This document shows, in pieces, positions 1 through 64,000 of a stretch of DNA of 64,000 bases. The notes under the pieces were generated by a model, which saw only the letters and a list, made by a program, of their open reading frames with translations, ran no database searches and was not told the origin of the DNA. How positions within the stretch are numbered: position 1 is the stretch's first letter; each line of letters opens with the position of its first letter. The position numbers were made by a program, and so were the translations under genes. Location: positions 39,584-103,583 of IMG/VR virus record IMGVR_UViG_3300013132_003882, one strand, 5' to 3'. This DNA is from a virus.

Positions 1-300
1 TGGAAAGACATAGGAACCAGTTACTATAGAATGACCACTGGCACTATATTACCTGTACATCGTGACTTGTATATTCGTTATATTCAATTGTTCAATTTAC
101 AAGGCCAAGAACATCGCATACGCAGAGTCATTGTGTTTTTGGAAGACTGGAAAAGTGGCCATTACTTTGAAGGTGCAGGAAAACCAATGACTCAATGGCA
201 TGCAGGCGATGCCATTGAATGGGTTTATGACACACCACACATGGCAGCCAACTTGGGTCTGGAGCCTAGATATACACTACAAATTACAGGATGGGTATGA
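1..300 (+). CDS. Fe(II)/2-oxoglutarate oxygenase-like protein, C-terminal part
   Basis: The reading frame is open from base 1, so the 5' end lies outside the window. The protein has the double-stranded beta-helix signature of aspartyl/asparaginyl beta-hydroxylase-like oxygenases: an HRD (HxD iron ligands), then a distal TPHMAAN carrying the second iron His, then EPRYTLQITG whose Arg would bind 2-oxoglutarate. The substrate cannot be told from sequence. It overlaps the next gene by ATGA, so the two are probably co-translated. Confidence 0.7.
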   Translation, partial: WKDIGTSYYRMTTGTILPVHRDLYIRYIQLFNLQGQEHRIRRVIVFLEDWKSGHYFEGAGKPMTQWHAGDAIEWVYDTPHMAANLGLEPRYTLQITGWV

Positions 301-1211
301 TAAGCACGTACAATGAATGGGACACACTGCGCAGAGTCATAGTGGGCCGGGCAGACACAGCCAACTGGCCTGTAAACGATTCAGTGTTCAAGAATGAAGG
401 AGAGAAGACCACTTGGCGAGAAACTCCTGTGCCCAGTGGTGCTGTGCCACAGTGGATCATAAACGAAGCCAATGAAGATCTTGACATTTTAGCAACCACA
501 TTACAAGCCATGGGAGTCACAGTGGATCGACCTAATCCTTGTTTGAATTTTCAAACACACGATGGTCTCAGTGCCTATTGCCCGAGAGATCGATTGTTGG
601 CCTATGGCAGCACCATGCTAGATCCTGTGATGATGTATCCCTGCAGGGACATGGAACTACAGTGCTACTTTGACATCCTGGCCGATGCAGACCGTGTGTT
701 GTCAATGCCACGGGGTCAAGGCATGGTACTGGAAGCTGCCAACATCTGCAAATTGAATGATCATTGGTTGGTGTTGGAAAGTTCAGGATGCAATGCACCA
801 GCATTGGCATGGCTACGTGTTCAATTTCCTGATGTCAAAATAGAATCTTGCAACTTCTATGCAGGTGTGCATATTGATTCAACCATTGTGCCCATACGTG
901 AAGGCTTGGTTCTGTTGAATGGAACCAGGGTGAATGAATCCAATTGCCCAGAAGTGTTCCGATCTTGGGACAAGATCTACGTGGATGATGTGGTGGCACA
1001 GGGCTTTTACCAATATCCTTATGCATCAAAATGGGTTGGCATGAACATGTTGGCCGTGAATCCCAACACTGTGATCATGGACCGGAACCAACCCAAACTC
1101 ATTGCTGAATTAGAACAACGTGGGTTCACTGTGATTCCGTTGGAATTACGCCACAGTCGCACTTTGGGCGGCGGATTCCATTGTGTCACACTGGATTTGG
1201 AGCGCGGTTGA
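297..1211 (+). CDS. amidinotransferase-family protein
   Basis: About 304 residues, starting MISTYNEWDTLRRVIVG, the typical opening of the glycine/inosamine amidinotransferase family (PF02274 fold). The catalytic His-Asp pair is seen in GVHIDST and the nucleophilic Cys in the C-terminal GGGFHCVT. Such enzymes move an amidino group from arginine to an amine; substrates here are unknown. The ATG at 297 overlaps the upstream stop (ATGA); an ATG at 291 is also possible. Its stop codon lies inside the -35 box of the next promoter. Confidence 0.8.
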   Translation: MISTYNEWDTLRRVIVGRADTANWPVNDSVFKNEGEKTTWRETPVPSGAVPQWIINEANEDLDILATTLQAMGVTVDRPNPCLNFQTHDGLSAYCPRDRLLAYGSTMLDPVMMYPCRDMELQCYFDILADADRVLSMPRGQGMVLEAANICKLNDHWLVLESSGCNAPALAWLRVQFPDVKIESCNFYAGVHIDSTIVPIREGLVLLNGTRVNESNCPEVFRSWDKIYVDDVVAQGFYQYPYASKWVGMNMLAVNPNTVIMDRNQPKLIAELEQRGFTVIPLELRHSRTLGGGFHCVTLDLERG

Positions 1212-1236
1212 CCATTATCTCTAAATGCTGTATAAT
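1208..1236 (+). promoter_or_regulatory. early promoter, leaderless type
   Basis: TTGACC, 17-nt spacer, TATAAT, then 6 nt to the ATG at 1243. The expected transcription start coincides with the start codon and no Shine-Dalgarno is present. Confidence 0.8.
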
Positions 1237-1242
1237 TACAGC

Positions 1243-2280
1243 ATGACTACACCTATTACTCCTCGCATCGGATTCTGTTGCAAGTGGCTCAATGATCCCA
1301 CGGAATGTGGGGGCATGAAGGTCAATGCTCGAGACCGTGATCTAAACGGCAGATCAACCACCATGCGATGGCTGCGCGAGCATGCGGATTTGGCTGAAGA
1401 ACGCCAATGGGACATCATGAATCACAACGCTCGTGCGGCCGTCCAGCTGATTGAACGTGTGGGCACACTACCTCCCGAACGCAGAATGGTACGCCTGGGC
1501 AGTGAAATGCTACAAGGCTACACTGAAAAGGATTGGATCAACTGGTGGCAACGTCAGGAAATACAAGAACACTGTGCAAAAATCTTTGCGCCTGTGGGCG
1601 AAGTCGCAAGACGTTTGGGTGTGCGTATTTCATTTCATCCTGGACAGTTTTGTGTGCTGGCATCAGAGTCAGACGAGATTGTGGAACGCAGTATACAGGA
1701 ATTTGAATATCATGCAGACATGGCACGGTGGATGGGCTACGGTGCGTCATGGCATGATCATGGATTTAAAATTAATGTGCATTTGTCTGGTAAAGGTGGA
1801 CCGGCAAAGTTCCTAAAAACTTTGGGGCGACTCACGCCCGAAGCCAGGAATCTTATTACCATCGAGAATGATGAGATGACAAATGGTTTGGACGTTACTC
1901 TTGCTGTGGCTGACAGTGTGGCTCTTGTTTTGGATGTTCATCACCATTGGATCAACACCGGTGAATATATCAAGCCCTTGGATCCACGTGCTCAACGGGT
2001 TGTTGAGTCTTGGCGTGGTGTGCGCCCTGCTCTTCACTACAGTGTCAGCCGTGAAGATGTTGTTGTGGGACATGATCCCCATGTACGACCAGACCTCACA
2101 GCCTTACTCGGTGCAGGGCACAAAAAGCAAAAGTTGAGAGCACACTCTGACTTTATGTGGAATCATGCTGTGAATGACTGGGCATTGCAGTTTACCGACC
2201 AGTGGGACATACAGGTCGAAGCCAAAGGCAAAAACTTGGCCAGTGAAATGCTGTACAACCAATGGAAAACCCATGCTTAA
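1243..2280 (+). CDS. uvsE: UV damage endonuclease UvdE/UvsE
   Basis: 345 residues matching the UvdE TIM-barrel family, which nicks DNA 5' of UV photoproducts. Visible family motifs are RIGFCCKW near the N-terminus, SFHPGQFCVLAS mid-protein, the IENDEM motif with its metal-binding Glu, and DVHHHW with clustered metal-binding His. I chose ATG 1243 because it lies 6 nt after the TATAAT; an ATG at 1225 precedes the -10 box and would not be on this transcript. It gives the phage light-independent DNA repair. The 3' end overlaps the next start (ATGCTTAA). Confidence 0.9.
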   Translation: MTTPITPRIGFCCKWLNDPTECGGMKVNARDRDLNGRSTTMRWLREHADLAEERQWDIMNHNARAAVQLIERVGTLPPERRMVRLGSEMLQGYTEKDWINWWQRQEIQEHCAKIFAPVGEVARRLGVRISFHPGQFCVLASESDEIVERSIQEFEYHADMARWMGYGASWHDHGFKINVHLSGKGGPAKFLKTLGRLTPEARNLITIENDEMTNGLDVTLAVADSVALVLDVHHHWINTGEYIKPLDPRAQRVVESWRGVRPALHYSVSREDVVVGHDPHVRPDLTALLGAGHKKQKLRAHSDFMWNHAVNDWALQFTDQWDIQVEAKGKNLASEMLYNQWKTHA

Positions 2281-2563
2281 TGCACTATCGGGAATTTTTG
2301 AATGGATACGAAATGATTACCGCACTAATAATTTTCGTTTTTTTGTTGAGTTGTGTGCTTGGGCTATATCTATCGGGTGTAGTATTACGATGGCTGCCAC
2401 GGTACCACATCCACCCCTACTTGTTCTCTATCCTGTATGGATTGTTGGTTGTGGGATGTATGCTTGGGCTGCTTGGACTAGGAAATCATTTGGTATGTTG
2501 GCCAACTACCTGCTATTAGTCAGCATTGATTCCGTTGGCCTGGTACGAATGCTGTTAGGTTGA
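2273..2563 (+). CDS. small membrane protein, unknown
   Basis: 96 residues with three predicted membrane segments, beginning MLNALSGIFEWIRNDYR. It resembles a small membrane family of T4-like marine phages with conserved RFxxE, YPxWIxGCxMYxWAAWTR and NY patterns. A competing frame (2262-2519) is also open, but this one has the more protein-like composition. Its start overlaps the uvsE stop, and its 3' end overlaps the convergent gene. Confidence 0.65.
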   Translation: MLNALSGIFEWIRNDYRTNNFRFFVELCAWAISIGCSITMAATVPHPPLLVLYPVWIVGCGMYAWAAWTRKSFGMLANYLLLVSIDSVGLVRMLLG

Positions 2564-3073
2564 TTTTTTGTTCCTTGGTGCACGTTTGACCGGTGCTTGA
2601 TTGCCTTCGTGAGCGCCTTTTTTGGTTGCTGCTTTAGCCTTGGTCACTGCCTTGGCTTTGTTGTCAGCAGTGATGTTGGCCACAGCCTCTACACGATTGG
2701 GATTTTGATCACTCACTGTCCATTCTTCAGCAGTGAGTTTGTGCAGTCCCACGCACAAGCCTGTTGGGCTACGACCGCAGCCACATTTGGGGGCAGTGGC
2801 TTCAACTCGATCATCTGGTGATTTTCCCAACGCAACATCTGTACTCTTGACGTGGATTTTGCCTTCGCCTACCTTGTCACCGTAAGGCCAGGGTTTGTCA
2901 GCATCAGCGTTTGAGCTAAATCGTGCCAAGGGGTGGCGCTCTGGATTTTTGCCAGGACCACCGGGGATCCATCGATCAATGGCGTCATCCGAATTGGCTT
3001 TTGTGGTTTTTACATAACCGTTCCACAACAACACAGCTACCACAACAACTGCTATAAAAATAATAAGTTCCAT
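2555..3073 (-). CDS. membrane-anchored CDGSH-like Fe-S/zinc protein
   Basis: 172 residues. An N-terminal membrane segment (about residues 3-18) is followed by a soluble region with KCGCGRSPTGLCVGLHK at about 95-111, a CxCxxS...CxGxH cluster close to the CDGSH iron-sulfur motif but one residue shorter between the Cys pairs. The C-terminus is Lys/Ala-rich. AAGGAG precedes the ATG and a late promoter lies upstream, so it is probably a late gene facing the early genes. Confidence 0.6.
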   Translation of the reverse strand: MELIIFIAVVVVAVLLWNGYVKTTKANSDDAIDRWIPGGPGKNPERHPLARFSSNADADKPWPYGDKVGEGKIHVKSTDVALGKSPDDRVEATAPKCGCGRSPTGLCVGLHKLTAEEWTVSDQNPNRVEAVANITADNKAKAVTKAKAATKKGAHEGNQAPVKRAPRNKKST

Positions 3074-3090
3074 GTTAAATCTCCTTGTGA

Positions 3091-3098
3091 ATATTTAC
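3091..3098 (-). promoter_or_regulatory. T4-type late promoter
   Basis: GGTAAATA on the minus strand, upstream of the gene starting at 3073; the leader then carries an AAGGAG ribosome site. Confidence 0.6.
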
Positions 3099-3149
3099 CG
3101 GCAAAATTAGTGAGCGTACACTAATCTGCCAGAAAAAGCCAAAATAATG

Positions 3150-3178
3150 TTGCAATGCCACATAAATAATGCTACAAT
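3150..3178 (+). promoter_or_regulatory. early promoter
   Basis: TTGCAA, 17-nt spacer, TACAAT. It yields a roughly 60-nt leader ending in AAGGAG before ATG 3246. Confidence 0.6.
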
Positions 3179-3245
3179 AGATCAACAAGACGCTGAATGG
3201 TTTGGGTCTTGTGTTCTAGAACTTGCTTAATTCAAGGAGAAAAAC

Positions 3246-3503
3246 ATGTTCAATTCCGTAATCGAAGCTGTGCAAACTGCACAAAAAACTTTTGTCAACA
3301 CTGTGGTCCAAAACGAAGAAATCGCCAAGCCCATGATTCGCATGATTGACAGCCAGTGCGATGCTGCCAAACTCACTGCCAAGGCAGTGTTGGATATCAC
3401 CACCACTATGGCCGCTGCCACAACTGAAAAAGTGCAGGAAGCAATGAAGTTTGACTTCACCAAATACACTGAAGCATTCAAGCCAGCCGCTGTTAAAAAG
3501 TAA
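3246..3503 (+). CDS. phasin-like helical protein
   Basis: 85 residues, all-helical and amphipathic, starting MFNSVIEAVQTAQKTF, with FVNTVVQNEE and DFTKYTEAFKPA. This resembles the short phasin-like proteins that coat polyhydroxyalkanoate granules in proteobacteria. The resemblance is by composition and pattern, not by a catalytic motif. It is a single-gene transcription unit between its own promoter and a double terminator hairpin. A non-phasin structural role is possible. Confidence 0.4.
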   Translation: MFNSVIEAVQTAQKTFVNTVVQNEEIAKPMIRMIDSQCDAAKLTAKAVLDITTTMAAATTEKVQEAMKFDFTKYTEAFKPAAVKK

Positions 3504-3549
3504 TACTCTAACATTACTTTTTGATAACCCTGCTGACGGCAGGGTTTTT
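3495..3549 (+). terminator. tandem terminator hairpins
   Basis: First hairpin: AAAAAGTAAT (3495-3504) with ATTACTTTTT (3513-3522), including the stop codon. Second: ACCCTGC / GCAGGGT (3527-3545) followed by a T-run that runs directly into the next TTGACC. The cassette recurs at 23453-23545. Confidence 0.75.
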
Positions 3550-3550
3550 C

Positions 3551-3579
3551 TTGACCAAAATTAGCCAAAATGCTATAAT
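3551..3579 (+). promoter_or_regulatory. early promoter, leaderless type
   Basis: TTGACC, 17 nt, TATAAT, 6 nt, ATG 3586. It abuts the preceding terminator T-run. Confidence 0.8.
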
Positions 3580-3585
3580 ACGAAC

Positions 3586-3822
3586 ATGACAAACAAACAT
3601 ATAGACAATATTTTACAGTGGACCGGAGCAGTGGCCATTGTGTTGGGCCACAGTTTCAACGCCATGGGTCCAAGCATGTACCCTTGGAACATCTTGGTAT
3701 TTGCCATAGGCACTTTGTTGTTTTTGACCTGGGCTGTTCGAGCACGTAATCAGCCACAGATGATGGTAAATGTAGTCTCATTGACCATTGGTCTAGTAGG
3801 GTTATACAAAGCCCTGGGTTGA
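3586..3822 (+). CDS. small membrane protein (leaderless gene)
   Basis: 78 residues with three hydrophobic segments; conserved-looking QWTGAVAIVLGHSFNA and short loops rich in aromatic residues. It resembles membrane proteins of T4-like cyanophages, function unknown. No Shine-Dalgarno; the ATG sits 6 nt after the -10 box. Its TGA stop lies within the -35 box of the next promoter. Confidence 0.7.
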   Translation: MTNKHIDNILQWTGAVAIVLGHSFNAMGPSMYPWNILVFAIGTLLFLTWAVRARNQPQMMVNVVSLTIGLVGLYKALG

Positions 3823-3847
3823 CCAGAATTTACCGATCTGCTATAAT
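3819..3847 (+). promoter_or_regulatory. early promoter
   Basis: TTGACC, 17 nt, TATAAT. Six nt later the sequence is ATC rather than ATG, and the gene downstream uses a normal AAAGGAGAG ribosome site. Confidence 0.8.
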
Positions 3848-3876
3848 TTGGTCATCAAACAAAAAAGGAGAGAGAT

Positions 3877-4089
3877 ATGCAAGCATCGATTACAGTAGCA
3901 GACATGATGGCGGCACTGAGCGCATTGCCCCCAGACGCACAACTGGTAGTGACCGAAAGCGGTTATTACAGTTATGGTGAGTTGGCCCGTGTGGGCTTGC
4001 CCGAAGCATACACTATAGACGGCGACGAGGATGACATCCCCCGTGGCACTGTGGTGTACCGTATTGGTCACAGTCACCAAAGTTATTGA
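3877..4089 (+). CDS. small acidic protein, unknown
   Basis: 70 residues beginning MQASITVADMMAALSALP with an acidic tract (DGDEDD). No recognised domain. Strong ribosome site AAAGGAGAG. It is followed by a hairpin-rich non-coding stretch on the same transcript. Confidence 0.6.
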   Translation: MQASITVADMMAALSALPPDAQLVVTESGYYSYGELARVGLPEAYTIDGDEDDIPRGTVVYRIGHSHQSY

Positions 4090-4094
4090 TTCAC

Positions 4095-4266
4095 AACCTG
4101 ATGTGGGGCAGGTCAAGGCCCCACAGTCCTATCCCAAGGATCACCTGAGCACGAACTCAGGGCCGATGAGCATCGTTGACCTACCACGGGTGCCGATGGA
4201 CGACGAATTTGGGAAGCAGTTGCAAGCAGTGGGAGGCATCGGCCGCACCGGGTGAGACCGGTCTTT
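4095..4266 (+). ncRNA. candidate structured RNA A
   Basis: A 195-nt gene-poor interval with several strong hairpins: TGTGGGG/CCCCACA (4102-4125), CCTGAG/CTCAGG (4144-4161), a long-range pairing GCCGATG/CATCGGC (4192-4198 with 4237-4243), and ACCGG/CCGGT followed by CTTTT (4247-4267), which could act as a weak terminator. It would be transcribed from the promoter at 3819. Alternative: a short peptide (MSIVDLPRVPMDDEF...) could be encoded from 4168. No RNA family recognised. Confidence 0.4.
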
Positions 4267-4284
4267 TGATAAAGGATAAAGAAA

Positions 4285-4524
4285 ATGGAAAAATTGTATG
4301 AAGTTTGGCAATCGCATGATCCACAAGGTTATGGTTGGTGCCAATTGTGGCAGGACTTGGAACCAGTTCGGTTGCCCTTGCCTTGGGCTCGTGAATATGC
4401 TCGCGAACTTTTTGAACGTCAAGGTTTGCCTGTACAACTGCGATCTTTCGGTCCTCGAGCCAAAGGCAAAGTTTATGCTGGATTTGGTGCTGATTGGTGG
4501 TCATGGGCCATGGTTGACCGATAA
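4285..4524 (+). CDS. small protein, unknown
   Basis: 79 residues, Trp/Arg-rich (MEKLYEVWQSHD..., ending WWSWAMVDR). No recognised family. An AAAGGAT ribosome-site-like element precedes the ATG. The -35 box of the next promoter lies inside its 3' end. Confidence 0.6.
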   Translation: MEKLYEVWQSHDPQGYGWCQLWQDLEPVRLPLPWAREYARELFERQGLPVQLRSFGPRAKGKVYAGFGADWWSWAMVDR

Positions 4525-4542
4525 TCACCCATCTGCTATAAT
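4514..4542 (+). promoter_or_regulatory. early promoter, leaderless type
   Basis: TTGACC, 17 nt, TATAAT, 6 nt, ATG 4549. Confidence 0.8.
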
Positions 4543-4548
4543 CACAAC

Positions 4549-4698
4549 ATGAAAACACTGACCTTCACTGTACAACTTTCTCGCCAGCGCCGCCGTGCGG
4601 TGGAGTTGTACAGTCGCGACACGCCGTTCCGGCCCCGAGTGGAACAGAATCGGACAGTGTACAACCGCAAAGTCAAACATCGGAATCGTGATGAATAA
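4549..4698 (+). CDS. very basic 49-residue protein (leaderless gene)
   Basis: Starts MKTLTFTVQLSRQRRRAVEL and is rich in Arg/Lys throughout, suggesting nucleic-acid contact. No recognised family. Supported by the exact 6-nt -10-to-ATG spacing and by overlap of its end with the next start (4691). It is the first gene of the operon encoding exported proteins. Confidence 0.55.
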   Translation: MKTLTFTVQLSRQRRRAVELYSRDTPFRPRVEQNRTVYNRKVKHRNRDE

Positions 4699-4939
4699 AC
4701 TGTTGACCGTATTACTAGCAGTGACCCTAGTGGGTTGTGCAAGTCAACTTTACCGCCCGCCATTGGACATCAGTACCATTCCCAATGATTGCGCCAACAA
4801 AAATTCCATCATTGCCTGGTTGGACCAGCAAGCCGCTATTCCCCAGCAAGCCTTAGAATCAAAGGAAGACTATGTTAGAAGTCGTGGACAAATTCGCTCG
4901 CGTATTTGGAGCCTGCGTTATACTTGTCAGCCTGTTTAG
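4691..4939 (+). CDS. lipoprotein, unknown
   Basis: 82 residues with a lipoprotein signal (MNKLLTVLLAVTLVGC; lipobox LVGC, Cys16). The mature part holds two further Cys and ends YTCQPV. Probably anchored in an envelope membrane facing the periplasm. First of a run of overlapping exported-protein genes. Confidence 0.65.
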   Translation: MNKLLTVLLAVTLVGCASQLYRPPLDISTIPNDCANKNSIIAWLDQQAAIPQQALESKEDYVRSRGQIRSRIWSLRYTCQPV

Positions 4940-5186
4940 TGGTTGCGCATCACGTGGCACACCCGGTGCCACAGTGATGACATATGAACAATTAAGATAC
5001 TTTCAAATTGATTGCAAGATTAAAAATCAGCAGATGGCCATGCTTGAAAGCATGCGACTGACCCCAGATGAAAAATTCATGGCATCAATGAAAGAGATCA
5101 ACCCATTTGAACCCAGGACCAGCAATATCAATCGCATGATTGATTGGCATCAGCACATGCTGGCCTATTGTGATAGGCACTTATGA
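4872..5186 (+). CDS. lipoprotein, unknown
   Basis: 104 residues; hydrophobic signal and lipobox FSGC near residue 25. It overlaps the previous gene by 68 nt in another frame. The mature region pairs two Cys (IDCKIK, AYCDRHL), typical of a periplasmic fold with a disulfide. A short N-terminal cytoplasmic extension (MLEVVDKFARVFG) is unusual; a later start is possible. Confidence 0.55.
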   Translation: MLEVVDKFARVFGACVILVSLFSGCASRGTPGATVMTYEQLRYFQIDCKIKNQQMAMLESMRLTPDEKFMASMKEINPFEPRTSNINRMIDWHQHMLAYCDRHL

Positions 5187-5743
5187 AAAAATTATTATGG
5201 TTGATACTGGCACCAGTCTCAGTGATGGCATCAGAGTGTGTGTTGCAAGATCGTACAGTAAGTCGTTCCACAGTGACCATTGCAGAACGTAGCAAGATCA
5301 CACAAGAAGTAGTGCCCAGCGCCAATGGCAATCGCAGATGCATGGTCAATATGCGAGTGCGTGTTGGATCAAACTGGCACACTGCATTTGGTGAACATGA
5401 ATGGCCCGGCGATCGTCCCAGAGAAGAAGCCTGTGCCGTGGCAGTAAAAAATGCCGAAGCAGATGTGATTGAGCGTGTGGGCCGGGTGAACACACTCAGC
5501 GAAAAAACCATGGTGTGTTCGGACCGACCGGACCTGCAGGCTCTACGCAGTACCAATCCTGGCACAGTGGCCGAACTGCATCAGTTCAGACCGCATCCAG
5601 ACTTTCCCCGAGAGTTTTGGCACAATGGCGCACCCTGCAGATACTTTTTGGACAGTGCTTATATTCGAAATGATGTGCGCACCTTTCAAGGAGTAATATG
5701 CAAAATACACGATGCCCGTTGGGTAGTGGTGGACAAATGGTAG
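5183..5743 (+). CDS. secreted periplasmic protein, unknown
   Basis: 186 residues with a cleavable signal peptide (MKKLLWLILAPVSVMAS) and five to six Cys in the mature part, suggesting disulfides. Starts by ATGA overlap with the previous lipoprotein gene. No recognised domain. Confidence 0.6.
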   Translation: MKKLLWLILAPVSVMASECVLQDRTVSRSTVTIAERSKITQEVVPSANGNRRCMVNMRVRVGSNWHTAFGEHEWPGDRPREEACAVAVKNAEADVIERVGRVNTLSEKTMVCSDRPDLQALRSTNPGTVAELHQFRPHPDFPREFWHNGAPCRYFLDSAYIRNDVRTFQGVICKIHDARWVVVDKW

Positions 5744-5772
5744 TTGACCAGAAATTCGCAATCATGTACAAT
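5744..5772 (+). promoter_or_regulatory. early promoter with +1 ATG
   Basis: TTGACC, 17 nt, TACAAT, 6 nt, ATG 5779, which opens an 8-codon leader ORF. Confidence 0.75.
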
Positions 5773-5778
5773 CTAGCT

Positions 5779-5805
5779 ATGTTTACAAATTGGAGGCAAA
5801 GATGA
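5779..5805 (+). other. 8-codon leader ORF (MFTNWRQR)
   Basis: Begins at the predicted transcription start and ends in TGA overlapping the ATG of the lipoprotein gene at 5802 (ATGA). It contains the GGAGG ribosome site for that gene. May couple leaderless initiation to the downstream start, or be fortuitous. Confidence 0.35.
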
Positions 5806-5924
5806 GGATAGCATTAATTGTGTTGGTGGCTGCTGTTGTAACAGGCTGTGGCACACTGGGTGGGGCAGTTGGCGGTGCTGGCAAAGATCTCAGCAAAGTC
5901 GGTGATTGGATTCAAAGCAAATAA
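5802..5924 (+). CDS. entericidin-like lipoprotein
   Basis: 40 residues, MRIALIVLVAAVVTGCGTLG, lipobox VTGC, followed by a Gly-rich stretch and GKDLSKVGDWIQSK. This is the size and pattern of entericidin A/B, the small bacterial toxin/antidote-like membrane lipoproteins. GGAGG lies 5-7 nt before the ATG. In a phage it might affect envelope stability or superinfection; function is inferred. Confidence 0.6.
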   Translation: MRIALIVLVAAVVTGCGTLGGAVGGAGKDLSKVGDWIQSK

Positions 5925-5932
5925 GGACAGAC

Positions 5933-6499
5933 ATGAAAAAGTATTTTGTAATTTTACCACTGGTGGCCTTGGTCACTGCTTGTGGCACAACCAAAGATGA
6001 CTACCAAAAACGAGCCGAGGCCGCTGAAGAAAAACGCGAAGCACAGGTCACCAAATCTATCAGTCGATCACCATCCTGGATGACTGAGCTGCCGTCCAGT
6101 GACAGTGCTGTTTTTGCCAATGGCTCAGCAGTGAGCTCGGACATGAGCATGGCTGATTACAAGGCCAAACTGTTTGCATACGGCAAGATCTGCATGGCCG
6201 CAGGTGGACGTGTGAGCCAACAAGCTCAGGTGTTCATGCAAGATTCAGAATCAGCTGGTGCTGAGTCCAGCGAACTGGCCATCAAAAGCATGTGCCCTGG
6301 TGTGGATTTGACTGGCATAGAAACTCGTGACATCAAGCGTGTGGGCGAAGGCAGCCGCTATCGCACCTATGTGCTGGTGGCTTTGCCCACCGGTGATGCC
6401 AACACTTTGCAAAGTCGCAAAGACAAGCTCATGCTGGACAAACGTGCTGACAAACGCAGTAAAGAAGCGTTCAAAGAGCTTGATCAAAACGCTCAGTAA
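5933..6499 (+). CDS. LPP20-like lipoprotein
   Basis: 188 residues, lipoprotein signal MKKYFVILPLVALVTACG (lipobox VTAC). The mature region has the NGSAVSS...DYKAKLFAYGKICMAAGG and RTYVLVALP pattern of LPP20-type envelope lipoproteins. ATG 5933 places the signal at the N-terminus; an in-frame upstream ATG (5906) overlaps the previous gene and would bury it. Ends at a strong terminator. Confidence 0.6.
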   Translation: MKKYFVILPLVALVTACGTTKDDYQKRAEAAEEKREAQVTKSISRSPSWMTELPSSDSAVFANGSAVSSDMSMADYKAKLFAYGKICMAAGGRVSQQAQVFMQDSESAGAESSELAIKSMCPGVDLTGIETRDIKRVGEGSRYRTYVLVALPTGDANTLQSRKDKLMLDKRADKRSKEAFKELDQNAQ

Positions 6500-6505
6500 A
6501 CGGCG

Positions 6506-6513
6506 TATAAATA
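6506..6513 (+). promoter_or_regulatory. late promoter-like TATAAATA
   Basis: Exact T4 late consensus between the stop at 6499 and the terminator hairpin; the hairpin would then lie in the 5' leader of the ClpP-like gene. Confidence 0.5.
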
Positions 6514-6540
6514 AAAGCGGCTTTCGGGCCGCTTTTCTCA
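6513..6540 (+). terminator. intrinsic terminator
   Basis: AAAAGCGGC / GCCGCTTTT with a 6-nt TTTCGG loop (6513-6536). Confidence 0.8.
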
Positions 6541-6546
6541 CTTTAT

Positions 6547-7116
6547 ATGACCACAGAAACCGAACCAGTTCAAACTCACAGTCAGGCTCTGCAACAAAAT
6601 GGCATGTATGTTTTCATGGGCGAAGTTAATGACGAAAACATTTGCCCTATTGTGGAATGGATCTTGCATGAGAACTTTGTGGTCAAGAAACGGCGCAAAG
6701 AACTGTTGTTGATGATTTGCTCGGAAGGTGGTGACATGGGAGCGGCCTTTGCCTTGATCGACGTCATGCGCAGTAGTCTAATTCCCATTAAAACAGTGGG
6801 CCTGGGCATGATTGCCAGTGCGGGGTTGTTGATCTTTATTTCAGGCACTGTTGGTCGACGTGTGCTCACTCCCAATACGTCAATTTTGAGTCACCAGTTC
6901 TCCTGGATGAACGAAGGCAAAGCACATGAACTGTTTGCCACCATGAGAGAATTTGAACTCACTCAACAACGCATGCTCAATCACTATAGATTGTGTACCG
7001 GACTCAGTGACGAGGAGATCAAACAACATCTCCTACCGCCCAATGACGTTTGGCTGTCAGCCTCGGATGCCCTGAGTCTACGGGTGTGTGACCATATTTC
7101 AGAACTCACACGTTAA
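6547..7116 (+). CDS. ClpP-like serine protease, divergent
   Basis: 189 residues with the ClpP fold signatures: CSEGGDMGAAFALIDVM, nucleophile Ser91 in MIASAGL and His116 in LSHQF. It differs clearly from the second, canonical ClpP at 8697 and has an extra N-terminal tail. It may form its own ring or mix with the other subunit. Ends overlapping the convergent gene at 7113. Confidence 0.8.
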   Translation: MTTETEPVQTHSQALQQNGMYVFMGEVNDENICPIVEWILHENFVVKKRRKELLLMICSEGGDMGAAFALIDVMRSSLIPIKTVGLGMIASAGLLIFISGTVGRRVLTPNTSILSHQFSWMNEGKAHELFATMREFELTQQRMLNHYRLCTGLSDEEIKQHLLPPNDVWLSASDALSLRVCDHISELTR

Positions 7117-8645
7117 CGACTGCGGCGTTCTCTACCCAGGGTAGTTGCATCAGTTTTAGCCGCAGACTTGACCTTGGCGGCCTTGGCGCCTGGACCAGTT
7201 AGTCGCTTGTCAGTCACACGATCCAAGGCCTGCGTACTGGTTTCATTATCCCAACTGGCTTTTTTGTACTCAGTTAGTTTTTCTAGCAAGGCTTCTTTTT
7301 CAATGATGTTGCGTAGATATATGCCATTGGGTCTGTTTTCAATTTTGGTTCTGATTTTCAACAACTTGTTTTTGGGATTGCCACGCTCATGGATTATAAC
7401 CTCAGGCCAAGTTTTGTCTCCCACATACGTGGCTGCTAGGTCTATGGTTGCTAATTTTTCTTTGAGTCGGTTGAAGCGCAGGATTTTAAAGCCGCCCTTG
7501 TTGAAGTCTACTAGTTCTACTCGGGGATCACCTAGGGTAGCAAAATGTGTGATGCCTTGTGCGATGCCATCAAGGATGTTGGCTTCTTGTTCAGGACTAG
7601 CGCCTTTGAGTTCACGATCAATTTGCTTGGCAGCGTACCCGTAAACTTTTTCAAAAGCTTCTCTAGAATTGCCTGCTTTGATTTCTCTTCTGAATGCCGG
7701 CAAGGCTGGATCAATATTAACACCAAAGTAGTTCCATAACGACTGTTGTGTTTCTTCACTGTCGCCCCCTACCTGACCAAACTGTCCAATGCCCCCTACT
7801 TTCAAACTGGTGTTGAGGCGCAGCTTGCGTGGTTGGCCATTTTCGTCTGTGACAAATACCCACACATCAGTTTTTTGTTCGGTCTCTCCAGTGACACCGT
7901 CAGCCATGATGGTGATTTGATCAGCACGACCATTGATGTAAAAATAACGGCTGTAACGTTCAGCATCCGAACTGTTGACATAAGCAGCGGCACTGGCGTA
8001 TTCGTCAGCCAGCAACTTTCTTTTGGCCGGGTCCATGAGATCCTGGTAAGGTCCAGTTTTGAGTCGCAGCACAAAGGTAACACGGTCAGCATGTTCGTTG
8101 TCGTAATCTTCCACTTCAACTTCGTACTGATCCTGTCCAGTTTTTTTGAGACTGTCCAACACGCCACTGATGTCCGCGGCGGTGACAGTGCCAATGTCTT
8201 CGCCAGATTCACGTTTGACAAACTTGGCAAACATAGCCGCACCCAAGATGCCTTCTGACGTTTCGCCGCGATTGGTAATTTTGCCCACATCTTCAGGATC
8301 GTCAGTGCGGGCTCCAGTGTACACATTGAAACACGGGCCAATTTGAGAGGCAGTGCCTGTGACCAACATGAATTGGTCTGCATCGTTGGCAAACAAGTAG
8401 CCATCTCCGCCACCACTCACAGCAATGCTGGGCAGGTTTAGGATTTCTTGATCACCCAGTTCACTGGTGTCTTGCATGGTCAAGGGCGGTGTAGGATCAA
8501 ACCCCTGCTGACGCATCAACTCAGCCAGGGCTTTGCCGTTCTTGGAGCCTGTGGCCACAGCAAATTGAGTACCAGGGCCATATTTGGGTTTGGAGATGGT
8601 GACTTCGTTGAGCACAGAATCGAATATATTGAGTAGGTCGCGCAT
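7113..8645 (-). CDS. 510-residue phage protein, possible PD-(D/E)xK-type nuclease
   Basis: Starts [17 protein letters not shown], like several T4-like virion proteins. In the middle, KTDVWVFV...[10 protein letters not shown] could be the D...(S/E)xK core of a PD-(D/E)xK nuclease fold, followed by GQFGQVGG. The C-terminal tail is strongly basic (Lys/Arg/Ala). Function is not established; a packaged DNA-processing protein is one guess. Its start codon overlaps the -35 box of the divergent clpP promoter. Confidence 0.6.
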
Positions 8646-8673
8646 TGGTTTTTTCCAGGATTTGTGTTATACT
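8645..8673 (+). promoter_or_regulatory. promoter for clpP
   Basis: TTGGTT, 17 nt, TATACT; leader with CAAGGAG before ATG 8697. A weaker -35 than the TTGACC family. Confidence 0.55.
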
Positions 8674-8696
8674 TATGCTTTCTACAAGGAGTGTGT

Positions 8697-9290
8697 ATGC
8701 CAAATCTAGTGCCCATAGTTTTAGAACAAACTGCCAAAGGCGAACGCAGTTACGACATCTACAGCCGACTGCTCAAAGATCGTGTGATCATGCTGGATAC
8801 CGAAGTAAGCGAACATTCGGCCAGTTTGATTGTGGCACAGATGCTGTTTTTGGAAAGAGAAAATCCTGACAAAGACATCAGCCTATACATCAACTCACCC
8901 GGCGGATCAGTCACAGCCGGCATGGCCATCTACGACACCATGCAGTTCATAAAGCCGGGTGTGCATACCATTGTCATGGGGCAGGCCTGCTCCATGGGAT
9001 CATTGCTGGCACAAGCAGGTGCTCCGGGCCGGCGTTTCATATTGCCCAATGCCAGACACATGATACACCAACCATCGGGTGGCGCAAGAGGACAGGCCAC
9101 TGACATGCTGATTCAAGTGGAAGAGATTTTGGCCATGAAGCGTAATTTGACAGGTATATACGTTAAGCACAATTCAGCAGGCCGGACATTTGAACAACTC
9201 ACAGCCGACATGGAACGTGACAACTTCATGAGCGCACAGGAAGCAGTTGACTATGGTCTTGCTGACAAAATTGTAGAAAACCGTACATGA
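8697..9290 (+). CDS. clpP: ATP-dependent Clp protease proteolytic subunit
   Basis: 197 residues, canonical Clp[34 protein letters not shown], catalytic Ser99 (GQACSMG), His124 (HMIHQPSGG) and Asp175 (MERDNF). No propeptide is apparent. It would need a ClpX/ClpA partner, probably the host's, as none is seen here. Start chosen for the AAGGAG at good spacing. Followed by ATGA overlap with a radical-SAM gene. Confidence 0.93.
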
Positions 9291-10555
9291 CATTAAAAGA
9301 CTCATTTTGCCCCAGCCCTTGGTTTCACATGCGAATCAACAACAGTGGGCACTATGAGTATTGTCGTTGGGCCGATAAAGCCCACAGAACCACTGGCTCT
9401 AACATAAGTGATACAACTCCTGCTGAATTTTTTAATCAGAATCTGATTCCTATTCGCCAACAGTTATTAAATGGCGAACGCCCAACTGGATGTGCTGAAT
9501 GCTATCAAATGGAAGCACACGACAAGATAAGCGGTCGACAAAAACAACTGCTGAAAATAGGTGTGCAGTTATGGGAGTTTGACAAGATGTTGGCCAGTTC
9601 TCCCTGGATGCCTGTGTTTGTCAATCACATGCCGCAGATGCCACAAGACTGGCAAATTGATCTAGGCAACTATTGCAATTCGGCCTGTGTGTTTTGCCAT
9701 CCAAGTTTTAGTTCACGACTGGCCACAGAATGGAAACAACTTGGTTTCATTGACAAAACACCACCGGCAAATTGGTGTAATGACCCTGTATATCTACAAA
9801 TTTTTATTGATACACTGGTCAAAAGTCCGCATATACAGTATCTACATTTCATTGGCGGAGAAACTTTGATCACTCCGGCATTTAAAAAAATACTTAAAGC
9901 ATTGATTGATGCAGGCTTGAACAAAACTGCTACCATTGGATTTACCACAAATCTTATTAGTTGGGACAATGACACAATATCACTGTTGACACAATTTGTT
10001 GGAGTAAATCTTGGTGTTAGTATAGAAGCATTTGATTCTATTAACGAATACGTAAGATGGCCAGCAAAACAACAGCAAGTTATTAGCATACTATCACAGT
10101 GGGTTGCGCTTAGTCAACAACACAATTGGTTGATGCAAATTAGAACCACTCCTACTATACTTACAATTCACAAATTACTCACAGTTTATGACTATGCCTG
10201 GGAACATGGTATTGTGGTGGAAAGTTGCAATTTTTTAACCGAACCGTCTTATCTGCGACTAGCAGTGTTGCCACAAAAATATCGTCAACCTATAATAGAT
10301 CAGATGCAGGCTTGGATTGATCAACGGCCTAACAATACAAAAACTGTGGTAAACATTAGACACCCAGATTTTGTATACGCACAAATTGCACAAGATTTGC
10401 AAAGTTATGTGAATTATTTAAAAACTGAAACAGATCAAAGCGATCAGTTGCCGGTGTTGATACAGTTTTTAAAACGCCTTGAACTCAATAGAAAAAACAA
10501 TATCTTAGACCATGTACCACAATATGAAGAACTTTTTAGATCTGCTGGCTACTGA
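9287..10555 (+). CDS. radical SAM protein (twitch/SPASM-like), copy 1
   Basis: 422 residues. CNSACVFC at about residues 126-133 is the CxxxCxxC [4Fe-4S]/SAM motif, followed by FIGGETL (GGE motif) and SIEAFDS. The N-terminal region carries extra Cys ([22 protein letters not shown]) that may bind an auxiliary cluster. The gene is visibly A+T-rich compared with neighbours, suggesting transfer. Substrate unknown; peptide or glycan modification is possible. Confidence 0.8.
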
Positions 10556-10796
10556 TTTAAAATTGCATGTGGTTGTAAACGGCAACCAGTATGAGAGTGA
10601 CTTGCACACTCCGTTGACATTCAATGCCGACGATTTGGTGTCAGTCGATGGTATTGAAGTGTTGCCTAGATATCGATGTCTAACTGGCGGCAGTACACTG
10701 CAAATTTCTGAACCATTTTATCAATGGTACCATAAAGCATCTGACCAAGGATGGTTGTTGAAGCCGCGGATCAGTAATAAAAGCGTTGAGCGTTGA
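10512..10796 (+). CDS. unknown protein following radical SAM gene
   Basis: Up to 94 residues ([19 protein letters not shown]...), overlapping the radical-SAM gene by 44 nt in another frame. ATG 10524 is an alternative start. No recognised domain; it may be a partner or substrate of the radical SAM enzyme, by position only. Confidence 0.5.
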   Translation: MYHNMKNFLDLLATDLKLHVVVNGNQYESDLHTPLTFNADDLVSVDGIEVLPRYRCLTGGSTLQISEPFYQWYHKASDQGWLLKPRISNKSVER

Positions 10797-10863
10797 TGTA
10801 AGCGCGAGTCTGACGCTCGCGATTGGCAATGAATGCCTGGTAGAGTGCTTTCAAATATTTCAT
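10771..10863 (-). CDS. 30-residue basic protein
   Basis: MKYLKALYQAFIANRERQTR..., ending QRFYY. The ATG overlaps the stop of the upstream small gene (ATGA), which is the main support. Its 3' end overlaps the end of the convergent plus-strand gene. Confidence 0.5.
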   Translation of the reverse strand: MKYLKALYQAFIANRERQTRAYINAQRFYY

Positions 10864-11021
10864 ACTATACCTCTTTGTTGATCTTGATAGTACTGACGTT
10901 CCATCATTTCAACGTCGGCGGTATTTTGGGGATGGCGGGCGGCAATGTATTGTTCCAGCTTGCTTTGATAATTGTTGCTGGGGAACATTTCCGCCAGGCG
11001 TTTTAGTAGTTTTTCCAACAT
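10860..11021 (-). CDS. 53-residue protein, DUF3563-like
   Basis: MLEKLLKRLAEMFPSN..., then SKLEQYIAARHPQNTADVEMMER, resembling short helical DUF3563-type proteins of proteobacteria and phages. GAGGAAAA ribosome site and a late promoter-like element upstream. First gene of a two-gene minus-strand unit. Confidence 0.55.
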   Translation of the reverse strand: MLEKLLKRLAEMFPSNNYQSKLEQYIAARHPQNTADVEMMERQYYQDQQRGIV

Positions 11022-11045
11022 GTTTTTCCTCTGTATTTGCCATGA

Positions 11046-11053
11046 TATTTATG
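11046..11053 (-). promoter_or_regulatory. late promoter-like ATAAATA in an inverted repeat
   Basis: CATAAATA on the minus strand, bracketed by CCATGA/TCATGG arms (11040-11058). Confidence 0.45.
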
Positions 11054-11097
11054 TCATGGTTTCTACTGAGTACTACTTTGGTACTACTTTTGGGTGG

Positions 11098-11126
11098 TTG
11101 ACCAATAATTCACACCATGCTACAAT
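11098..11126 (+). promoter_or_regulatory. early promoter with +1 ATG
   Basis: TTGACC, 17 nt, TACAAT, 6 nt, ATG 11133; that ATG is in frame with a second ATG (11151) that has its own AAGGAG. Confidence 0.75.
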
Positions 11127-11132
11127 TAGAAC

Positions 11133-11375
11133 ATGCAAAAAGGAGTTATCATGCAGAATTTGAAAGTCAAAGCCCTGGCCCTGTTGGCTGGTTGGATGGG
11201 TGCGGTGTTTGCTGGTATTGCCGTTGTGCAATTGGCGGCAAACTATTTTGGCAGCGAAACAGTACTCAATATCTTTGTTGGTGCCGTACTGGCATGGTTG
11301 ATGTATCAGGTGTATAACTTGATTCTAGCCAAACTAGAATGGGACGCCCGAGTTGACGAACTAAACAAAAAGTAA
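11133..11375 (+). CDS. small membrane protein with two possible in-frame starts
   Basis: 80 residues from ATG 11133 (leaderless position) or 74 from ATG 11151 (preceded by AAGGAG inside the first six codons). Two hydrophobic segments, then a charged C-terminus (EWDARVDELNKK). Unknown function. The arrangement could give two isoforms from leaderless and Shine-Dalgarno initiation. Confidence 0.65.
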   Translation: MQKGVIMQNLKVKALALLAGWMGAVFAGIAVVQLAANYFGSETVLNIFVGAVLAWLMYQVYNLILAKLEWDARVDELNKK

Positions 11376-11391
11376 TACAAGAGGACTTGGT

Positions 11392-11505
11392 ATGAATTAC
11401 AGCATTCGTTGGACACAACCTTTGACCAGTTGGGAACCCTTGGAATTTGAAATAACCGACTTTACCGAGGCCCGTGCGGTTTTACAAAGGATCATGGCAC
11501 TATGA
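11392..11505 (+). CDS. 37-residue protein, unknown
   Basis: MNYSIRWTQPLTSWEPLEFE...; GAGGA upstream of the ATG and ATGA overlap with the SWIM-domain gene. No recognised family. Confidence 0.5.
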   Translation: MNYSIRWTQPLTSWEPLEFEITDFTEARAVLQRIMAL

Positions 11506-11855
11506 AATGGTTTGCTGAAACCACGGACTACCGGGACTCGGTGCCCAATGGTGTGTACCTCTTGGATGATTCCAAGAGCAAGATGTACGCATTCCGTCCA
11601 GGCCATAAAGGCAGTGAGGTCAAAGTGTTTGCCAATCCCATTCGCATTGACATTCGCGGTCGTAAATTCAAGTTGAACTCTGTGCAGTTCAAGACCGCAC
11701 TGAAAGAAGAAGAACCCGAAGGTCGTACAATCGAAGTAACCGGCAGTCGAGGTGACATCTACCGGGTCACAGAGTTGAATGGTAACTGGAGTTGTACCTG
11801 CAGTGGCTTTAAATTTAGATCTAAATGCCGTCATATTGAGCAGTTATCAAAATGA
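11502..11855 (+). CDS. SWIM zinc-finger protein with recoded 3' end
   Basis: 117 residues. The C-terminal CTCSGFKFRSKCRH is a SWIM-type CxC...CxH zinc motif, used for DNA or protein contacts. The last sixteen codons (from GFKF) appear to have come with the adjacent homing endonuclease: a second, diverged copy of the same C-terminus lies at 12455-12502, beyond the insert. The current stop overlaps the endonuclease 3' end by 25 nt in antisense. Confidence 0.75.
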   Translation: MKWFAETTDYRDSVPNGVYLLDDSKSKMYAFRPGHKGSEVKVFANPIRIDIRGRKFKLNSVQFKTALKEEEPEGRTIEVTGSRGDIYRVTELNGNWSCTCSGFKFRSKCRHIEQLSK

Positions 11856-12433
11856 TATCTATTCATGTTGCCTGGATTTGTACTTTGTTTATTACAATGA
11901 GGACATGTAATGACAGGTCTTTCTTTATTTTGTAATCTTCTAAGTTCGGCCTGTGCAAGTTTGCGTTCAGGAGTCCATGCTTTACGCATTTTGTTTTTTG
12001 AATCTTCATTACGTTTTGATCCTAACATGAATGCTCGAACCTTTTCACCAAAACCATTTGGTTTTTTGCGACCTTTGTTTTTTAAAGATGATAGCAGAGC
12101 ATTTCTTGTTTTCCCTTCGGGAGTACGAACATCTCCACAACCACGAGGACGTCCTTTACCTCCGCCATCGCCCTCTTCGATGCGTAAGTTTGCCCAGCCA
12201 TCATTAGATACAACATTCCAAAGTTGGCTGTAAAAAATGCCTGTTTCTTTTATCTTATCTTTGTCAGTCGTTTCAAATAATATTTCCGTATGAACTTGAT
12301 TACCGTGTTTCTTCAAATGAAGTCTCCAATATTTTCCCGATCCTCGATAAATCAATGGGTCTTGTTTTGTATAACCAAGATATTTCAATCCTGTGAGTTG
12401 ATGCGTTTTAACGTAGAGTTTGTAAGTGTCCAT
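11831..12433 (-). mobile_element. GIY-YIG homing endonuclease gene, copy 1
   Basis: 200 residues. N-terminal KLYVKTHQLTGLKYLGYT carries a GIY-YIG-like pair (KLY ... YLG), followed by GSGKYWRLHLKKHG. The linker is basic and the C-terminus has a CPHC...H...C zinc finger for DNA binding. It lies antisense to the SWIM gene and overlaps its last 25 nt. The ATG at 12433 lies 5 nt after CATAAATA, so late expression would be leaderless. A+T-rich relative to neighbours. Confidence 0.8.
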
Positions 12434-12438
12434 GCATT

Positions 12439-12446
12439 TATTTATG
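12439..12446 (-). promoter_or_regulatory. late promoter of homing endonuclease 1
   Basis: CATAAATA, then 5 nt (AATGC), then ATG 12433. Confidence 0.6.
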
Positions 12447-12454
12447 CAGACCTT

Positions 12455-12502
12455 GGATTCAAGTTTCGTGGCGACTGCCGACATATTAAGAGCGTAAAAT
12501 GA
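12455..12502 (+). pseudogene. displaced original 3' end of the SWIM gene
   Basis: In frame it reads GFKFRGDCRHIKSVK-stop, matching the C-terminus GFKFRSKCRHIEQLSK of the gene at 11502. Its TGA overlaps ATG 12499 of the next gene (ATGA), the junction style used throughout, showing that the SWIM gene once ended here. Confidence 0.85.
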
Positions 12503-12840
12503 TTGATTGGCAAACCAAAGATCTGCGAAACATGGGCATGGAATTGAGCCTGGGCACACAAGAAAGCATTGAAAACTATCTTGTGCTTGGATGGGCTCCA
12601 GGCGGATATTTGGAAGACATGTTTGCACACGATTACGAACGTGCGTTTGCCTGTGCAGACACTGCCAATCGACAAACCATCTGGTTACTATGGCATTGGA
12701 TAAGAGAATCGGCACCACCACTGTGCCAGGGCAGTTACAAAGCCATTAAGATGTGGCGTGATGATCTTGGTGGCTGCAGAACGGATTACGTAAAAGGTTT
12801 GGAACAGAAAGCAATTTGGCAAAAGTTGAGCACTGGGTAA
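12499..12840 (+). CDS. unknown protein
   Basis: 113 residues (MIDWQTKDLRNMGMELSLG...), Trp-rich, no recognised domain. Its start overlaps the displaced end of the SWIM gene, so the two were probably one operon before the insertion. Translation coupling to the SWIM gene is now lost. Ends at a bidirectional terminator. Confidence 0.65.
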   Translation: MIDWQTKDLRNMGMELSLGTQESIENYLVLGWAPGGYLEDMFAHDYERAFACADTANRQTIWLLWHWIRESAPPLCQGSYKAIKMWRDDLGGCRTDYVKGLEQKAIWQKLSTG

Positions 12841-12843
12841 CAA

Positions 12844-12872
12844 GAAAGTCCCTTTCGGGACTTTCATTTTTT
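12844..12872. terminator. bidirectional terminator
   Basis: GAAAGTCCC / GGGACTTTC with a TTTC loop (12844-12865) and a T-run, between convergent genes. Confidence 0.8.
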
Positions 12873-13098
12873 ACGCGGCGTCTACAAACTTTTTAAGTTC
12901 TTCGGCCTTGGCCACTATATCCGTACTTGACGGAAAATCAGGCAAGGTTGGGAACGGATGACTTTCCCGGTTGGCATCAGTTAACTTGGAATGGTATTCC
13001 TGTAATTTGGCTTCACGGGTTTGGTAAATTGGCGTTTGAAGAATTTCTTTGGCCAGGTTCAGAAGTTCGAGACGGATCTCGTAAGGTGTTTTGCTCAT
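12871..13098 (-). CDS. conserved small phage protein
   Basis: 75 residues, MSKTPYEIRLELLNLAKEIL..., like a short helical family of T4-like cyanophages of unknown function. AAAGGAG ribosome site; late promoter CTAAATA about 60 nt upstream. Confidence 0.65.
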   Translation of the reverse strand: MSKTPYEIRLELLNLAKEILQTPIYQTREAKLQEYHSKLTDANRESHPFPTLPDFPSSTDIVAKAEELKKFVDAA

Positions 13099-13155
13099 AT
13101 TTTTCTCCTTTGTGTGTATGTGTGTCTAAACGAGCTGTGACTTTCATCACGCAAA

Positions 13156-13162
13156 TATTTAG
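13156..13162 (-). promoter_or_regulatory. late promoter
   Basis: CTAAATA on the minus strand upstream of the gene starting at 13098. Confidence 0.55.
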
Positions 13163-13189
13163 TTTGGCAAAACTGATACTCAAAATTTC

Positions 13190-13218
13190 TTGCATTGTAA
13201 TACAGACCCATGTATACT
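13190..13218 (+). promoter_or_regulatory. early promoter with +1 ATG
   Basis: TTGCAT, 17 nt, TATACT, 6 nt, ATG 13225, in frame with ATG 13267. Confidence 0.6.
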
Positions 13219-13224
13219 TGTGGA

Positions 13225-13533
13225 ATGCTGTTGTTTATGACAGCTATTTTTAAAAGGAACTTTTTTATGACTATCAATCCAGGAACTAAAACCTACAAAC
13301 TGTTTTCCGCTCTCAGCAACGGCGAACGTGTCAGTGCCAGCCAAGCCCACAAGCGTTTTGGCATCAAGAACATTTCGGCTGAAGTCAGCCGTGTTCGTCA
13401 AGCAGGTTTTGCTGTGTATGCCAACACACGCCGGGCTGGCAATGGTGTTCAAGTGACCGAGTATCGCATTGGTGCTCCAAGCCGCAAATTGGTTGCCGCT
13501 GGTTATCGAGCCATGGCACTTGGTTTGGTCTAA
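13225..13533 (+). CDS. helix-turn-helix-like DNA-binding protein
   Basis: From ATG 13267 (AAAGGA upstream) 88 residues: SNGERVSASQAHKRFGIKNISAEVSRVRQAGFAVYA is a winged helix-turn-helix pattern, followed by a basic tail. From the leaderless ATG 13225 the protein gains 14 hydrophobic residues. Likely a small transcription regulator. A terminator follows at 13577. Confidence 0.65.
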   Translation: MLLFMTAIFKRNFFMTINPGTKTYKLFSALSNGERVSASQAHKRFGIKNISAEVSRVRQAGFAVYANTRRAGNGVQVTEYRIGAPSRKLVAAGYRAMALGLV

Positions 13534-13576
13534 ACCAACTCGCTGTCCAATTCACACTGGACACACATGACAAAAG

Positions 13577-13599
13577 CCCTGCAACTTGCAGGGTTTTTT
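13577..13599 (+). terminator. intrinsic terminator
   Basis: CCCTGC / GCAGGG with a short loop and TTTTTT running directly into TTGACC of the next promoter. Confidence 0.8.
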
Positions 13600-13600
13600 C

Positions 13601-13629
13601 TTGACCATTAATTCCGTTTCGTGTATAAT
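13601..13629 (+). promoter_or_regulatory. early promoter, leaderless type
   Basis: TTGACC, 17 nt, TATAAT, 6 nt, ATG 13636. Confidence 0.8.
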
Positions 13630-13635
13630 AAACGC

Positions 13636-14094
13636 ATGATTAAAGAACTCTTTCAACGTTGGCATCGGCACCGTGTGATCATGGACAGACTAAACGGCGA
13701 ACCGTACCTGGAACGCTACTATGTGTTCTTGAAAGACCGGAACCGATTCCCATTCAACATCTTTGTGCATAAGTTTTTGAAGTCTGATCCAGATGATGTG
13801 CATGATCATCCCTGGCCCTACTTTACCATTATATTGAAGGGTGGCTACTATGAGTGGACGCCGCAGTTCAACGCACAAGGTCAAAAGATCAACGAAGTTG
13901 CTCGTTGGTGCAGTGCCGGATCGTTTCGCTGGGCTGGTGCCCGCACCTATCACAGAATTGAACTGGATCCTGAAGTGGAATGTTGGACCCTGTTCGTGCC
14001 CGGCATCAAACAACGTGACTGGGGATTCCTGGTCCGAGATCAATGGGTGCAGTGGCAAGAATACTTGAACATGCGTAAAAGTCAACAAACTTGA
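13636..14094 (+). CDS. cupin-fold protein (leaderless gene)
   Basis: 152 residues. DDVHDHPWPYFTIILKGGYYEW and a later YHRIEL...CWTLFVPG form the two half-motifs of a cupin, with likely metal ligands His in VHDHPW and His in YHRI. Such proteins include small metal-dependent dioxygenases; the substrate is unknown. Start chosen at the ATG 6 nt after the -10 box. Confidence 0.7.
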   Translation: MIKELFQRWHRHRVIMDRLNGEPYLERYYVFLKDRNRFPFNIFVHKFLKSDPDDVHDHPWPYFTIILKGGYYEWTPQFNAQGQKINEVARWCSAGSFRWAGARTYHRIELDPEVECWTLFVPGIKQRDWGFLVRDQWVQWQEYLNMRKSQQT

Positions 14095-14104
14095 AAGTAA
14101 ATAA

Positions 14105-14512
14105 ATGGAAAACATAGGACAGTTCATGATGGAATTTGGCGACTTCTTGATTTACTTTGGCATTGGTTGGTTGATCTTCAGCATTGTGTTGAGTGTGTCG
14201 GAATTCCTATTGCGTCGACACATTGAACAGTCAATGGAATCAGAGCTCACAGGAGTGGGCCAGGCCTTGGATGAGGAGCGGTTGATTGCACTTACTGTGG
14301 AAGTTGACCAAGATCAGTATTTTTGTTATAATAGCATCACAAAAGATTTTGTGTGTCAGGGTTCGGACTTGAAAGAAATACGTGACCGGTTTCGTGCTAG
14401 GTATCCCGACAAGGATGCGGCCATTTATGATGGTGACAAGACAGCAGTGGCCGTGTTGAAATCACAAATCAAAGAATTAAAGAAACAAAATGAAAATAGC
14501 ATTGGTATCTGA
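14105..14512 (+). CDS. membrane-anchored protein, unknown
   Basis: 135 residues; one N-terminal membrane segment (about 14-36), then a soluble charged domain ending in a Lys/Glu coiled-coil-like stretch. Contains an internal early-type promoter and overlaps the phosphoesterase gene. Confidence 0.6.
   Translation: MENIGQFMMEFGDFLIYFGIGWLIFSIVLSVSEFLLRRHIEQSMESELTGVGQALDEERLIALTVEVDQDQYFCYNSITKDFVCQGSDLKEIRDRFRARYPDKDAAIYDGDKTAVAVLKSQIKELKKQNENSIGI
14304..14332 (+). promoter_or_regulatory. promoter consensus inside a gene
   Basis: TTGACC, 17 nt, TATAAT within the coding region of 14105-14512. It could drive the phosphoesterase gene at 14490. Confidence 0.5.
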
Positions 14513-15323
14513 CGTACACCTAGAATTTGGTGACCTAGACTTTGAAAACGACAGCGGCGCTGACGTGCTGATCCTGGGTGGTGACATTTGCATTGCCAAC
14601 GATATGGCACAACGTGATCCTTACAACACCATGGGCGAACAATATCGTAGCAACCGATTCCATGACTTCTTTCAACGGTGCTGTGCCCGTTTCCCACATG
14701 TGATTTTCATTGTGGGCAATCACGAACACTATCATGGTGACTTTGCCAAGACTGTGCCGCACTTTCGAGATGTCTTGGGCTACTTGCCCAACCTGCACAT
14801 CCTGGACAAAGAAACCTGGGTGCTGGATGACATCACGTTCATTGGTGGCACGTTGTGGACTAACATGAACCGGCGAGATAACCGTACCTTGCATGACATC
14901 TCACGCATGATGAACGATTTCCGTTGTGTGGACAACAGTGCCAAAACTGAAGATCATCGCGGCTGGCCAGGGCGTTTTACCACTACAGATGCGGCTGACG
15001 ATCATGATGCCATGGTGGCATTCATTGACCAAACCATTGCAGCCAATCCTGCTGGACGCTATGTTGTGGTGGGGCACCACTCACCAAGTCGCCGGAGCAC
15101 TCATCCCAGGTACAAGGATCAGTTTGTCATGAATGGTGGCTACAGCAGTGAACTGGATGACTTTATCCTTGATCATCCACAGATCCGGTTGTGGACACAT
15201 GGTCACACACATGAAGATTTTGATTACCAGATTGGGTCATGCCGAATCTTGTGCAACCCACGTGGCTATATCAACTATGAAGAAAGGGCAGACTCATGGC
15301 GCCTGAAAACAGTGGAAGTATAA
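14490..15323 (+). CDS. calcineurin-like metallophosphoesterase
   Basis: 277 residues with all family motifs in order: SDVHLEF (DxH), LGGDIC (GD), VGNHEHY (GNHE), VVGHHSP and THGHTHED (GHxH). These bind two metals. Substrate unknown; related phage proteins act on nucleotides or phosphoproteins. Start by overlap with the previous gene; the 3' end overlaps the next ORF. Confidence 0.88.
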   Translation: MKIALVSDVHLEFGDLDFENDSGADVLILGGDICIANDMAQRDPYNTMGEQYRSNRFHDFFQRCCARFPHVIFIVGNHEHYHGDFAKTVPHFRDVLGYLPNLHILDKETWVLDDITFIGGTLWTNMNRRDNRTLHDISRMMNDFRCVDNSAKTEDHRGWPGRFTTTDAADDHDAMVAFIDQTIAANPAGRYVVVGHHSPSRRSTHPRYKDQFVMNGGYSSELDDFILDHPQIRLWTHGHTHEDFDYQIGSCRILCNPRGYINYEERADSWRLKTVEV

Positions 15324-15505
15324 AAAACTGGTTGCGTTATTCGGGATTCAGTGTTATAATAGTAGGAAATCCTTGTCATTGGAGTCCCTTGCCCTGGGCT
15401 CGACAGGAACCCAATGATGGATGGCCCAGTCCCAACGAACGCACATACAGTGTGGGTTGGATTTTTTTAACAGTTAGAATATGGATTGATGATGGAACCT
15501 GGTAA
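15296..15505 (+). CDS. small Trp-rich protein, probable
   Basis: 69 residues (NPCHWSPLPWARQEPNDGW...). Overlaps both neighbours, typical of this genome. A TTGCGT-17-TATAAT lies inside its 5' part (15332-15360), so a shorter product is possible. No recognised domain. Confidence 0.45.
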   Translation: MAPENSGSIKNWLRYSGFSVIIVGNPCHWSPLPWARQEPNDGWPSPNERTYSVGWIFLTVRIWIDDGTW

Positions 15506-15698
15506 TTCTAAAACCCGTTTTGATCTTGAACAAGAGATCATGTCAGCATGGCAAGTGCTGGAGGATATCAAGATGCTGAAAACTCGCCAAGGCGTCACCG
15601 CCGAAGATTGGGATGCTGTGATTCGATTGTATCAACACAGATTTGAAACCCTGTTTGAAACTTTTGAACACTGCATTCGAACCGGCAACGTACTGTGA
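15489..15698 (+). CDS. small helical protein, unknown
   Basis: About 69 residues (MMEPGNSKTRFDLEQEIMSAWQVLEDIK...), predicted helical hairpin. Overlaps both neighbours; ends by GTGA overlap with the next gene. Confidence 0.6.
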   Translation: MMEPGNSKTRFDLEQEIMSAWQVLEDIKMLKTRQGVTAEDWDAVIRLYQHRFETLFETFEHCIRTGNVL

Positions 15699-15892
15699 GT
15701 CTACAAATTACCCTGTCACGTGATCAAGTATCAAAAGTGGCCACATGGCTGGCTTTGAACGATCACGTCACACAGGTCCGAATTGTTGAAAAAAGCACCA
15801 CAGGCATTGGCTGGGATCACATAGTGTATTTCATGGACAAAAACAATCGAACATGGAATGAAATGGACATAACTGATGTGTCAACTTGGTAA
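15695..15892 (+). CDS. small protein, unknown
   Basis: 65 residues, GTG start overlapping the previous stop (GTGA). MSLQITLSRDQVSKVATWLAL... No recognised family. Confidence 0.55.
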   Translation: MSLQITLSRDQVSKVATWLALNDHVTQVRIVEKSTTGIGWDHIVYFMDKNNRTWNEMDITDVSTW

Positions 15893-15901
15893 GGAGCAAT
15901 C

Positions 15902-15991
15902 ATGATTGAAGTAATTGTGATTACAGTGATATTGGTGGCAGTGATGTGGTTTATAATAAAAACCATAGAAAACATGAGAGACGATGAATGA
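15902..15991 (+). CDS. 29-residue single-pass membrane protein
   Basis: MIEVIVITVILVAVMWFIIK..., one membrane segment with a charged tail (ENMRDDE). AAGGAG upstream and ATGA overlap downstream. Confidence 0.6.
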   Translation: MIEVIVITVILVAVMWFIIKTIENMRDDE

Positions 15992-16674
15992 AAATTTATA
16001 AATCTAATTATCGCAACCATTGGGTGTCACCCTACACCATCTTGGAACGGGTGTGTTTTTGGGAACGGGATCGAGACCGCATTTACAATCTTGACGATGA
16101 TCCAAAAAATCCCTACGAACGTTGGGTTCGCTGGCTCACTCCGGTGTGTGGTGCTTGGAACTGGTTCTTGGATCGAGTGCATCCACAGATCAACTATGTT
16201 CGAATCGATCGCTATGATACCTGGAGCATGGATTCGACCTTGGCAGACATTGTGTTGCCCATGTTGCGACAACTGCAAGCCACCAAGCATGGTGCACCAT
16301 TTGTGGACGATGAAGATGTGCCTGATGACCTTAAAAGCACTGCCGCACCACCAAAAGAAAATGAATGGGATACTGATGAAAATCATCACAAACGCTGGGA
16401 CTGGGTCCTGGACGAAATGATCTTTGCTTTTGAGTGCAAAGTGCAAGACAACTGGACCGAACAGTATTACTCAGGTGAGGCAGACTATCAGTTCAAAAAG
16501 TTGGACAAAACTCACTTCAATCCCATTACACAAAAACACGAAGGTCTCAGTGAAATGGTGGAAGGGCCCAACCACACACAGACTGTGGACTGGGATGGTA
16601 TGAAAGCCCAACAAGCCCGCATCACCAATGGTTTCCGTTTGTTTGGCCTGTACTATGAGGCACTGTGGGACTGA
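15988..16674 (+). CDS. conserved phage protein, unknown
   Basis: 228 residues, Trp/Asp-rich (ERWVRWLTPVCGAWNWFLDRV, RWDWVLDEMIFAFEC). It matches the character of a widespread unknown protein of T4-like phages. No catalytic motif recognised. Overlaps the previous gene by ATGA. Confidence 0.7.
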   Translation: MKIYKSNYRNHWVSPYTILERVCFWERDRDRIYNLDDDPKNPYERWVRWLTPVCGAWNWFLDRVHPQINYVRIDRYDTWSMDSTLADIVLPMLRQLQATKHGAPFVDDEDVPDDLKSTAAPPKENEWDTDENHHKRWDWVLDEMIFAFECKVQDNWTEQYYSGEADYQFKKLDKTHFNPITQKHEGLSEMVEGPNHTQTVDWDGMKAQQARITNGFRLFGLYYEALWD

Positions 16675-16949
16675 TGTTTGGCACAGGATACAATGATCAT
16701 CGAGCCCAACTGGGCTATTCTGTAAGAACTCAGGCCGAAGTGGATCAAGCATTTTATGGTCGTGCTCAATGGCGTGAACAGTTTGCATGGTGGCCACATC
16801 GATGTGCGATCTCAGGTCGTTGGTGCTGGATGAACTTTCACTATCAAGGTCAGGCAGTGTGGACTGGACCCGGTGACGATGCGGTAGAAGTTCGTTGGCA
16901 TGATTGCCATGAGCATTTGATTTGGACACTAAAGGGTCCACACGGATGA
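16674..16949 (+). CDS. unknown protein
   Basis: 91 residues (MFGTGYNDHRAQLGYS...), Trp/His-rich. TGATG overlap with the previous gene and ATGA overlap with the radical-SAM gene that follows. Confidence 0.6.
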   Translation: MFGTGYNDHRAQLGYSVRTQAEVDQAFYGRAQWREQFAWWPHRCAISGRWCWMNFHYQGQAVWTGPGDDAVEVRWHDCHEHLIWTLKGPHG

Positions 16950-17563
16950 AAATAATTCGGGTCGAACCCATTACCCCCATGATCTCCTTGAGCTGGATGT
17001 TGGGCACCAGGTGCAACTATGATTGCATGTATTGTCCTAGTACATTACATGACACAACCAGTAAACATCCAGATCTGAATAAGTTAATTCAAACATGGGA
17101 TAATTTTTATCAACGCACCAAGGATCGACAAATACCTTACAAAATATCGTTCACTGGTGGGGAAGTTACTGCCAATCGTAGTTTTTTACCGTTACTAAAA
17201 TACATCCGTAATAACAATTTTAATATTGGACAAATCCTAGTGACAACCAACGGCAGTGCAAGTAAAAATTATTATGCAAAATTAGCAGCATTGGTTGATG
17301 CCATCAGCTTTAGTACGCACAGTGAATTTTTCAACGAACAAGAATTTTTTAACAAAGTAAGTATCATACATCAAATCATGATTCGGCCAGAAAAAAGTGT
17401 GCATGTCAACATCATGGACGAATCATGGAATCAAAAAAGAATTCCTGTATATCAATCTTGGCTAGATCAACGTGGTATCAGTTACTCTGTAAATGCAATT
17501 GATTATTCCCAACAAATTCGCAATGTAGCTGTTCAACAAGGGGTAACAAATCTTGTGGCCTAA
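16946..17563 (+). CDS. radical SAM protein copy 2, N-terminal part (frameshifted)
   Basis: 205 residues: SWMLGTRCNYDCMYCPS holds the CxxxCxxC motif, followed by SFTGGEVT. The frame ends at GVTNLVA-stop, but the expected C-terminal Cys-rich domain continues in the +1 frame (next entry). A+T-rich. Either a real frameshift mutation, programmed +1 frameshifting, or a sequencing error. Confidence 0.75.
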   Translation: MKIIRVEPITPMISLSWMLGTRCNYDCMYCPSTLHDTTSKHPDLNKLIQTWDNFYQRTKDRQIPYKISFTGGEVTANRSFLPLLKYIRNNNFNIGQILVTTNGSASKNYYAKLAALVDAISFSTHSEFFNEQEFFNKVSIIHQIMIRPEKSVHVNIMDESWNQKRIPVYQSWLDQRGISYSVNAIDYSQQIRNVAVQQGVTNLVA

Positions 17564-17861
17564 CAAAGATCATGACAATCATAATTGCACAGTGACCGAA
17601 ATATCGGGTCAACAACGCCGTGTATATGCCAACTGGCTACACAACAACAAATTAGACCACTGGCGTGGATGGCGCTGCGACGCAGGAGCCACACGATTTT
17701 ATATTGACGCTAATTTTGATGTTTGGAGTGGAGAATGCAAAAATGATTTCTTAGGCAACATATTTACAGAATGGCAAATAAAAAACAACACAATTTGCCA
17801 TCGTCAGACCTGTACTGGCGGCACGGATGATTTAATGATAAAAAAATACCAACCGGAATAA
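17547..17861 (+). pseudogene. radical SAM copy 2, C-terminal auxiliary-cluster part
   Basis: Open from 17547 in the +1 frame relative to 16946-17563; TTG 17553 would be the only start. It encodes NCTVTEI, WRCDAGAT, SGECKNDFLGNIF and ICHRQTCTGG, the Cys pattern of a SPASM-like auxiliary Fe-S domain. Joining near base 17555 gives a natural fused sequence (VTNL-WPNKDHD). Confidence 0.65.
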
Positions 17862-17864
17862 TCC

Positions 17865-18119
17865 ATGGGTGATAATGCATTTGAAAACATGACTGCAGAC
17901 TTACTGGCCATTGATGCCAGAGTAGAACGCCGAAACAGCATCCCACCGGCAGAGTATGAAGCCTGGAAACGAGAGTTTACATTTGAAGGCATCCGGGGCA
18001 CAAGATACGGACAGAGTTTTTGCAATCATTTTGGCATCACAGACTATGTGCTGTTTTACAAAGTGGATTGGGCCAGTGCTGACCAACACATAAGGATGCA
18101 GTATCTTGTACAGCCCTGA
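17865..18119 (+). CDS. small protein, unknown
   Basis: 84 residues (MGDNAFENMTADLLAIDARVE...). No recognised domain. Overlaps the next gene. Confidence 0.55.
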   Translation: MGDNAFENMTADLLAIDARVERRNSIPPAEYEAWKREFTFEGIRGTRYGQSFCNHFGITDYVLFYKVDWASADQHIRMQYLVQP

Positions 18120-18333
18120 ACACACACATGGCCTGACCCTGCACTGGGCTCGGGACGACTACATGGAATTGTGGAACATGCGCATGGCTCGAGTAGTAGA
18201 ACTGTTTGGCCTGCCGGGTGACAGATACATCACAGAAATCACACAAGATTACATGACCTTTTGGTTCCGCGACCCTAACGATGCACTGCTGTTTAGATTA
18301 TGCCATGGACACAGTGAACTACGTACGGCTTGA
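18106..18333 (+). CDS. small paralogous-family protein (TTG start)
   Basis: 75 residues from TTG, with an AAGGA ten bases upstream. Contains DYMTFWFRDPNDALLFRL, a variant of the C-terminal motif shared by five small proteins in this window (18305, 20267, 32322, 32552). Confidence 0.5.
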   Translation: MYSPEHTHGLTLHWARDDYMELWNMRMARVVELFGLPGDRYITEITQDYMTFWFRDPNDALLFRLCHGHSELRTA

Positions 18334-18529
18334 TTGCGGTGCCCAACAGGCCTTGGCCCTCAAGCATCAGTTGGATCTTGATGGGCTCATAGTGAACCAA
18401 GACTACACCTGGCGCTACGAAAAGCCAGTGTATGACAACTTTGCCTGGACAGAAAGTGAAGTCAACCATGTGACATTTACTTTTCGTAATCCTGCACTGG
18501 CCACGTTCTATAAACTCAAATGGTCATAA
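18305..18529 (+). CDS. small paralogous-family protein
   Basis: 74 residues from ATG 18305 ([12 protein letters not shown]...), ending [19 protein letters not shown], the family motif: beta strand, (D/N)P or acidic turn, helix, F-x-L-x-W. Function unknown. Confidence 0.55.
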
Positions 18530-18537
18530 CTAATAAT

Positions 18538-19470
18538 ATGACAATCACAAGCCAAGACAATTTTAAACACAAAATCCACAACAATAAAATGATTGAGCCT
18601 AGAGACTGGATGCCCGATCAGTATCGGCGTACTCTAATTAGACAAATAAGTCAACATGCACACAGTGAGGTTGTGGGCATGTTGCCCGAAGGAGACTGGA
18701 TAGCACGGGCACCCAGTCTAAAACGCAAAGAAGTGTTGTTGGCCAAGGTACAGGATGAAGGCGGACACGGTCTGTATCTTTATTCAGCCGCAGAAACTCT
18801 GGGTGCCAGCAGAGATAGTTTGATTCAAGATCTTCATGCAGGCCTGGCCAAGTACTCAAGTATATTCAACTATCCTACCCTTACCTGGGCAGACGTGGGT
18901 GTGATAGGTTGGTTGGTGGATGGTGCTGCCATCATGAATCAAATACCCTTGTGCCGTTGCAGTTATGGACCTTATGCTAGAGCCATGATTCGCATTTGCA
19001 AGGAAGAAAGTTTTCATCAACGTCAAGGCTATGACTTGTTGCTGACCATGATGACAGGCACTGACGAACAACGTGACATGGTACAAGATGCTGTGGACCG
19101 TTGGTGGTGGAAAACTCTAACCATGTTTGGTCCACCTGATGCAGAGAGCACCAACAGTGAACAAGGCATGGCCTGGGGCATCAAACGTCATACCAACGAT
19201 GACTTACGACAAAAGTTTGTAGATGCCACTGTGCCGCAGGCTGATTATCTTGGTGTCAAATTACCAGATCCAGATCTCAAATGGAATGACACTCGTAATC
19301 ACTATGATTTTGGTGAAATAGACTGGGCAGAATTTTGGCAAAATGTCAACGGCAACGGCCCTTGCAATGTTGAACGCCTTGAGGCTCGCAGCCAAGCCTA
19401 TGAATCAGGTGCATGGGTGCGTGACGCAGCCATGGCCTATGCTGAAAAACAAAAAGAAAAACAACAATAA
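18538..19470 (+). CDS. paaA: phenylacetyl-CoA epoxidase subunit A (PaaA)
   Basis: 310 residues, alignable by eye along its whole length with bacterial PaaA, the diiron catalytic subunit of 1,2-phenylacetyl-CoA epoxidase. Diiron ligands are present: Glu44 (HSEVVG), Glu74/His77 (QDEGGHG), Asp128 and Glu157/His160 (EESFH). Start at ATG 18538 aligns with the family start (MT...IEPRDWMP). The partner subunits PaaB, C and E are absent from the window. Base composition resembles neighbouring phage genes, suggesting it is not a fresh import. It may boost host aromatic catabolism or use another substrate. Confidence 0.9.
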
Positions 19471-20261
19471 TGAAATATCTAGCATTGATTTTTTTATTTG
19501 TGGCCACCACAGTGTTGGCTAGAGAACCCAGTGTTTACGTGTACAACGAAACCACGGACCGGATTGAACACCAACGCAACTCAACAGAGTTTCGCAGCAT
19601 TGCCAGCATCACCAAGCTGATGACTGCCATGGTGGCCCTGGATCACAGCAAGGACCTGTTTCGTCGACTGCCACTCAACACCACTGTCCGAAGCAATCTG
19701 CCACGTGGTCAATACACACGTCAAGAACTTTTTGATGCCATGCTGGTACGATCGGACAACGCAGCCGCAGAAACTCTAGCCGCGGACTACCCTGGTGGTA
19801 GGAAAGAGTTCATATGGAAGATGAACCAACAGGCCCGAGAGTGGGGTATCAATGCTGTGTTTCGTGATCCCACTGGCCTGCATCCGGGCAACATGGCCAC
19901 TGCTGGCGATGTGGGCCACCTGGCTGTGTATGCCGCTGGCTACTGGGTCATACGTGATGCCAGTGTGAAAAAGACCGTGGCCTTTGAACGCAAATTCAAA
20001 AAGAAACTACGCAAAATACAACTCAACAACACCAACCGACCGCTGTTGATGGAGTTTGATGAGATCATTGCGTCAAAAACTGGATTTACCAACTCAGCCA
20101 GATATTGTGTCGCACTTGTGGTAGAGCATGAAAAACAACGGCGAGTGATTGTGGTGTTGGGAGAGCGCAACAAAAGCCGTAGAATGGACACAGTGCAAGA
20201 CATCATGTACAATCATGTGCTGGATCAAAATTTGCAGGACCCTGGGTACATCAATAACTAA
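19470..20261 (+). CDS. D-alanyl-D-alanine carboxypeptidase/endopeptidase (S11)
   Basis: 263 residues with a signal peptide ([17 protein letters not shown]) and the three penicillin-binding motifs: SITK (nucleophile Ser), SDN, and KTG. Short form, like PBP7. It would trim peptidoglycan peptides in the periplasm. TAATG overlap with paaA. Unusual as a phage product made early or mid infection; could alter the wall against superinfection or aid lysis. Confidence 0.88.
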   Translation: MKYLALIFLFVATTVLAREPSVYVYNETTDRIEHQRNSTEFRSIASITKLMTAMVALDHSKDLFRRLPLNTTVRSNLPRGQYTRQELFDAMLVRSDNAAAETLAADYPGGRKEFIWKMNQQAREWGINAVFRDPTGLHPGNMATAGDVGHLAVYAAGYWVIRDASVKKTVAFERKFKKKLRKIQLNNTNRPLLMEFDEIIASKTGFTNSARYCVALVVEHEKQRRVIVVLGERNKSRRMDTVQDIMYNHVLDQNLQDPGYINN

Positions 20262-20266
20262 AGTTG

Positions 20267-20503
20267 ATGCAACTGCAACAACCCCATGACACCATACGTC
20301 TCGGCGAAAGTTTCAACCACGCACGGGAGATTGCCAGACCTTTTGGTCAAATTGATCGAATCATAGAGTGGTGCAAAACTGAACTTGTGGGCGACTGGCG
20401 TTGGCAGGTGATTACTACCAGCAGTGACCGCGCCCCGGGACGCTATATTTTCTACTTTGACTCAGACCGAGACGCTGCCGCGTTTGCACTGTTCTGGTCC
20501 TAA
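20267..20503 (+). CDS. small paralogous-family protein
   Basis: 78 residues (MQLQQPHDTIRLGESFNHA...), ending YIFYFDSDRDAAAFALFWS, the F-x-L-x-W family motif. Unknown function. Confidence 0.6.
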   Translation: MQLQQPHDTIRLGESFNHAREIARPFGQIDRIIEWCKTELVGDWRWQVITTSSDRAPGRYIFYFDSDRDAAAFALFWS

Positions 20504-20516
20504 TACTTTTTACTAC

Positions 20517-20545
20517 TTGACGTGATATTCCTGATCTGCTATACT
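20517..20545 (+). promoter_or_regulatory. early promoter
   Basis: TTGACG, 17 nt, TATACT, then a leader with AAAGGA before ATG 20573. Confidence 0.65.
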
Positions 20546-20572
20546 ACGGGTATTGTATTGCAAAGGATTGAC

Positions 20573-20809
20573 ATGAATGACTGGGATCGTAGCAACCTGC
20601 ATTTTATTCTGGATAGTGATGAGGCCACGTTAGAGGACTTTTATTCCTGGGCCACCGAAGATGACTTGGCCTATGCATTGAGTCTGGTGCGGCAAGCCAA
20701 GACAGAATTGCTGTTACAAGAAGCAGGAATCTTGGATGAACTGTTGACCGCGGCCACAGCGGATGATGTATCAGAAGCCAACACCATGCTAAAACAATTT
20801 CAACTATGA
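20573..20809 (+). CDS. small acidic protein, unknown
   Basis: 78 residues (MNDWDRSNLHFILDSDEATLEDF...), strongly acidic and helical. No recognised family. Directly followed by candidate RNA B on the same transcript. Confidence 0.6.
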   Translation: MNDWDRSNLHFILDSDEATLEDFYSWATEDDLAYALSLVRQAKTELLLQEAGILDELLTAATADDVSEANTMLKQFQL

Positions 20810-20810
20810 A

Positions 20811-21040
20811 TCATCGGGTGTTGATCACCTAAAAGAACCCGCTGGGGTAACGCCTGGCTAGTATGACCCGTACGAAGGAGAAGTGAGTTCGTGACTCAAG
20901 GGTGGTACCACTCCTACCGAAGTGGCGCTGGCAATGCGAGAACGGACCCTGTCGTGAAGCGGGTGGAAGGTGTGTGAGATTTGCGGGGCAACCCAAGAGA
21001 TGATACACTAAATTACCGCCGGGGGTCGCAGAGCATCATG
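20811..21040 (+). ncRNA. candidate structured RNA B
   Basis: About 230 nt without a convincing ORF and G/C-richer than its surroundings. Pairings: TCACCT with AGGTG...TGA and ACCCGCT with AGCGGGT (20837-20843 with 20958-20964), forming a long interrupted helix that encloses hairpins TGAGT/ACTCA (20884-20898) and CCACT/AGTGG (about 20909-20925). Further 3': TTGC/GCAA (about 20981-20991) and ATGAT/ATCAT (about 21001-21039). Checked against memory of tmRNA, RNase P, 6S, group I intron and hammerhead landmarks without a match. Confidence 0.55.
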
Positions 21041-21041
21041 G

Positions 21042-21070
21042 TTGACAATTAAGTTTGTTGGCTATATACT
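21042..21070 (+). promoter_or_regulatory. early promoter
   Basis: TTGACA, 17 nt, TATACT; about 50-nt leader with GAAGGAG before ATG 21124. Confidence 0.7.
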
Positions 21071-21123
21071 GCAAGTGTTCATTAACCAATCTGGCATTGT
21101 GTCCAGTAAAGAAGGAGAAAGAA

Positions 21124-22173
21124 ATGGCTGCAAAACGCCTGGTTCGTAAATTCACAGAAGTGGTTGCCGAAGTTGAACGCCAACTCAAAGCTCACTACAA
21201 TGTAACTCAAAAAGAACTTGATGCATGGCGTGCCCGTGCTCAAGCATCTGAACATCTATTTCCCCACAGCACCATGATTGCCATTGAGGACTTGTGGATT
21301 GATTATGAGGTGCAACGCGATGTTATACATAAGCACGTGATCAATATCATGCGCAAATGGGATGCTCGTATCTGCTCACCAGGCAGTGCATGCCGCATCA
21401 ATGGCTCCAACATCTATTTGTATGATGCACAACACCGTACCTTGGCCGCAGCCTTGTTGGGATTTACAGAAATTCCCTGCGCAGTGGTCGAAACAGATGA
21501 TCCCAACTTTGCCAGCTATGCATTTGAAATGCTCAATGACACTGGTGTCAAACGTCTGACACCCGGGGACCTGCACCGCAACGCCTTGGTGCGTTACAAA
21601 AATGGCAGCCGTGACATCAAGGTGGTTCGTGCCAAAACCATGCAAGATCAATTTGATTCAGCAGGCATTGACTTGCAAGACAAAGGATCACGTGCGTCTG
21701 ACAATCTGCGTGGTGACAATGACTACTACTTCAGTCACTTCAAATATGCACAAAAGGGCATTGAAATAGATGACTCGGGTAAAATCTTGTTGAACATACT
21801 GTCAGCTATCAAAGATACATTTCCCATGCAAGAAGAAATTGATCAAGGTGTGTACATTGGATTGTACGAACTGCATCGTATTTCTGGAACCAGCGCCAAC
21901 ACTAAGCTACCCGCAGGTTGGATGAAGTTTGTGCTGGAAGCCATAAAGCCTACATTCAAGAGTTCTAGTTTGATACATGCCAAAGGCAAAGTGCAATGGG
22001 AACATGTTAACCCAGGTTCCACTTGGAGTGCGCCCAGTGCCATGGCTAACTTTTTACGTGAGTTATATCTGCGCAACGGTGGCACAATAAACTTGCCTTA
22101 TCACGGTGAAGGTGCTAAAATGGGCATTGAAGCTGGAAATATTGCCCCTGGTCTTTTCCCCGAGGAGAAATAG
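21124..22173 (+). CDS. ParB/sulfiredoxin-fold nuclease-like protein
   Basis: 349 residues. YDAQHRTLAAALLGFTEIPCAVVETDD at about 110-135 is the ParB N-terminal-like motif (D-x-QHR) seen in ParB, DndB and phage relatives. Possible NTP-binding, DNA-binding or nuclease role. The gene has its own promoter and heads an operon with a possible nuclease-fold protein. Confidence 0.7.
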   Translation: MAAKRLVRKFTEVVAEVERQLKAHYNVTQKELDAWRARAQASEHLFPHSTMIAIEDLWIDYEVQRDVIHKHVINIMRKWDARICSPGSACRINGSNIYLYDAQHRTLAAALLGFTEIPCAVVETDDPNFASYAFEMLNDTGVKRLTPGDLHRNALVRYKNGSRDIKVVRAKTMQDQFDSAGIDLQDKGSRASDNLRGDNDYYFSHFKYAQKGIEIDDSGKILLNILSAIKDTFPMQEEIDQGVYIGLYELHRISGTSANTKLPAGWMKFVLEAIKPTFKSSSLIHAKGKVQWEHVNPGSTWSAPSAMANFLRELYLRNGGTINLPYHGEGAKMGIEAGNIAPGLFPEEK

Positions 22174-22174
22174 C

Positions 22175-22639
22175 ATGAATAATGCATTGACCCATACAAT
22201 TTTTGGCAATGAGCTTTCAAAAATGATGTCTCTTGACAATGCTATTAATCTCTTGCTTTCTATGAATTTAATAAATGTAGGAGAATTAGCTGAGCAGGCA
22301 ATCAGTAAAAAATCAGGTGTTGCAATGTGCGGTAAAAATACTGCCAATATTGATTTGGTGTCGGGGGTACAGATCAAATATTCTACTGTAAAAATGCCTG
22401 CAAGTTCAGACAGGTATTTGGCATACATCTCTATCAACACCACAGCCCCTATACTGTGCGTGATCAATAATCCTGTGCTCAATACGCAGTATTTCCTTCA
22501 TATTCCTTATCGTGCCTTTGGGCATCTCAGTGGAAATTGCATTGCTATTTCTTTTGGGGTAGATGGACATCCAGGATCAAGCCAATGGTGGAATTACCAA
22601 GTAGATACTTTTGAAGAATTGTGTGAGCTGGCAAAATGA
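22175..22639 (+). CDS. possible restriction-endonuclease-fold protein
   Basis: 154 residues. ANIDLVSGVQIKYSTVK resembles the D...(E/Q)xK core of a PD-(D/E)xK nuclease, followed by hydrophobic strands. GAGGAG ribosome site. A+T-rich compared with both neighbours, so perhaps acquired. The assignment rests on one motif. Confidence 0.45.
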   Translation: MNNALTHTIFGNELSKMMSLDNAINLLLSMNLINVGELAEQAISKKSGVAMCGKNTANIDLVSGVQIKYSTVKMPASSDRYLAYISINTTAPILCVINNPVLNTQYFLHIPYRAFGHLSGNCIAISFGVDGHPGSSQWWNYQVDTFEELCELAK

Positions 22640-23214
22640 ATTTACAAGAAGCACTTGAACAATTCACTGCACCTGTGTATGGTAAGACCCGACGCACCGC
22701 GGAAACATACCAAACTGTGGCTAGCTACTGTACCCGCAACTTGACTCGTCTTGTGGCAGAATACAACGCTATTCAAAATGATCAACAACTCATGCGTGAA
22801 ATACGCAATGACATTGACACTTATCTGCGCCGCTATCACGAATACTGTATCAAACAACGTGATGGCATGCTGGCACACTATCACGAAATTGGTGCGGACG
22901 AGGAGTGTGACTTTGAACATTTGATTCCAGCGGCAAGAATCCGAGATTTGTTGTTGTCCAGAACTATCACAGTTGAGCAGGCATTGAATGCACCCACAGT
23001 GAGATTGAGCAGAATCAAACACGAATTGCTCAAGGATGCTGGTTGGGCAGCCACCACACCCAACATGTGGTTGCCGTTCCTGAGATACACTCAGGTGTTT
23101 GTCACTGAATTTGAAACGCACGATGGCACTGCAATTGATCCTGAGAATTGGACTTTGCAAAATCATTACAACTATTTTGATCATTTGGTTATTGACCTAA
23201 AGGAATCCGCATGA
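22636..23214 (+). CDS. unknown phage protein
   Basis: 192 residues, charged and helical (RRTAETYQTVASYCTRNL), with CDFEHLIPAARIRDLLL in the middle, reminiscent of an HNH-like EHxIP element but incomplete. ATGA overlap with the previous gene. Confidence 0.55.
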   Translation: MNLQEALEQFTAPVYGKTRRTAETYQTVASYCTRNLTRLVAEYNAIQNDQQLMREIRNDIDTYLRRYHEYCIKQRDGMLAHYHEIGADEECDFEHLIPAARIRDLLLSRTITVEQALNAPTVRLSRIKHELLKDAGWAATTPNMWLPFLRYTQVFVTEFETHDGTAIDPENWTLQNHYNYFDHLVIDLKESA

Positions 23215-23465
23215 CAATGTTGCATCTCAATGCCAGGCCCTGGACTATGTTTGACCCCAATAACTCAGACCATAGACGCTACTACTATGATTTTGTTGCA
23301 ACAGGTACTTGGGGTCGATGCCCGGTGCGGTTTGTAGTGCCAGATGCACAAGGTGATTTGATTTCCATGATTCAACGCAGTCTGATCCGATGGTATGTGA
23401 CACATGAGTTTGCCCCACGAAAAAAACGACGACGTAACGGTGACGAGCATGAGGTAACACTCTAG
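23211..23465 (+). CDS. small protein, unknown
   Basis: 84 residues (MTMLHLNARPWTMFDPNN...), with a basic stretch (APRKKRRRNG) near the C-terminus. ATGA overlap with the previous gene; followed by the duplicated terminator-promoter cassette. Confidence 0.55.
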   Translation: MTMLHLNARPWTMFDPNNSDHRRYYYDFVATGTWGRCPVRFVVPDAQGDLISMIQRSLIRWYVTHEFAPRKKRRRNGDEHEVTL

Positions 23466-23480
23466 CATTACTTTTTTAAG

Positions 23481-23503
23481 CCCTGCCCTGCGCAGGGTTA
23501 TTC
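23481..23503 (+). terminator. intrinsic terminator (second copy of cassette)
   Basis: CCCTGC / GCAGGG (23481-23497) then TTATT. The flanks match 3501-3590. Confidence 0.7.
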
Positions 23504-23533
23504 TAGACCAATAAAGGTCAAAAATGCTATAAT
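23504..23533 (+). promoter_or_regulatory. early promoter
   Basis: TAGACC, 18 nt, TATAAT; leader with AAAGGAG before ATG 23564. Confidence 0.6.
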
Positions 23534-23563
23534 ATAGACATATTGTAACAAAAGGAGTGAGAA

Positions 23564-24037
23564 ATGGGAACACGCAGTCGAATTGGTGTCATGCATGGTG
23601 ACAAAGTCAAATCAGTGTATTGCCACTGGGACGGGTATCTTTCGCACAATGGTCGCATCCTGCAAGAGTACTATGACTCAGCCCGGGCTAACGAGCTGGT
23701 AGCTTTAGGCGATCTTTCCAGCCTAGCACCTTCAATTGGTGAAAAACATGCATTCAGTCAGCATGATGTGCCTGCAGAAGAAGTAGAAGAATACAAGGCC
23801 AAAACTCAAGACTGGTGCACATTCTACGGACGCGACCGTGGCGAAACCGGCACTGAGTTTAAGGTGGCGCAGACCTTTGCGGATTTCTTGGCACAGAGCG
23901 AAGGTTGTGGTGCTGAGTTCTACTATATCATGCGGGATGGTGTGTGGTATTGTGGCGACACTTACGATCACAGCCCCATAAGCAAAAAGTTAACAGTTTT
24001 GGCCGACGCATTGGCCGCAGAATCGGTTGACCAATAA
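23564..24037 (+). CDS. conserved phage protein, unknown
   Basis: 157 residues, MGTRSRIGVMHGDKVKSVYCHWDGYLSHNG..., a family widespread in T4-like and other phages, no assigned function. Strong ribosome site. The next promoter's -35 box overlaps its stop region. Confidence 0.75.
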   Translation: MGTRSRIGVMHGDKVKSVYCHWDGYLSHNGRILQEYYDSARANELVALGDLSSLAPSIGEKHAFSQHDVPAEEVEEYKAKTQDWCTFYGRDRGETGTEFKVAQTFADFLAQSEGCGAEFYYIMRDGVWYCGDTYDHSPISKKLTVLADALAAESVDQ

Positions 24038-24055
24038 TTCGCCAAATGCTATAAT
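24027..24055 (+). promoter_or_regulatory. early promoter
   Basis: TTGACC, 17 nt, TATAAT; ATA at the +1-like position; AAAGGAG before ATG 24087. Confidence 0.8.
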
Positions 24056-24086
24056 AATCACATACAAAGCAAAAAGGAGTTCGCAA

Positions 24087-24296
24087 ATGGGTTTTGAACA
24101 AGTGGTATTGGACAAGGTTGCAAAAGTGCTGAAAGATAGCAATGCCGCCTGTTTCTTCTACGGTACGCTGAGTGTGACTTGCACAGAAGCAGAAGCTCGC
24201 CGAGTTTTCCACAAGTTATCCAAGGACTACGGCGTGGGCAAAGTCCAGATCAGCAAGGACGGATCCTACGGTTATAACTTTGATTTTGTTGCATAA
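24087..24296 (+). CDS. small protein, unknown
   Basis: 69 residues (MGFEQVVLDKVAKVLKDSNA..., ending YGYNFDFVA). Alpha/beta pattern with a basic helix; no recognised family. Confidence 0.6.
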   Translation: MGFEQVVLDKVAKVLKDSNAACFFYGTLSVTCTEAEARRVFHKLSKDYGVGKVQISKDGSYGYNFDFVA

Positions 24297-24301
24297 AACA
24301 G

Positions 24302-24330
24302 TTGACCATTTTTCCCATTTCGGGTATAAT
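24302..24330 (+). promoter_or_regulatory. early promoter
   Basis: TTGACC, 17 nt, TATAAT; ATA at the +1-like position; AAAGGAG before ATG 24361. Confidence 0.8.
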
Positions 24331-24360
24331 AGTGGCATAGCGAAACAAAAGGAGCCTGCA

Positions 24361-24594
24361 ATGAACGACACACAAGAGATCTATTACGGCATGTTTACAG
24401 ATGCAGGCAATCAGGCTGTGCATGAGATTGTGAAACATGCCCGTGAAAATCAACTGGCCTGGTTGACAGTGTACCAAGAACTGTGCCGCTTGGCTGAAGT
24501 TCAAACCTTCAGCGAAGCCACAGACACCATGGTGCGTGAGTATGTGTACTCCGCAGTTGGTGCTGATCAACGCCGTGAAGCATTTTACGCCTAA
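24361..24594 (+). CDS. small acidic helical protein, unknown
   Basis: 77 residues (MNDTQEIYYGMFTDAGNQAV...). No recognised domain; followed closely by a GTG-start membrane gene. Confidence 0.6.
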   Translation: MNDTQEIYYGMFTDAGNQAVHEIVKHARENQLAWLTVYQELCRLAEVQTFSEATDTMVREYVYSAVGADQRREAFYA

Positions 24595-24604
24595 GGAGAC
24601 AACT

Positions 24605-24796
24605 GTGAGAGACAATACAAAAATCTTGTTTTGGTTTGCTGTGATCGTTTTCTTGGTCATTGCTGGCCCTTTGTGCACCATCTGGGCCTTGAACACCTTG
24701 TTTCCGGCGTTGGCTATCCCTTACACCTTGGAAACTTGGGTGGCCGCTGTGGTTTTGTTTGGCATTGCCCATTCGGGCTTCTCTGTTCGCAAGTAA
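24605..24796 (+). CDS. two-segment membrane protein (GTG start)
   Basis: 63 residues with two membrane segments. GTG at 24605 preceded by AAGGAG at good spacing. Unknown function. Confidence 0.6.
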   Translation: MRDNTKILFWFAVIVFLVIAGPLCTIWALNTLFPALAIPYTLETWVAAVVLFGIAHSGFSVRK

Positions 24797-24805
24797 GGAG
24801 ACACC

Positions 24806-25576
24806 ATGTTTGTAGATGCAACCGCAATGACAGCTCGTGAAATACAACGCCTGGGCCATGAAGATGACGAGGGTCCTGTGCAACGCCGATGGACTGCCCG
24901 ACGCACAGCCGGTGGTGACCATTCAGGTTACTCAGTGAGCGATGTATGGGCCGCGGCCGCCCATGCACAACGCATCAATGGTGCCTACATCAAACAAGAT
25001 ATGTGGTGGGAGGTGACCCCAGAGTCGCCCACGGCTGGCCAGTTGAAACAGAAAAGCAATCGCAACATCATGATGGAAGCCTTGGAAAATCCTTTCATGA
25101 TCACCGATGAGGATCGTTCAGCAGGTGAGCAGTGCCAGAGATTCATTCAAAATGAACTCACATTCCGTGCGCTGAAAAATCAACTCTCAGACTTTGACCG
25201 CAGTGTGATAAAGATTACAGCCGTGTCGGATAGATTCTTTCCACAGGCGCATAGACTGGAATTGGCCACTGTGGCCTGTATGCCCAACAGCCACCAACGT
25301 GCCCTCAAACGTATTGAGGACCAGGATCGAATCAATCAAACTGCTGGCTACATTGGCGCAGTGGGTGACAAGGTCACTGTGAACGTGGAAATTGTTCGCT
25401 GTGTGTTCAGCCAAAAGTGGAACACCTACTATGCCACTGCCATCTCAGACAAGAACGAGACAGTGTTCTTTGCCTGCCGTGAACCATCAACCCCAGGCAC
25501 ACACCTCACAGTGCAGGGCACTGTAAAAGCACACCGCGATGGCCAAACGCAACTGAACCGTGTGCGTGTAGTATGA
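24806..25576 (+). CDS. conserved phage protein with C-terminal OB-like domain
   Basis: 256 residues. The last 70 residues (GDKVTVNVEIVRCVF ... TVQGTVKAHRDG) have the strand pattern of an OB/nucleic-acid-binding barrel; the rest is unrecognised. AAGGAG ribosome site. ATGA overlap with the following lipoprotein gene. Confidence 0.6.
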   Translation: MFVDATAMTAREIQRLGHEDDEGPVQRRWTARRTAGGDHSGYSVSDVWAAAAHAQRINGAYIKQDMWWEVTPESPTAGQLKQKSNRNIMMEALENPFMITDEDRSAGEQCQRFIQNELTFRALKNQLSDFDRSVIKITAVSDRFFPQAHRLELATVACMPNSHQRALKRIEDQDRINQTAGYIGAVGDKVTVNVEIVRCVFSQKWNTYYATAISDKNETVFFACREPSTPGTHLTVQGTVKAHRDGQTQLNRVRVV

Positions 25577-25707
25577 GATTGATCGTTCTACTGGTAATAC
25601 TCACAGGATGTTCGATATTGAGAGATGCCAGGGATGAAATTGGAAAAGATATCGTAGTGATGCAGGAAGAATTTGCAAGAATCAGCAACAAGGAGAAACA
25701 GCAATGA
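25573..25707 (+). CDS. 44-residue lipoprotein
   Basis: MRLIVLLVILTGCSILRDARDEIG...: lipobox LTGC at residue 13 and a helical mature part. ATGA overlaps at both ends. Together with the next gene it forms a small envelope pair, lipoprotein plus membrane protein. Confidence 0.6.
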   Translation: MRLIVLLVILTGCSILRDARDEIGKDIVVMQEEFARISNKEKQQ

Positions 25708-25832
25708 GAAACATCTTTATTGGTTTTGTTTTGGGATTGGTTGTGGCCACAGTGGGCTTTTCGGGCATTGCTCGAATTGCTGACCGAGGCGTCCAAACCA
25801 TCCAAAAACAAAGCAAAGAATTGGCCCAGTGA
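25704..25832 (+). CDS. 42-residue single-pass membrane protein
   Basis: MRNIFIGFVLGLVVATVGFSG... then a helical charged tail (QTIQKQSKELAQ). AAGGAG upstream. Possible partner of the lipoprotein encoded just before it. Confidence 0.6.
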   Translation: MRNIFIGFVLGLVVATVGFSGIARIADRGVQTIQKQSKELAQ

Positions 25833-25869
25833 ATCGGGCAAACCAAACCAAAAATTATGCAAAAACAGG

Positions 25870-25898
25870 TTGACCAATATAGACTCTTTTGCTATAAT
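25870..25898 (+). promoter_or_regulatory. early promoter with +1 ATG
   Basis: TTGACC, 17 nt, TATAAT, 6 nt, ATG 25905, in frame with ATG 25971. Confidence 0.8.
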
Positions 25899-25904
25899 TT
25901 AGGT

Positions 25905-26324
25905 ATGTTGAGCAGTAATGCAAGACATTTTTTCGTAAACGTGATAGACAACTTTTTGAAAGGCAACACAATGTCCAATGACAAACTGTTCACCGTGGCA
26001 GGTACTGCCACAAACTCCGACGGTACTGTAAAGGTCCGTTTTGCAAACGACTTGGTAGCACGTATCAAGATTCTCAACAAGGCAGGCTGTAGCAATATCA
26101 ACTTGGTTGAACTGCCCCAGGCAATGACCAAGTTGGAGGCATTGCAACATCTGCAGACCTTGGGCATCACTGATGGTGATGCTGGCTATGCTGTGGCCAA
26201 TAAACTGGCTGAGAAGAGCCGGGTAGCCAAGAAAGGTGAAGTCAAGGTCTCTGCCAAGAGTGCCAAAGCCAAGTCGGCTCCTGCAACTGTTCGATCGGAT
26301 GCAGTTAAGAGCACCAACGCCTAA
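25905..26324 (+). CDS. conserved phage protein, two possible starts
   Basis: From ATG 25971 (AAAGG upstream) 117 residues: FTVAGTATNSDGTVKVRFANDLVARIKILNK and KLEALQHLQ, a conserved unknown family of T4-like cyanophages, with a Lys/Ala/Ser-rich tail. From the leaderless ATG 25905 the protein gains 22 hydrophobic/basic residues. Followed by a terminator. Confidence 0.7.
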   Translation: MLSSNARHFFVNVIDNFLKGNTMSNDKLFTVAGTATNSDGTVKVRFANDLVARIKILNKAGCSNINLVELPQAMTKLEALQHLQTLGITDGDAGYAVANKLAEKSRVAKKGEVKVSAKSAKAKSAPATVRSDAVKSTNA

Positions 26325-26341
26325 TCCGACAGGCTCCCACA

Positions 26342-26365
26342 ACGCGGTCCATGACCGCGTTTTTT
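26342..26365 (+). terminator. intrinsic terminator
   Basis: ACGCGGT / ACCGCGT (26342-26360) with TTTTTT. Confidence 0.8.
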
Positions 26366-26394
26366 ATTGGCTGCTCAAAAGAGATAATTACTGC

Positions 26395-26655
26395 ATGCAC
26401 GAATTTGATGATGACCCCATTTACCAGTATGCCAAGTCAGTGATGTTTCAGATTATGACTGTGCTGTACATCAATGGTCGTACAGAAGCACACGTGGGTG
26501 CCATCATGAGACTGTTGGGCGTGGACGAAGATCATGCTAGACTGCATGACGATGAGCGCATTGAGCTGGATGAAAATTTTGCCCGCATGGCTACAGAATT
26601 AAATATGCATGAGCTTGTGTCTGCTCAAGTCCCCCAAGGAACCACAATCCATTAA
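26395..26655 (+). CDS. conserved phage protein, possibly leaderless
   Basis: 86 residues (MHEFDDDPIYQYAKSVMF...), like a small T4-like phage family of unknown function. A GATAAT lies exactly 6 nt before the ATG and there is no Shine-Dalgarno, but no clear -35 is visible. Confidence 0.6.
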   Translation: MHEFDDDPIYQYAKSVMFQIMTVLYINGRTEAHVGAIMRLLGVDEDHARLHDDERIELDENFARMATELNMHELVSAQVPQGTTIH

Positions 26656-26903
26656 TGTCCATACCCACGTACCGTGCAGTTGAACCACTGTACATTGTGA
26701 TGTTGCGTAACAACAATCAAGCAGAGCCCATGTTCAAGACTTGGATACGCAAACACCAAATTGAACATGCCACAGTCGCAGGCAACCGAATGATGCTTCA
26801 CCACCAACAAGCATTTGATCGATTCCTTGTAACCTGGTGTCATGAGTGGACAGCCATCACGGTATGGGACACTTGGAACCGCAGACACATCTACGTGGAC
26901 TAG
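26655..26903 (+). CDS. small protein, unknown
   Basis: 82 residues (MSIPTYRAVEPLYIVMLRNNN...), TAATG overlap with the previous gene. No recognised domain. Confidence 0.55.
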   Translation: MSIPTYRAVEPLYIVMLRNNNQAEPMFKTWIRKHQIEHATVAGNRMMLHHQQAFDRFLVTWCHEWTAITVWDTWNRRHIYVD

Positions 26904-26931
26904 GCTGATGTGCCAAAATCCTGTGTTTTTC

Positions 26932-26960
26932 TTGACATGCTGATGAAAGGCATGTATAAT
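26932..26960 (+). promoter_or_regulatory. early promoter
   Basis: TTGACA, 17 nt, TATAAT; leader with AAGGGAG before ATG 26986. Confidence 0.75.
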
Positions 26961-26985
26961 TACTGTTCACAACAAGGGAGTCTAT

Positions 26986-27171
26986 ATGACCAATCATGAA
27001 CAAATCGTAGCCGCTTACGAACAATACATTACGGAAAATGAAAAATTCACAGCCAAAGGCGTCAAAGCCGCGGCAGCCCGTGCTCGCAAAGCCCTGCAGG
27101 AAATGAGCAAAGGCATCAAAGAGCGACGCAAAGAAATCACAGCGGAGAAAGAAGCTCTTGCAGCCAAGTAA
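26986..27171 (+). CDS. basic helical protein, histone-like
   Basis: 61 residues, Lys/Arg/Ala-rich (FTAKGVKAAAARARKALQEMSKG), resembling small histone-H1-like DNA-binding proteins of T4-like phages. A role in DNA or chromatin binding is inferred from composition. Confidence 0.55.
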   Translation: MTNHEQIVAAYEQYITENEKFTAKGVKAAAARARKALQEMSKGIKERRKEITAEKEALAAK

Positions 27172-27184
27172 TACTCAGCCTGAG

Positions 27185-27358
27185 ATGCAGGCTCTACACT
27201 CATGGCCCCTACATCTCACTGCCGAACTACGGCAGCGACTGTTGGATGACAAACTGCGCCGAGCCCAGCACTACTGGCAGGCGCAACAGCGTTCCGCAGT
27301 CAAAGTTTCTGGAGAGCACTGTGTCAGACAGATATCCAATTTTCAAAATTCTCGATGA
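27185..27358 (+). CDS. 57-residue basic protein, probable
   Basis: MQALHSWPLHLTAELRQRLL..., helical and Arg-rich. Overlaps the following GTG-start gene by 41 nt. No recognised family. Confidence 0.4.
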   Translation: MQALHSWPLHLTAELRQRLLDDKLRRAQHYWQAQQRSAVKVSGEHCVRQISNFQNSR

Positions 27359-27791
27359 ATATCCAACCATAACCAGCGGCCTGGGCACAGACACCTTTAC
27401 TGTGAGCACTGGTACAAGTTATCCAAATTATGGTGCTGTGCCTACCACAGGCACCGACTGCGGCTATGTGTACACTTTGCCCAACACAGTACCTTGGATC
27501 TCCAGTGGTGGCAATGGTACCAGCATCAGTGATCCTTCTTTGAAAGTCAATCAAGGTGGAAAGATCCAAATGCAGGGACAAAATGCTGACATTGAGATCA
27601 ATGGCAAAAGCATGAAGGCCTGGATGGAACAGGTGGAAGAGAGATTGAACATCTTGACTGTCAACCCTGACATGGAAAAAGACTGGGATGACCTACGCAG
27701 ACTGGGCGAACGCTACAAAAAGTTAGAGAAAAAGTGCCGAGAAAAAGCCCGCATGTGGGCAGAGTTAAAGAAAGTACAGATCAAACCATGA
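27318..27791 (+). CDS. conserved phage protein (GTG start)
   Basis: 157 residues. Start GTG 27318 with GGAGAG upstream. The C-terminal part (QNADIEINGKSMKAWMEQVEERLNIL, then a Lys/Glu coiled coil) matches a family found across T4-like cyanophages, function unknown. The Gly/Ser/Thr-rich N-terminus suggests a surface or structural role. ATGA overlap with nadE. Confidence 0.65.
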   Translation, partial: TVSDRYPIFKILDEYPTITSGLGTDTFTVSTGTSYPNYGAVPTTGTDCGYVYTLPNTVPWISSGGNGTSISDPSLKVNQGGKIQMQGQNADIEINGKSMKAWMEQVEERLNILTVNPDMEKDWDDLRRLGERYKKLEKKCREKARMWAELKKVQIKP

Positions 27792-28612
27792 CACCTAAAC
27801 AACGCATCAAACACATTTCAAAATGGATCCAAGACTATGCCCGACGAGCAGGTGTAGATACCTTGGTAGTGGGCATTTCAGGCGGGATTGACAGCTCGGT
27901 TGTCAGTGCCTTGTGCGCCGAAACAGGACTCCGAACCATTGTGGTACAGATGCCCATTCGTCAAAACCGGAAGCTGGACAATCTAAGTTCAGCACAGGCT
28001 GGCTGGTTGCTGGAACAATTCCCCCACAATGTCACACACATGAGCATGGACTTGACCACAGTGTTTTCTGCATTTGAAAAGAAAGTGCAACCATTCTGTG
28101 CACCAGAACAAGAACCCAACGAGCGTGAACAACTGGCGTTTGCCAACTCACGTGCTAGATTGCGCATGATGACCCTGTATCAAATTGCACAGAGCCATGG
28201 TGGCATTGTGGTGGGCACAGGCAACAAGGTGGAAGATTTTGGTGTGGGATTTTTCACCAAGTACGGCGACGGTGGCGTGGATATTTCACCCATTGGTGAC
28301 TGCATGAAAACTGATGTGTGGGCCATGGGACAGGAACTGGGCTTGCTGGATGCCATAATTGATGCCTCGCCCACAGACGGACTCTGGGCTGATGACCGCA
28401 ACGACGAAGATCAACTGGGCATGTCCTACCCTGACCTTGAACGCATGATGAGATTGGACCTGTTGAAAGGGGCCAAGATCGTGGATTCAAACATGCCTGG
28501 CAGTGCCAAACTCAGTGCTGATGATCGTAAAAAACTAAAACGTTATAAAGAACTACGTGCTCAAAATCAGCACAAGATGACTCCTGTCCCTGTTTGCATG
28601 ATGCCTCGTTAA
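27788..28612 (+). CDS. nadE: NH3-dependent NAD synthetase
   Basis: 274 residues with the ATP-pyrophosphatase P-loop SGGIDSS at 31-37, VVGTGNKVEDFGVGFFTKYGDGGVD and the C-terminal SAKLSADDRKKLKRYKEL. No glutaminase domain, so ammonia is the nitrogen donor. It makes NAD+ from nicotinate adenine dinucleotide, likely to sustain redox metabolism during infection. Confidence 0.92.
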   Translation: MTPKQRIKHISKWIQDYARRAGVDTLVVGISGGIDSSVVSALCAETGLRTIVVQMPIRQNRKLDNLSSAQAGWLLEQFPHNVTHMSMDLTTVFSAFEKKVQPFCAPEQEPNEREQLAFANSRARLRMMTLYQIAQSHGGIVVGTGNKVEDFGVGFFTKYGDGGVDISPIGDCMKTDVWAMGQELGLLDAIIDASPTDGLWADDRNDEDQLGMSYPDLERMMRLDLLKGAKIVDSNMPGSAKLSADDRKKLKRYKELRAQNQHKMTPVPVCMMPR

Positions 28613-28743
28613 CTGCTATGTTAATGACAAAAACACACCATTTTGACAGTTTTTTGACAGCCTTACAGCCAGATAAAATAAGTAAAAGTGGTGGTAGAAC
28701 AACACATTGCAATCAAATAGGATCTTCTACTGCTGATTGGTAC

Positions 28744-28970
28744 CTTGTCCAATTGATTAAAACAAGTACCCGTAGCACTGACAAGGGTTTGTCCAAGCCC
28801 AAATCAGTGTTCGAAAGAGACTCTCGGAAAGTCTCTTCGTTGACAACTAGAATTGGACAGGCTCATTTCCCAGGACGCGAGCTTGTCCCAAACGAGTATG
28901 CCAAGGAGGCCCGAGGTCTATCTATGCTCATCTCAACTGAACTTTTGTCAACGTGATCTACTCGGGTCTC
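28744..28970 (+). ncRNA. candidate structured RNA C with alternative pairings
   Basis: Lies in a 395-nt gap between nadE and the hydrolase gene. Hairpins: CACTGA/TCAGTG (28776-28809), AAGAGACT/AGTCTCTT (28815-28837), GGACAGGCTC/GAGCTTGTCC (28855-28888). They are enclosed in part by GTTGACAA/TTGTCAAC (28839-28846 with 28945-28952) and ACCC...GTAG/CTAC...GGGT (about 28768-28775 with 28958-28967). TGTCCAATT (28746-28754) can instead capture AATTGGACA (28851-28859). Alternative: an ORF 28618-28956 with no recognised family. Confidence 0.55.
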
Positions 28971-29007
28971 CGCGTACAGCCACGTATTGGCGTTTAAAGG
29001 AAATCGA

Positions 29008-29583
29008 ATGAAGTTTGTGAAAAATCAACCCAACGTGTTAGCAACATGGGCTGGAACAATTATCAAAAGTGCGGCCCTATTTGTAGTGGCATTTGCAGTG
29101 TGGACAGTATGTGAATCAAGACTGAAAACTCTGAGCAATGATCGAGCAGCCAACATGGCCGGCTACGTGTCAGCTGCCGACCGATTGAAACAACTCAACT
29201 GCTTGACTCAGAACATATACTGGGAAGCTGCCTCAGAGCCTTTTGAAGGCAAAGTGGCAGTGGCCCAGGTCACATTAAATAGAGTAGAGTCAGGTAAATT
29301 TGCCAACACAGTATGCGGTGTGGTCTATCAAAAGAATGTGTTCTACGAACGAGTGGTGTGTCAGTTTAGTTGGTTCTGTGAATCCACACACCGAACTAGA
29401 CCGGTACATCGACCCATGTGGCAAGAAAGCGAACTAGTGGCCAAAAAAGTCCTATTGGAAGACTTCCGATTGCCCGGCATGAAAAATGCCTTGTACTATC
29501 ACGCCGACTATGTCAACCCCAACTGGCGCTTGCCCCGAATTGACCAAATTGGTCGTCACATCTTTTATGGAGAAAAAATATGA
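29008..29583 (+). CDS. SleB-type cell wall hydrolase
   Basis: 191 residues; N-terminal membrane anchor (about 15-40), then NIYWEAASEPFEGKVAVAQVTLNRV...TVCGVVYQ...CQFSW, the Hydrolase_2 (SleB/CwlJ) signature with its catalytic Glu. It would cleave peptidoglycan glycan strands in the periplasm. AAAGGA ribosome site. ATGA overlap with a small membrane protein gene. Confidence 0.82.
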   Translation: MKFVKNQPNVLATWAGTIIKSAALFVVAFAVWTVCESRLKTLSNDRAANMAGYVSAADRLKQLNCLTQNIYWEAASEPFEGKVAVAQVTLNRVESGKFANTVCGVVYQKNVFYERVVCQFSWFCESTHRTRPVHRPMWQESELVAKKVLLEDFRLPGMKNALYYHADYVNPNWRLPRIDQIGRHIFYGEKI

Positions 29584-29891
29584 GCACTTGGCCCTTTAAC
29601 CTGCAGACCATTCGTGATTTTTTGAACAATCACCTGCACCGGATTTCAGCAGATACCCTGGGCTGGTTGGCAGCCATTGTGTTGCACTGTGCCACCATTC
29701 CCAGTTTGTTGGCCCTGATGACGGGCTTGAGTGATCATGTGCCCAGCTTGGATGTGGTGGCGTTTCTTTGGTCCGGCTTGGTACTGTTGTTCCTACGTGC
29801 TATTGTGCTGAAAGACACCTTGAACATTATCACCATTGGGGTGGGTTTTATAGTGCAAGCAGGACTCATGGCCCTGATACTGTTTAGATAA
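29580..29891 (+). CDS. multi-pass membrane protein, holin candidate
   Basis: 103 residues, three to four membrane segments (LGWLAAIVLHCATIPSLLALMTG...). Conserved-looking in T4-like cyanophages. Co-translated with a wall hydrolase, which makes a role in its access to the wall plausible; a 3TM holin also exists at 63810. Confidence 0.55.
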   Translation: MSTWPFNLQTIRDFLNNHLHRISADTLGWLAAIVLHCATIPSLLALMTGLSDHVPSLDVVAFLWSGLVLLFLRAIVLKDTLNIITIGVGFIVQAGLMALILFR

Positions 29892-29897
29892 GACACT

Positions 29898-31100
29898 GTG
29901 GTCAACAAGTACACTCATATCTCTCAAGCAGATTATGAAACAGTGGCCGGCCCAGATTGGCCACCTTTTGATTTCTTTCAATTGCATAAAAATGTGCCTG
30001 AGTTTGTGTACAAAGAGATCAACAACATGCTTAGGCCGGTTGAAGGATTTTCACATCCTACATTTTGTGTGTTGCCATTCTATGCTATAGAGTATCCGGA
30101 TAACACCCCATGTTGTTTGCTATCTGGAGTAGAATCCGTAAAAGCAATACAACAACAAATGTTATCGGGGCAACGTCCAGAGTCTTGCAAAAAATGTTGG
30201 AAATTGGAAGATGCTGGTTTAAAAAGTGATAGACTTATTAAAAATGAAACACTGGATCATTTCAGCAATGTCGATCTTGAACAATTGATAACTCAAAGTC
30301 AACTAGGCAAAAATAAAATCGTTCATTACAAGATTGATACAAGCAATACTTGTAACGCTGCCTGTATGACTTGTGGCAGTGATTCAAGTAATACCTGGGG
30401 CAAACTACAGAAAAAAAATAACTTGCCCGCAAGGAAAAATTGGAAAATATTGCCCAATCAAACAACAGATTGGATTGATTATGCTCACGCAAAATCTATA
30501 TTGTTTAGAGGTGGCGAACCTTTTTTAAGTGATACTAATTTTTATATACTTGAACAATTAATCAAGCATGACAACACTGATTGTTTTGTAAGTTTTGTAA
30601 CCAATGGCAGTTTTTCTTTGTCTCGACGTCAAAAAGAAATCCTGGCAAAATTAAAAAACTTGCATTTTTGTTTTAGCATCGATGGCATTGGGCCTGTGTT
30701 TGAATATCTAAGATGGCCGTTGAAATGGACTGATATTGAAAACAACATAGCATGGTGTCAGGCAAACAATGTGAAAGTCAGTGTGAGTTATACCTTGAGC
30801 AATATAAATTTATTGTATCATACAACAACCACTCAATGGTTCCGTGATCATAACATAAACTACTTGGTCAATCCTGTGTATTCCCCGGGTTATTTTCGTC
30901 CTGAATCATTGCCAGCAAAAATCAAACAACAACTGAGGCAACAACACAACATTGATGCTATCAGTCAATGGCTGGCACATTCTCCCAGTGATGACAACTG
31001 GTTTGCAAAGTTTCAAATTGAAATTGCCAAACAAGACCACATGAAAAATATCAGCATGCAAGACTATCTGCCCGAACTTGTAGAACTGTTAAAATGGTAA
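29898..31100 (+). CDS. radical SAM protein (twitch/SPASM-like), copy 3
   Basis: 400 residues from GTG 29898. CNAACMTC is the CxxxCxxC motif, followed by LFRGGEPF and SIDGIGP. N-terminal FCVLPFYAIEY and CCLLSG, with CKKCWKLE, match the architecture of copy 1 (9287). A+T-rich compared with neighbours. Substrate unknown. Confidence 0.8.
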   Translation: MVNKYTHISQADYETVAGPDWPPFDFFQLHKNVPEFVYKEINNMLRPVEGFSHPTFCVLPFYAIEYPDNTPCCLLSGVESVKAIQQQMLSGQRPESCKKCWKLEDAGLKSDRLIKNETLDHFSNVDLEQLITQSQLGKNKIVHYKIDTSNTCNAACMTCGSDSSNTWGKLQKKNNLPARKNWKILPNQTTDWIDYAHAKSILFRGGEPFLSDTNFYILEQLIKHDNTDCFVSFVTNGSFSLSRRQKEILAKLKNLHFCFSIDGIGPVFEYLRWPLKWTDIENNIAWCQANNVKVSVSYTLSNINLLYHTTTTQWFRDHNINYLVNPVYSPGYFRPESLPAKIKQQLRQQHNIDAISQWLAHSPSDDNWFAKFQIEIAKQDHMKNISMQDYLPELVELLKW

Positions 31101-31113
31101 TACCAAAGTAGTA

Positions 31114-31142
31114 TTGACCGGAAATTGCAATCATGCTATAAT
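31114..31142 (+). promoter_or_regulatory. early promoter, leaderless type
   Basis: TTGACC, 17 nt, TATAAT, 6 nt, ATG 31149. Confidence 0.8.
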
Positions 31143-31148
31143 ACAGGC

Positions 31149-31376
31149 ATGAATGCGAAAAATCCCCATTTAAAAGTCCGAGAGATACGCCAAGATGAGT
31201 CTGACTTCATGCTCAACGACGGCATGGTCATGTATCCTCGTGCAATGTTGCACATCTTGCCCGAATGCCCAACCGAGGTTCGACACACTATTCAGTGGGC
31301 AGTGACCAACGGATATGTAAAATTTTCGTCACATGTCAAAGAATCTGAACTTGTTTGGGAGCGACTGCAATCATGA
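31149..31376 (+). CDS. small protein, unknown (leaderless gene)
   Basis: 75 residues (MNAKNPHLKVREIRQDESDF...). No Shine-Dalgarno; start fixed by the promoter geometry. ATGA overlap with the next gene. Confidence 0.6.
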   Translation: MNAKNPHLKVREIRQDESDFMLNDGMVMYPRAMLHILPECPTEVRHTIQWAVTNGYVKFSSHVKESELVWERLQS

Positions 31377-31765
31377 CCATGCACTTACATCACCCCAGTC
31401 TTAGCCTCAGCGGCAAGAAAAAAGGCCGGGTAAAATTTCGCAACGCTGAAGAAGCACGGCGTGCCCGCGAACTGGAGGCATCATGGCAAGACTTGCTGAA
31501 GCGCCAAGGCATTGAAGCCGAAGCCAAGAAACGTAGTCGTGCGTTAAAGGCTCCTGTACTGGAATACCGACTATCAGCGCCACCCGGACGTGGCGGTACT
31601 GGCCACATTCCCAGCCGTGACACTGGGGGCAACGCCACCCTGGCCGCACCCAAAGTGTACACAGGTACCAAGGTCCGAGGCATTGCCACCATGCACAAGA
31701 GCAATGCAGTGCCCGTATTCTCAGACGAGGAGGCTGTGGAAATCAGCCGTATGCGCCGTGGCTAA
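31373..31765 (+). CDS. conserved basic phage protein
   Basis: 130 residues (MTMHLHHPSLSLSGKKKGRVKFRNAEEARRAREL...), with a highly charged N-terminal helix and a Gly-rich middle. Similar small proteins occur in T4-like cyanophages; function unknown. Confidence 0.6.
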   Translation: MTMHLHHPSLSLSGKKKGRVKFRNAEEARRARELEASWQDLLKRQGIEAEAKKRSRALKAPVLEYRLSAPPGRGGTGHIPSRDTGGNATLAAPKVYTGTKVRGIATMHKSNAVPVFSDEEAVEISRMRRG

Positions 31766-32054
31766 TCGTTGCACTTATTATTTTGTAGTGTCAAAAGACT
31801 ATACCGACGGCATTGACAGTTTCAAAGCAGGTGTGTATTCTGCAGAGGGATACATGGGTGCGTTCCTGGGCTGGCAAAGCCGCCTGAGTCTGAATTGTAG
31901 TCGTGTGTGGTGCCAAGGTCCCCGAGGTGGTGTCAAGATGGTTCGGGATAGACTGACCTGGTTAGCAGGAGAATATGGCTATGTCACAAACAACGCTAAA
32001 CTTATGAAGGAGTTTGCTTGGGTCAAATTATCTGCACGAGATGTTGGGAGATAA
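31758..32054 (+). CDS. tandem paralogue 1 (GTG start)
   Basis: 98 residues. The C-terminal half (CQGPRGGVKMV ... MKEFAWVKLSARD) is repeated in the next gene. Unknown fold and function. Confidence 0.55.
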   Translation: MANRCTYYFVVSKDYTDGIDSFKAGVYSAEGYMGAFLGWQSRLSLNCSRVWCQGPRGGVKMVRDRLTWLAGEYGYVTNNAKLMKEFAWVKLSARDVGR

Positions 32055-32325
32055 CGTGGTTAAACGCGACTACTATGGTGTGAAAGGCGACTATGCATGG
32101 CACATGCGAACCCAGCACACAGAACTGAGTTTACGCATGGCACCCAGGCTGTTTAGAGAAAGTGATGTGGTGTACTGTCAAGGACCTCGAGGCGGGGTAC
32201 GACTCGTGCACGTGAATTATTGGTACGCTATGGAGCCTGCAGGCGGGTACATCACCAAAAACAGTGAAGCCATGAAACAGTTCGCGTGGGTCAAACTGCG
32301 GGCTAGAAATTTGAACTCTCCATGA
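32041..32325 (+). CDS. tandem paralogue 2
   Basis: 94 residues from ATG 32041. Shares CQGPRGGVRLV ... MKQFAWVKLRARN with the preceding gene, evidence for local duplication. Overlaps both neighbours. Confidence 0.55.
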   Translation: MLGDNVVKRDYYGVKGDYAWHMRTQHTELSLRMAPRLFRESDVVYCQGPRGGVRLVHVNYWYAMEPAGGYITKNSEAMKQFAWVKLRARNLNSP

Positions 32326-32555
32326 ACAGCCGCCAGCGACGCCGATTCAATCGACGATTTCCACACGTGGTGTTCAGTCGTGCTGACTGGGACGACACCA
32401 CGCCTTGGTTGGAAACCAATGTGGGACGGTTCAATCAAGACTGGTACAAACTGGGACGCGACATTGTGTTCGGCATAGCAGTGGGTTGGCCCGGAGATGA
32501 ATATCGTTTTAGACGTGCAGAACATGCTATGTGGTTCAAATTGCAATGGTCATGA
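32322..32555 (+). CDS. small paralogous-family protein
   Basis: 77 residues, Arg-rich start (MNSRQRRRFNRRFPHVVF), ending YRFRRAEHAMWFKLQWS, the F-x-L-x-W family motif. ATGA overlaps at both ends. Confidence 0.6.
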   Translation: MNSRQRRRFNRRFPHVVFSRADWDDTTPWLETNVGRFNQDWYKLGRDIVFGIAVGWPGDEYRFRRAEHAMWFKLQWS

Positions 32556-32794
32556 TGGAACTTACTGGATTTTTCAAAGACCAGACGATCAATGGAGATG
32601 TATGGCACGTGGCTCATTTCAAGGCCAAACACGAACAGCGGAGAGAAATCACTCGCTGGTGCTATCAGACCTATGGTGAACCTGGATTCAGTCATCTCAC
32701 ACATGACACCAGGTGGAAAGACAGTATTCAATTTGGTTCGATATATTTCAGTCGCCCGGAAGACCTTGAGTGGTTTGTGTTGAGGTGGCAATGA
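32552..32794 (+). CDS. small paralogous-family protein
   Basis: 80 residues (MMELTGFFKDQTINGDVWHV...), ending SIYFSRPEDLEWFVLRWQ, again the family motif. Adjacent to another member (32322), so probably a tandem duplicate. Confidence 0.6.
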   Translation: MMELTGFFKDQTINGDVWHVAHFKAKHEQRREITRWCYQTYGEPGFSHLTHDTRWKDSIQFGSIYFSRPEDLEWFVLRWQ

Positions 32795-32832
32795 ATCGTA
32801 AACGACAAATACTTTTTAATCAAGGAGAAGAC

Positions 32833-33249
32833 ATGGGCGTATTTCAACAAAATTCCCTGACCTGGGAACAACAAGAAGTCATGCGGCTGTTGAAATCACA
32901 GCCAGGCACCGCTTACCAAGAATCGGATGAAACTGGCAGAGCAGTGTTTAGAGATTGGATACGCAATCTGCTGATGAACACAGAAATCACAGTGACCTTT
33001 GTCAAAGCCGACGGGGCCATTCGTGACATGCGGTGTACTTTAGATCCGGATCGTATCCCGCCCCAACCACCCCGGCCAGACCGGCCAGCCACAAAGTTGT
33101 CTGTGGATGGTATCATAAGAGAAAACCAAGAAGTCAAGCGACCCGAAGAATCGCACACCCAAAAAGTGTTTGACTTGGACGCAGGTGCCTGGCGCAGTTT
33201 CCGTTATGATCGGCTCCGAAAGGTCACTGCCACCATGAGTTTTGAATAA
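32833..33249 (+). CDS. WYL_2/Sm-like SH3 beta-barrel protein
   Basis: 138 residues from ATG 32833 (AAGGAG upstream; an in-frame ATG at 32791 overlaps the previous stop). TEITVTFVKADGAIRDMRCTLDPDRIP and the C-terminal VFDLDAGAWRSFRYDRL fit the small SH3-like WYL_2 family common in phages, possibly nucleic-acid binding. Confidence 0.6.
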   Translation: MGVFQQNSLTWEQQEVMRLLKSQPGTAYQESDETGRAVFRDWIRNLLMNTEITVTFVKADGAIRDMRCTLDPDRIPPQPPRPDRPATKLSVDGIIRENQEVKRPEESHTQKVFDLDAGAWRSFRYDRLRKVTATMSFE

Positions 33250-33256
33250 GTAACGC

Positions 33257-33475
33257 ATGACCAAAGAAACAACAATCAGCATGGAGGGTCGGGTACAGGA
33301 AATCCTGCCCAACACCATGTTTAGAGTATTACTAGACGATGTCAACACTGAAGTAATTGGATACTTGTCGGGCAAAATGCGCACACACAACATCAAGGTA
33401 TTGCTGGGCGACCGAGTTGCCATGGAGTTCTCCCCGTACGATTTGACTCGTGGTCGTATCACTAGACGTAGATGA
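33257..33475 (+). CDS. infA: translation initiation factor IF-1
   Basis: 72 residues, the full bacterial length, alignable throughout: [58 protein letters not shown]-1 is an OB-fold protein that occupies the 30S A site and assists initiator tRNA selection. A phage copy could bias initiation toward phage mRNAs, several of which look leaderless. ATGA overlap with the next gene. Confidence 0.92.
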
Positions 33476-34146
33476 TTTCAAAAAAACCTATTAAAAAACA
33501 TCCCATACTTCAGGGACTACTTTTACTGGATTGCGGGGAACCACAAGTACATGACCAATTTTTTATGGACAAGTATTATATAAATCTCGTTGAGAAACTT
33601 AAAAATAAAAATTTTGAGTATATAGTCAACCACTCTTATGGATTACAAATAGATTTAAATGATACTGCCATGGCCACCACCATAAAAGTTTGTGATTATG
33701 ATCACAATCATCCCATCATGCGTAACTTGTTTAAAAATTCTGGCAAAGAAAAAACTTCAACGCTGCTGTCCAAATATCTACTAAATAGAATACCAACAAT
33801 TAATATTTTAAATGCTGAAGATTTTGTTTGGTTCTGTACCAAATATCTGCCAATAGAGCGTGTACAAAATTGGCTGGTGGCAGGGCACACCTGGCGAATG
33901 TGTACACATGATGCTGGGCTTGGATTACAAACGTTGGCTAGATTAACAAAAATTTATCCTTTGAATTTTTATGCCACAGATTACAGTTTTTGTACCATGA
34001 CTGAGCAAACTGCAATATTAAAAGATTTTGAACAGGACAGCATGAATTGGCGTCTTATAGAAGGTTTTGGGTATCAACTGCTACCTCAAACAATGTTTGA
34101 GGTAGCCTACCTCAAACACAAATTAGATAAATATCCACATGCGTGA
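33472..34146 (+). CDS. unknown A+T-rich gene
   Basis: 224 residues, no confident family. [20 protein letters not shown] is faintly like the nucleophile region of cysteine hydrolases (isochorismatase-like), with an early LLLLDCGEP as a possible Asp. Composition matches the radical-SAM genes rather than neighbours, suggesting transfer. Overlaps infA and sodB ends. Confidence 0.55.
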
Positions 34147-34681
34147 ACACATTGATCTAGTAGAAGCCAGCACAAGGCCGGCCAAATTGGAAACTACTCC
34201 CTTGCCCTACGGACCCAAGGACTTGGCTCCTGTGCTGAGTGCCGAATCCATTGACTATCACTATGGGCACTTGGCCCGAGGCTATGCCAAGCGTTACAAC
34301 GCCGGAGAAGGCAATGCGGATTTTAATCGCGCTGGCAGTTTTTTACACAATAAGTTTTTCCCTCAGCTGAGACCTGTCAAAGGTGCCAACAGACCCCGTG
34401 GTGCTGTGCTTGCCTTGATTGAAGAAAAGTTCAAGACCTGGGAAGACTTTAAGGAACAGTTCAAAGAAGTTGCCATGAAAATCCAGGGCTCAGGTTGGGT
34501 GTATTTGAGCACCGGTGGTGACATCAAGACCATTGCCAACCATGCGGTGCGCACAGATATCTGTGTGCTAGTTGACTGGTGGGAACATGTGTGGGCCACA
34601 GATTATCAGTGGGACAAAGAACGCTATTTAGACAATATTTGGAAAATTATTGACTGGGACGTTTGCAATGAACGCTTGTAA
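34139..34681 (+). CDS. sodB: Fe/Mn superoxide dismutase
   Basis: 180 residues. LAPVLSAESIDYHYGHLARGY (first His ligand), SFLHNKFFPQL (second His), GSGWVYLS and DWWEHVWATDYQ (Asp and His ligands), then KERYLDNIWKIIDW. The usual Trp after HNxFF is replaced by Pro, a small active-site oddity. It would detoxify superoxide and protect Fe-S proteins in the infected cell. Confidence 0.88.
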   Translation: MREHIDLVEASTRPAKLETTPLPYGPKDLAPVLSAESIDYHYGHLARGYAKRYNAGEGNADFNRAGSFLHNKFFPQLRPVKGANRPRGAVLALIEEKFKTWEDFKEQFKEVAMKIQGSGWVYLSTGGDIKTIANHAVRTDICVLVDWWEHVWATDYQWDKERYLDNIWKIIDWDVCNERL

Positions 34682-34931
34682 ACATCATGTGATGTGGTTG
34701 TTGCTGGCTGTGTTGCCTGTGGCAGCACATGCAGACATGAACGATTGTGTAAAAGAGACCAATCAAGATCGAAAGAATTACTGCATGGCCACCTACAGCG
34801 GCAGTAGCACGTTCTGTGAAAAGATCCAGCACTTTGGAGATCGAACACAGTGCATGCGAATGGTAGTGGCCGCACAGCGCCGAAACGTGTACCAGACCCC
34901 TCGACCACCCCTAAAGGAAGAAACAAAATGA
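34668..34931 (+). CDS. small Cys-rich secreted protein
   Basis: 87 residues; signal peptide ([22 protein letters not shown]), mature part with four Cys in a helical spacing ([19 protein letters not shown]...FCEKI...QCMRM), like small periplasmic CHCH-type helical hairpins. Overlaps sodB and the next gene. Confidence 0.6.
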
Positions 34932-35248
34932 ACCTACTACCCCCAGCTGTTGACAAATTAAAAGAACTTGTGGCCGAAGAAGGCAATCCTGAACTAAAAC
35001 TGCGTGTGTTTGTGCAGGGCGGGGGATGCTCAGGATTCAGTTATGGCTTTACCTTTGACGAAGCCAAAAACGAAGATGACTTTGATTTTGTCTACGACAC
35101 TGTGCAAGTTGTAGTAGATGCCATGAGCATGCAGTATCTACAAGGGTCAGCAATTGACTTCAAAGAGGATGCCATGGGAGCCAGCTTTGTGATCAACAAT
35201 CCGCAAGCAGTTTCAACCTGCGGATGTGGATCAAGTTTCAGCGTGTGA
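34928..35248 (+). CDS. erpA: A-type iron-sulfur carrier (ErpA/IscA)
   Basis: 106 residues with the three conserved Cys: [11 protein letters not shown] and CGCGSSF at the C-terminus. Delivers [2Fe-2S]/[4Fe-4S] clusters to apoproteins; the phage's own radical-SAM enzymes are candidate clients. ATGA overlap upstream; 3' end overlaps a convergent late gene. Confidence 0.9.
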
Positions 35249-35441
35249 TCAACCAACTCTGATACATGTGCATCAACACATGGTCCAAGGGTTGGCCGTG
35301 TTTGATGTGTGCAATAAATGGCGACTCAGGCATGATTTTGTCAAATAAGTCCACATTGTCTGTGACCAATGCAAACAATTGATTTATTTCTGCAGGGCTC
35401 AGTGCAGACAACACATTTTCTGTCAGTGCTTGATACATCAT
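35238..35441 (-). CDS. small late protein, unknown
   Basis: 67 residues ([20 protein letters not shown]...), helical. TTTAAATA lies 7 nt before the ATG and overlaps the stop of the upstream fibre gene; an AAGGA overlaps it. Confidence 0.55.
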
Positions 35442-35447
35442 ATTCCT

Positions 35448-37325
35448 TTATTTAAACAACCAAGATTTTAGTTTATATCCAATTGTGATCACGGTGACTG
35501 CTGCCAGCAACACTGACACCACACTCCATATGGTCAATATTTTCACAGGCAACGGTAACTGTTTGCCGTTCAATCTTGATATGATTCTATTTAATGGCAT
35601 GCCAATGTTCATGATCAATTTGCCAGCTGGGTTGGATTGAGTATAACCCGGCGCTTGCATGCGATAGGCCATTTCTTCTGCCCAAGGTCTAGCCAGCAAG
35701 TTCATGTAGTAAATCACCATGCGTTTTTGTATATCCACACGTTTTTCAGCATCCTTCTGCCAGAACAGCACCCAACGCCGCAGTTGCTCGCTGCCTTGAC
35801 CGTCCATGAGATCTACCACAGTCTGTGCCCAACGCAGATATCCGTGATAAGCCGCTGGATCTTTGACTTTTAATTCTCGTCCAAATTGTTGATCTGCTGC
35901 ATTCATGGCTGAATCAAAATATCCCAGTTGGGCCAACTTGTTGCAGATAATTTTGCCGCCACCACCGCCACCATTGCCACCTTCAGTGGTGCGTGAATTG
36001 GTTCCAAAGTTCTCGTTGACGGGCGATACCACAAATGCTGGAGCATAGTTGCTGTTGGTTCCGGTCACAGGTTTCCACTCTCCTGACTGATAGATAAACA
36101 CCCCTTGCACTTCTTTCCACACACCTTGATCGTTCACATAAGGCGTACTGGGGTTCCACTGACCAAATTGATACACTTGCACAGTGTCAGGTTCAATTTC
36201 CAACACAGCATAACCACCATTGCCTGCTTGAGCAACGCCACCGCCTAGGCCAGCACCACCTGCATAATACACTGATGAGTCATTGCCAGGTGTGCGTCCC
36301 ACTGGGTTGGCAATAACATCACCTATACTCAGACCAAATGCGCCTGCCAATGCCCCAGAATCTCCACCCACAGTGGCGCCACCGTTGCCCCCGCGATCTC
36401 CGCCACCACCGCCACCGCCACCGCCCCCGTCGCCACTTTTGTCTTGACCATTTTGTCCGTTGGTGGTGTATTGTATGGCTTGGCCAGCTGTGCCCGGTGC
36501 ATTTTGTGCAAAATTATTGTTGTTGCCACCGCCTCCTCCGGCTGCTCCGCCTCCAGCAATGGCCTGTATATCATTTCCTACCAAAAGCACTGTGGCACCA
36601 CCGCCTCCACCGCCCCCACCCGATGTGCCTGATCCACCAGCATTGCCACCACGGCCACCACCATAGCCATCAATGTTGTTTTGGGTAACTCTCAGAGCAA
36701 ACCCTGCAGGTCCACCGCCGCTGTTGACTGCCACCCAACTTAGAACATGCACACCAGCAGAGATTGACACATTTGACAAAGTAGGCGGTGGGTCAGACGC
36801 ATAACTACCTGCTGTGACCACTATTGGCACACCGTCCAAACTGACCACCGCTTCATCATCGGCTGCACAGTACCAGCTGTACAGTCCCGTAACGGGAAAA
36901 TTAACATTGTAACTTCTGGAAAAAGTTCGTCCGTCAGCCCACACTGCATTGGAATTCATAAAGTCACTCCAAGATCGCCAGGTCACTGCGCCCACTGCTG
37001 CCGGTCCGGCAGGCGGATATCTAGTGTTGAATACTACGCCGGTATAACTGCCACCCCCAGCGCCGCCACCCCCAGCTGATCTACTGCTGAGTCCACCACC
37101 GCCCCCACCACCCACAGCCACAGTGATCACTTGACCGGATTGTATAGGGAATGTAATTCTACTGAATCCACCGCCACCACCTGTGCCTCCAGGTCTACTG
37201 TCATTGCCGCCGCCACCCCCACCGCCTGCCCAGAGATAGGCAGTGACATTGCCTTTGTAGCCCACAGGCATGGTCAGTGTTTGCAGTGCACCGGTATACC
37301 CGATGGCTCGTATAATTTGTTTCAT
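35448..37325 (-). CDS. glycine-rich tail fibre adhesin-like protein
   Basis: 625 residues. The first ~350 are dominated by Gly runs interrupted by a PA14-like beta domain (SYNVNFPVTGLYSWYCAADDEAVVSLDG), as in T4-type distal adhesins that bind receptors. The C-terminal ~180 residues are a different helical domain (LRRWVLFWQKDAEKRVDIQ, LLARPWAEEMAYRM) ending in a membrane segment, as if two proteins were fused. One nt separates it from the upstream fibre gene. Confidence 0.75.
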   Translation of the reverse strand: MKQIIRAIGYTGALQTLTMPVGYKGNVTAYLWAGGGGGGGNDSRPGGTGGGGGFSRITFPIQSGQVITVAVGGGGGGGLSSRSAGGGGAGGGSYTGVVFNTRYPPAGPAAVGAVTWRSWSDFMNSNAVWADGRTFSRSYNVNFPVTGLYSWYCAADDEAVVSLDGVPIVVTAGSYASDPPPTLSNVSISAGVHVLSWVAVNSGGGPAGFALRVTQNNIDGYGGGRGGNAGGSGTSGGGGGGGGATVLLVGNDIQAIAGGGAAGGGGGNNNNFAQNAPGTAGQAIQYTTNGQNGQDKSGDGGGGGGGGGGDRGGNGGATVGGDSGALAGAFGLSIGDVIANPVGRTPGNDSSVYYAGGAGLGGGVAQAGNGGYAVLEIEPDTVQVYQFGQWNPSTPYVNDQGVWKEVQGVFIYQSGEWKPVTGTNSNYAPAFVVSPVNENFGTNSRTTEGGNGGGGGGKIICNKLAQLGYFDSAMNAADQQFGRELKVKDPAAYHGYLRWAQTVVDLMDGQGSEQLRRWVLFWQKDAEKRVDIQKRMVIYYMNLLARPWAEEMAYRMQAPGYTQSNPAGKLIMNIGMPLNRIISRLNGKQLPLPVKILTIWSVVSVLLAAVTVITIGYKLKSWLFK

Positions 37326-37326
37326 A

Positions 37327-38982
37327 TCAATCGATCAAGTACCAAATATCCCCATTTTGTCCACCAAACGGTAGACTGGTGCTGACTGTTCTGTTGCCAA
37401 ATCCATTGCTGCCAGCAGCAATACTCAAGGTTCTGTCGGTGCTGATATCGCCACCGCCAGACAAGCCGGCTCCGGCAATAACTTGTGTGGTCTGCGAAGC
37501 TGCGCCCAGGTTAAATCTAGCAAGAGCCACATTGGCGCTGCCAGTACCTCCTGACAACACAGGCAATGGAGTGATGCCTGAAATAGTACCACCAGTTATG
37601 CTCACACTGCCGTCATTTTGCACAGCCATGGTGCCCACTGCTGTGATAGCTCCTGATTGCAGTCCCAAATTGAGTCTGGCAATGTTGGCAGTGGCTCCAC
37701 CTGTGCCGCCAGCTGATACAGGCAGCGGTGTATCCAAGCCTGAAATTGCACCACCAGTTATGTTGATGTTGTTGGCATTTTGAGTGCTGACAGAGCCCAA
37801 GCCCAAACTGACTCTGGCATTGCTGGCACTGTTTGCCCCGGTACCACCTGAAGCCACAGGCAACGGTGTGCCTAATCCTGTGATGGTACCGCCTGTGATG
37901 GCCACTGCAGAAGCATTTTGTACAGCCATGGTACCCACAGTGGTCACAGCACCTGATTGCAGTCCCAAATTGGTTCTGGCCTGTGGTGCAGAATTGGCTC
38001 CTGTGCCACCATCTGCCACAGCTATTGGCACTATGTTGTTGATGGTGCCTCCGCTGATGCTGACTGAGTTGGCGTTTTGTACAGCCATGGTGCCTACCAG
38101 CTGTCCTGGAGTCACTGCATTGGTCACAAACTCGGTGGTAGCAATTTGCGTATTTGCAGTGCCGTTGCCCGCTGTGGGTGCAGTGGGCGAACCACTAAAT
38201 GCAGTACTGACTGTGGCCTGTTGCACAAATCCTGTGGTGGCAATCTGCAGATTGGCTGTGCCTGGCGGCGCAGTGGGTGCTGTGGGAACGCCTGTAAAGT
38301 CTGGCGAAACTTTCTCACTTTGTACAAAAGCTGTGGTGGCCAACTGAGTAGAATTGGTTCCTGCCGTAGCAGTGGGTGCAACAGGTGTGCCTAACAACAC
38401 AATGTTGACTTTTTGTTGTTGTACAAACGCTGTGGTGGCCAACTGGGTGCTGGATGTACTGGCTGCGGCAGTGGGTGCTGTGGGTGTACCTGTGAAGTTC
38501 GGGCTGTTGGTCACAAATGCTGTGGTAGCTAATTGGGCTGTGGAAGTTCCGGCTGCGGCAGTGGGTGCTGTGGGTGTGCCTGCAAAAGCTGGACTGCTGG
38601 TCACAAATGCTGTGGTAGCTAATTGGGCTGTGGAAGTTCCGGCTGCGGCAGTGGGTGCTGTGGGCGTTCCTGTGAAAGCTGGGGATATTTTTGCATCTTC
38701 CACATAGTCTTCGCTGGCCAATTGAGACCAGGTATTTGATGTGTTGAAGTAGTTCAGCACATCTGTGCTACTGTTGTACCATAATTGCCCCAATATAGGC
38801 TGCACAGGCGCTGTGCCACGGGCAAAATTTTCCAGCAAAAACACATAGTTTTCGTTTTGAAATTCACCATAATTGGTCACAGCCCGCCCGACCAGGGCCA
38901 GATCAGTAGCGGTGGTATTTACGGTGCCATCGCCCACCACTGTGACAATTTGACCCCGACTGTTGTTGATGATATAGCTCAT
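37327..38982 (-). CDS. tail fibre protein with 30-residue repeats
   Basis: 551 residues. N-terminal attachment-like region, then about six repeats of PTAPTAAAGT-T-QLATTAFV type (phage tail-collar/fibre repeat), then GGTI...GGTGANSA-ARxNLGL repeats that typically form trimeric beta-spirals. Late promoter and CGGAG ribosome site upstream. Likely trimeric fibre shaft. Confidence 0.8.
   Translation of the reverse strand: MSYIINNSRGQIVTVVGDGTVNTTATDLALVGRAVTNYGEFQNENYVFLLENFARGTAPVQPILGQLWYNSSTDVLNYFNTSNTWSQLASEDYVEDAKISPAFTGTPTAPTAAAGTSTAQLATTAFVTSSPAFAGTPTAPTAAAGTSTAQLATTAFVTNSPNFTGTPTAPTAAASTSSTQLATTAFVQQQKVNIVLLGTPVAPTATAGTNSTQLATTAFVQSEKVSPDFTGVPTAPTAPPGTANLQIATTGFVQQATVSTAFSGSPTAPTAGNGTANTQIATTEFVTNAVTPGQLVGTMAVQNANSVSISGGTINNIVPIAVADGGTGANSAPQARTNLGLQSGAVTTVGTMAVQNASAVAITGGTITGLGTPLPVASGGTGANSASNARVSLGLGSVSTQNANNINITGGAISGLDTPLPVSAGGTGGATANIARLNLGLQSGAITAVGTMAVQNDGSVSITGGTISGITPLPVLSGGTGSANVALARFNLGAASQTTQVIAGAGLSGGGDISTDRTLSIAAGSNGFGNRTVSTSLPFGGQNGDIWYLID
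38090..38690 (-). repeat. tandem 90-nt coding repeats in the fibre gene
   Basis: The two most similar units begin at 38511 and 38601 (period 90 nt, 30 codons) and are almost identical; more diverged units precede them. They can change number by slippage. Confidence 0.75.
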
Positions 38983-39001
38983 TGCACACTCCGATTGTCA
39001 G

Positions 39002-39008
39002 TATTTAG
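39002..39008 (-). promoter_or_regulatory. late promoter (minus)
   Basis: CTAAATA upstream of the fibre gene starting at 38982; divergent with the next entry. Confidence 0.65.
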
Positions 39009-39025
39009 TGGTATCAAGGCGTTTG

Positions 39026-39032
39026 GTAAATA
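39026..39032 (+). promoter_or_regulatory. late promoter (plus)
   Basis: GTAAATA, 19 nt before ATG 39052; no obvious Shine-Dalgarno in the short leader. Confidence 0.65.
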
Positions 39033-39051
39033 CATCACTGGAACATAAAAT

Positions 39052-41442
39052 ATGGCACAAGAAATTATCAACATAGGACCTGCACCCAACGACGGGCTAG
39101 GGGATCCGCTGCGAACGGCGTTTACCAAAACCAACAACAACTTTAGTCAATTGTTTGCAGCCGGCGGGGTGAGTGGTATTTCAAATGGCACCAGCAATGT
39201 CACTGTGTTACAAGATGCACAAGTGAACATATCATCGGGCAACATATCCAATGTTGTAGTGGTCACTGCTGTGGGGGCCACAGTCAAAGGCACACTGATT
39301 GCCAACGCTGCCATGAGTGCCACGGGCAACATCACTGCAGGACAGTTCTTTTTTGGCAACGGTTCACAGCTGACCGGTGTGGTGTCTGTAGCTGCGGCTG
39401 CGCTGATAACTGGCAACACCCTGAGTTCAAACGTAGTAACCAGCAGTTTGACCACTGTGGGCACACTGGGCACACTGTCAGTGTCTGGCAACATAACCTC
39501 TGGCAACATCAGTTCGCCAGGGCAAGTGGTTGCCACAGGCAACATCACAGGTGGCAACTTGTCAGCCACCACACAAATCAATGCCTCGGGCAACATAACC
39601 GGCGGCAACTTGATCACTGCAGGTGTGGTAAGTGTGGGTGGTGCTGTGAGTGCAGCAGGCAATGTCACTGGTGCTTTTCTCATTGGCAACGGCAGTCAAA
39701 TCAGCGGCTTGAGCATCAGCTCAAATGCTGCACTGTTGGTGGGCACTGTGCTCAGCGCCAACGTGGTAGACAGCAGCCTGCAGAGTGTGGGTTCATTGAA
39801 CAGTCTTGTGGTCAGCAATGCCCTGGGAGGTTCAGGCAATGTCACCAGCAACAACGTCAATGTTGGCACTCAAATTTCTGCCACAGGCAACATCACAGGT
39901 GGCAACATCAACACAGCCGGGGTGGTCAGTTCATCAGGCACCATAGTGGCCACAGGCAACATCACTGGTGGCAATTTGTCAGTTGGTCTAGGCAATATCA
40001 TTGGTGGCAACATTGACATCAATACAGAAATCAAATCTGGTGCCACTGTCACTGCTGTGGGCAACATTACAGGCGGCAACCTGCGCACAGCAGGACAAGT
40101 ATCGGCCACAGGCCTGATCACTGGTGGCAACATAACCACAGTGGGCACAGCCAATCTCAATGCAGTGACAGTGCCTACCACAGTGTCTGCAGTGGGCAAC
40201 GTCACTGGTGGCAACGTCAACAGTGGCAACGTGGTATCGGCCACTGGCAACGTGGTGGCAGGCAATGTGACTTCTCTGGGACTTATCTCCAGCTCAGGCA
40301 ATGTAACAGCACCCAACTTTATCGGCAATGTGATTGGCAATATCTCGGGCAACTTGTCTGCACCTGGCGCCAACACACAAGTGATATTCAATGACTCAGC
40401 CACTGCCAATGCCACTGCCAATCTGACTTTTGACAAGGCCACAAATGCACTCACTGCTGCTGGTACCATCACTGGCGGCAATTTGACCACTGGTGGTAAT
40501 TTGAGCGTAACCGGCGACTCCATACTGGTTGGCAATCTTATAGTGAGTGGTACCACCGAATACAACAACGTGACCAATCTTGCCATTCAAGATCCTATTA
40601 TTACACTGGGGCGCGGTGCCAACAACTCACCATTGGTTTCCACCACCACCACCGATCGCGGCGAACAACTGTATTATTATTCTGGCACAGAAAAATCAGC
40701 ATTTATTGGATATCAATCCAGCTCAGGCAAATTGATTGCCGCGGTGTCTGCTGCTGTGACCAACGAAATAGTTACTGTAACCACTGCAGGCAGTTTTGTA
40801 GTGGGTACCTTGGAAGGTGCTGTGGTTTCAGTAACAGGCAATATCACAGGTGGCAATGTGCTGGGTGGTGCCAATGTCAATGCCACCACACACACAGGTA
40901 CCACAGTTTCAGTCACAGGCAACATCACAGGTGGCAATGTGCTGGGTGGTGCCAATGTCAATGCTACCACGCACACAGGTACCACAGCCAGTTTGAGTGG
41001 CAACGTCACAGGTGGCAACATCAACACAGCTGGTATTGTCAGTGCTGGCAGCAACGTGATCAGCGGGGCTTTGGTTCAAGGTGCAAGTTTGAGTGTTACA
41101 GGAAACACTGCCACAGTGACCACAGCCAACTACACCATTGGCTACAGAGATCTACCACAGATCACTTCATTTGCTACACTGGTTGCAGATGCCGGCGGCA
41201 AACACTACTACGGTTCAGGCACCATTACTATTCCTTTGAACAGTACCATTGCATTTGCTGTGGGCACTGCTGTGTTGATCATTGCCAACGGTGCAACAGT
41301 AATCTCGCCAACAGCTGGTGTGACCCTGGTTGAAGCAGGCACAGGCAACACTGGCGCTAGAAATTTGGCCAGCAATGGACAAGCAACCTTGGTCAAAGTT
41401 GGTACCAACACCTGGTATATCTCTGGCGTGGGAATAACCTAA
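39052..41442 (+). CDS. tail fibre protein with ATGNITGGN repeats
   Basis: 796 residues. N-terminal NIGPAPNDGLGDPLRTAFTKTNNNFSQLF is a common fibre start module; the body repeats (S/A)ATGNITGGN(L/V/I) many times, predicted beta-helical shaft. The C-terminal ~150 residues form a distinct domain (DLPQITSFATLVADAGG) that may be a tip or trimerisation domain. Confidence 0.8.
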   Translation: MAQEIINIGPAPNDGLGDPLRTAFTKTNNNFSQLFAAGGVSGISNGTSNVTVLQDAQVNISSGNISNVVVVTAVGATVKGTLIANAAMSATGNITAGQFFFGNGSQLTGVVSVAAAALITGNTLSSNVVTSSLTTVGTLGTLSVSGNITSGNISSPGQVVATGNITGGNLSATTQINASGNITGGNLITAGVVSVGGAVSAAGNVTGAFLIGNGSQISGLSISSNAALLVGTVLSANVVDSSLQSVGSLNSLVVSNALGGSGNVTSNNVNVGTQISATGNITGGNINTAGVVSSSGTIVATGNITGGNLSVGLGNIIGGNIDINTEIKSGATVTAVGNITGGNLRTAGQVSATGLITGGNITTVGTANLNAVTVPTTVSAVGNVTGGNVNSGNVVSATGNVVAGNVTSLGLISSSGNVTAPNFIGNVIGNISGNLSAPGANTQVIFNDSATANATANLTFDKATNALTAAGTITGGNLTTGGNLSVTGDSILVGNLIVSGTTEYNNVTNLAIQDPIITLGRGANNSPLVSTTTTDRGEQLYYYSGTEKSAFIGYQSSSGKLIAAVSAAVTNEIVTVTTAGSFVVGTLEGAVVSVTGNITGGNVLGGANVNATTHTGTTVSVTGNITGGNVLGGANVNATTHTGTTASLSGNVTGGNINTAGIVSAGSNVISGALVQGASLSVTGNTATVTTANYTIGYRDLPQITSFATLVADAGGKHYYGSGTITIPLNSTIAFAVGTAVLIIANGATVISPTAGVTLVEAGTGNTGARNLASNGQATLVKVGTNTWYISGVGIT
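40825..40986 (+). repeat. 81-nt tandem repeat in fibre gene
   Basis: Two near-identical units (starting 40825 and 40906) encoding VSVTGNITGGNVLGGANVN ATTHTGTT. Confidence 0.75.
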
Positions 41443-41951
41443 TGACTGGTATCATGGCTGCTGTGGCCGGCACATCACAAAACATAATTTATGCAGCCGG
41501 ATTGTACAACACCACCACTGGTGTGGATCAGTCTCCCATCACTGGCAGTGTCACTATATTCGGCGGCAGCTCCAGTGTCGATCAAACTTGGATAGGATAT
41601 TTTACTCCTGACAGCACGGCCACAGTGAGTTTGAGTCTACAGACCACAGCATCCACCGGGAATTTTTTAGACAGTGCATCAACTACCGGCAGACTCTGGT
41701 TGGGCGCCACAGCCAAGTCTGGATTCACTACTGGCAATGCCAACATCACAGCCACAGGCAATCAAACAGTCAGCGCCAGTTTCCCAATGTCTCTGGGCGT
41801 GCGGTATGCCATTCGCATTCAATGGGTTGGAAGTTATAGTGTGGGGGGAGTATTTGGAGATTCGTCTAGTGGATCGCTGACATTCTTGGCCTCAGGATCC
41901 AGCAATGTAACCAATAGAATTTTCTACAACAGCATCACCAATGGCTTCTAA
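41442..41951 (+). CDS. fibre-associated structural protein
   Basis: 169 residues, Ser/Thr/Gly-rich beta protein (MTGIMAAVAGTSQNIIYAAGLYN...). Directly follows the fibre gene (TAATG overlap), so perhaps a fibre tip or chaperone. No recognised family. Confidence 0.6.
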   Translation: MTGIMAAVAGTSQNIIYAAGLYNTTTGVDQSPITGSVTIFGGSSSVDQTWIGYFTPDSTATVSLSLQTTASTGNFLDSASTTGRLWLGATAKSGFTTGNANITATGNQTVSASFPMSLGVRYAIRIQWVGSYSVGGVFGDSSSGSLTFLASGSSNVTNRIFYNSITNGF

Positions 41952-41957
41952 CCCTAC

Positions 41958-41965
41958 AATAAATA
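41958..41965 (+). promoter_or_regulatory. late promoter
   Basis: AATAAATA 21 nt before ATG 41987. Confidence 0.55.
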
Positions 41966-41986
41966 TGCACAAGGCACAATAATAAC

Positions 41987-44900
41987 ATGGCACAACCTGT
42001 ATGGATCACTCCCGCTGGCAGCTTGGGCATCATACCCGAGGGCCTGTTCTATCAACAGGACATGCTGGCCTATCCTGCCATAACTGGCACAGCCGTGATC
42101 AACACTGCTGTGATTGTGAACGTCACAGATTTTGACAACATTGAAATTGGTGATCAGCTGTACAGCACACTGTTTCCCACATTTACATTTGTTGTGGCTA
42201 TCAACACCACAAACAAAACCATCACAGTGGATCAACAGGCCCTGAATGATGCTGTGGCCACAGACATTGCCTACATAGGTGGCCAGATATTTTACAGCGT
42301 CATCAGCGGACTGCTGCCACAGGGCATACAACTTACCAATGCTGGTACCATCACTGGAGTTTCCTTTGCATCTGCCAGTCAGCAAGGTGTGCCAGTGCCG
42401 GTCAACAAAAACGTCACCAGCAAGTTTGCCATCAGAGCATACACCACCAAAGTGGTCAATGGCCAAACAGTGGTGGCACGACTGCGTGATCGAACCTTTG
42501 ATCTCACCATCAGCGGCAATGATGTGCCAGACTTTGTCACGCCTGCTGGCAGCATAGGCACGTTCTACGACGGTGACGAAGTTGACATTCAAATACAATT
42601 CACTGACGTTGACCCCGACGAAACCATTGCAGTGACTTTGCTTGATGGCTCATTGCCACTGGGTCTGACCTTGACCAGTCTGGGGCGTATTTCAGGATAC
42701 ATTGCTCCGTTTCCCAATGTCAACGAACCCCCGGGCTATGACTTAGATCCAATCAGTGTGTTGCCATTTGACTTTGTGGTCAGTGCCATCAACAAAAACT
42801 ATCAATTTACCCTGGAAGTGTCTGACGGCAAAAGCAGCAGCATACGCACCTTTACTATATTTGTGTATGACCGGTCTGAGCTCACAGCTGACACCACTGA
42901 GATTTTGGGCGATACCACTGAGGTGGATGCCAGCCAGACCACTGAACGAGCTCCATTCTTGACCAATGCCGAACCCACCAGTATTGGTCGTGTGCGCAGT
43001 GACAATTATTTTGCTTATCAATTTTTAGGCGACGACTACGACACCGCAGACATTGAATATCTCATCACAGTAAATCAAGGCCTGGGCTTGCCGCCAGGGC
43101 TTACACTGGACGCCACGTCAGGTTGGCTGTATGGCTATATTCCCGATCAGGGCATAACTGAAATTACCTACAGCTTTTACATTCAGGTACGGCAAGTGGA
43201 CAACCCAGCCATCACCAGCCAGCTGTACCCATTTACTATTACCATTATTGCCATTGACGACGATGCTGCTTTCTGGGTGACTGACGCTGACCTTGGTGTA
43301 GTGGAAAACGGCAGCACCAGCCTGCTGTATGTGGAAGCTCAGGCTCGCAACGGGGCAGTGCTGAACTATCGTCTCAAATCTGGTGCATTCAATCAGTTGC
43401 CACAAGGACTGGAATTGTTGGCCACTGGCGAATTGGCCGGCAGAATAACTTTCAATACATTTGCACTGGATCTGGGATCAACCACATTTGACATTGATCT
43501 TGGAGTGACCACGGGCATAGATCCCACCACGTTTGACAGCAAATTTACATTTGAGATCAATGCATTTGCACCTGGCAGCAATCAGGCCTTGTACAAGGTC
43601 ATTGGCATCACTGTGATCAGTGGCGGCACAGGTTATAATTCAGCCACCCCGCCTACCATTGTGTTCAGCAATCCAGCAGGTAGCACAGCAGTGGCAGCTG
43701 TGGCAGGTGCAGCAGTGATTTCAGCTGGTGTTATTGTGAGTGTGCCAGTGGTAAATCCTGGCTCAGGATACCTGTCAACACCCACTGTGACCATCACTGC
43801 AGGATTTGGTGGCAGTGGTGCTGTGTTGCAGGCACAGATCCAACAAGTGGCCAGCATAGATTCAATCAGTGTGTTCAAAACATTCACTGTCACTGTGGAT
43901 CGTGAATACAACTATCCCTATCAAAATCTCTTTTGCCTGGCACTGCCACCAGCCAATGATCGACTGTTGTTGAATCAACTGTTGACCAATCAAGAAATTT
44001 TTGTGCCTGAATTTATCTATCGTCCGCAAGATGCCAATTTTGGTGTGAGCACACGAGTCAAGTACGAACATGCCTATGGACTTGCACCAGAATCCATTGA
44101 CACTTATGTCAGCAGCTTGTACACCAGTCACTACTGGAAAAATCTCATACTGGGCGGTATCAACACTGCTCAGGCCCTGGACGCTAGTGGCAATGTGGTA
44201 TATGAAGTGGTCTACAGCAAAATCATTGACAACTTGGTCAACAATGTTGGCCAAAGCGTGAATCGCATTGTGAATTTGCCCTACAGTATCATTGATCCTG
44301 CAGATGGCAGCACCGTGGTCACACAGGTGTATCCCAACAGTTTGAAAAACATGCGGGATCAGGTCATAGACGTGGTTGGGCAGATCAGCACCAAACTACC
44401 ACTGTGGATGACTAGCAAACAAACCAATGGTCGTGTGCTGGGATTCACACCAGCCTGGGTGATATGTTATGCACAACCTGGACGCAGTGCGCAGATTGCT
44501 TATTACATTCAAGAATATTTTGCACAAAATTTAAACACTGTGGATTTCAAAGTGGATCGATATGTGTTGGATCGAACACTGAGCAAAAATTGGAACACCC
44601 AGTCTCAGACTTGGACACCACAAGGTACATTGACCACTTTTGATTTCCAGAATACCACTGGCTTTGAAAACCTGGGATTGGTACAGTGTGCTACCAATCT
44701 AGGCTACTCGGACATAAACTATCGTACCATTGGTGAGATAAACGCCAATGGCGGTATAGACGGGCTCACTGCTATTTCGTCACCAGGTGTGGATCCTCCA
44801 CCAGGCACTAGAGTGCTGGTAACCTCAGGTACCAAGATAGTATTTGTAAAACAGCAAGATTACGGCAATTATACCACCACGGACGATGCCTGGCAGGATT

Positions 44901-45580
44901 ATGTCATACTGTATGACAGTGTGGGATTTGATGCTCCCGGCACCACATTTGACGAGGCTGTGACCATACCAGGTGGAGAAAATTTGGTCTGTACAAACAC
45001 TGTTGCCAGCACTGATCGTATCACCATTAGCAGCACAGCTGACATGGATCCTGGAGACACCATATGGTTCACAGGCGATGTGTTTGGGGGTGTGATAAGC
45101 TTCAACACCAACAATCAAGTTTATTACATTTTGGATGTGCCCAGTGCCACTGAATTTCGAATCACTGCCACACCTGGCGACACTACTCCTGTGGCATTGA
45201 GCGATGCCTCAGGTTCAATGAATGCTTTCTGGGGCAACTACAGAATGGGCATTTGGGAAATCACTGTGGTGCCCGGCGCCACTGCAACAGAACCCAGCAC
45301 ACTGCAACTGTCACTGATACAACAAACTTCGCCCAATCAATACCTGCAGGTCACACAAGGGCAATTCTACAACACAGCTCAGTTGTACAGACCCACAGTA
45401 CCAGGTCCTGCACTCACAGTGATCAACTGGCAACCTTTTATCACAGCAGTTGTGTCAGTCACATCAGAAACCACGTTTGACACAGCCAGCATGCAATTTA
45501 TCGCACCGGTTGATATGTACACCACAAGCGATGCACTGGATAAATATCTGGTATTCCCCAAGACCAATATCTTGGTATAA
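41987..45580 (+). CDS. large structural protein with Ig-like domains
   Basis: 1197 residues. Repeated GLPPGLTLD / LPLGLTLTSLGRISG motifs mark putative-Ig (He_PIG/cadherin-like) domains through the first ~550 residues; a Gly-rich GGTGY segment follows, then a long unrecognised C-terminal region. Typical of large fibre or baseplate-proximal proteins of T4-like cyanophages. Confidence 0.75.
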   Translation: MAQPVWITPAGSLGIIPEGLFYQQDMLAYPAITGTAVINTAVIVNVTDFDNIEIGDQLYSTLFPTFTFVVAINTTNKTITVDQQALNDAVATDIAYIGGQIFYSVISGLLPQGIQLTNAGTITGVSFASASQQGVPVPVNKNVTSKFAIRAYTTKVVNGQTVVARLRDRTFDLTISGNDVPDFVTPAGSIGTFYDGDEVDIQIQFTDVDPDETIAVTLLDGSLPLGLTLTSLGRISGYIAPFPNVNEPPGYDLDPISVLPFDFVVSAINKNYQFTLEVSDGKSSSIRTFTIFVYDRSELTADTTEILGDTTEVDASQTTERAPFLTNAEPTSIGRVRSDNYFAYQFLGDDYDTADIEYLITVNQGLGLPPGLTLDATSGWLYGYIPDQGITEITYSFYIQVRQVDNPAITSQLYPFTITIIAIDDDAAFWVTDADLGVVENGSTSLLYVEAQARNGAVLNYRLKSGAFNQLPQGLELLATGELAGRITFNTFALDLGSTTFDIDLGVTTGIDPTTFDSKFTFEINAFAPGSNQALYKVIGITVISGGTGYNSATPPTIVFSNPAGSTAVAAVAGAAVISAGVIVSVPVVNPGSGYLSTPTVTITAGFGGSGAVLQAQIQQVASIDSISVFKTFTVTVDREYNYPYQNLFCLALPPANDRLLLNQLLTNQEIFVPEFIYRPQDANFGVSTRVKYEHAYGLAPESIDTYVSSLYTSHYWKNLILGGINTAQALDASGNVVYEVVYSKIIDNLVNNVGQSVNRIVNLPYSIIDPADGSTVVTQVYPNSLKNMRDQVIDVVGQISTKLPLWMTSKQTNGRVLGFTPAWVICYAQPGRSAQIAYYIQEYFAQNLNTVDFKVDRYVLDRTLSKNWNTQSQTWTPQGTLTTFDFQNTTGFENLGLVQCATNLGYSDINYRTIGEINANGGIDGLTAISSPGVDPPPGTRVLVTSGTKIVFVKQQDYGNYTTTDDAWQDYVILYDSVGFDAPGTTFDEAVTIPGGENLVCTNTVASTDRITISSTADMDPGDTIWFTGDVFGGVISFNTNNQVYYILDVPSATEFRITATPGDTTPVALSDASGSMNAFWGNYRMGIWEITVVPGATATEPSTLQLSLIQQTSPNQYLQVTQGQFYNTAQLYRPTVPGPALTVINWQPFITAVVSVTSETTFDTASMQFIAPVDMYTTSDALDKYLVFPKTNILV

Positions 45581-45591
45581 CAAGGACCAAA

Positions 45592-47097
45592 ATGACAAGC
45601 AGTATCAACCCAAACAACATCGACGGCGGCTACCCCATTGCCGGCCAAGACAACAATTCTCAAGGATTTCGTGACAATTTCACAGAAACCAAAGTGAATT
45701 TTCAGTATGCAGCCACCGAAATAACTGATCTTCAGACCAAAGCGGTGTTAAAAGCAGCATTGTCTGGTACTACTTTGGACAACAACATGGCCGACAATCT
45801 GTTGTATGCTGCCAAGATACAAGACTTTTCGGCCACTCGAGTGGCCATTACTCCTGTGAGTGGCACACTTACTCTGAACTATGCCAGCGCACACTACCAA
45901 ACATATGACACTGCCACTGCAGGCAGTGTGACCTTGGCATTCAACAATCTTCCATCATCAGGGTCTTATGGTCTAGTGCGTCTGCAACTCACAGTCAGCA
46001 GTGTGGCTCATACTTTGACTTTGCCTATCCCAGTCAGTGTGGGCATTACTGGTATTCAAGGTATTGCGCCAGGCACAGCAGGTGTGACCAATACCATAAC
46101 TTTTTCTGCCACTGGGGTGTTTGAATTTGCGTTTGGCACATACGATGGCGGCTCGGCCATAACCATTTTTGACTTGAATCGTCCGCTGACCAACTACGGT
46201 GGTTCCAGTGTTGCGGTTGGCAATATTTCAGCTTCTGGCACAGCCAACGTCACAGGCAATGTCAACGGTGGTAATTTGCGCACAGCGGGTTTGATATCAG
46301 CCACTGGCAGTGTGTCGGCCACTGGCAACATACAAGGTGGCAATGTGATTGCTTTGGGCATTAGCAGTGCCATAGGCAATTTGACTGGCGGCAATGTGCT
46401 CACAGGAGGTTTGATAGCTGCTGTAGGAAATATCACTGGCTTTATCACGCCACTAGCAGGCACTGCCACAACAGCTCCCTTGAACTTTGTTTCGGGTACC
46501 TTGAATACCACTGCTATTGCTGGAGCACTAGAATATGACGGTGTGGTCATGTACGGTACCCCGCAAGGCAGTCAGCGCGGTGTGTTAGATACCACACATT
46601 TTATGTGTTTGACAGTGGACTACACTGGCAATGATTCTGCCACAGCACAGAAAGTGTTCAACGTGGGCACAGGTGCTGCAGGTGCCATCACACTGCCGGC
46701 CGCGACCAGTTATTTCATGGAAGCAGTGTACTACATCACTCGAAGCGTGGGTACAACTTCTCACAACTTCAGCACACTGTTTGCTCTGAGCGGCACACTG
46801 ACCAGTATCAGTTACACTGTGGATACCACCAGCACCACTGGTAATACCCTGGGCACAGTCAGCAGAATCTATGCCACAGCGGCCACCGCCGTTGTGTGTA
46901 CAGCAAACAGCACATCAGCCACTGAAAATATCACAGTGGTCATACGCGGCGTGATACGAACCAACTCAGCAGGCACTTTCACTCCGCAGTTCAAGTATGA
47001 CACGCCTCCTGGTGGTGCACCGTCAATATTGAAAAACAGCTATATCAAACTCACACCCATGGGAACCAATTCTGTTACATCTGTGGGCAATTGGTAA
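45592..47097 (+). CDS. tail fibre protein
   Basis: 501 residues. N-terminal SSINPNNIDGGYPIAGQDNNSQGFRDNF module, a central ATGNIQGGN repeat block shared with the gene at 39052, and a C-terminal beta domain (QKVFNVGTGAAGAITLPAATSYFMEAVYY). AAGGA ribosome site, 11 nt after the previous gene. Confidence 0.75.
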   Translation: MTSSINPNNIDGGYPIAGQDNNSQGFRDNFTETKVNFQYAATEITDLQTKAVLKAALSGTTLDNNMADNLLYAAKIQDFSATRVAITPVSGTLTLNYASAHYQTYDTATAGSVTLAFNNLPSSGSYGLVRLQLTVSSVAHTLTLPIPVSVGITGIQGIAPGTAGVTNTITFSATGVFEFAFGTYDGGSAITIFDLNRPLTNYGGSSVAVGNISASGTANVTGNVNGGNLRTAGLISATGSVSATGNIQGGNVIALGISSAIGNLTGGNVLTGGLIAAVGNITGFITPLAGTATTAPLNFVSGTLNTTAIAGALEYDGVVMYGTPQGSQRGVLDTTHFMCLTVDYTGNDSATAQKVFNVGTGAAGAITLPAATSYFMEAVYYITRSVGTTSHNFSTLFALSGTLTSISYTVDTTSTTGNTLGTVSRIYATAATAVVCTANSTSATENITVVIRGVIRTNSAGTFTPQFKYDTPPGGAPSILKNSYIKLTPMGTNSVTSVGNW

Positions 47098-47106
47098 AAC
47101 ACAGCA

Positions 47107-47135
47107 TTGACTATCAGCGGATAATTTAGTACAAT
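47107..47135 (+). promoter_or_regulatory. early promoter, leaderless type, inside an inverted repeat
   Basis: TTGACT, 17 nt, TACAAT, 6 nt, ATG 47142. A 12-bp perfect inverted repeat, CTATCAGCGGAT (47111-47122) / ATCCGCTGATAG (47149-47160), brackets the -10 box and start codon. Confidence 0.75.
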
Positions 47136-47160
47136 AACACTATGGAACATCCGCTGATAG
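47111..47160. repeat. 12-bp perfect inverted repeat over promoter and start codon
   Basis: Arms 47111-47122 and 47149-47160, 26-nt loop. May be a repressor operator, or an RNA hairpin that hides the ATG on read-through late transcripts. Confidence 0.8.
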
Positions 47161-47378
47161 GCTCACTTGATGATCAAACGCTGGAACAACTCAGCACCCG
47201 AATCAATGATCTAGCCAAAAAATTAAGCATTGCTGCCAGATCAGGCAATGGACATTTGTGCAATCAAATACGCATGGCCATGACCAACTATCAAAATATG
47301 TATCAAACCAAACTGCAAGAAAGTTACCGCAAAGCACAAGGTGACTCCAACTTTGACGACAAAATCAACATTCAATGA
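47142..47378 (+). CDS. small conserved phage protein (leaderless gene)
   Basis: 78 residues (MEHPLIGSLDDQTLEQLSTRIND...), helical; similar unknowns occur in T4-like cyanophages next to replication genes. First early gene after the fibre operon. ATGA overlap with the next gene. Confidence 0.65.
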   Translation: MEHPLIGSLDDQTLEQLSTRINDLAKKLSIAARSGNGHLCNQIRMAMTNYQNMYQTKLQESYRKAQGDSNFDDKINIQ

Positions 47379-47974
47379 ACGTTAGACTTCAATATGACAT
47401 GGAATTCCTGGCAGGAATCTACTATGATCAACAACTACACATCAACAGTTATTCTGTCACGCTGAATCTTGTGACTCGTTCAACTCATGCTCAAATCACC
47501 AACATAGCCATGGATCGGTTGCGGGCTTTTGTAGTAACCGAACTGGCCAACACAGTGTTTGTAAATCAAAACCTTTTGGAACAGGCTGAAATGCTCAGTG
47601 TAATGGGCGTAAATGTCACAACATTGCCTGAGGAACCAGTTGACCAAATCATTGGCATGATGTTATACTACAAACTCAATGCCATCATGGAAGGGCGCAT
47701 GACTGTGGACAGCCTGGACTTGTCGAGTGTGTTGGGCGATTCAGTTTGGTACAGACACGACGAAGACGACTTGCCGGGACCGTTTGCTGATCAAGGCTGG
47801 TGGCACGAACCAAACACTCGACACCATGATCTTGGGCAGGATCAATCACATGACAATGTGCTCAAGGTCATGCCCAACTCATGGAGTGAATACGGACTTC
47901 AATGGTTGGAAGATGCCACTGATGGCACTGGTAATACTGTGGTATTTGCAAATTTCCAAAAAAATGAAGACTGA
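47375..47974 (+). CDS. conserved phage protein, unknown
   Basis: 199 residues (MNVRLQYDMEFLAGIYYDQQ...), acidic/His-rich C-terminal part (WWHEPNTRHHDLG). No catalytic motif recognised. Overlaps the DnaE-like gene. Confidence 0.65.
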   Translation: MNVRLQYDMEFLAGIYYDQQLHINSYSVTLNLVTRSTHAQITNIAMDRLRAFVVTELANTVFVNQNLLEQAEMLSVMGVNVTTLPEEPVDQIIGMMLYYKLNAIMEGRMTVDSLDLSSVLGDSVWYRHDEDDLPGPFADQGWWHEPNTRHHDLGQDQSHDNVLKVMPNSWSEYGLQWLEDATDGTGNTVVFANFQKNED

Positions 47975-48476
47975 TCAATACGGACAAATCATCTACTCAG
48001 AGTCAGATCTTGTGAACATGGTCATGCGTGGCGTGCCTGTGTCACAGATGACGGGAATGTTGGTAGAACAGGGACTGACCTTGGAATCTGCTGCTGAATA
48101 TTTGGAACAAATGCCGGACCTTGTTGCTTATCAAATGAACACTGCCACAGTGGCCGAGTGGGATGCTGTGAATCAACGCCAGTGGCACATGCCTGGGGAA
48201 TACAAAAATTTGGACATTGCCGAACTGGTACTGAATCTGTGTACCACCGATGCTGAACTTCAACGCTGTGGGGCAGAACTGCTGATGTTTCAAGAACGAG
48301 ACTTGTTTAATTTGTTGCGGTACTTGAAATATCTTGTGGATACACTGGAGGCCAATCGCATGATCTGGGGTGTGGGGCGAGGCAGTTCAGTGGCCAGTTA
48401 TGTGTTGTACAAACTGAGAGTGCACAGAATTGACAGCCTTTACTATGATTTAGATCCCACAGAATTCCTGCGTTAA
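47964..48476 (+). CDS. DnaE (C-family polymerase)-like fragment protein
   Basis: 170 residues. The C-terminal WGVGRGSSVASYVLYKLRVHRIDSLYYDLDPTEFL matches the GxGRGSxxxSLVxYxLxIxxxDPLxxxLxFERFL segment of bacterial DNA polymerase III alpha, but the catalytic Asp segment that follows in DnaE is absent. It therefore cannot be a polymerase alone; a DNA- or clamp-binding role is possible. Confidence 0.65.
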   Translation: MKTDQYGQIIYSESDLVNMVMRGVPVSQMTGMLVEQGLTLESAAEYLEQMPDLVAYQMNTATVAEWDAVNQRQWHMPGEYKNLDIAELVLNLCTTDAELQRCGAELLMFQERDLFNLLRYLKYLVDTLEANRMIWGVGRGSSVASYVLYKLRVHRIDSLYYDLDPTEFLR

Positions 48477-48479
48477 ATA
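48473..48479 (+). promoter_or_regulatory. late promoter
   Basis: TTAAATA overlapping the previous stop; leader with AGGAGAG before ATG 48499. Confidence 0.55.
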
Positions 48480-48498
48480 GAATTTTAGGAGAGAGACA

Positions 48499-48729
48499 AT
48501 GACCAAAGATATTTACAAAAGTGCCAAAGGCAAACCGGTAGACATGGGCGCATTGCGTTTAAAAAATGAGCAAACTGTGGCCGTAGGCAACATGAAAGTC
48601 AATGCCAGAGGCGACAAAATTGACGAGCAAGGACAAATCATTGCCAGCAAACCTGCACAAGTAAATGAGCAGTACAATCAACAGCTGGCTGACAAAATGA
48701 CCAGCCATAAATGGAACCTTGAAGGATGA
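48499..48729 (+). CDS. small conserved phage protein
   Basis: 76 residues (MTKDIYKSAKGKPVDMGALRLKNEQTVAVGNM...), like a structural-type small protein of T4-like phages. ATGA overlap with the co-chaperonin gene. Confidence 0.6.
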   Translation: MTKDIYKSAKGKPVDMGALRLKNEQTVAVGNMKVNARGDKIDEQGQIIASKPAQVNEQYNQQLADKMTSHKWNLEG

Positions 48730-49103
48730 AGGCAGCATATTCAGCACACAGAATTAGCAAACTACAAGCATTGAGCGATTCAGTGTTGGTAGAAGACATG
48801 ACCTTTGACGAACGTATTTCAAATGGCGGCATTGTGTTGTTGAACGACAATGGCAAGAGTTCAGGTATTCGCCCTCGTTGGGGCAGAGTATATGCCACAG
48901 GCCCAGAGCAAACGGATGTACGTGTGGGTGAGTGGATACTGGTGGCACACGGACGTTGGACACGTGGCTTGGACATAGAAGATGATGAGGGCAAACGCAC
49001 CATCCGTAAAATTGATCCCAAAGACATATTAATGAGTGCAGATGAACGCCCTGCAGATGTCACCTTTTCAGACGCCATCAACGTTGAGAAAAAAGAACGA
49101 TGA
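48726..49103 (+). CDS. GroES-like co-chaperonin
   Basis: 125 residues. DSVLVEDMTFDERISNGGIVLLNDN resembles the GroES roof and mobile-loop region, and GRVYATGPEQTDVRVGEWILVAHGRWTRG the core barrel. By analogy with T4 gp31 it would cap host GroEL to fold the capsid protein. No GroEL gene in the window. Confidence 0.75.
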   Translation: MKAAYSAHRISKLQALSDSVLVEDMTFDERISNGGIVLLNDNGKSSGIRPRWGRVYATGPEQTDVRVGEWILVAHGRWTRGLDIEDDEGKRTIRKIDPKDILMSADERPADVTFSDAINVEKKER

Positions 49104-49330
49104 TCATAAACTGGGATGCTGATCGAGTCATCGGCGAATGCCAAAAAATGTACCACGGAGCAAATGATCCGTATGTCACAGGTTGGAACAATTGGCCTTG
49201 CAAACAAGACCTATATCGTGTAAAATTTGCTGTGGACGAGATGTTAAAGAATACCAGCCGATTCTCAGGCGAAGATGAATGGCTGCTGGAACAAGAAAAA
49301 GAGCAAATGTGGAAGGTATTAAAATCATGA
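49100..49330 (+). CDS. small protein, unknown
   Basis: 76 residues (MIINWDADRVIGECQKMYHG...), ATGA overlaps both sides. No recognised family. Confidence 0.55.
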   Translation: MIINWDADRVIGECQKMYHGANDPYVTGWNNWPCKQDLYRVKFAVDEMLKNTSRFSGEDEWLLEQEKEQMWKVLKS

Positions 49331-49518
49331 TTGAAGTTCAACCCAAAGATCCAAGTCGGGGACATTTTTATGTCAGCCTTGTCAAAAGTGCATTGCGAAT
49401 CATAGCAGGTGGCTGTATAATTGCGGCAGGATATTCTATCAACCAACCTTGGCTTGTTGCAGGCGGTGCATTACTACTTGGAGCAGAACTTTTAGGTATT
49501 GTAGAGGAATTGGTTTGA
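49327..49518 (+). CDS. small membrane protein
   Basis: 63 residues with two hydrophobic segments (LVKSALRIIAGGCIIAAGYS..., PWLVAGGALLLGAELLGIV). ATGA overlap upstream, TTGA overlap downstream. Confidence 0.6.
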   Translation: MIEVQPKDPSRGHFYVSLVKSALRIIAGGCIIAAGYSINQPWLVAGGALLLGAELLGIVEELV

Positions 49519-49715
49519 ACATCAACTGTGAAAAGTGCAACGCTACATTTGAATGTGGTGCTCACACTGGACACTGCTGGTGCTTTGAATTAGAACACAT
49601 TACTCCCGACAATTGCGGCACAAACTGTTTGTGCCAATCCTGTTTGCAACAACTAGTAGACGACAAAAATGAAACAACTCTGGACCGAAAAGTACCGCCC
49701 CAACACACTAATTGA
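49515..49715 (+). CDS. cysteine-rich CWC-type protein (TTG start)
   Basis: 66 residues. CEKCNATFECGAHTGHCWCFEL plus NCGTNCLCQSCL: nine Cys, matching the short cysteine-rich CWC family, probably zinc-binding. TTG start overlaps the previous stop (TTGA). Confidence 0.65.
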   Translation: MNINCEKCNATFECGAHTGHCWCFELEHITPDNCGTNCLCQSCLQQLVDDKNETTLDRKVPPQHTN

Positions 49716-50592
49716 TTATGTGTTTCGTGATCAAGCACAGCGAGAACAAGTAGAAGGTTGGGTACGGTCTGGTGCTATTCCGCACCTGCTGTTCTCTGGC
49801 TCACCAGGTGTGGGCAAGACCACCCTGGCCCGGATCTTGATCCAGGAACTGGGCATTGATCCATTTGATGTGATGGAAATCAATGCATCAAGAGAAAACA
49901 ACATTGACACAATCCGTGCCAAGATCACCAGCTTTGTGCAGACCATGCCATTTGGTGATTTCAAGATTGTGTTGTTGGACGAAGCAGACTACATCACGCC
50001 CAATGGTCAGGCAGCCCTGCGTGGTGTGATGGAGACGTATTCCAGCACTGCCCGATTCATTCTCACTTGTAACTATCCCAATCGTGTTATTCCAGCCTTG
50101 CACAGCAGATGTCAAGGATTTCACATTGAGAAAGTGGATGTGACAGAGTTCACTGCTAGAATGGCCACCATACTGGTGACAGAGTCAGCGGAGTTTGATT
50201 TAGACACCTTGGACAGTTATGTCAAGGCCACTTATCCAGATCTTCGCAAGTGTATCAACTTGTGCCAAATGAACACTGTGGATAGCAGACTCAATGCACC
50301 ACACGGCGACGAAGGTGGTGCAACGTCTGACTACTTGCTCACAGCAGTGGACCTGTTCAAGCGTGGTCGAACACGTGAAGCCAGAACCTTGCTGTGCCAA
50401 AATGTGCGCAGTGAGGACATGGAAAACCTGTTCCGTTGGATGTACGACAACTTGGATTTGTGGGGCACCACACCCGAACGTCAAGACCAAGCCATCATAA
50501 TCATCCGTAACAGCGCAGCCAATGCCAGTCTTGTGGCAGACCATGAAATCAACTTGAGCGCCACAATTGTAGAACTGTGTAACATAGAATGA
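49669..50592 (+). CDS. 44: sliding clamp loader large subunit (T4 gp44-like)
   Basis: 307 residues, AAA+ ATPase: Walker A GSPGVGKTT (about 44-52), Walker B VLLDEADY, sensor 1 LTCNYPNRV, and the SRC motif (HSRCQGF). Loads the sliding clamp during phage DNA replication. The partner (gp62) and clamp (gp45) are not in this window. Confidence 0.92.
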   Translation: MKQLWTEKYRPNTLIDYVFRDQAQREQVEGWVRSGAIPHLLFSGSPGVGKTTLARILIQELGIDPFDVMEINASRENNIDTIRAKITSFVQTMPFGDFKIVLLDEADYITPNGQAALRGVMETYSSTARFILTCNYPNRVIPALHSRCQGFHIEKVDVTEFTARMATILVTESAEFDLDTLDSYVKATYPDLRKCINLCQMNTVDSRLNAPHGDEGGATSDYLLTAVDLFKRGRTREARTLLCQNVRSEDMENLFRWMYDNLDLWGTTPERQDQAIIIIRNSAANASLVADHEINLSATIVELCNIE

Positions 50593-50882
50593 GATACCTG
50601 CTGTTGACCTATATGACCAAACCCGACGGCCGAATTGACGAAGTTATGGCCGTGGCTCGAAATCTCAAAAAAAGAGACATTGCCACTTGCAATGTCATAC
50701 TTGACTTCAAAACCTTGAGTGTGTTAAAATGCAGCATGGCAGGCACAACTGTGCCCAGGGATTTTGATCGCATAGCCGGTTACTATCATCAACACTATGC
50801 AGCCACCATAGAACGATTATTCAAAGAAAATGGATACCAAGTTGAAGTCAACAACCCCGAAACCAAACCTGATTTTAGTTGA
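50589..50882 (+). CDS. conserved phage replication-region protein
   Basis: 97 residues (MRYLLLTYMTKPDGRIDEVMAVARNLKKRD...). It sits next to the clamp loader as in T4-like cyanophages; function unknown. ATGA overlap with gene 44. Confidence 0.65.
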   Translation: MRYLLLTYMTKPDGRIDEVMAVARNLKKRDIATCNVILDFKTLSVLKCSMAGTTVPRDFDRIAGYYHQHYAATIERLFKENGYQVEVNNPETKPDFS

Positions 50883-51450
50883 CGCAGATGGCGTCTTGCT
50901 CGACTGGGAGTTTGCTTTCTCAATCTGGATGGACGAACACGGATTTGTTAAACAGGAGGGTCACCAATTTGAATACGACATTGGTGACCGTTATGGTGTA
51001 GGACACAAACAGGGCCGCAAACTTATAAAAATGTTCAACGAATCAGCCGCAATTGGATTCTTGCCACCCTTGCGTGATGCCATGTACTATGTGAAACGAC
51101 TGCACGAAGAACATGGCTATGTGTTTCATTGCATCACCAGTCTCAGCACAGACGTCAACGCTGGCCGACTGAGAGAAATGAACCTGCGCAAATTGTTTGG
51201 CAAAACAGCATTTGAAGATGTGACTTGTTTGGCCACAGGTGCTGCTAAAAACTATGCCTTGGAACCCTATGCTGGATCAGGACTGTGGTGGTTTGAGGAC
51301 AAAATTGAAAATGCGGTTGTTGGACATGAAATGGGTCTTAAATCTGTGCTAATAGAGCATGGACACAATATGACTTTTGAACACCCGAACATTCCTAGGG
51401 TAAAAAATTGGAAAGAGATTTACGATCTTATAACCAATGCCAGCCACTAA
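50830..51450 (+). CDS. HAD-family phosphatase with recoded 3' end
   Basis: 206 residues. LILVDADGVLLDWEFAF is the HAD motif I, HCITSLS motif II, and FEDKIENAVVGHEMG motif IV; likely a 5'(3')-deoxyribonucleotidase-like enzyme. The last sixteen codons (VKNWKEIYDLITNASH) were apparently supplied by the neighbouring homing element, since a diverged copy of this end remains at 52104-52145. Confidence 0.8.
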   Translation: MDTKLKSTTPKPNLILVDADGVLLDWEFAFSIWMDEHGFVKQEGHQFEYDIGDRYGVGHKQGRKLIKMFNESAAIGFLPPLRDAMYYVKRLHEEHGYVFHCITSLSTDVNAGRLREMNLRKLFGKTAFEDVTCLATGAAKNYALEPYAGSGLWWFEDKIENAVVGHEMGLKSVLIEHGHNMTFEHPNIPRVKNWKEIYDLITNASH

Positions 51451-52069
51451 CTCCGCGTTTAATTAATCCACCGATTGCTTCTGGAGTTATTCCATATGCT
51501 TTTGCAGCATCACCTCTACTTTGGAATATCTCTCCACTAGGAGAAATACACGGCTTCCTTCCATACTGTGATAATTTCATTTTTGTTTCAGCGGTATGTG
51601 GTTTTTTATATTTTATTATTCTGCCAGGCACAAAAATATCAGGTTGTGTTCCTTCGGGCACGTAAATATTTTCTGTCCCATTGTTATACCATCTAAGATT
51701 ATTTTCAACAATAGCCGATCTACCAAACATTGAATTCTTAGAGCCTGTTGTGTCTCTCTTCGCCATGCCTATCCTATAATTTTCACATCTTGATGTGTCA
51801 CCACCGTCTCCTGTTTCGGGACGCATATTTGCAAAATTTTGATCATTAACAACATCCCATAATTCTGAATAGTATTGTCCTTTTGTTTTAATTTCTTCAA
51901 GATTGTCGGATTCAAAAAGAATTAAGGTGGAAACATCATTACCGTGTTTGGCTAAATGACGAGTCCACCTTAATCCAGATCCTTTATATTTGTAAGGATC
52001 TCCTGTAGTTTTACCAAGGTACTTCAGGCCAGTAACTTGGTGCGTTTTCAAATACAGATATGTTTTTAT
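51428..52069 (-). mobile_element. GIY-YIG homing endonuclease gene, copy 2, start codon degraded
   Basis: Reads YLYLKTHQVTGLKYLGKTTGDPYKYKGSG (GIY-YIG core), with a C-terminal NUMOD/IENR-like repeat (GRKPCISPSGEIFQSRGDAAKAYGI) for DNA binding. Alignment with copy 1 puts ATA (52069-52067) where copy 1 has ATG, 5 nt after CATAAATA; the first standard start is TTG 52051, which would remove the first motif strand. Antisense to the HAD gene, overlapping its last 23 nt. Confidence 0.75.
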
Positions 52070-52074
52070 AATTT

Positions 52075-52082
52075 TATTTATG
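52075..52082 (-). promoter_or_regulatory. late promoter of homing endonuclease 2
   Basis: CATAAATA, then AAATT, then ATA; same geometry as copy 1. Confidence 0.55.
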
Positions 52083-52103
52083 AAGATAAACTAGAAAACG
52101 CTA

Positions 52104-52145
52104 GTTAAAAATTGGCGGGAAATCTACGCAATAATCACCTCCTAA
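52104..52145 (+). pseudogene. displaced original 3' end of the HAD gene
   Basis: In frame: VKNWREIYAIITS-stop, matching VKNWKEIYDLITNASH at the end of 50830-51450. The stop overlaps the end of the convergent phoH gene, the likely ancestral junction. Confidence 0.85.
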
Positions 52146-52876
52146 ACCGCGTAGAGTTTCAACACTGACCCAATAATGCTGTGGCGTTGCACGTCACGAG
52201 TTTGCATTTCGCACACAGCAATTCCTGCAACTGCGGTTTGTTGCAGTTTCGCACATAGATCCAGCAAGCCGTTGTCTCCTTGAGCACGGTCTGCTTGATC
52301 CACATCTCCTGTGATCACAATTTTGGAGTTTTGTCCAATGCGTGTCATCAGCATCTTGACCTGTGCTGGTGTTGCATTCTGCATTTCGTCTGCGATGATC
52401 CACGAATTACGGAAGGTCCGGCCTCTCATGTATGCCAGAGGAGATAGGTCCAGAATCTGATCTTCAATCATGGCCAAGATATCTTGTGGCCTATAGTATT
52501 CACGCATGACGTCCAAGAGCGGACGAGTCCAAGGTTCCATTTTGGCAACCAAGTTACCGGGAAGAAAGCCATGGCTCTCACCCTCTACACCCACTGCGGG
52601 TCTTGTCAGCACTATTCGATCGCATACTCCTTCTCTAAGATTTTTAACAGCAGCCTGCATTGCCAGGTACGTCTTACCTGTTCCAGCGGGTCCGGCTGTG
52701 ACGACAATGTGTTGATCGGGATCTTGCAGGGCCATGACCAGTCGTTCTTGATTTCGTGTTCGAGGGATCAAGTCAATGCGGCGAGGTTGTGCTCGCGGTA
52801 CATTGTTAAAGGCTATGGTGTTTGCTACTTCCAGATTCATACGTTTTTGTGCTTTTTGTGCTCGTTGTCTACTCAA
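52142..52876 (-). CDS. phoH: PhoH-like ATPase (TTG start)
   Basis: 244 residues. Walker A GPAGTGKTYLA, then RPAVGVEGESHGFLPG, and Walker B WIIADEMQNATPAQVKM, diagnostic of PhoH, common in marine phages. I chose TTG 52876 because it is preceded by AGGAGA and follows the late promoter at 52908; longer in-frame extensions start upstream of that promoter. Product begins MSRQRAQKAQKRMNLEVAN. Confidence 0.88.
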   Translation of the reverse strand: MSRQRAQKAQKRMNLEVANTIAFNNVPRAQPRRIDLIPRTRNQERLVMALQDPDQHIVVTAGPAGTGKTYLAMQAAVKNLREGVCDRIVLTRPAVGVEGESHGFLPGNLVAKMEPWTRPLLDVMREYYRPQDILAMIEDQILDLSPLAYMRGRTFRNSWIIADEMQNATPAQVKMLMTRIGQNSKIVITGDVDQADRAQGDNGLLDLCAKLQQTAVAGIAVCEMQTRDVQRHSIIGSVLKLYAV

Positions 52877-52907
52877 GTGTGATTCTCCTAAGCCCTGTAG
52901 GGCCAGG

Positions 52908-52914
52908 TATTTAC
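52908..52914 (-). promoter_or_regulatory. late promoter of phoH
   Basis: GTAAATA on the minus strand, about 30 nt before TTG 52876. Confidence 0.6.
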
Positions 52915-52962
52915 GGTGCAACTTTGTACAATAACGGAGTGGTATTTTCAAGTGCGGGGTCA

Positions 52963-53035
52963 CTAAATACTGACCAGGCCGCAAAAAACCAACCGACCAA
53001 ACTCTATTGAGCGTGTGCAATCACTTTGGTAAATA
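52963..53035 (+). promoter_or_regulatory. two late promoters in tandem
   Basis: CTAAATA (52963-52969) and GTAAATA (53029-53035). The second lies 7 nt before ATG 53043, which has no Shine-Dalgarno. Confidence 0.6.
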
Positions 53036-53042
53036 CAGCATT

Positions 53043-53654
53043 ATGCAAACCAAGAACATACACGGCATCAACGACAAAGAACTGTTCAAATCACACGAAG
53101 ATTATTGGCAGGTGGCCGACGTCATCCGCGGAATTTACATGAGTGACGGGTCGCTAACCACACTACTGGACTTTGAGCGTGTGCTGGACGAAATGGACAT
53201 CTACGCATTTAGAAACTGGGAAATTGGTGAACTGGTAGCAGGCCCAGACATTGGCAAATACACAGTGGGTGTGACCTTTATGTGGCCAGAGCGTATGATG
53301 CCCGACCCCCGAGGTGGCAAACGCCTGCTGCCATTTGATTGCAAGGTCACATACAAAAAGCAAAAGATCAAGATTCCCATCCGGATCAACGATCCGTCAG
53401 ATTACATTCCTGGCACCAAAAAAGCCCGGATCATTGAACGACCTGTGTGGCTGGTAGAAATTGTCATGCCCAAGCGACTTATGAGTGAGATACGCACAGG
53501 AGCCATTGAGATGGAAGGCCAAGAAATTGACTTGGACGAATTGGATCAAGCCTATGAGCAGGATCTAGACAAAGAAGACACACAAAGTGATGCAAAGGCC
53601 CAAGATGCACAACAAAACTTACAACAACAACTCCAACCAGTCCCAGCTGCTTGA
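53043..53654 (+). CDS. conserved late phage protein
   Basis: 203 residues (MQTKNIHGINDKELFKSHEDYWQVADVIRGIYMSD...), acidic and Gln-rich C-terminus. Resembles a conserved unknown of T4-like cyanophages. The very short leader of the nearer late promoter suggests (near-)leaderless translation. Confidence 0.65.
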   Translation: MQTKNIHGINDKELFKSHEDYWQVADVIRGIYMSDGSLTTLLDFERVLDEMDIYAFRNWEIGELVAGPDIGKYTVGVTFMWPERMMPDPRGGKRLLPFDCKVTYKKQKIKIPIRINDPSDYIPGTKKARIIERPVWLVEIVMPKRLMSEIRTGAIEMEGQEIDLDELDQAYEQDLDKEDTQSDAKAQDAQQNLQQQLQPVPAA

Positions 53655-54174
53655 AGGACTACAGTATCGTGACCTAGAAGGCATGATCAAGCCCACTATT
53701 CATGTGGATGAATTTTCAGGCAAAATGGGCGATGACGAAGACATCATTGTGATCAGTTTCTTTGTGCGTGACAAACAAGCAGCCAAGGATCTTGTGGCCT
53801 GGTTTGAAAAGGGCTATGACTTTGTGCTGGATGCTGACCGATCTCCAGGCGAAATCAAACCCAGTCGTTACTTGGTATACGTGGAAATGCGCAGACGCAG
53901 TGCCGCACCACAGTATGTGGCAGAAATGCTCGATGACCTAGAAACACTCACAGAATATGAAGCTGAAGACTGGACCATGCGGTACAATGGTCAAACACAG
54001 CCTTGGTCAGAAGAAGCATTTGCAACAGTTGTGCCGCTCACGCCTGATGATTATCGTCGCACACATGAGTCAGACTTGAATGAGTGGCGTACTGCTGCTG
54101 GATTGCCAGTGAAACCGATTCACGAAACCCGTCCTGACATGCGAGCCTTGCAGGCCGCTGCCGGCGTTATCTAA
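53605..54174 (+). CDS. conserved phage protein, unknown
   Basis: 189 residues (MHNKTYNNNSNQSQLLEGLQY..., IHVDEFSGKMGDDEDIIVISFFVRDKQAAKDLVAWFEKGYDFVLDADRSPGE). Similar proteins pair with the previous gene in T4-like cyanophages. Overlaps it by 50 nt; ATG 53587-53590 region offers earlier starts. Confidence 0.65.
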   Translation: MHNKTYNNNSNQSQLLEGLQYRDLEGMIKPTIHVDEFSGKMGDDEDIIVISFFVRDKQAAKDLVAWFEKGYDFVLDADRSPGEIKPSRYLVYVEMRRRSAAPQYVAEMLDDLETLTEYEAEDWTMRYNGQTQPWSEEAFATVVPLTPDDYRRTHESDLNEWRTAAGLPVKPIHETRPDMRALQAAAGVI

Positions 54175-54682
54175 TCCACTCGCAGTAGATTCTGTTGTTG
54201 CTGTCCTGTTGTAGGTCAGCAATCTCGAACCCAAACTGATCAGCATATTGATGCAACAGTGCCGGAGTCCAAGCAAAGAAATCAATCTCTCTGCAATGGT
54301 CGTTGTCATGGTCCTGACGTCCAGGATTGCAACGCCAATAGATTCTGGCATGTGGTGTTAACAATTGAACCACATGGCCAATTTGCTTTAATATAGTCTC
54401 TTCTGATCCAAAGTTGATACTGCCCAGGCAAAAAGCCACATTGAACAGTATATTTGATTCAAACTGTTCAATGGTGCATTTGTAGTCAGCTTGATCAAAT
54501 GCAGGATCAATTCCAGTCAAATTGGCAATGCGTCCCCGAAACGGATTGGTGCCACATCCTACATCTAATACACTTTCACTCAATTTTATCTTTTGCATCA
54601 AAGCCCATCCAGAATACTCGTATTGGTCTATGTTTGAATGCCAATGTGTGCTGAAATATTTGTCTAGGGTGTGTTGATCCAT
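54167..54682 (-). CDS. class I SAM-dependent methyltransferase
   Basis: 171 residues from ATG 54682 (54700 also possible). VLDVGCGTNPFRG is the SAM-binding motif I; TGIDPAF supplies the acidic motif II. Substrate unknown. It is divergently transcribed from the P-loop-like gene at 54699; a 14-bp AT palindrome (54682-54695) lies at the junction. Confidence 0.75.
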   Translation of the reverse strand: MDQHTLDKYFSTHWHSNIDQYEYSGWALMQKIKLSESVLDVGCGTNPFRGRIANLTGIDPAFDQADYKCTIEQFESNILFNVAFCLGSINFGSEETILKQIGHVVQLLTPHARIYWRCNPGRQDHDNDHCREIDFFAWTPALLHQYADQFGFEIADLQQDSNNRIYCEWIR

Positions 54683-54698
54683 ATAATTAATTATACAC

Positions 54699-55274
54699 AT
54701 GCTTCCCAACAGAATATTTTTAACAGGCGTGCCAGGTTCACGCTGGTCAGGTATTGCACAAAATTTGGAATCTATTCCTGGCTTCAATACCACAGACCGC
54801 ACACTAGCTCGCACATACAGCCATCACAACTACACCGGACACCAAGGTGCGTACTTTGGTCCAGGCATGGAGCTGGAGTGTCGGTTGAGTGCTGATTATA
54901 TCGACTCAGCCTGGACTGAACCCGGTGGCACACGATTAGTGAAAAGTCATGACTGGGCATATATGTTGTCCAATGTCCAGCGTCATTTTCCCACGGATTG
55001 GATCATGCTGGTGTATCGCCCAGACATGGCCGCCTATGCTTGGTGGCACGAAGCAGGTGGATTCCAGATCCGGTATCCTTGCTATGATGCTTACCAAGAC
55101 AGCACAGGTATGTTGGCAGCAATAACTCGACAGAATCAGTGTATCTTAGAATACGCACACAGTAGAAATGCCACTTGGCATCACTTTACCCCTGACTGGG
55201 TTGAGTCAACATTTGGATATAGAGTTGAAATTAACAAGACTTTTCCAGATATTTTAGTAACGGTGTTTAAATGA
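54699..55274 (+). CDS. sulfotransferase-like P-loop protein
   Basis: 191 residues. NRIFLTGVPGSRWSGIAQ resembles the PAPS-binding 5' loop of sulfotransferases and DWIMLVYRPDMAAYAWWHEAGG the 3' region (R-P-D). Moderate confidence; other P-loop kinases are alternatives. Confidence 0.5.
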   Translation: MLPNRIFLTGVPGSRWSGIAQNLESIPGFNTTDRTLARTYSHHNYTGHQGAYFGPGMELECRLSADYIDSAWTEPGGTRLVKSHDWAYMLSNVQRHFPTDWIMLVYRPDMAAYAWWHEAGGFQIRYPCYDAYQDSTGMLAAITRQNQCILEYAHSRNATWHHFTPDWVESTFGYRVEINKTFPDILVTVFK

Positions 55275-55501
55275 AGGATCACGTTTGGTATATCAAGTAC
55301 GCCAGTGCCATTACAATCTTGTGTGCCATGGTGTTGCATGTTTTTGGTATAACCCCTTGGAACAGTTTTGTACAACTGATCGGAGCTGTAGGCTGGGTCT
55401 ATGTGGGATACAAGTGGAATGAACGAGCCCTGATGTTGAACTTCGTGCCCCAGTTCTTTATCATTATTCCGGCACTGGTGTACATATATTTTTTAAAATG
55501 A
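55271..55501 (+). CDS. small membrane protein
   Basis: 76 residues with three membrane segments. ATGA overlaps with both neighbours tie it to the Bug protein gene. Confidence 0.6.
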   Translation: MKDHVWYIKYASAITILCAMVLHVFGITPWNSFVQLIGAVGWVYVGYKWNERALMLNFVPQFFIIIPALVYIYFLK

Positions 55502-56463
55502 AACGACTACTATTACTCTTATTAATACTTCCCATTATAGCCTTAGCCTGGGAACCCACACGTCCTGTCACAGTTGTGATAGGCAATGCACCTGGTGCTG
55601 GCAATGAAATAGCATTTAGAAAACTCGCACAGATCATTAAAGGCACCAACAAAAAGATCATGTTTGTTGTGGAGAATCGTGCAGGTGCCGACAGTGTGAT
55701 TGCCATGAATCACCTGATGACTGTGGCGCCGGACGGACACACCATTGCTGCTTTCAATCACATGAGCTTGTATGTCACACAAGATATCTGGCAGAAGAGC
55801 ATCAAACGCTACGAATACAACAGTTTTGAAGATGTGCTCACAATAGGCAAGAGCCCCTTGGTGTTGGTGGCAGCAGCCACCAGTGCTGTGAACACACCTG
55901 ATGAATTTGCCACACTGTTGCGCACCACAAATCATCCTGTGTTTGTGGCTGTGGGATCAGGCGCACATCGTATCACGTTTGAATATTTGATGATGAAAAC
56001 CACCGGCAATAGATCGCTGGTAAAACACGTACAATTCAACGGTCCGGCACAAGCTGTGCAAAGTGTAGCCAGCCCAGCAGGTGGTACAGAGTTTGGTATC
56101 ATGCCCATTGCAGTAGCACTGCCCTTGATTGAAGCAGGACGAGTACGAGCCATCGGAATCACCGGAGATCGCAAAATAGCACTGATGCCAAATGTACCGC
56201 TATTACGACGAATTGCCCCAGGCATCAATGTGTTTGCGGCCTGGAACATTGTGCTGCCTCCACGAACAGATCGTGTGATAGTGGACTATTATGCAGATTT
56301 ATTTGCTCGGGCTATAAATACAGCAGAATATCAAGAGTGGATGGATCAAAACTTGGTATTTGTGGACAGCCAGGAACTAGATCCAGATGGGTTGCGGCAA
56401 CATGCTCAAGAACTGCGACGAACATTCCTACCCCTAGCAAACCAAATTAACCCCAACGAATAA
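55498..56463 (+). CDS. Bug/TctC-family periplasmic solute-binding protein
   Basis: 321 residues with a signal peptide (MKRLLLLLLILPIIALA) and Bug signatures: RPVTVVIGNAPGAGNEIAFRKLA, VVENRAGADSVIAMNHL, GTIAAFN-like PDGHTIAAF, GTEFGIMPIAVALPLIEAGRVRAIGITG. These bind carboxylates or amides for tripartite uptake and are hugely amplified in Burkholderiales, hinting at the host. No transporter genes are nearby; a role in uptake or decoy binding is speculative. Confidence 0.85.
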   Translation: MKRLLLLLLILPIIALAWEPTRPVTVVIGNAPGAGNEIAFRKLAQIIKGTNKKIMFVVENRAGADSVIAMNHLMTVAPDGHTIAAFNHMSLYVTQDIWQKSIKRYEYNSFEDVLTIGKSPLVLVAAATSAVNTPDEFATLLRTTNHPVFVAVGSGAHRITFEYLMMKTTGNRSLVKHVQFNGPAQAVQSVASPAGGTEFGIMPIAVALPLIEAGRVRAIGITGDRKIALMPNVPLLRRIAPGINVFAAWNIVLPPRTDRVIVDYYADLFARAINTAEYQEWMDQNLVFVDSQELDPDGLRQHAQELRRTFLPLANQINPNE

Positions 56464-56471
56464 TATAAATA
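56464..56471 (+). promoter_or_regulatory. late promoter
   Basis: Exact TATAAATA; AAGGAG ribosome site before ATG 56503. Confidence 0.7.
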
Positions 56472-56502
56472 TTCGTGTATCGATAAACTCAAGGAGAATC
56501 CA

Positions 56503-57198
56503 ATGGATGCAAAACAATTTGTTAAAAAACTAGTCGGCGACAATCAAGCATTGTTCCAGGCCAGTCAACACAACGTCAAAGAATACTTTGACAGCCGACC
56601 GCCTCAAGCGGAACTGGTAGAGCACTTTGTGGGCCGCATGGTCAACGAGCGCATGAACATGGTGGAAATCAGTCAAGCCATTGCTCAAATGCCTGCTGAC
56701 ACCCCAACAGAAGAACTTGAACTGTTGACTCGTCAAGCACAAGACGAAGCCCGTCACTTCCGCATGGTCAAAGAAGTCATTGAGCACATGACTGGTCAGC
56801 CGCTAGACGTAGCCGCTGCCATCGCTGCCGAAGCTGCCAAACCCACTGCCAAAGGTGCTGGCTTGTTGGCCAAGTATGGCGCAGAAAATGATGCTGTTGC
56901 CTTGGCAGCGTATCAGTTGGTTGCCGAAGGTCGTGCAGAAGCAGTATGGAACCAAATGGCTGACTGCATTGAAGACGAGTTCATTTCGACTTCATACGCC
57001 AAGATTGCTCGCGACGAAGGCTTCCACGCCAACATCGGCGGTTGGAAATTGGAAAAATTGGCACAAGACGAAGCCACACAACAACGTGTTGAAGCCCTGG
57101 TAATCAAAATGCGTCGAGACTTGTATGACATTTCATGCCGGAACACTGTGGCTGCTGAAGCAGGCAAGCAACTAGTGGCAGACGCCTACGGTTGGTAA
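56503..57198 (+). CDS. ferritin-like diiron-fold protein
   Basis: 231 residues, all helical. Two ligand-like blocks, QDEARHFRM (ExxH at 82/85) and RDEGFHANIG (ExxH), plus upstream Glu in NERMNMVE and EDEF, fit a four-helix-bundle diiron protein. Not clearly PaaC, ferritin or TenA. It is expressed from a perfect late promoter. Possible oxidoreductase or iron-storage role. Confidence 0.6.
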   Translation: MDAKQFVKKLVGDNQALFQASQHNVKEYFDSRPPQAELVEHFVGRMVNERMNMVEISQAIAQMPADTPTEELELLTRQAQDEARHFRMVKEVIEHMTGQPLDVAAAIAAEAAKPTAKGAGLLAKYGAENDAVALAAYQLVAEGRAEAVWNQMADCIEDEFISTSYAKIARDEGFHANIGGWKLEKLAQDEATQQRVEALVIKMRRDLYDISCRNTVAAEAGKQLVADAYGW

Positions 57199-57731
57199 TG
57201 CGAATAGGACTCACACAACGAGTCCTGTTGCACCGAGATCGAGCGTATGATTCCCTGGAGCACTCATGGTATGAGTATTTGCAGGGACATACGCTTGTTT
57301 CTATTCCAAACAGACTCCCACTATCATGCCCAGACTTAGACGCCTTGATCGTCACAGGCGGAGACGATCATCCCATACGTAATCAAGTTGAGCACAAATT
57401 AATTGATATTATGTCAGCTCGCAATGTTCCAGTGATAGGCATTTGCCACGGATGTCAGTTACTGACACAACGACTAGGTGGTTATGTGACACCAGTGGAT
57501 GATCACCAGGACTGTTATCACGAAGTTTTTTATCATGGTGAACCACACTTGGTCAACAGTTATCATCGACTGCGCATAGAAACAGTACCCCCAGGGGCCA
57601 CTGTGTTGGCCCGTGATCCAGATGGGTATGCGGAAGCATGGATATCAGGGCGCACAGCCGGCATCATGTGGCATCCTGAGCGCATGACACAACCTTGGAT
57701 TCCCCAAGAAATACAACACCTATTATCTTGA
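57198..57731 (+). CDS. class I glutamine amidotransferase (C26-like)
   Basis: 177 residues. Triad Cys83 (GICHGCQLL), His159 and Glu161 (MWHPER); DALIVTGGDDHP upstream. Resembles gamma-glutamyl hydrolase/PuuD-type enzymes. TAATG overlap upstream and TTGA overlap downstream link it to the ferritin-like and following gene. Confidence 0.8.
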   Translation: MRIGLTQRVLLHRDRAYDSLEHSWYEYLQGHTLVSIPNRLPLSCPDLDALIVTGGDDHPIRNQVEHKLIDIMSARNVPVIGICHGCQLLTQRLGGYVTPVDDHQDCYHEVFYHGEPHLVNSYHRLRIETVPPGATVLARDPDGYAEAWISGRTAGIMWHPERMTQPWIPQEIQHLLS

Positions 57732-58726
57732 ATCAATTAATTTATTATCCCACTGGCAGTTACGGCACATTTGTACAATGGCTGTGTAACACAGTCAACA
57801 TCTCTGGCGCAGAAGATCTACCATTTTATACTGATGGCAACAGCCACCGATATGTGCTGACTGACCAGTATCGATTGTTGATTTCAGAACAAGACGATCA
57901 AGAATTTATTTTCGCACCCAATCCCAATGTGGTTTCATGCATTTGGCCAGTGGAACACAATGGCCGAATGTTCAATGCCAACAACGAGTGTGATTTTTAT
58001 TTCAAATTGAGTTGTGATCATTTGGCATATTTTGATCAAGCCAATGTAAAAATTTTAGTGATACACCCAACTGAAAACAGCAAAATATGGTGGTGGCACA
58101 ACAACTGTAAAAAAGTGTTTTATACACCAGATATGTTTGATAAAAAAATTAAAAATCGATACGCAGATCTGCCTTGGTTGACCACAACTGATCCTGTACA
58201 ACGTGCTGGTGTGCAAATGAACTACTATCAAGATCGAGCTTGGTACAAAACACTGGCACAGAATTTTCAATGCGCAGACGCTGGTCAACTTACACAGGGA
58301 CAGTTACGCACTGTGATGGCACATTCAATTGCCAATGAATCTTTTGACTATCTCAGTCATTGGCAGCAATTGCCAGCACAGTTTGCCAACATAAAATTTG
58401 TATCCTTGGATCAACTGCGTGACCACACAAAACATACCATACAAAGCATACTCGAATATTTCAATGTAGAATCCAATTTGCCCTTGGATTTTGTACTAGA
58501 TCACTGGACACCGTTGCAGACAACTCGCAACAGAGATGCAGAACACAGCAAAATCGTAAACTGCATAGTTAATGATCAACCGTGTGACTGGAGTGATTTG
58601 CATTTTGATTTGTTTGATGAGGTTTACTTGTGCTACGCATTGACATTTCAACACAATATTACGTTAAACGCAGACAGCATAGATTGTTTGCCAACCAACA
58701 CACATGACCTATTGCTACTTTGCTAA
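57728..58726 (+). CDS. sulfotransferase-like/unknown protein (TTG start)
   Basis: 332 residues. N-terminal NQLIYYPTGSYGTFVQWLCN resembles a nucleotide-binding loop (GSYGT) seen in phage sulfotransferase-like proteins; otherwise unrecognised, with many Trp/His/Asp. TTG start overlaps the previous TGA. Confidence 0.55.
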   Translation: MNQLIYYPTGSYGTFVQWLCNTVNISGAEDLPFYTDGNSHRYVLTDQYRLLISEQDDQEFIFAPNPNVVSCIWPVEHNGRMFNANNECDFYFKLSCDHLAYFDQANVKILVIHPTENSKIWWWHNNCKKVFYTPDMFDKKIKNRYADLPWLTTTDPVQRAGVQMNYYQDRAWYKTLAQNFQCADAGQLTQGQLRTVMAHSIANESFDYLSHWQQLPAQFANIKFVSLDQLRDHTKHTIQSILEYFNVESNLPLDFVLDHWTPLQTTRNRDAEHSKIVNCIVNDQPCDWSDLHFDLFDEVYLCYALTFQHNITLNADSIDCLPTNTHDLLLLC

Positions 58727-58729
58727 ATA
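58723..58729 (+). promoter_or_regulatory. late promoter, leaderless type
   Basis: CTAAATA, then 5 nt (TCAAT), then ATG 58735. Confidence 0.65.
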
Positions 58730-58734
58730 TCAAT

Positions 58735-59193
58735 ATGTGGCTTTTACACTTCTTACCTGACGCACTCATACTCTGGATCTGCAACATTGTATTGCTGGCA
58801 GGCGTGTTGCTGACTGTCACAGCATTTTTCATCAAGCGCATTCCTGTGATAAACCAGTACCGGACGCCTGCACAAGTCCTGGGCATCGCACTGCTGGTCA
58901 TGGGCGTGTACTGGCGTGGCGGTTATGCTGTGGAACAGGAATGGCGTGAACGTGTGGCTGAAATGGAAGCCCGTGTAGCGGCTGCTGAAGCCAAAAGCGC
59001 AGAAGAAAATGTCAAAATTGTCACCAAGGTTGTGACAAAAACACAGGTAATTCGAACACGTGGCGAAACTATAACCAAGTACATTGACCGTGAAATAATC
59101 CGGTACGATGAAAAGTTTGCGCCTGGTGGTCAATGTGAAATACCACAGGAATTTATTAAGGCGCACAACAGCGCAGCAGAGGCACCCAAATGA
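58735..59193 (+). CDS. inner-membrane spanin-like protein (Rz-like)
   Basis: 152 residues: two N-terminal membrane segments, then a coiled-coil (VAEMEARVAAAEAKSAEEN) and a conserved-looking VTKVVTKTQVI...YIDREIIRYDEKFAPGGQCEIP end. The order (with a lipoprotein gene at 60293) fits a two-component spanin that fuses inner and outer membranes at lysis. No Shine-Dalgarno. Confidence 0.6.
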   Translation: MWLLHFLPDALILWICNIVLLAGVLLTVTAFFIKRIPVINQYRTPAQVLGIALLVMGVYWRGGYAVEQEWRERVAEMEARVAAAEAKSAEENVKIVTKVVTKTQVIRTRGETITKYIDREIIRYDEKFAPGGQCEIPQEFIKAHNSAAEAPK

Positions 59194-60293
59194 AAGTAAA
59201 TGAAATTATATTAGAATCAGTGACTCATATGAGACCAGTCAATGAACTGGCACCCAGTCCAGGTGGTGCCGGTCCCAGCGACTATTTTCGTGTGTTAGCA
59301 TCGGCCTGGTACAATCATGACATCAGTCAACTGGCTGACATTGCCAGAAAAGGTGGATCACCCATGAAGAAAATCATGGACGCACAAGTGGCCGTGGAAA
59401 AAATGCTGCAACGTGGTGTGATTGGCAGCGACGGCAAAACACGCAAGTATGATATCTCATACAACTCGGACTTTGATGGTGTAGTGATTTCGAGTGCCGA
59501 CTACTACGAGCACAGTGACTATGACGCTGCCGGCAATGAAGTTGACAGTCGCTCAGGACGTCCCTGGGGACCAAATGATTACATGGAGTTTGATGGCGAC
59601 GAACTGGACGAAGGCATGTATGAAAACACAGAACTTGTGGCGGAATTTGATCTCATTGAGAGTATCATAAACCGGCTGGCTGCTCACAACGGTGTCGAGG
59701 CTGAAGTGATCTGGGAGGATCTTGAAAGCCTCACCGAAGATGAACTGTATGCATTTGCTGTGACTTCAGAACCCATCATGGAAGGCAAAGGCGTGACAGA
59801 AGCATTTGGTTTATACGGTCCATTTACTGTGACCATCAACACCGGTGAGCGTCCGCAATCAAGAACCAAAACCAAAAAGTTCCGTAGGGAAGATGATGCC
59901 ATACTGTATGCTGAAGATTGGTTGGAAGATGCTCCACAATATGTGTTCGCAACAGCCAAAGTCACTGACCCAGAAGGCAACGTTGTTTGGACCACGAATG
60001 AAAGTTTAGAAGAACAAGGTGTGGCGGAAGACTGGCAAAAGGCCAACAAACGTGACCGTACCGCAGGCATGAGTCAAAAGGCTGTGAATGCCTATCGCAG
60101 AGAGAATCCTGGTTCAAAATTGAAAACTGCTGTGACCACCAAGCCTTCAAAACTCAAGCGTGGGTCAAAGGCCAGCAAACGCCGAAAGAGTTATTGCAGT
60201 CGCAGTCGCGGACAGATGAAAATGCACAGCATCAGTTGCGCCAAAACTCCTGACAAGGCCATTTGCAAAGCACGTAGACGTTGGAACTGCTGA
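59190..60293 (+). CDS. virion-type protein with DUF6321-like basic C-terminus
   Basis: 367 residues. Starts MKVNEIILESVTHMRPVNEL (a frequent N-terminus among T4-like structural proteins). The C-terminal ~90 residues (RDRTAGMSQKAVNAYRRENPG ... RRKSYCSRSRGQMKMH ... ICKARRRWNC) are very basic with Cys pairs, probably DNA-binding. ATGA overlaps both neighbours. Confidence 0.65.
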   Translation: MKVNEIILESVTHMRPVNELAPSPGGAGPSDYFRVLASAWYNHDISQLADIARKGGSPMKKIMDAQVAVEKMLQRGVIGSDGKTRKYDISYNSDFDGVVISSADYYEHSDYDAAGNEVDSRSGRPWGPNDYMEFDGDELDEGMYENTELVAEFDLIESIINRLAAHNGVEAEVIWEDLESLTEDELYAFAVTSEPIMEGKGVTEAFGLYGPFTVTINTGERPQSRTKTKKFRREDDAILYAEDWLEDAPQYVFATAKVTDPEGNVVWTTNESLEEQGVAEDWQKANKRDRTAGMSQKAVNAYRRENPGSKLKTAVTTKPSKLKRGSKASKRRKSYCSRSRGQMKMHSISCAKTPDKAICKARRRWNC

Positions 60294-60601
60294 TGAATTC
60301 GCAACACGACCGTCAACCCTTGGCCACCATGTTGTTTGTGGTGTGTATGATTTTGTTGGTATTCAGTTGTGTGGGCTGTTCAACTGTGGTGCCTGTCACA
60401 CAACGGTTTCCTGACGCACCAGGCAACGTGGCCATGACAGCCTGTCCACAACTGCAAAAAGTTGCAGAAGATGCCCGGTTAAGTGACATCTCACGCACTG
60501 TGACAGTGAACTACGGCACCTACTATGAGTGTGCTGTGAAAACCGATGCTTGGATTGAATGGTATCAAAAACAACGACAAATATTTGAGTCAGTAAAATA
60601 A
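60293..60601 (+). CDS. outer-membrane spanin-like lipoprotein (Rz1-like)
   Basis: 102 residues, signal and lipobox SCVGC, mature part with TVTVNYGTYYECAVKTDAWIEWYQKQ. Similar lipoproteins accompany Rz-like proteins in T4-like cyanophages, but the assignment is by context. Followed by the endolysin. Confidence 0.6.
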   Translation: MNSQHDRQPLATMLFVVCMILLVFSCVGCSTVVPVTQRFPDAPGNVAMTACPQLQKVAEDARLSDISRTVTVNYGTYYECAVKTDAWIEWYQKQRQIFESVK

Positions 60602-60614
60602 CAAAGGAGCCTGA

Positions 60615-61232
60615 ATGGAACTTACACTACAACAATTAAAACAAATGGTGCCGGGCATACCCCATGCTGAAAACTGGCTGGAAGCCTTGGATCAGTTACT
60701 GCCAGACTACGAAATCAACACACCTCGTCGTGTCGCTGCTTTCATAGCACAGTGCGCACACGAGTCCGGTGGGTTCCGTTTCATCAAAGAAAACTTGAAC
60801 TACAAAGCAGAGAGTTTGAGAAAAGTATTTCCCAAGTATTTTCCCACAGACGAACTGGCTCGAGCCTATGCCAAGAAGCCTGAAATGATTGCCAACCGAG
60901 TGTATGCGTCACGCATGGGCAATGGTGACGAACACTCAGGTGATGGCTATCGTTATTGCGGACGTGGCTTGATACAACTCACCGGCAAAAGCAACTATGA
61001 AAACTTTGCTGCCAGCCTGGAAATCTCACCCGAAGAAGCAGCCGAATACCTGGGCACATTTGAAGGTGCTGCACAATCAGCCTGCTGGTTCTGGGAAAGC
61101 AACAACTTGAATGTGGAAGCCGACGCTGGAGACATCAAGAAAATGACCCGGAAAATAAATGGCGGATACATTGGATTAGCCGATAGGGAGTCTCATTATC
61201 ATCATGCCCTAGAAATATTAGGAATACGATGA
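60615..61232 (+). CDS. endolysin, glycoside hydrolase family 19
   Basis: 205 residues. FIAQCAHESGGFRFIKENLNY carries the first catalytic Glu; GRGLIQLTGKSNY and FWESNNLN are GH19 hallmarks. AAAGGAG ribosome site. The last ~30 codons turn A+T-rich just before an inserted HNH gene, so the 3' end may have come with that element. Confidence 0.88.
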   Translation: MELTLQQLKQMVPGIPHAENWLEALDQLLPDYEINTPRRVAAFIAQCAHESGGFRFIKENLNYKAESLRKVFPKYFPTDELARAYAKKPEMIANRVYASRMGNGDEHSGDGYRYCGRGLIQLTGKSNYENFAASLEISPEEAAEYLGTFEGAAQSACWFWESNNLNVEADAGDIKKMTRKINGGYIGLADRESHYHHALEILGIR

Positions 61233-61834
61233 ACTATTTGGAATGTTATAATAATCTTGTAGAATCAAGACAACAACTACACCGTTCAAAAGGTCAAGGT
61301 GTTTATTTTGAAAAACATCATATTGTCCCACGTTGGCTTGGTGGCAAGGATACAAAAGATAATTTAGTGCTGTTTACAGCAAAAGAACATTATATTGCAC
61401 ATCTTTTATTATGGAAACATTACAGAGATAGACCGAGTGCTTTAGCATTTCATAAGATGACTAGAAGCAATAATAAAAACCAACAAAGAAAGTTTACTTC
61501 GTTACAATTTAGAAAAGCCAGAGAGGCATTTGTTCAAACGCAACTTGGAGAACTAAATTGGTCTAGTAAAAATTTATCACCTTTAAAAGGTAAACCTAGT
61601 ATAAACAAAGGTAAAAAATTAGGCAAACGAGATTGGATGACTGGCGATAATAATCCTAGTCGCCGACAATCAGTAAGGGAAACAATTAGTGCAGCGTTAA
61701 AAGGACGTAAACGGTCTGATGAACATAACAAAAATTTACAAGCAGCACTCACGCCTGAAATTAAAAAATTAAGGTCTCAAAAAATTTGGGAGACACGAAG
61801 ACGAAATCAATTATTAAAATTACAAGGAGCATAA
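61229..61834 (+). mobile_element. HNH homing endonuclease gene
   Basis: 201 residues. KHHIVPRWLGGKDTKDNLVLFTAKEHYIAHLLL is the HNH nuclease core, followed by a NUMOD-like basic region (KGKPSINKGKKLG, ISAALKGRKRS). Same strand as the endolysin, ATGA overlap. A+T-rich. No displaced endolysin end is seen downstream. Confidence 0.85.
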
Positions 61835-61835
61835 C

Positions 61836-62372
61836 ATGGCCGAAGAAACAAAACCCCTTTCACGTTCAGAACGTGAAGCAGCAATCAAAGACAAAGCCGG
61901 CTTGGTGATTGTGATCATGGCCCTGTTCATGGCTGTGACCACATACTTCTCCAGCAGTTATTCTGGTGCTGTGCTCAAAAACATGCTCAAGGCCACAGAC
62001 ACCTATGCGTTCTATCAAAGCAAAAGCATCAAGCAAAGCATCTCTGAAGGTCAACTGGAAGAAACCCGTGACCCACAGCGCAGAGCAGAACTTGAAGCCA
62101 AGATTGCACGTTATGAATCAGACCCAGTGAAGGCGGAAGGCAAGCGCGAACTGTTGCAAAAAGCACAGGCCTACGAAGCCGCACGTGATGAGGCCAGCCG
62201 GCACACACCATGGTTGACCTTTGCATCATTGTCATTTCAATTGGCCATTGTGTTGTTGAGTGCCAGCATTTTGAGTGTGAACAACACCATGTATCGTATC
62301 AGCGAAGTGGTGGCTGTGATTGGCACAGTGTTGTTGAGCCAGGGTATCTGGCTGTGGATACCATTTGTCTAA
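61836..62372 (+). CDS. DUF4337-like membrane protein
   Basis: 178 residues: one N-terminal and two C-terminal membrane segments around a charged helical region (SISEGQLEETRDPQRRAELEAKIARYE), the layout of DUF4337. Its AAGGAG lies inside the 3' end of the HNH gene. Confidence 0.65.
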   Translation: MAEETKPLSRSEREAAIKDKAGLVIVIMALFMAVTTYFSSSYSGAVLKNMLKATDTYAFYQSKSIKQSISEGQLEETRDPQRRAELEAKIARYESDPVKAEGKRELLQKAQAYEAARDEASRHTPWLTFASLSFQLAIVLLSASILSVNNTMYRISEVVAVIGTVLLSQGIWLWIPFV

Positions 62373-62400
62373 CACCCACTAAAACTCAAGTGTAGCTCCG

Positions 62401-62407
62401 TTAAATA
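62401..62407 (+). promoter_or_regulatory. late promoter with leader hairpin
   Basis: TTAAATA, followed by GCCCC/GGGGC (about 62413-62430) in the leader before ATG 62447. Confidence 0.55.
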
Positions 62408-62446
62408 CTCCGAGCCCCCAGCGTAGGGGCATGAGTGATAACAACA

Positions 62447-63265
62447 ATGGATCCGCTAACACTATTTGCATTAGCCAACGGTGCAGTTCAGGCTGTGAAA
62501 AAAGGATGTCAACTGTACAAAGACATCAAAGGTGCCGCGGGCGATGTAAAAGGCGTACTTCGAGATCTTGACAATCAGTTTCACAAAAAGTACGATGGTA
62601 AACCCGTTCCGGATGGTGCAGTCAAACAACTCAACGAAGAAAAAGCTCGGGTCCGAGACCTAAACAAACGCAGTGAAGAAAGCACCAATATCTACACAGA
62701 GATTGGTGATAATCTAGGACAGTATTACGACAACTACTTCAAATGTCTGGCAGTGCTGGAAGATGAAGAAAAACGTAGCAAAACTGAAGTTTACACTGGC
62801 GGTGACAGCCTGGCCAAACGCGCCTTAAAACGTGTGCTGATGAAAAAGCAACTGGAACAAATGGGCACAGAACTGAGAGAACTCATGATCTATCAAAGCC
62901 CACCTGAACTAGGCGCCTTGTTCACTGAAGTGGAAAGCATGACCAAGGAACTGGGCAAAGAGCAAAAAGTGCTGATGGCTCAAGAATTGGCCAAGGCACG
63001 CCGCCGGCGCCAACGCATGCAGAGATATCAGTTTGAAATTGCCTTGGGCGTGGCAGCTCTCATTGCTATAATCATCATGGCAGGATTCTTCATGTGGGTG
63101 GCACATGATGCACAACGGCGTTGGGGCAATCCCACTGAATTCAGAGACACCTTGGCCGCAGTGCAAAAACAAGAGTGGTTTGAACGTCAACAACGATTGC
63201 AGGAATACCAAGAGTTCCTAGAAGACAAGCGGCGACGGGCTGAGCAAAATGAATCCAGTAACTAA
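62447..63265 (+). CDS. conserved late membrane protein
   Basis: 272 residues; long helical region (about 1-180), one membrane segment (about 200-225) and a Gln/Arg/Glu-rich tail. Similar unknowns occur in T4-like cyanophages. No clear ribosome site. Overlaps the next gene. Confidence 0.65.
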   Translation: MDPLTLFALANGAVQAVKKGCQLYKDIKGAAGDVKGVLRDLDNQFHKKYDGKPVPDGAVKQLNEEKARVRDLNKRSEESTNIYTEIGDNLGQYYDNYFKCLAVLEDEEKRSKTEVYTGGDSLAKRALKRVLMKKQLEQMGTELRELMIYQSPPELGALFTEVESMTKELGKEQKVLMAQELAKARRRRQRMQRYQFEIALGVAALIAIIIMAGFFMWVAHDAQRRWGNPTEFRDTLAAVQKQEWFERQQRLQEYQEFLEDKRRRAEQNESSN

Positions 63266-63584
63266 AACCCTGTTGTTGATCTTGGGCACAATTCTTGCTG
63301 TGTTTGCCGTACCTGCCGTGCTGATCATATTTCATGCATACTTGAATGCGTTTTTTGCTGTTGTGCTGGTGCTGAGTTGCTTTGTGCTGTTTGCCTATTA
63401 CACATACCAAGAGTTCTTGCCAGAGTTTCAGCAGGCACAATTGGAAGAAGAGCAAGTCATGGCTCGCTTTGCAGGAGACCCTGAAAAGATACGTTTTTAC
63501 CGGGGGTTTAAGAAACACTTTGATGGAGATTTGAATCTAAAACAACTAGAGCAGTGGTTGATCGACCATCCTGTAAAACATTAA
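63249..63584 (+). CDS. two-segment membrane protein
   Basis: 111 residues, two adjacent membrane segments then a charged cytoplasmic-type tail (GDPEKIRFYRGFKKHFDGD). Unknown; overlaps the convergent small gene by 4 nt. Confidence 0.6.
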   Translation: MNPVTKTLLLILGTILAVFAVPAVLIIFHAYLNAFFAVVLVLSCFVLFAYYTYQEFLPEFQQAQLEEEQVMARFAGDPEKIRFYRGFKKHFDGDLNLKQLEQWLIDHPVKH

Positions 63585-63724
63585 CGACGAGTGATAAACC
63601 ACACAGCACTCAACACTATGGCACCTGCAACTAAAAATATGCTGAACACTGACACAAGAAATCGCCAAGGACTTTTTATCTTGACAAGATATTCATACAG
63701 TTGATCGGATGCAGACTTGGCCAT
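63581..63724 (-). CDS. 47-residue membrane protein, late leaderless gene
   Basis: MAKSASDQLYEYLVKIKSPW... with one membrane segment and a WFITRR end. ATG 63724 lies exactly 5 nt after TTAAATA. Confidence 0.6.
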   Translation of the reverse strand: MAKSASDQLYEYLVKIKSPWRFLVSVFSIFLVAGAIVLSAVWFITRR

Positions 63725-63729
63725 GTTAG

Positions 63730-63736
63730 TATTTAA
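63730..63736 (-). promoter_or_regulatory. late promoter, leaderless type
   Basis: TTAAATA, then CTAAC, then ATG 63724. Confidence 0.65.
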
Positions 63737-63747
63737 ATGCCGGGTGT

Positions 63748-63791
63748 CTAAATATTACACAGCAGTTATCTCTGCTCAAAAACCATAAATA
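63748..63791 (+). promoter_or_regulatory. two late promoters for the holin gene
   Basis: CTAAATA (63748-63754) and CATAAATA (63784-63791), then AAAGGAG before ATG 63810. Confidence 0.6.
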
Positions 63792-63809
63792 TTGTCAAAG
63801 GAGCCTGAC

Positions 63810-64000
63810 ATGTCAGAAGAACAAAAACCAGAAAAGAAAGACGAAGATTGGATGCAGAAGAAATGGCGCCCGGCCATGGGATGGATGTACATGGGTATCT
63901 GTACCCTGGACATGGCAGTGTTTCCGGTGCTGTGGTCCGTGTTGCAGATGTTTCAAAACACCACAATAACACAATGGAGTCCACTCACACTGCAAGGTGC
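63810..64000 (+). CDS. holin (3TM type), N-terminal part
   Basis: Runs off the window; 63 residues visible. WRPAMGWMYMGICTLDMAVFPVLWSVLQMF...QWSPLTLQG matches the 3TM holin family of T4-like cyanophages and gene-transfer agents. It would permeabilise the inner membrane for the endolysin encoded upstream. Confidence 0.75.
   Translation, partial: MSEEQKPEKKDEDWMQKKWRPAMGWMYMGICTLDMAVFPVLWSVLQMFQNTTITQWSPLTLQG

Follow-up and report, generated by a model that had tools for sequence, protein, structure and literature searches.

What occupies the 395-nt gap between an NAD synthetase gene and a cell wall hydrolase gene in an uncultured phage, and does it bear on the expression of the hydrolase? The window is the whole 64,000-nt stretch that we analyzed, part of a virus record that is 103,583 bases long, and the genes and RNA elements located in it below are all on its plus strand. 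The NAD synthetase gene (27734-28612; PF02540, phrog_11189), which also lies 5′ of the lysis cassette in several relatives, ends at 28612, and the ATG of sleB is at 29008. The latter gene (29008-29583; the ORF list gives it as 28987-29583, with a TTG further upstream as its start) encodes a SleB/Hydrolase_2 endolysin (PF07486, E 3.3e-24; endolysin PHROGs). It is followed by a gene for a 103-aa hydrophobic protein (29580-29891), a candidate holin-like partner by its position and hydrophobic segments. This protein gave no Pfam or PHROG match, and its gene follows sleB in 48 of 53 loci with the RNA described here and in 75 of 80 sleB loci; we regard it as a candidate new holin-like family.

The first-pass annotation had proposed a structured RNA at 28744-28970, before the hydrolase gene, and the shuffle test, the homologs, and their compensatory changes all bear this out. 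The 227-nt segment folds at -71.6 kcal/mol (z -3.55) and is more stable than 200/200 dinucleotide shuffles. The element extends beyond this segment, covering ~300 nt (about 28684-28991), and it starts right after a TAAGTA motif and stops 16 nt short of the sleB ATG. An RNA on the minus strand was considered and rejected, as its fold is weaker against shuffles (z -2.40 versus -3.55 on the plus strand) and the model matches on that strand are weak mirrors of the P5 palindrome.

Relatives were collected in two ways. A SleB protein search of IMG/VR, from which the best 80 loci were taken, gave two loci that are 87-92% identical to the window across the whole gap and eight others that share parts of the core; the RNA is present in 10 of these 80 best sleB relatives and missing from 70. 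The second search relied on a P5 hairpin pattern (TCGGAANNNCTCTTCRTTGACAA) that lies wholly inside the RNA and is blind to the neighboring gene. It returned 58 stretches, and together with the SleB-derived loci these make 53 distinct copies on IMG/VR phage contigs, the window included. On top of this count, two looser patterns without the loop recovered four further contigs, representing three distinct RNAs with the loop UCGGCA (100-104 bits), and otherwise gave mainly chance matches. No copy was detected by a distant blastn search of 50,697 reference phage records with the window and locus L097 as queries. The sole pattern match in bacterial genomes, on a WOR-3 contig (L139), gave no model match. 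This RNA family is so far known here from uncultured viruses only. The covariance models of Rfam 15 gave no match in the window RNA at gathering score, and lax thresholds added just three chance-level matches, all 5′ of the RNA. We found no description of it in the literature, in a search that reached few subscription-journal papers and is hence no proof of absence. The RNA is a newly recognized family, outside Rfam, with a covariation-supported structure model.

To count compensatory changes, we aligned the copies by sequence alone (MAFFT) and scored the pairs afterwards. The core (A3, 43 sequences) reaches a covariation score of 0.264; shuffling gives 0.142, and slid registers give 0.157 at the most. 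The 5′ domain is modular: it occurs as type A, to which the window belongs, and type B, and a few members (L085, L096, and L118) are without it. Both types behave as paired RNA, with 94.5% paired versus 28-46% in slid registers for type B (A5, 24 sequences) and a score of 0.462 versus 0.192 shuffled for type A (A6, 14 sequences). For the pseudoknot PK2 (A7, 45 sequences), the score is 0.397, versus 0.157 shuffled and 0.05-0.09 slid, and RNAalifold recovers P5, P6, and P9 unaided. As shuffles ignore relatedness, we added a phylogeny-aware null, in which each column was simulated along the tree and compensatory branches were counted per helix. A stricter per-pair test in the manner of R-scape, run with our own script, found just two PK2 pairs significant; the helix-level test came afterwards. 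Covariation shows that P1, P5, P7, P9, PK1, and PK2 are backed by compensatory change. No compensatory branches were found by the helix test in P6, P8, the type B stem 1 of PK1, or the inner stem of P4. The pairing of P6 and P8 is thus unproven, although both are conserved.

The fold opens with P1 (28693-28698/28726-28731), which is 99% paired and has 3 versus 0.08 and 4 versus 0.45 expected compensatory branches. It is followed by PK1 (28736-28766), which like PK2 is an H-type pseudoknot. Its stem 1 (28736-28740/28749-28753) is joined by a compensatory stem 2 (28744-28748/28762-28766; 14 branches versus 1.65 expected in type B and 5 versus 0.58 in type A). The three strong hairpins of the first-pass annotation are real and are all kept in homologs: P4 (28776-28809) covaries moderately, and P5 (28816-28836) and P7 (28855-28888) do so clearly. 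P4, found in type A members only, consists of an outer stem (28776-28781/28804-28809; 4 versus 0.88) and an inner stem (28785-28790/28795-28800; 0). The P5 stem (28816-28821/28831-28836) is 100% paired, with 5 branches versus 0.17, and carries the loop UCGGAA (28824-28829), whose invariance is in part a consequence of the search pattern. P7 (28855-28864/28879-28888) is 61% paired, and 9 of its 10 pairs have changed on both sides (26 versus 5.6). The long-range helix P6 (28838-28845/28946-28953) encloses P7 and P8; it is 94% paired in 43 sequences, has no independent compensatory branches, and shows too little variation to test. P8 (28907-28910/28916-28919) is a small hairpin within the conserved block GAGTATGCCAAGGAGGCCCGAGGTCT (28894-28919), 95% paired, nearly invariant, and free of compensatory branches.

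Toward the 3′ end, P9 (28955-28958/28965-28968) reads GYCCA/UGGRC in most members and is 89% paired (6 versus 0.8), and it is ill preserved in the window's own clade. The RNA closes with PK2 (28973-28991), in which stem 1 (28973-28975/28982-28984) has 6 compensatory branches versus 0.65 expected and stem 2 (28979-28981/28989-28991) has 15 versus 3.2. A further contact, PK3, is suggestive: CGGA of the P5 loop (28825-28828) may pair with UCCG (28969-28972) just before PK2. The three members with the loop UCGGCA carry GCCG in place of UCCG near the 3′ end; PK3 is otherwise nearly invariant, and A or G also stands at this place in some members whose loop is the usual one.

The mutually exclusive helices that had been proposed for this RNA did not hold up. 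Two perfect 9-nt complementarities do exist in the window, TGTCCAATT (28746-28754) with AATTGGACA (28851-28859) and CGTTGACAA (28838-28846) with TTGTCAACG (28945-28953), but only the second, which is P6, is kept in homologs. The first occurs, without any variation, in the window and its nearest relatives only, and the best match at this site in other homologs is at about shuffle level. In homologs, the upstream strand is part of PK1 and GGACA is part of P7, both with many compensatory changes. By inspection, the ACCCG/CGGGU helix of the minimum-energy fold is also restricted to the window's clade.

How is this RNA placed relative to its neighbors? A SleB-type gene lies directly 3′ of it in 53/53 copies, and distant Hydrolase_2 endolysin loci (L126 and L128) have the RNA as well. 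The upstream gene varies, with a nadE homolog in just 8 of the 53. The Shine-Dalgarno (SD) sequence of sleB, AAAGGA (28996-29001), follows PK2 after 4 nt and is itself outside any conserved helix. The CCG that precedes PK2 is spaced 25-29 nt from the SD in every one of the 53 copies, mostly exactly 26 nt, and the SD-to-start distance is 10-12 nt, so that a terminator would not fit in front of sleB. Upstream of the RNA, the window has a weak promoter-like match, TTGACA-17-AATAAG (28654-28682, plus strand; 10/12 consensus bases, P about 0.10 versus shuffles), and in most relatives a much better sigma-70 promoter, matching 11-12 of the 12 consensus bases, lies further upstream. The TAAGTA element (28679-28684) forms the 5′ border of the RNA, and in 11 relatives without the RNA it sits immediately ahead of the sleB start. 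This arrangement makes the RNA appear to be an optional module of the 5′ UTR. With respect to TAAGTA as a phage-wide promoter, the window holds six sites, two of them near a gene start. Most members have a conserved block, GTTAATGACAAAAA (28620-28633), 60-70 nt upstream of the RNA, and it is partly kept in RNA-less relatives; the ATG within this block is not conserved. Two tandem SleB-type genes lie behind the RNA in L056 (4212-5519, both PF07486) and, judged from the neighborhood, in L092.

Taken with the covariation, these positions make it fairly probable that the RNA is a cis-acting 5′ leader of ~300 nt for a two-gene lysis cassette, one that would most likely lower translation initiation on the endolysin message and hence set the timing of lysis. 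The leader would fold into P1, PK1, the hairpins P4 and P5, the P6-enclosed domain with P7 and P8, P9, and PK2. For initiation, the 30S subunit has to sit on the stretch in which PK2 ends. That PK2 lies inside this expected 30S stretch, at a nearly fixed distance from the SD, points to a folded leader that most likely lowers initiation. Initiation would then stay low until PK2 opens or the upstream domain rearranges, and wall degradation would be delayed although the message can arise from a host-type promoter; a lysis gene behind such a promoter would need a brake. The fold could be opened or stabilized by, for example, a metabolite, a protein of the phage, or a cellular change. The proposal that the RNA is a regulatory leader that gates expression of the wall hydrolase is thus plausible, and there is no sign of the catalytic RNA suggested alongside it, with no Rfam ribozyme or intron match. 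In favor of a leader, all 53 copies have a sleB neighbor though the search pattern lay wholly inside the RNA. Against it, 70 of the 80 best sleB relatives do without the RNA, so that the cassette works without it; the window's promoter match is weak, the SD is outside the conserved helices, P6 and P8 are without covariation, and the stricter per-pair test singled out just two PK2 pairs.

Holins and late promoters are the usual explanation for when double-stranded DNA phages lyse their hosts. With a conserved pseudoknotted leader kept at a set distance from the endolysin start by many uncultured large phages, lysis control at the RNA level would become directly testable; the leader also adds an RNA family whose covariation-supported model others can probe. 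The closest parallel is the leader of T4 gene e, in which early transcripts fold over the initiation region and yield about 100-fold less lysozyme (PMC3014915). There, as here, the gene of a phage lysis enzyme has an RNA structure in front of it, located where translation initiates, and the structure was proposed as a brake on premature lysis (PMC3014915). The position directly before the lysis enzyme gene is shared by 53/53 of our copies. However, the T4 structure is a simple helix that sequesters the SD and start and is removed by a late promoter inside the helix (PMC3014915), whereas no such sequestering of the SD or start was seen here: PK2 ends just before the SD, which is part of no conserved helix. 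The present leader also differs in its length of ~300 nt, its two pseudoknots, its unrelated sequence, and its SleB-type enzyme, and the repression is one that we infer. The leader of T4 gene 32 likewise uses an H-type pseudoknot in a phage mRNA leader for translational control, but with one small pseudoknot that lies 67 nt 5′ of the start and nucleates binding of the gene's own product (PMC3014915). PK2, in contrast, ends about 16 nt from the start, within a large fold before a lysis gene.

A more specialized role can be imagined, although we consider it rather unlikely: the RNA could be a dedicated switch, whose conserved core (the UCGGAA loop and the GAGUAUG block) would sense the progress of infection through a protein, a metabolite, or a physical change, open PK2, and free endolysin translation. 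As in riboswitches, a conserved structured domain occupies the 5′ UTR, and its expression platform lies where a single gene begins. The preQ1 and SAM-II riboswitches also have an H-type pseudoknot near the translation start; they are compact, at tens of nucleotides, and have known ligands. The pseudoknot at the start as a likely expression platform is common to them and to the present leader, which differs in giving no Rfam match and in that a ligand is only hypothetical.

The same position of the SD could be read in the opposite direction. In a leader that raises the output of lysis protein, the fold would shield the message from decay at its 5′ end or present to the ribosome the SD, which indeed lies just outside PK2 and is unpaired in the conserved model. 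RNA-less relatives have weak SD-like sequences and TAAGTAAAA right before the start; a better SD may therefore have come with the RNA. We nevertheless hold such a positive role to be unlikely, since PK2 falls within the expected 30S footprint and the complexity and loop conservation seem beyond the needs of a stabilizing 5′ structure.

Alternatively, a stand-alone phage RNA, trans-acting or structural, could lie before the lysis cassette by chance and be processed from its transcript or overlap it. The long, highly conserved loops, the strong promoter that the RNA has of its own in most relatives, and a size and complexity like those of stand-alone RNAs would fit. GOLLD, ROOL, and OLE are such stand-alone RNAs, much larger than the present one. 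They are described as large structured RNAs from comparative genomics, found partly in lakes and phages (PMC12286853). The present RNA differs from them in that it abuts the SD of one gene and has no Rfam match. A downstream gene that is invariable while the upstream gene varies, the fixed SD spacing, and the missing room for a terminator before sleB make this origin quite improbable.

It is very improbable that an RNA able to splice or cleave itself was inserted between promoter region and sleB. RNA-less relatives, with TAAGTAAAA directly before the ATG, do resemble an empty site, and the conserved loops and pseudoknots would fit. However, ribozyme and intron families of Rfam gave no match, lax thresholds included; there is no interrupted gene, the RNA being intergenic and sleB intact with its own SD; and this SD is part of the conserved unit, in which its spacing is fixed. 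A motif resembling a group I intron core, GTTGACAACTAGA, was rejected: it lies mostly within P6 and has no Rfam match. Finally, it is hardly credible that ORF 28594-28956 is a real gene and the pairing incidental: about half of the members have this frame open across the RNA, but in many it is closed early or shifted (1-nt indels break it in L116 and L121), codon-level conservation, which the first-pass annotation had named as evidence against an RNA, was looked for and is absent (variable sites 23/24/18 by codon position versus 70/50/134 in sleB), no Pfam or PHROG family matches it, and compensatory changes, whose absence the first-pass annotation had likewise named as refuting an RNA, are abundant.

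Apart from the cis-acting leader that we favor, the window holds several other features. The heptamer ATAAATA is the most enriched 7-mer 5′ of its ORFs (for example, at 6506, 56313, and 56464), and TATAAATA occurs three times versus 0.84 expected; these sites are possibly T4-type late promoters. Two radical SAM proteins are encoded at 9287-10555 and 29898-31100, and in L056 a weak radical SAM match lies 5′ of the RNA. At 18520-19470, the phage carries a homolog of phenylacetyl-CoA epoxidase subunits (PaaA_PaaC, PF05138, E 8.8e-96), an unusual auxiliary metabolic gene.
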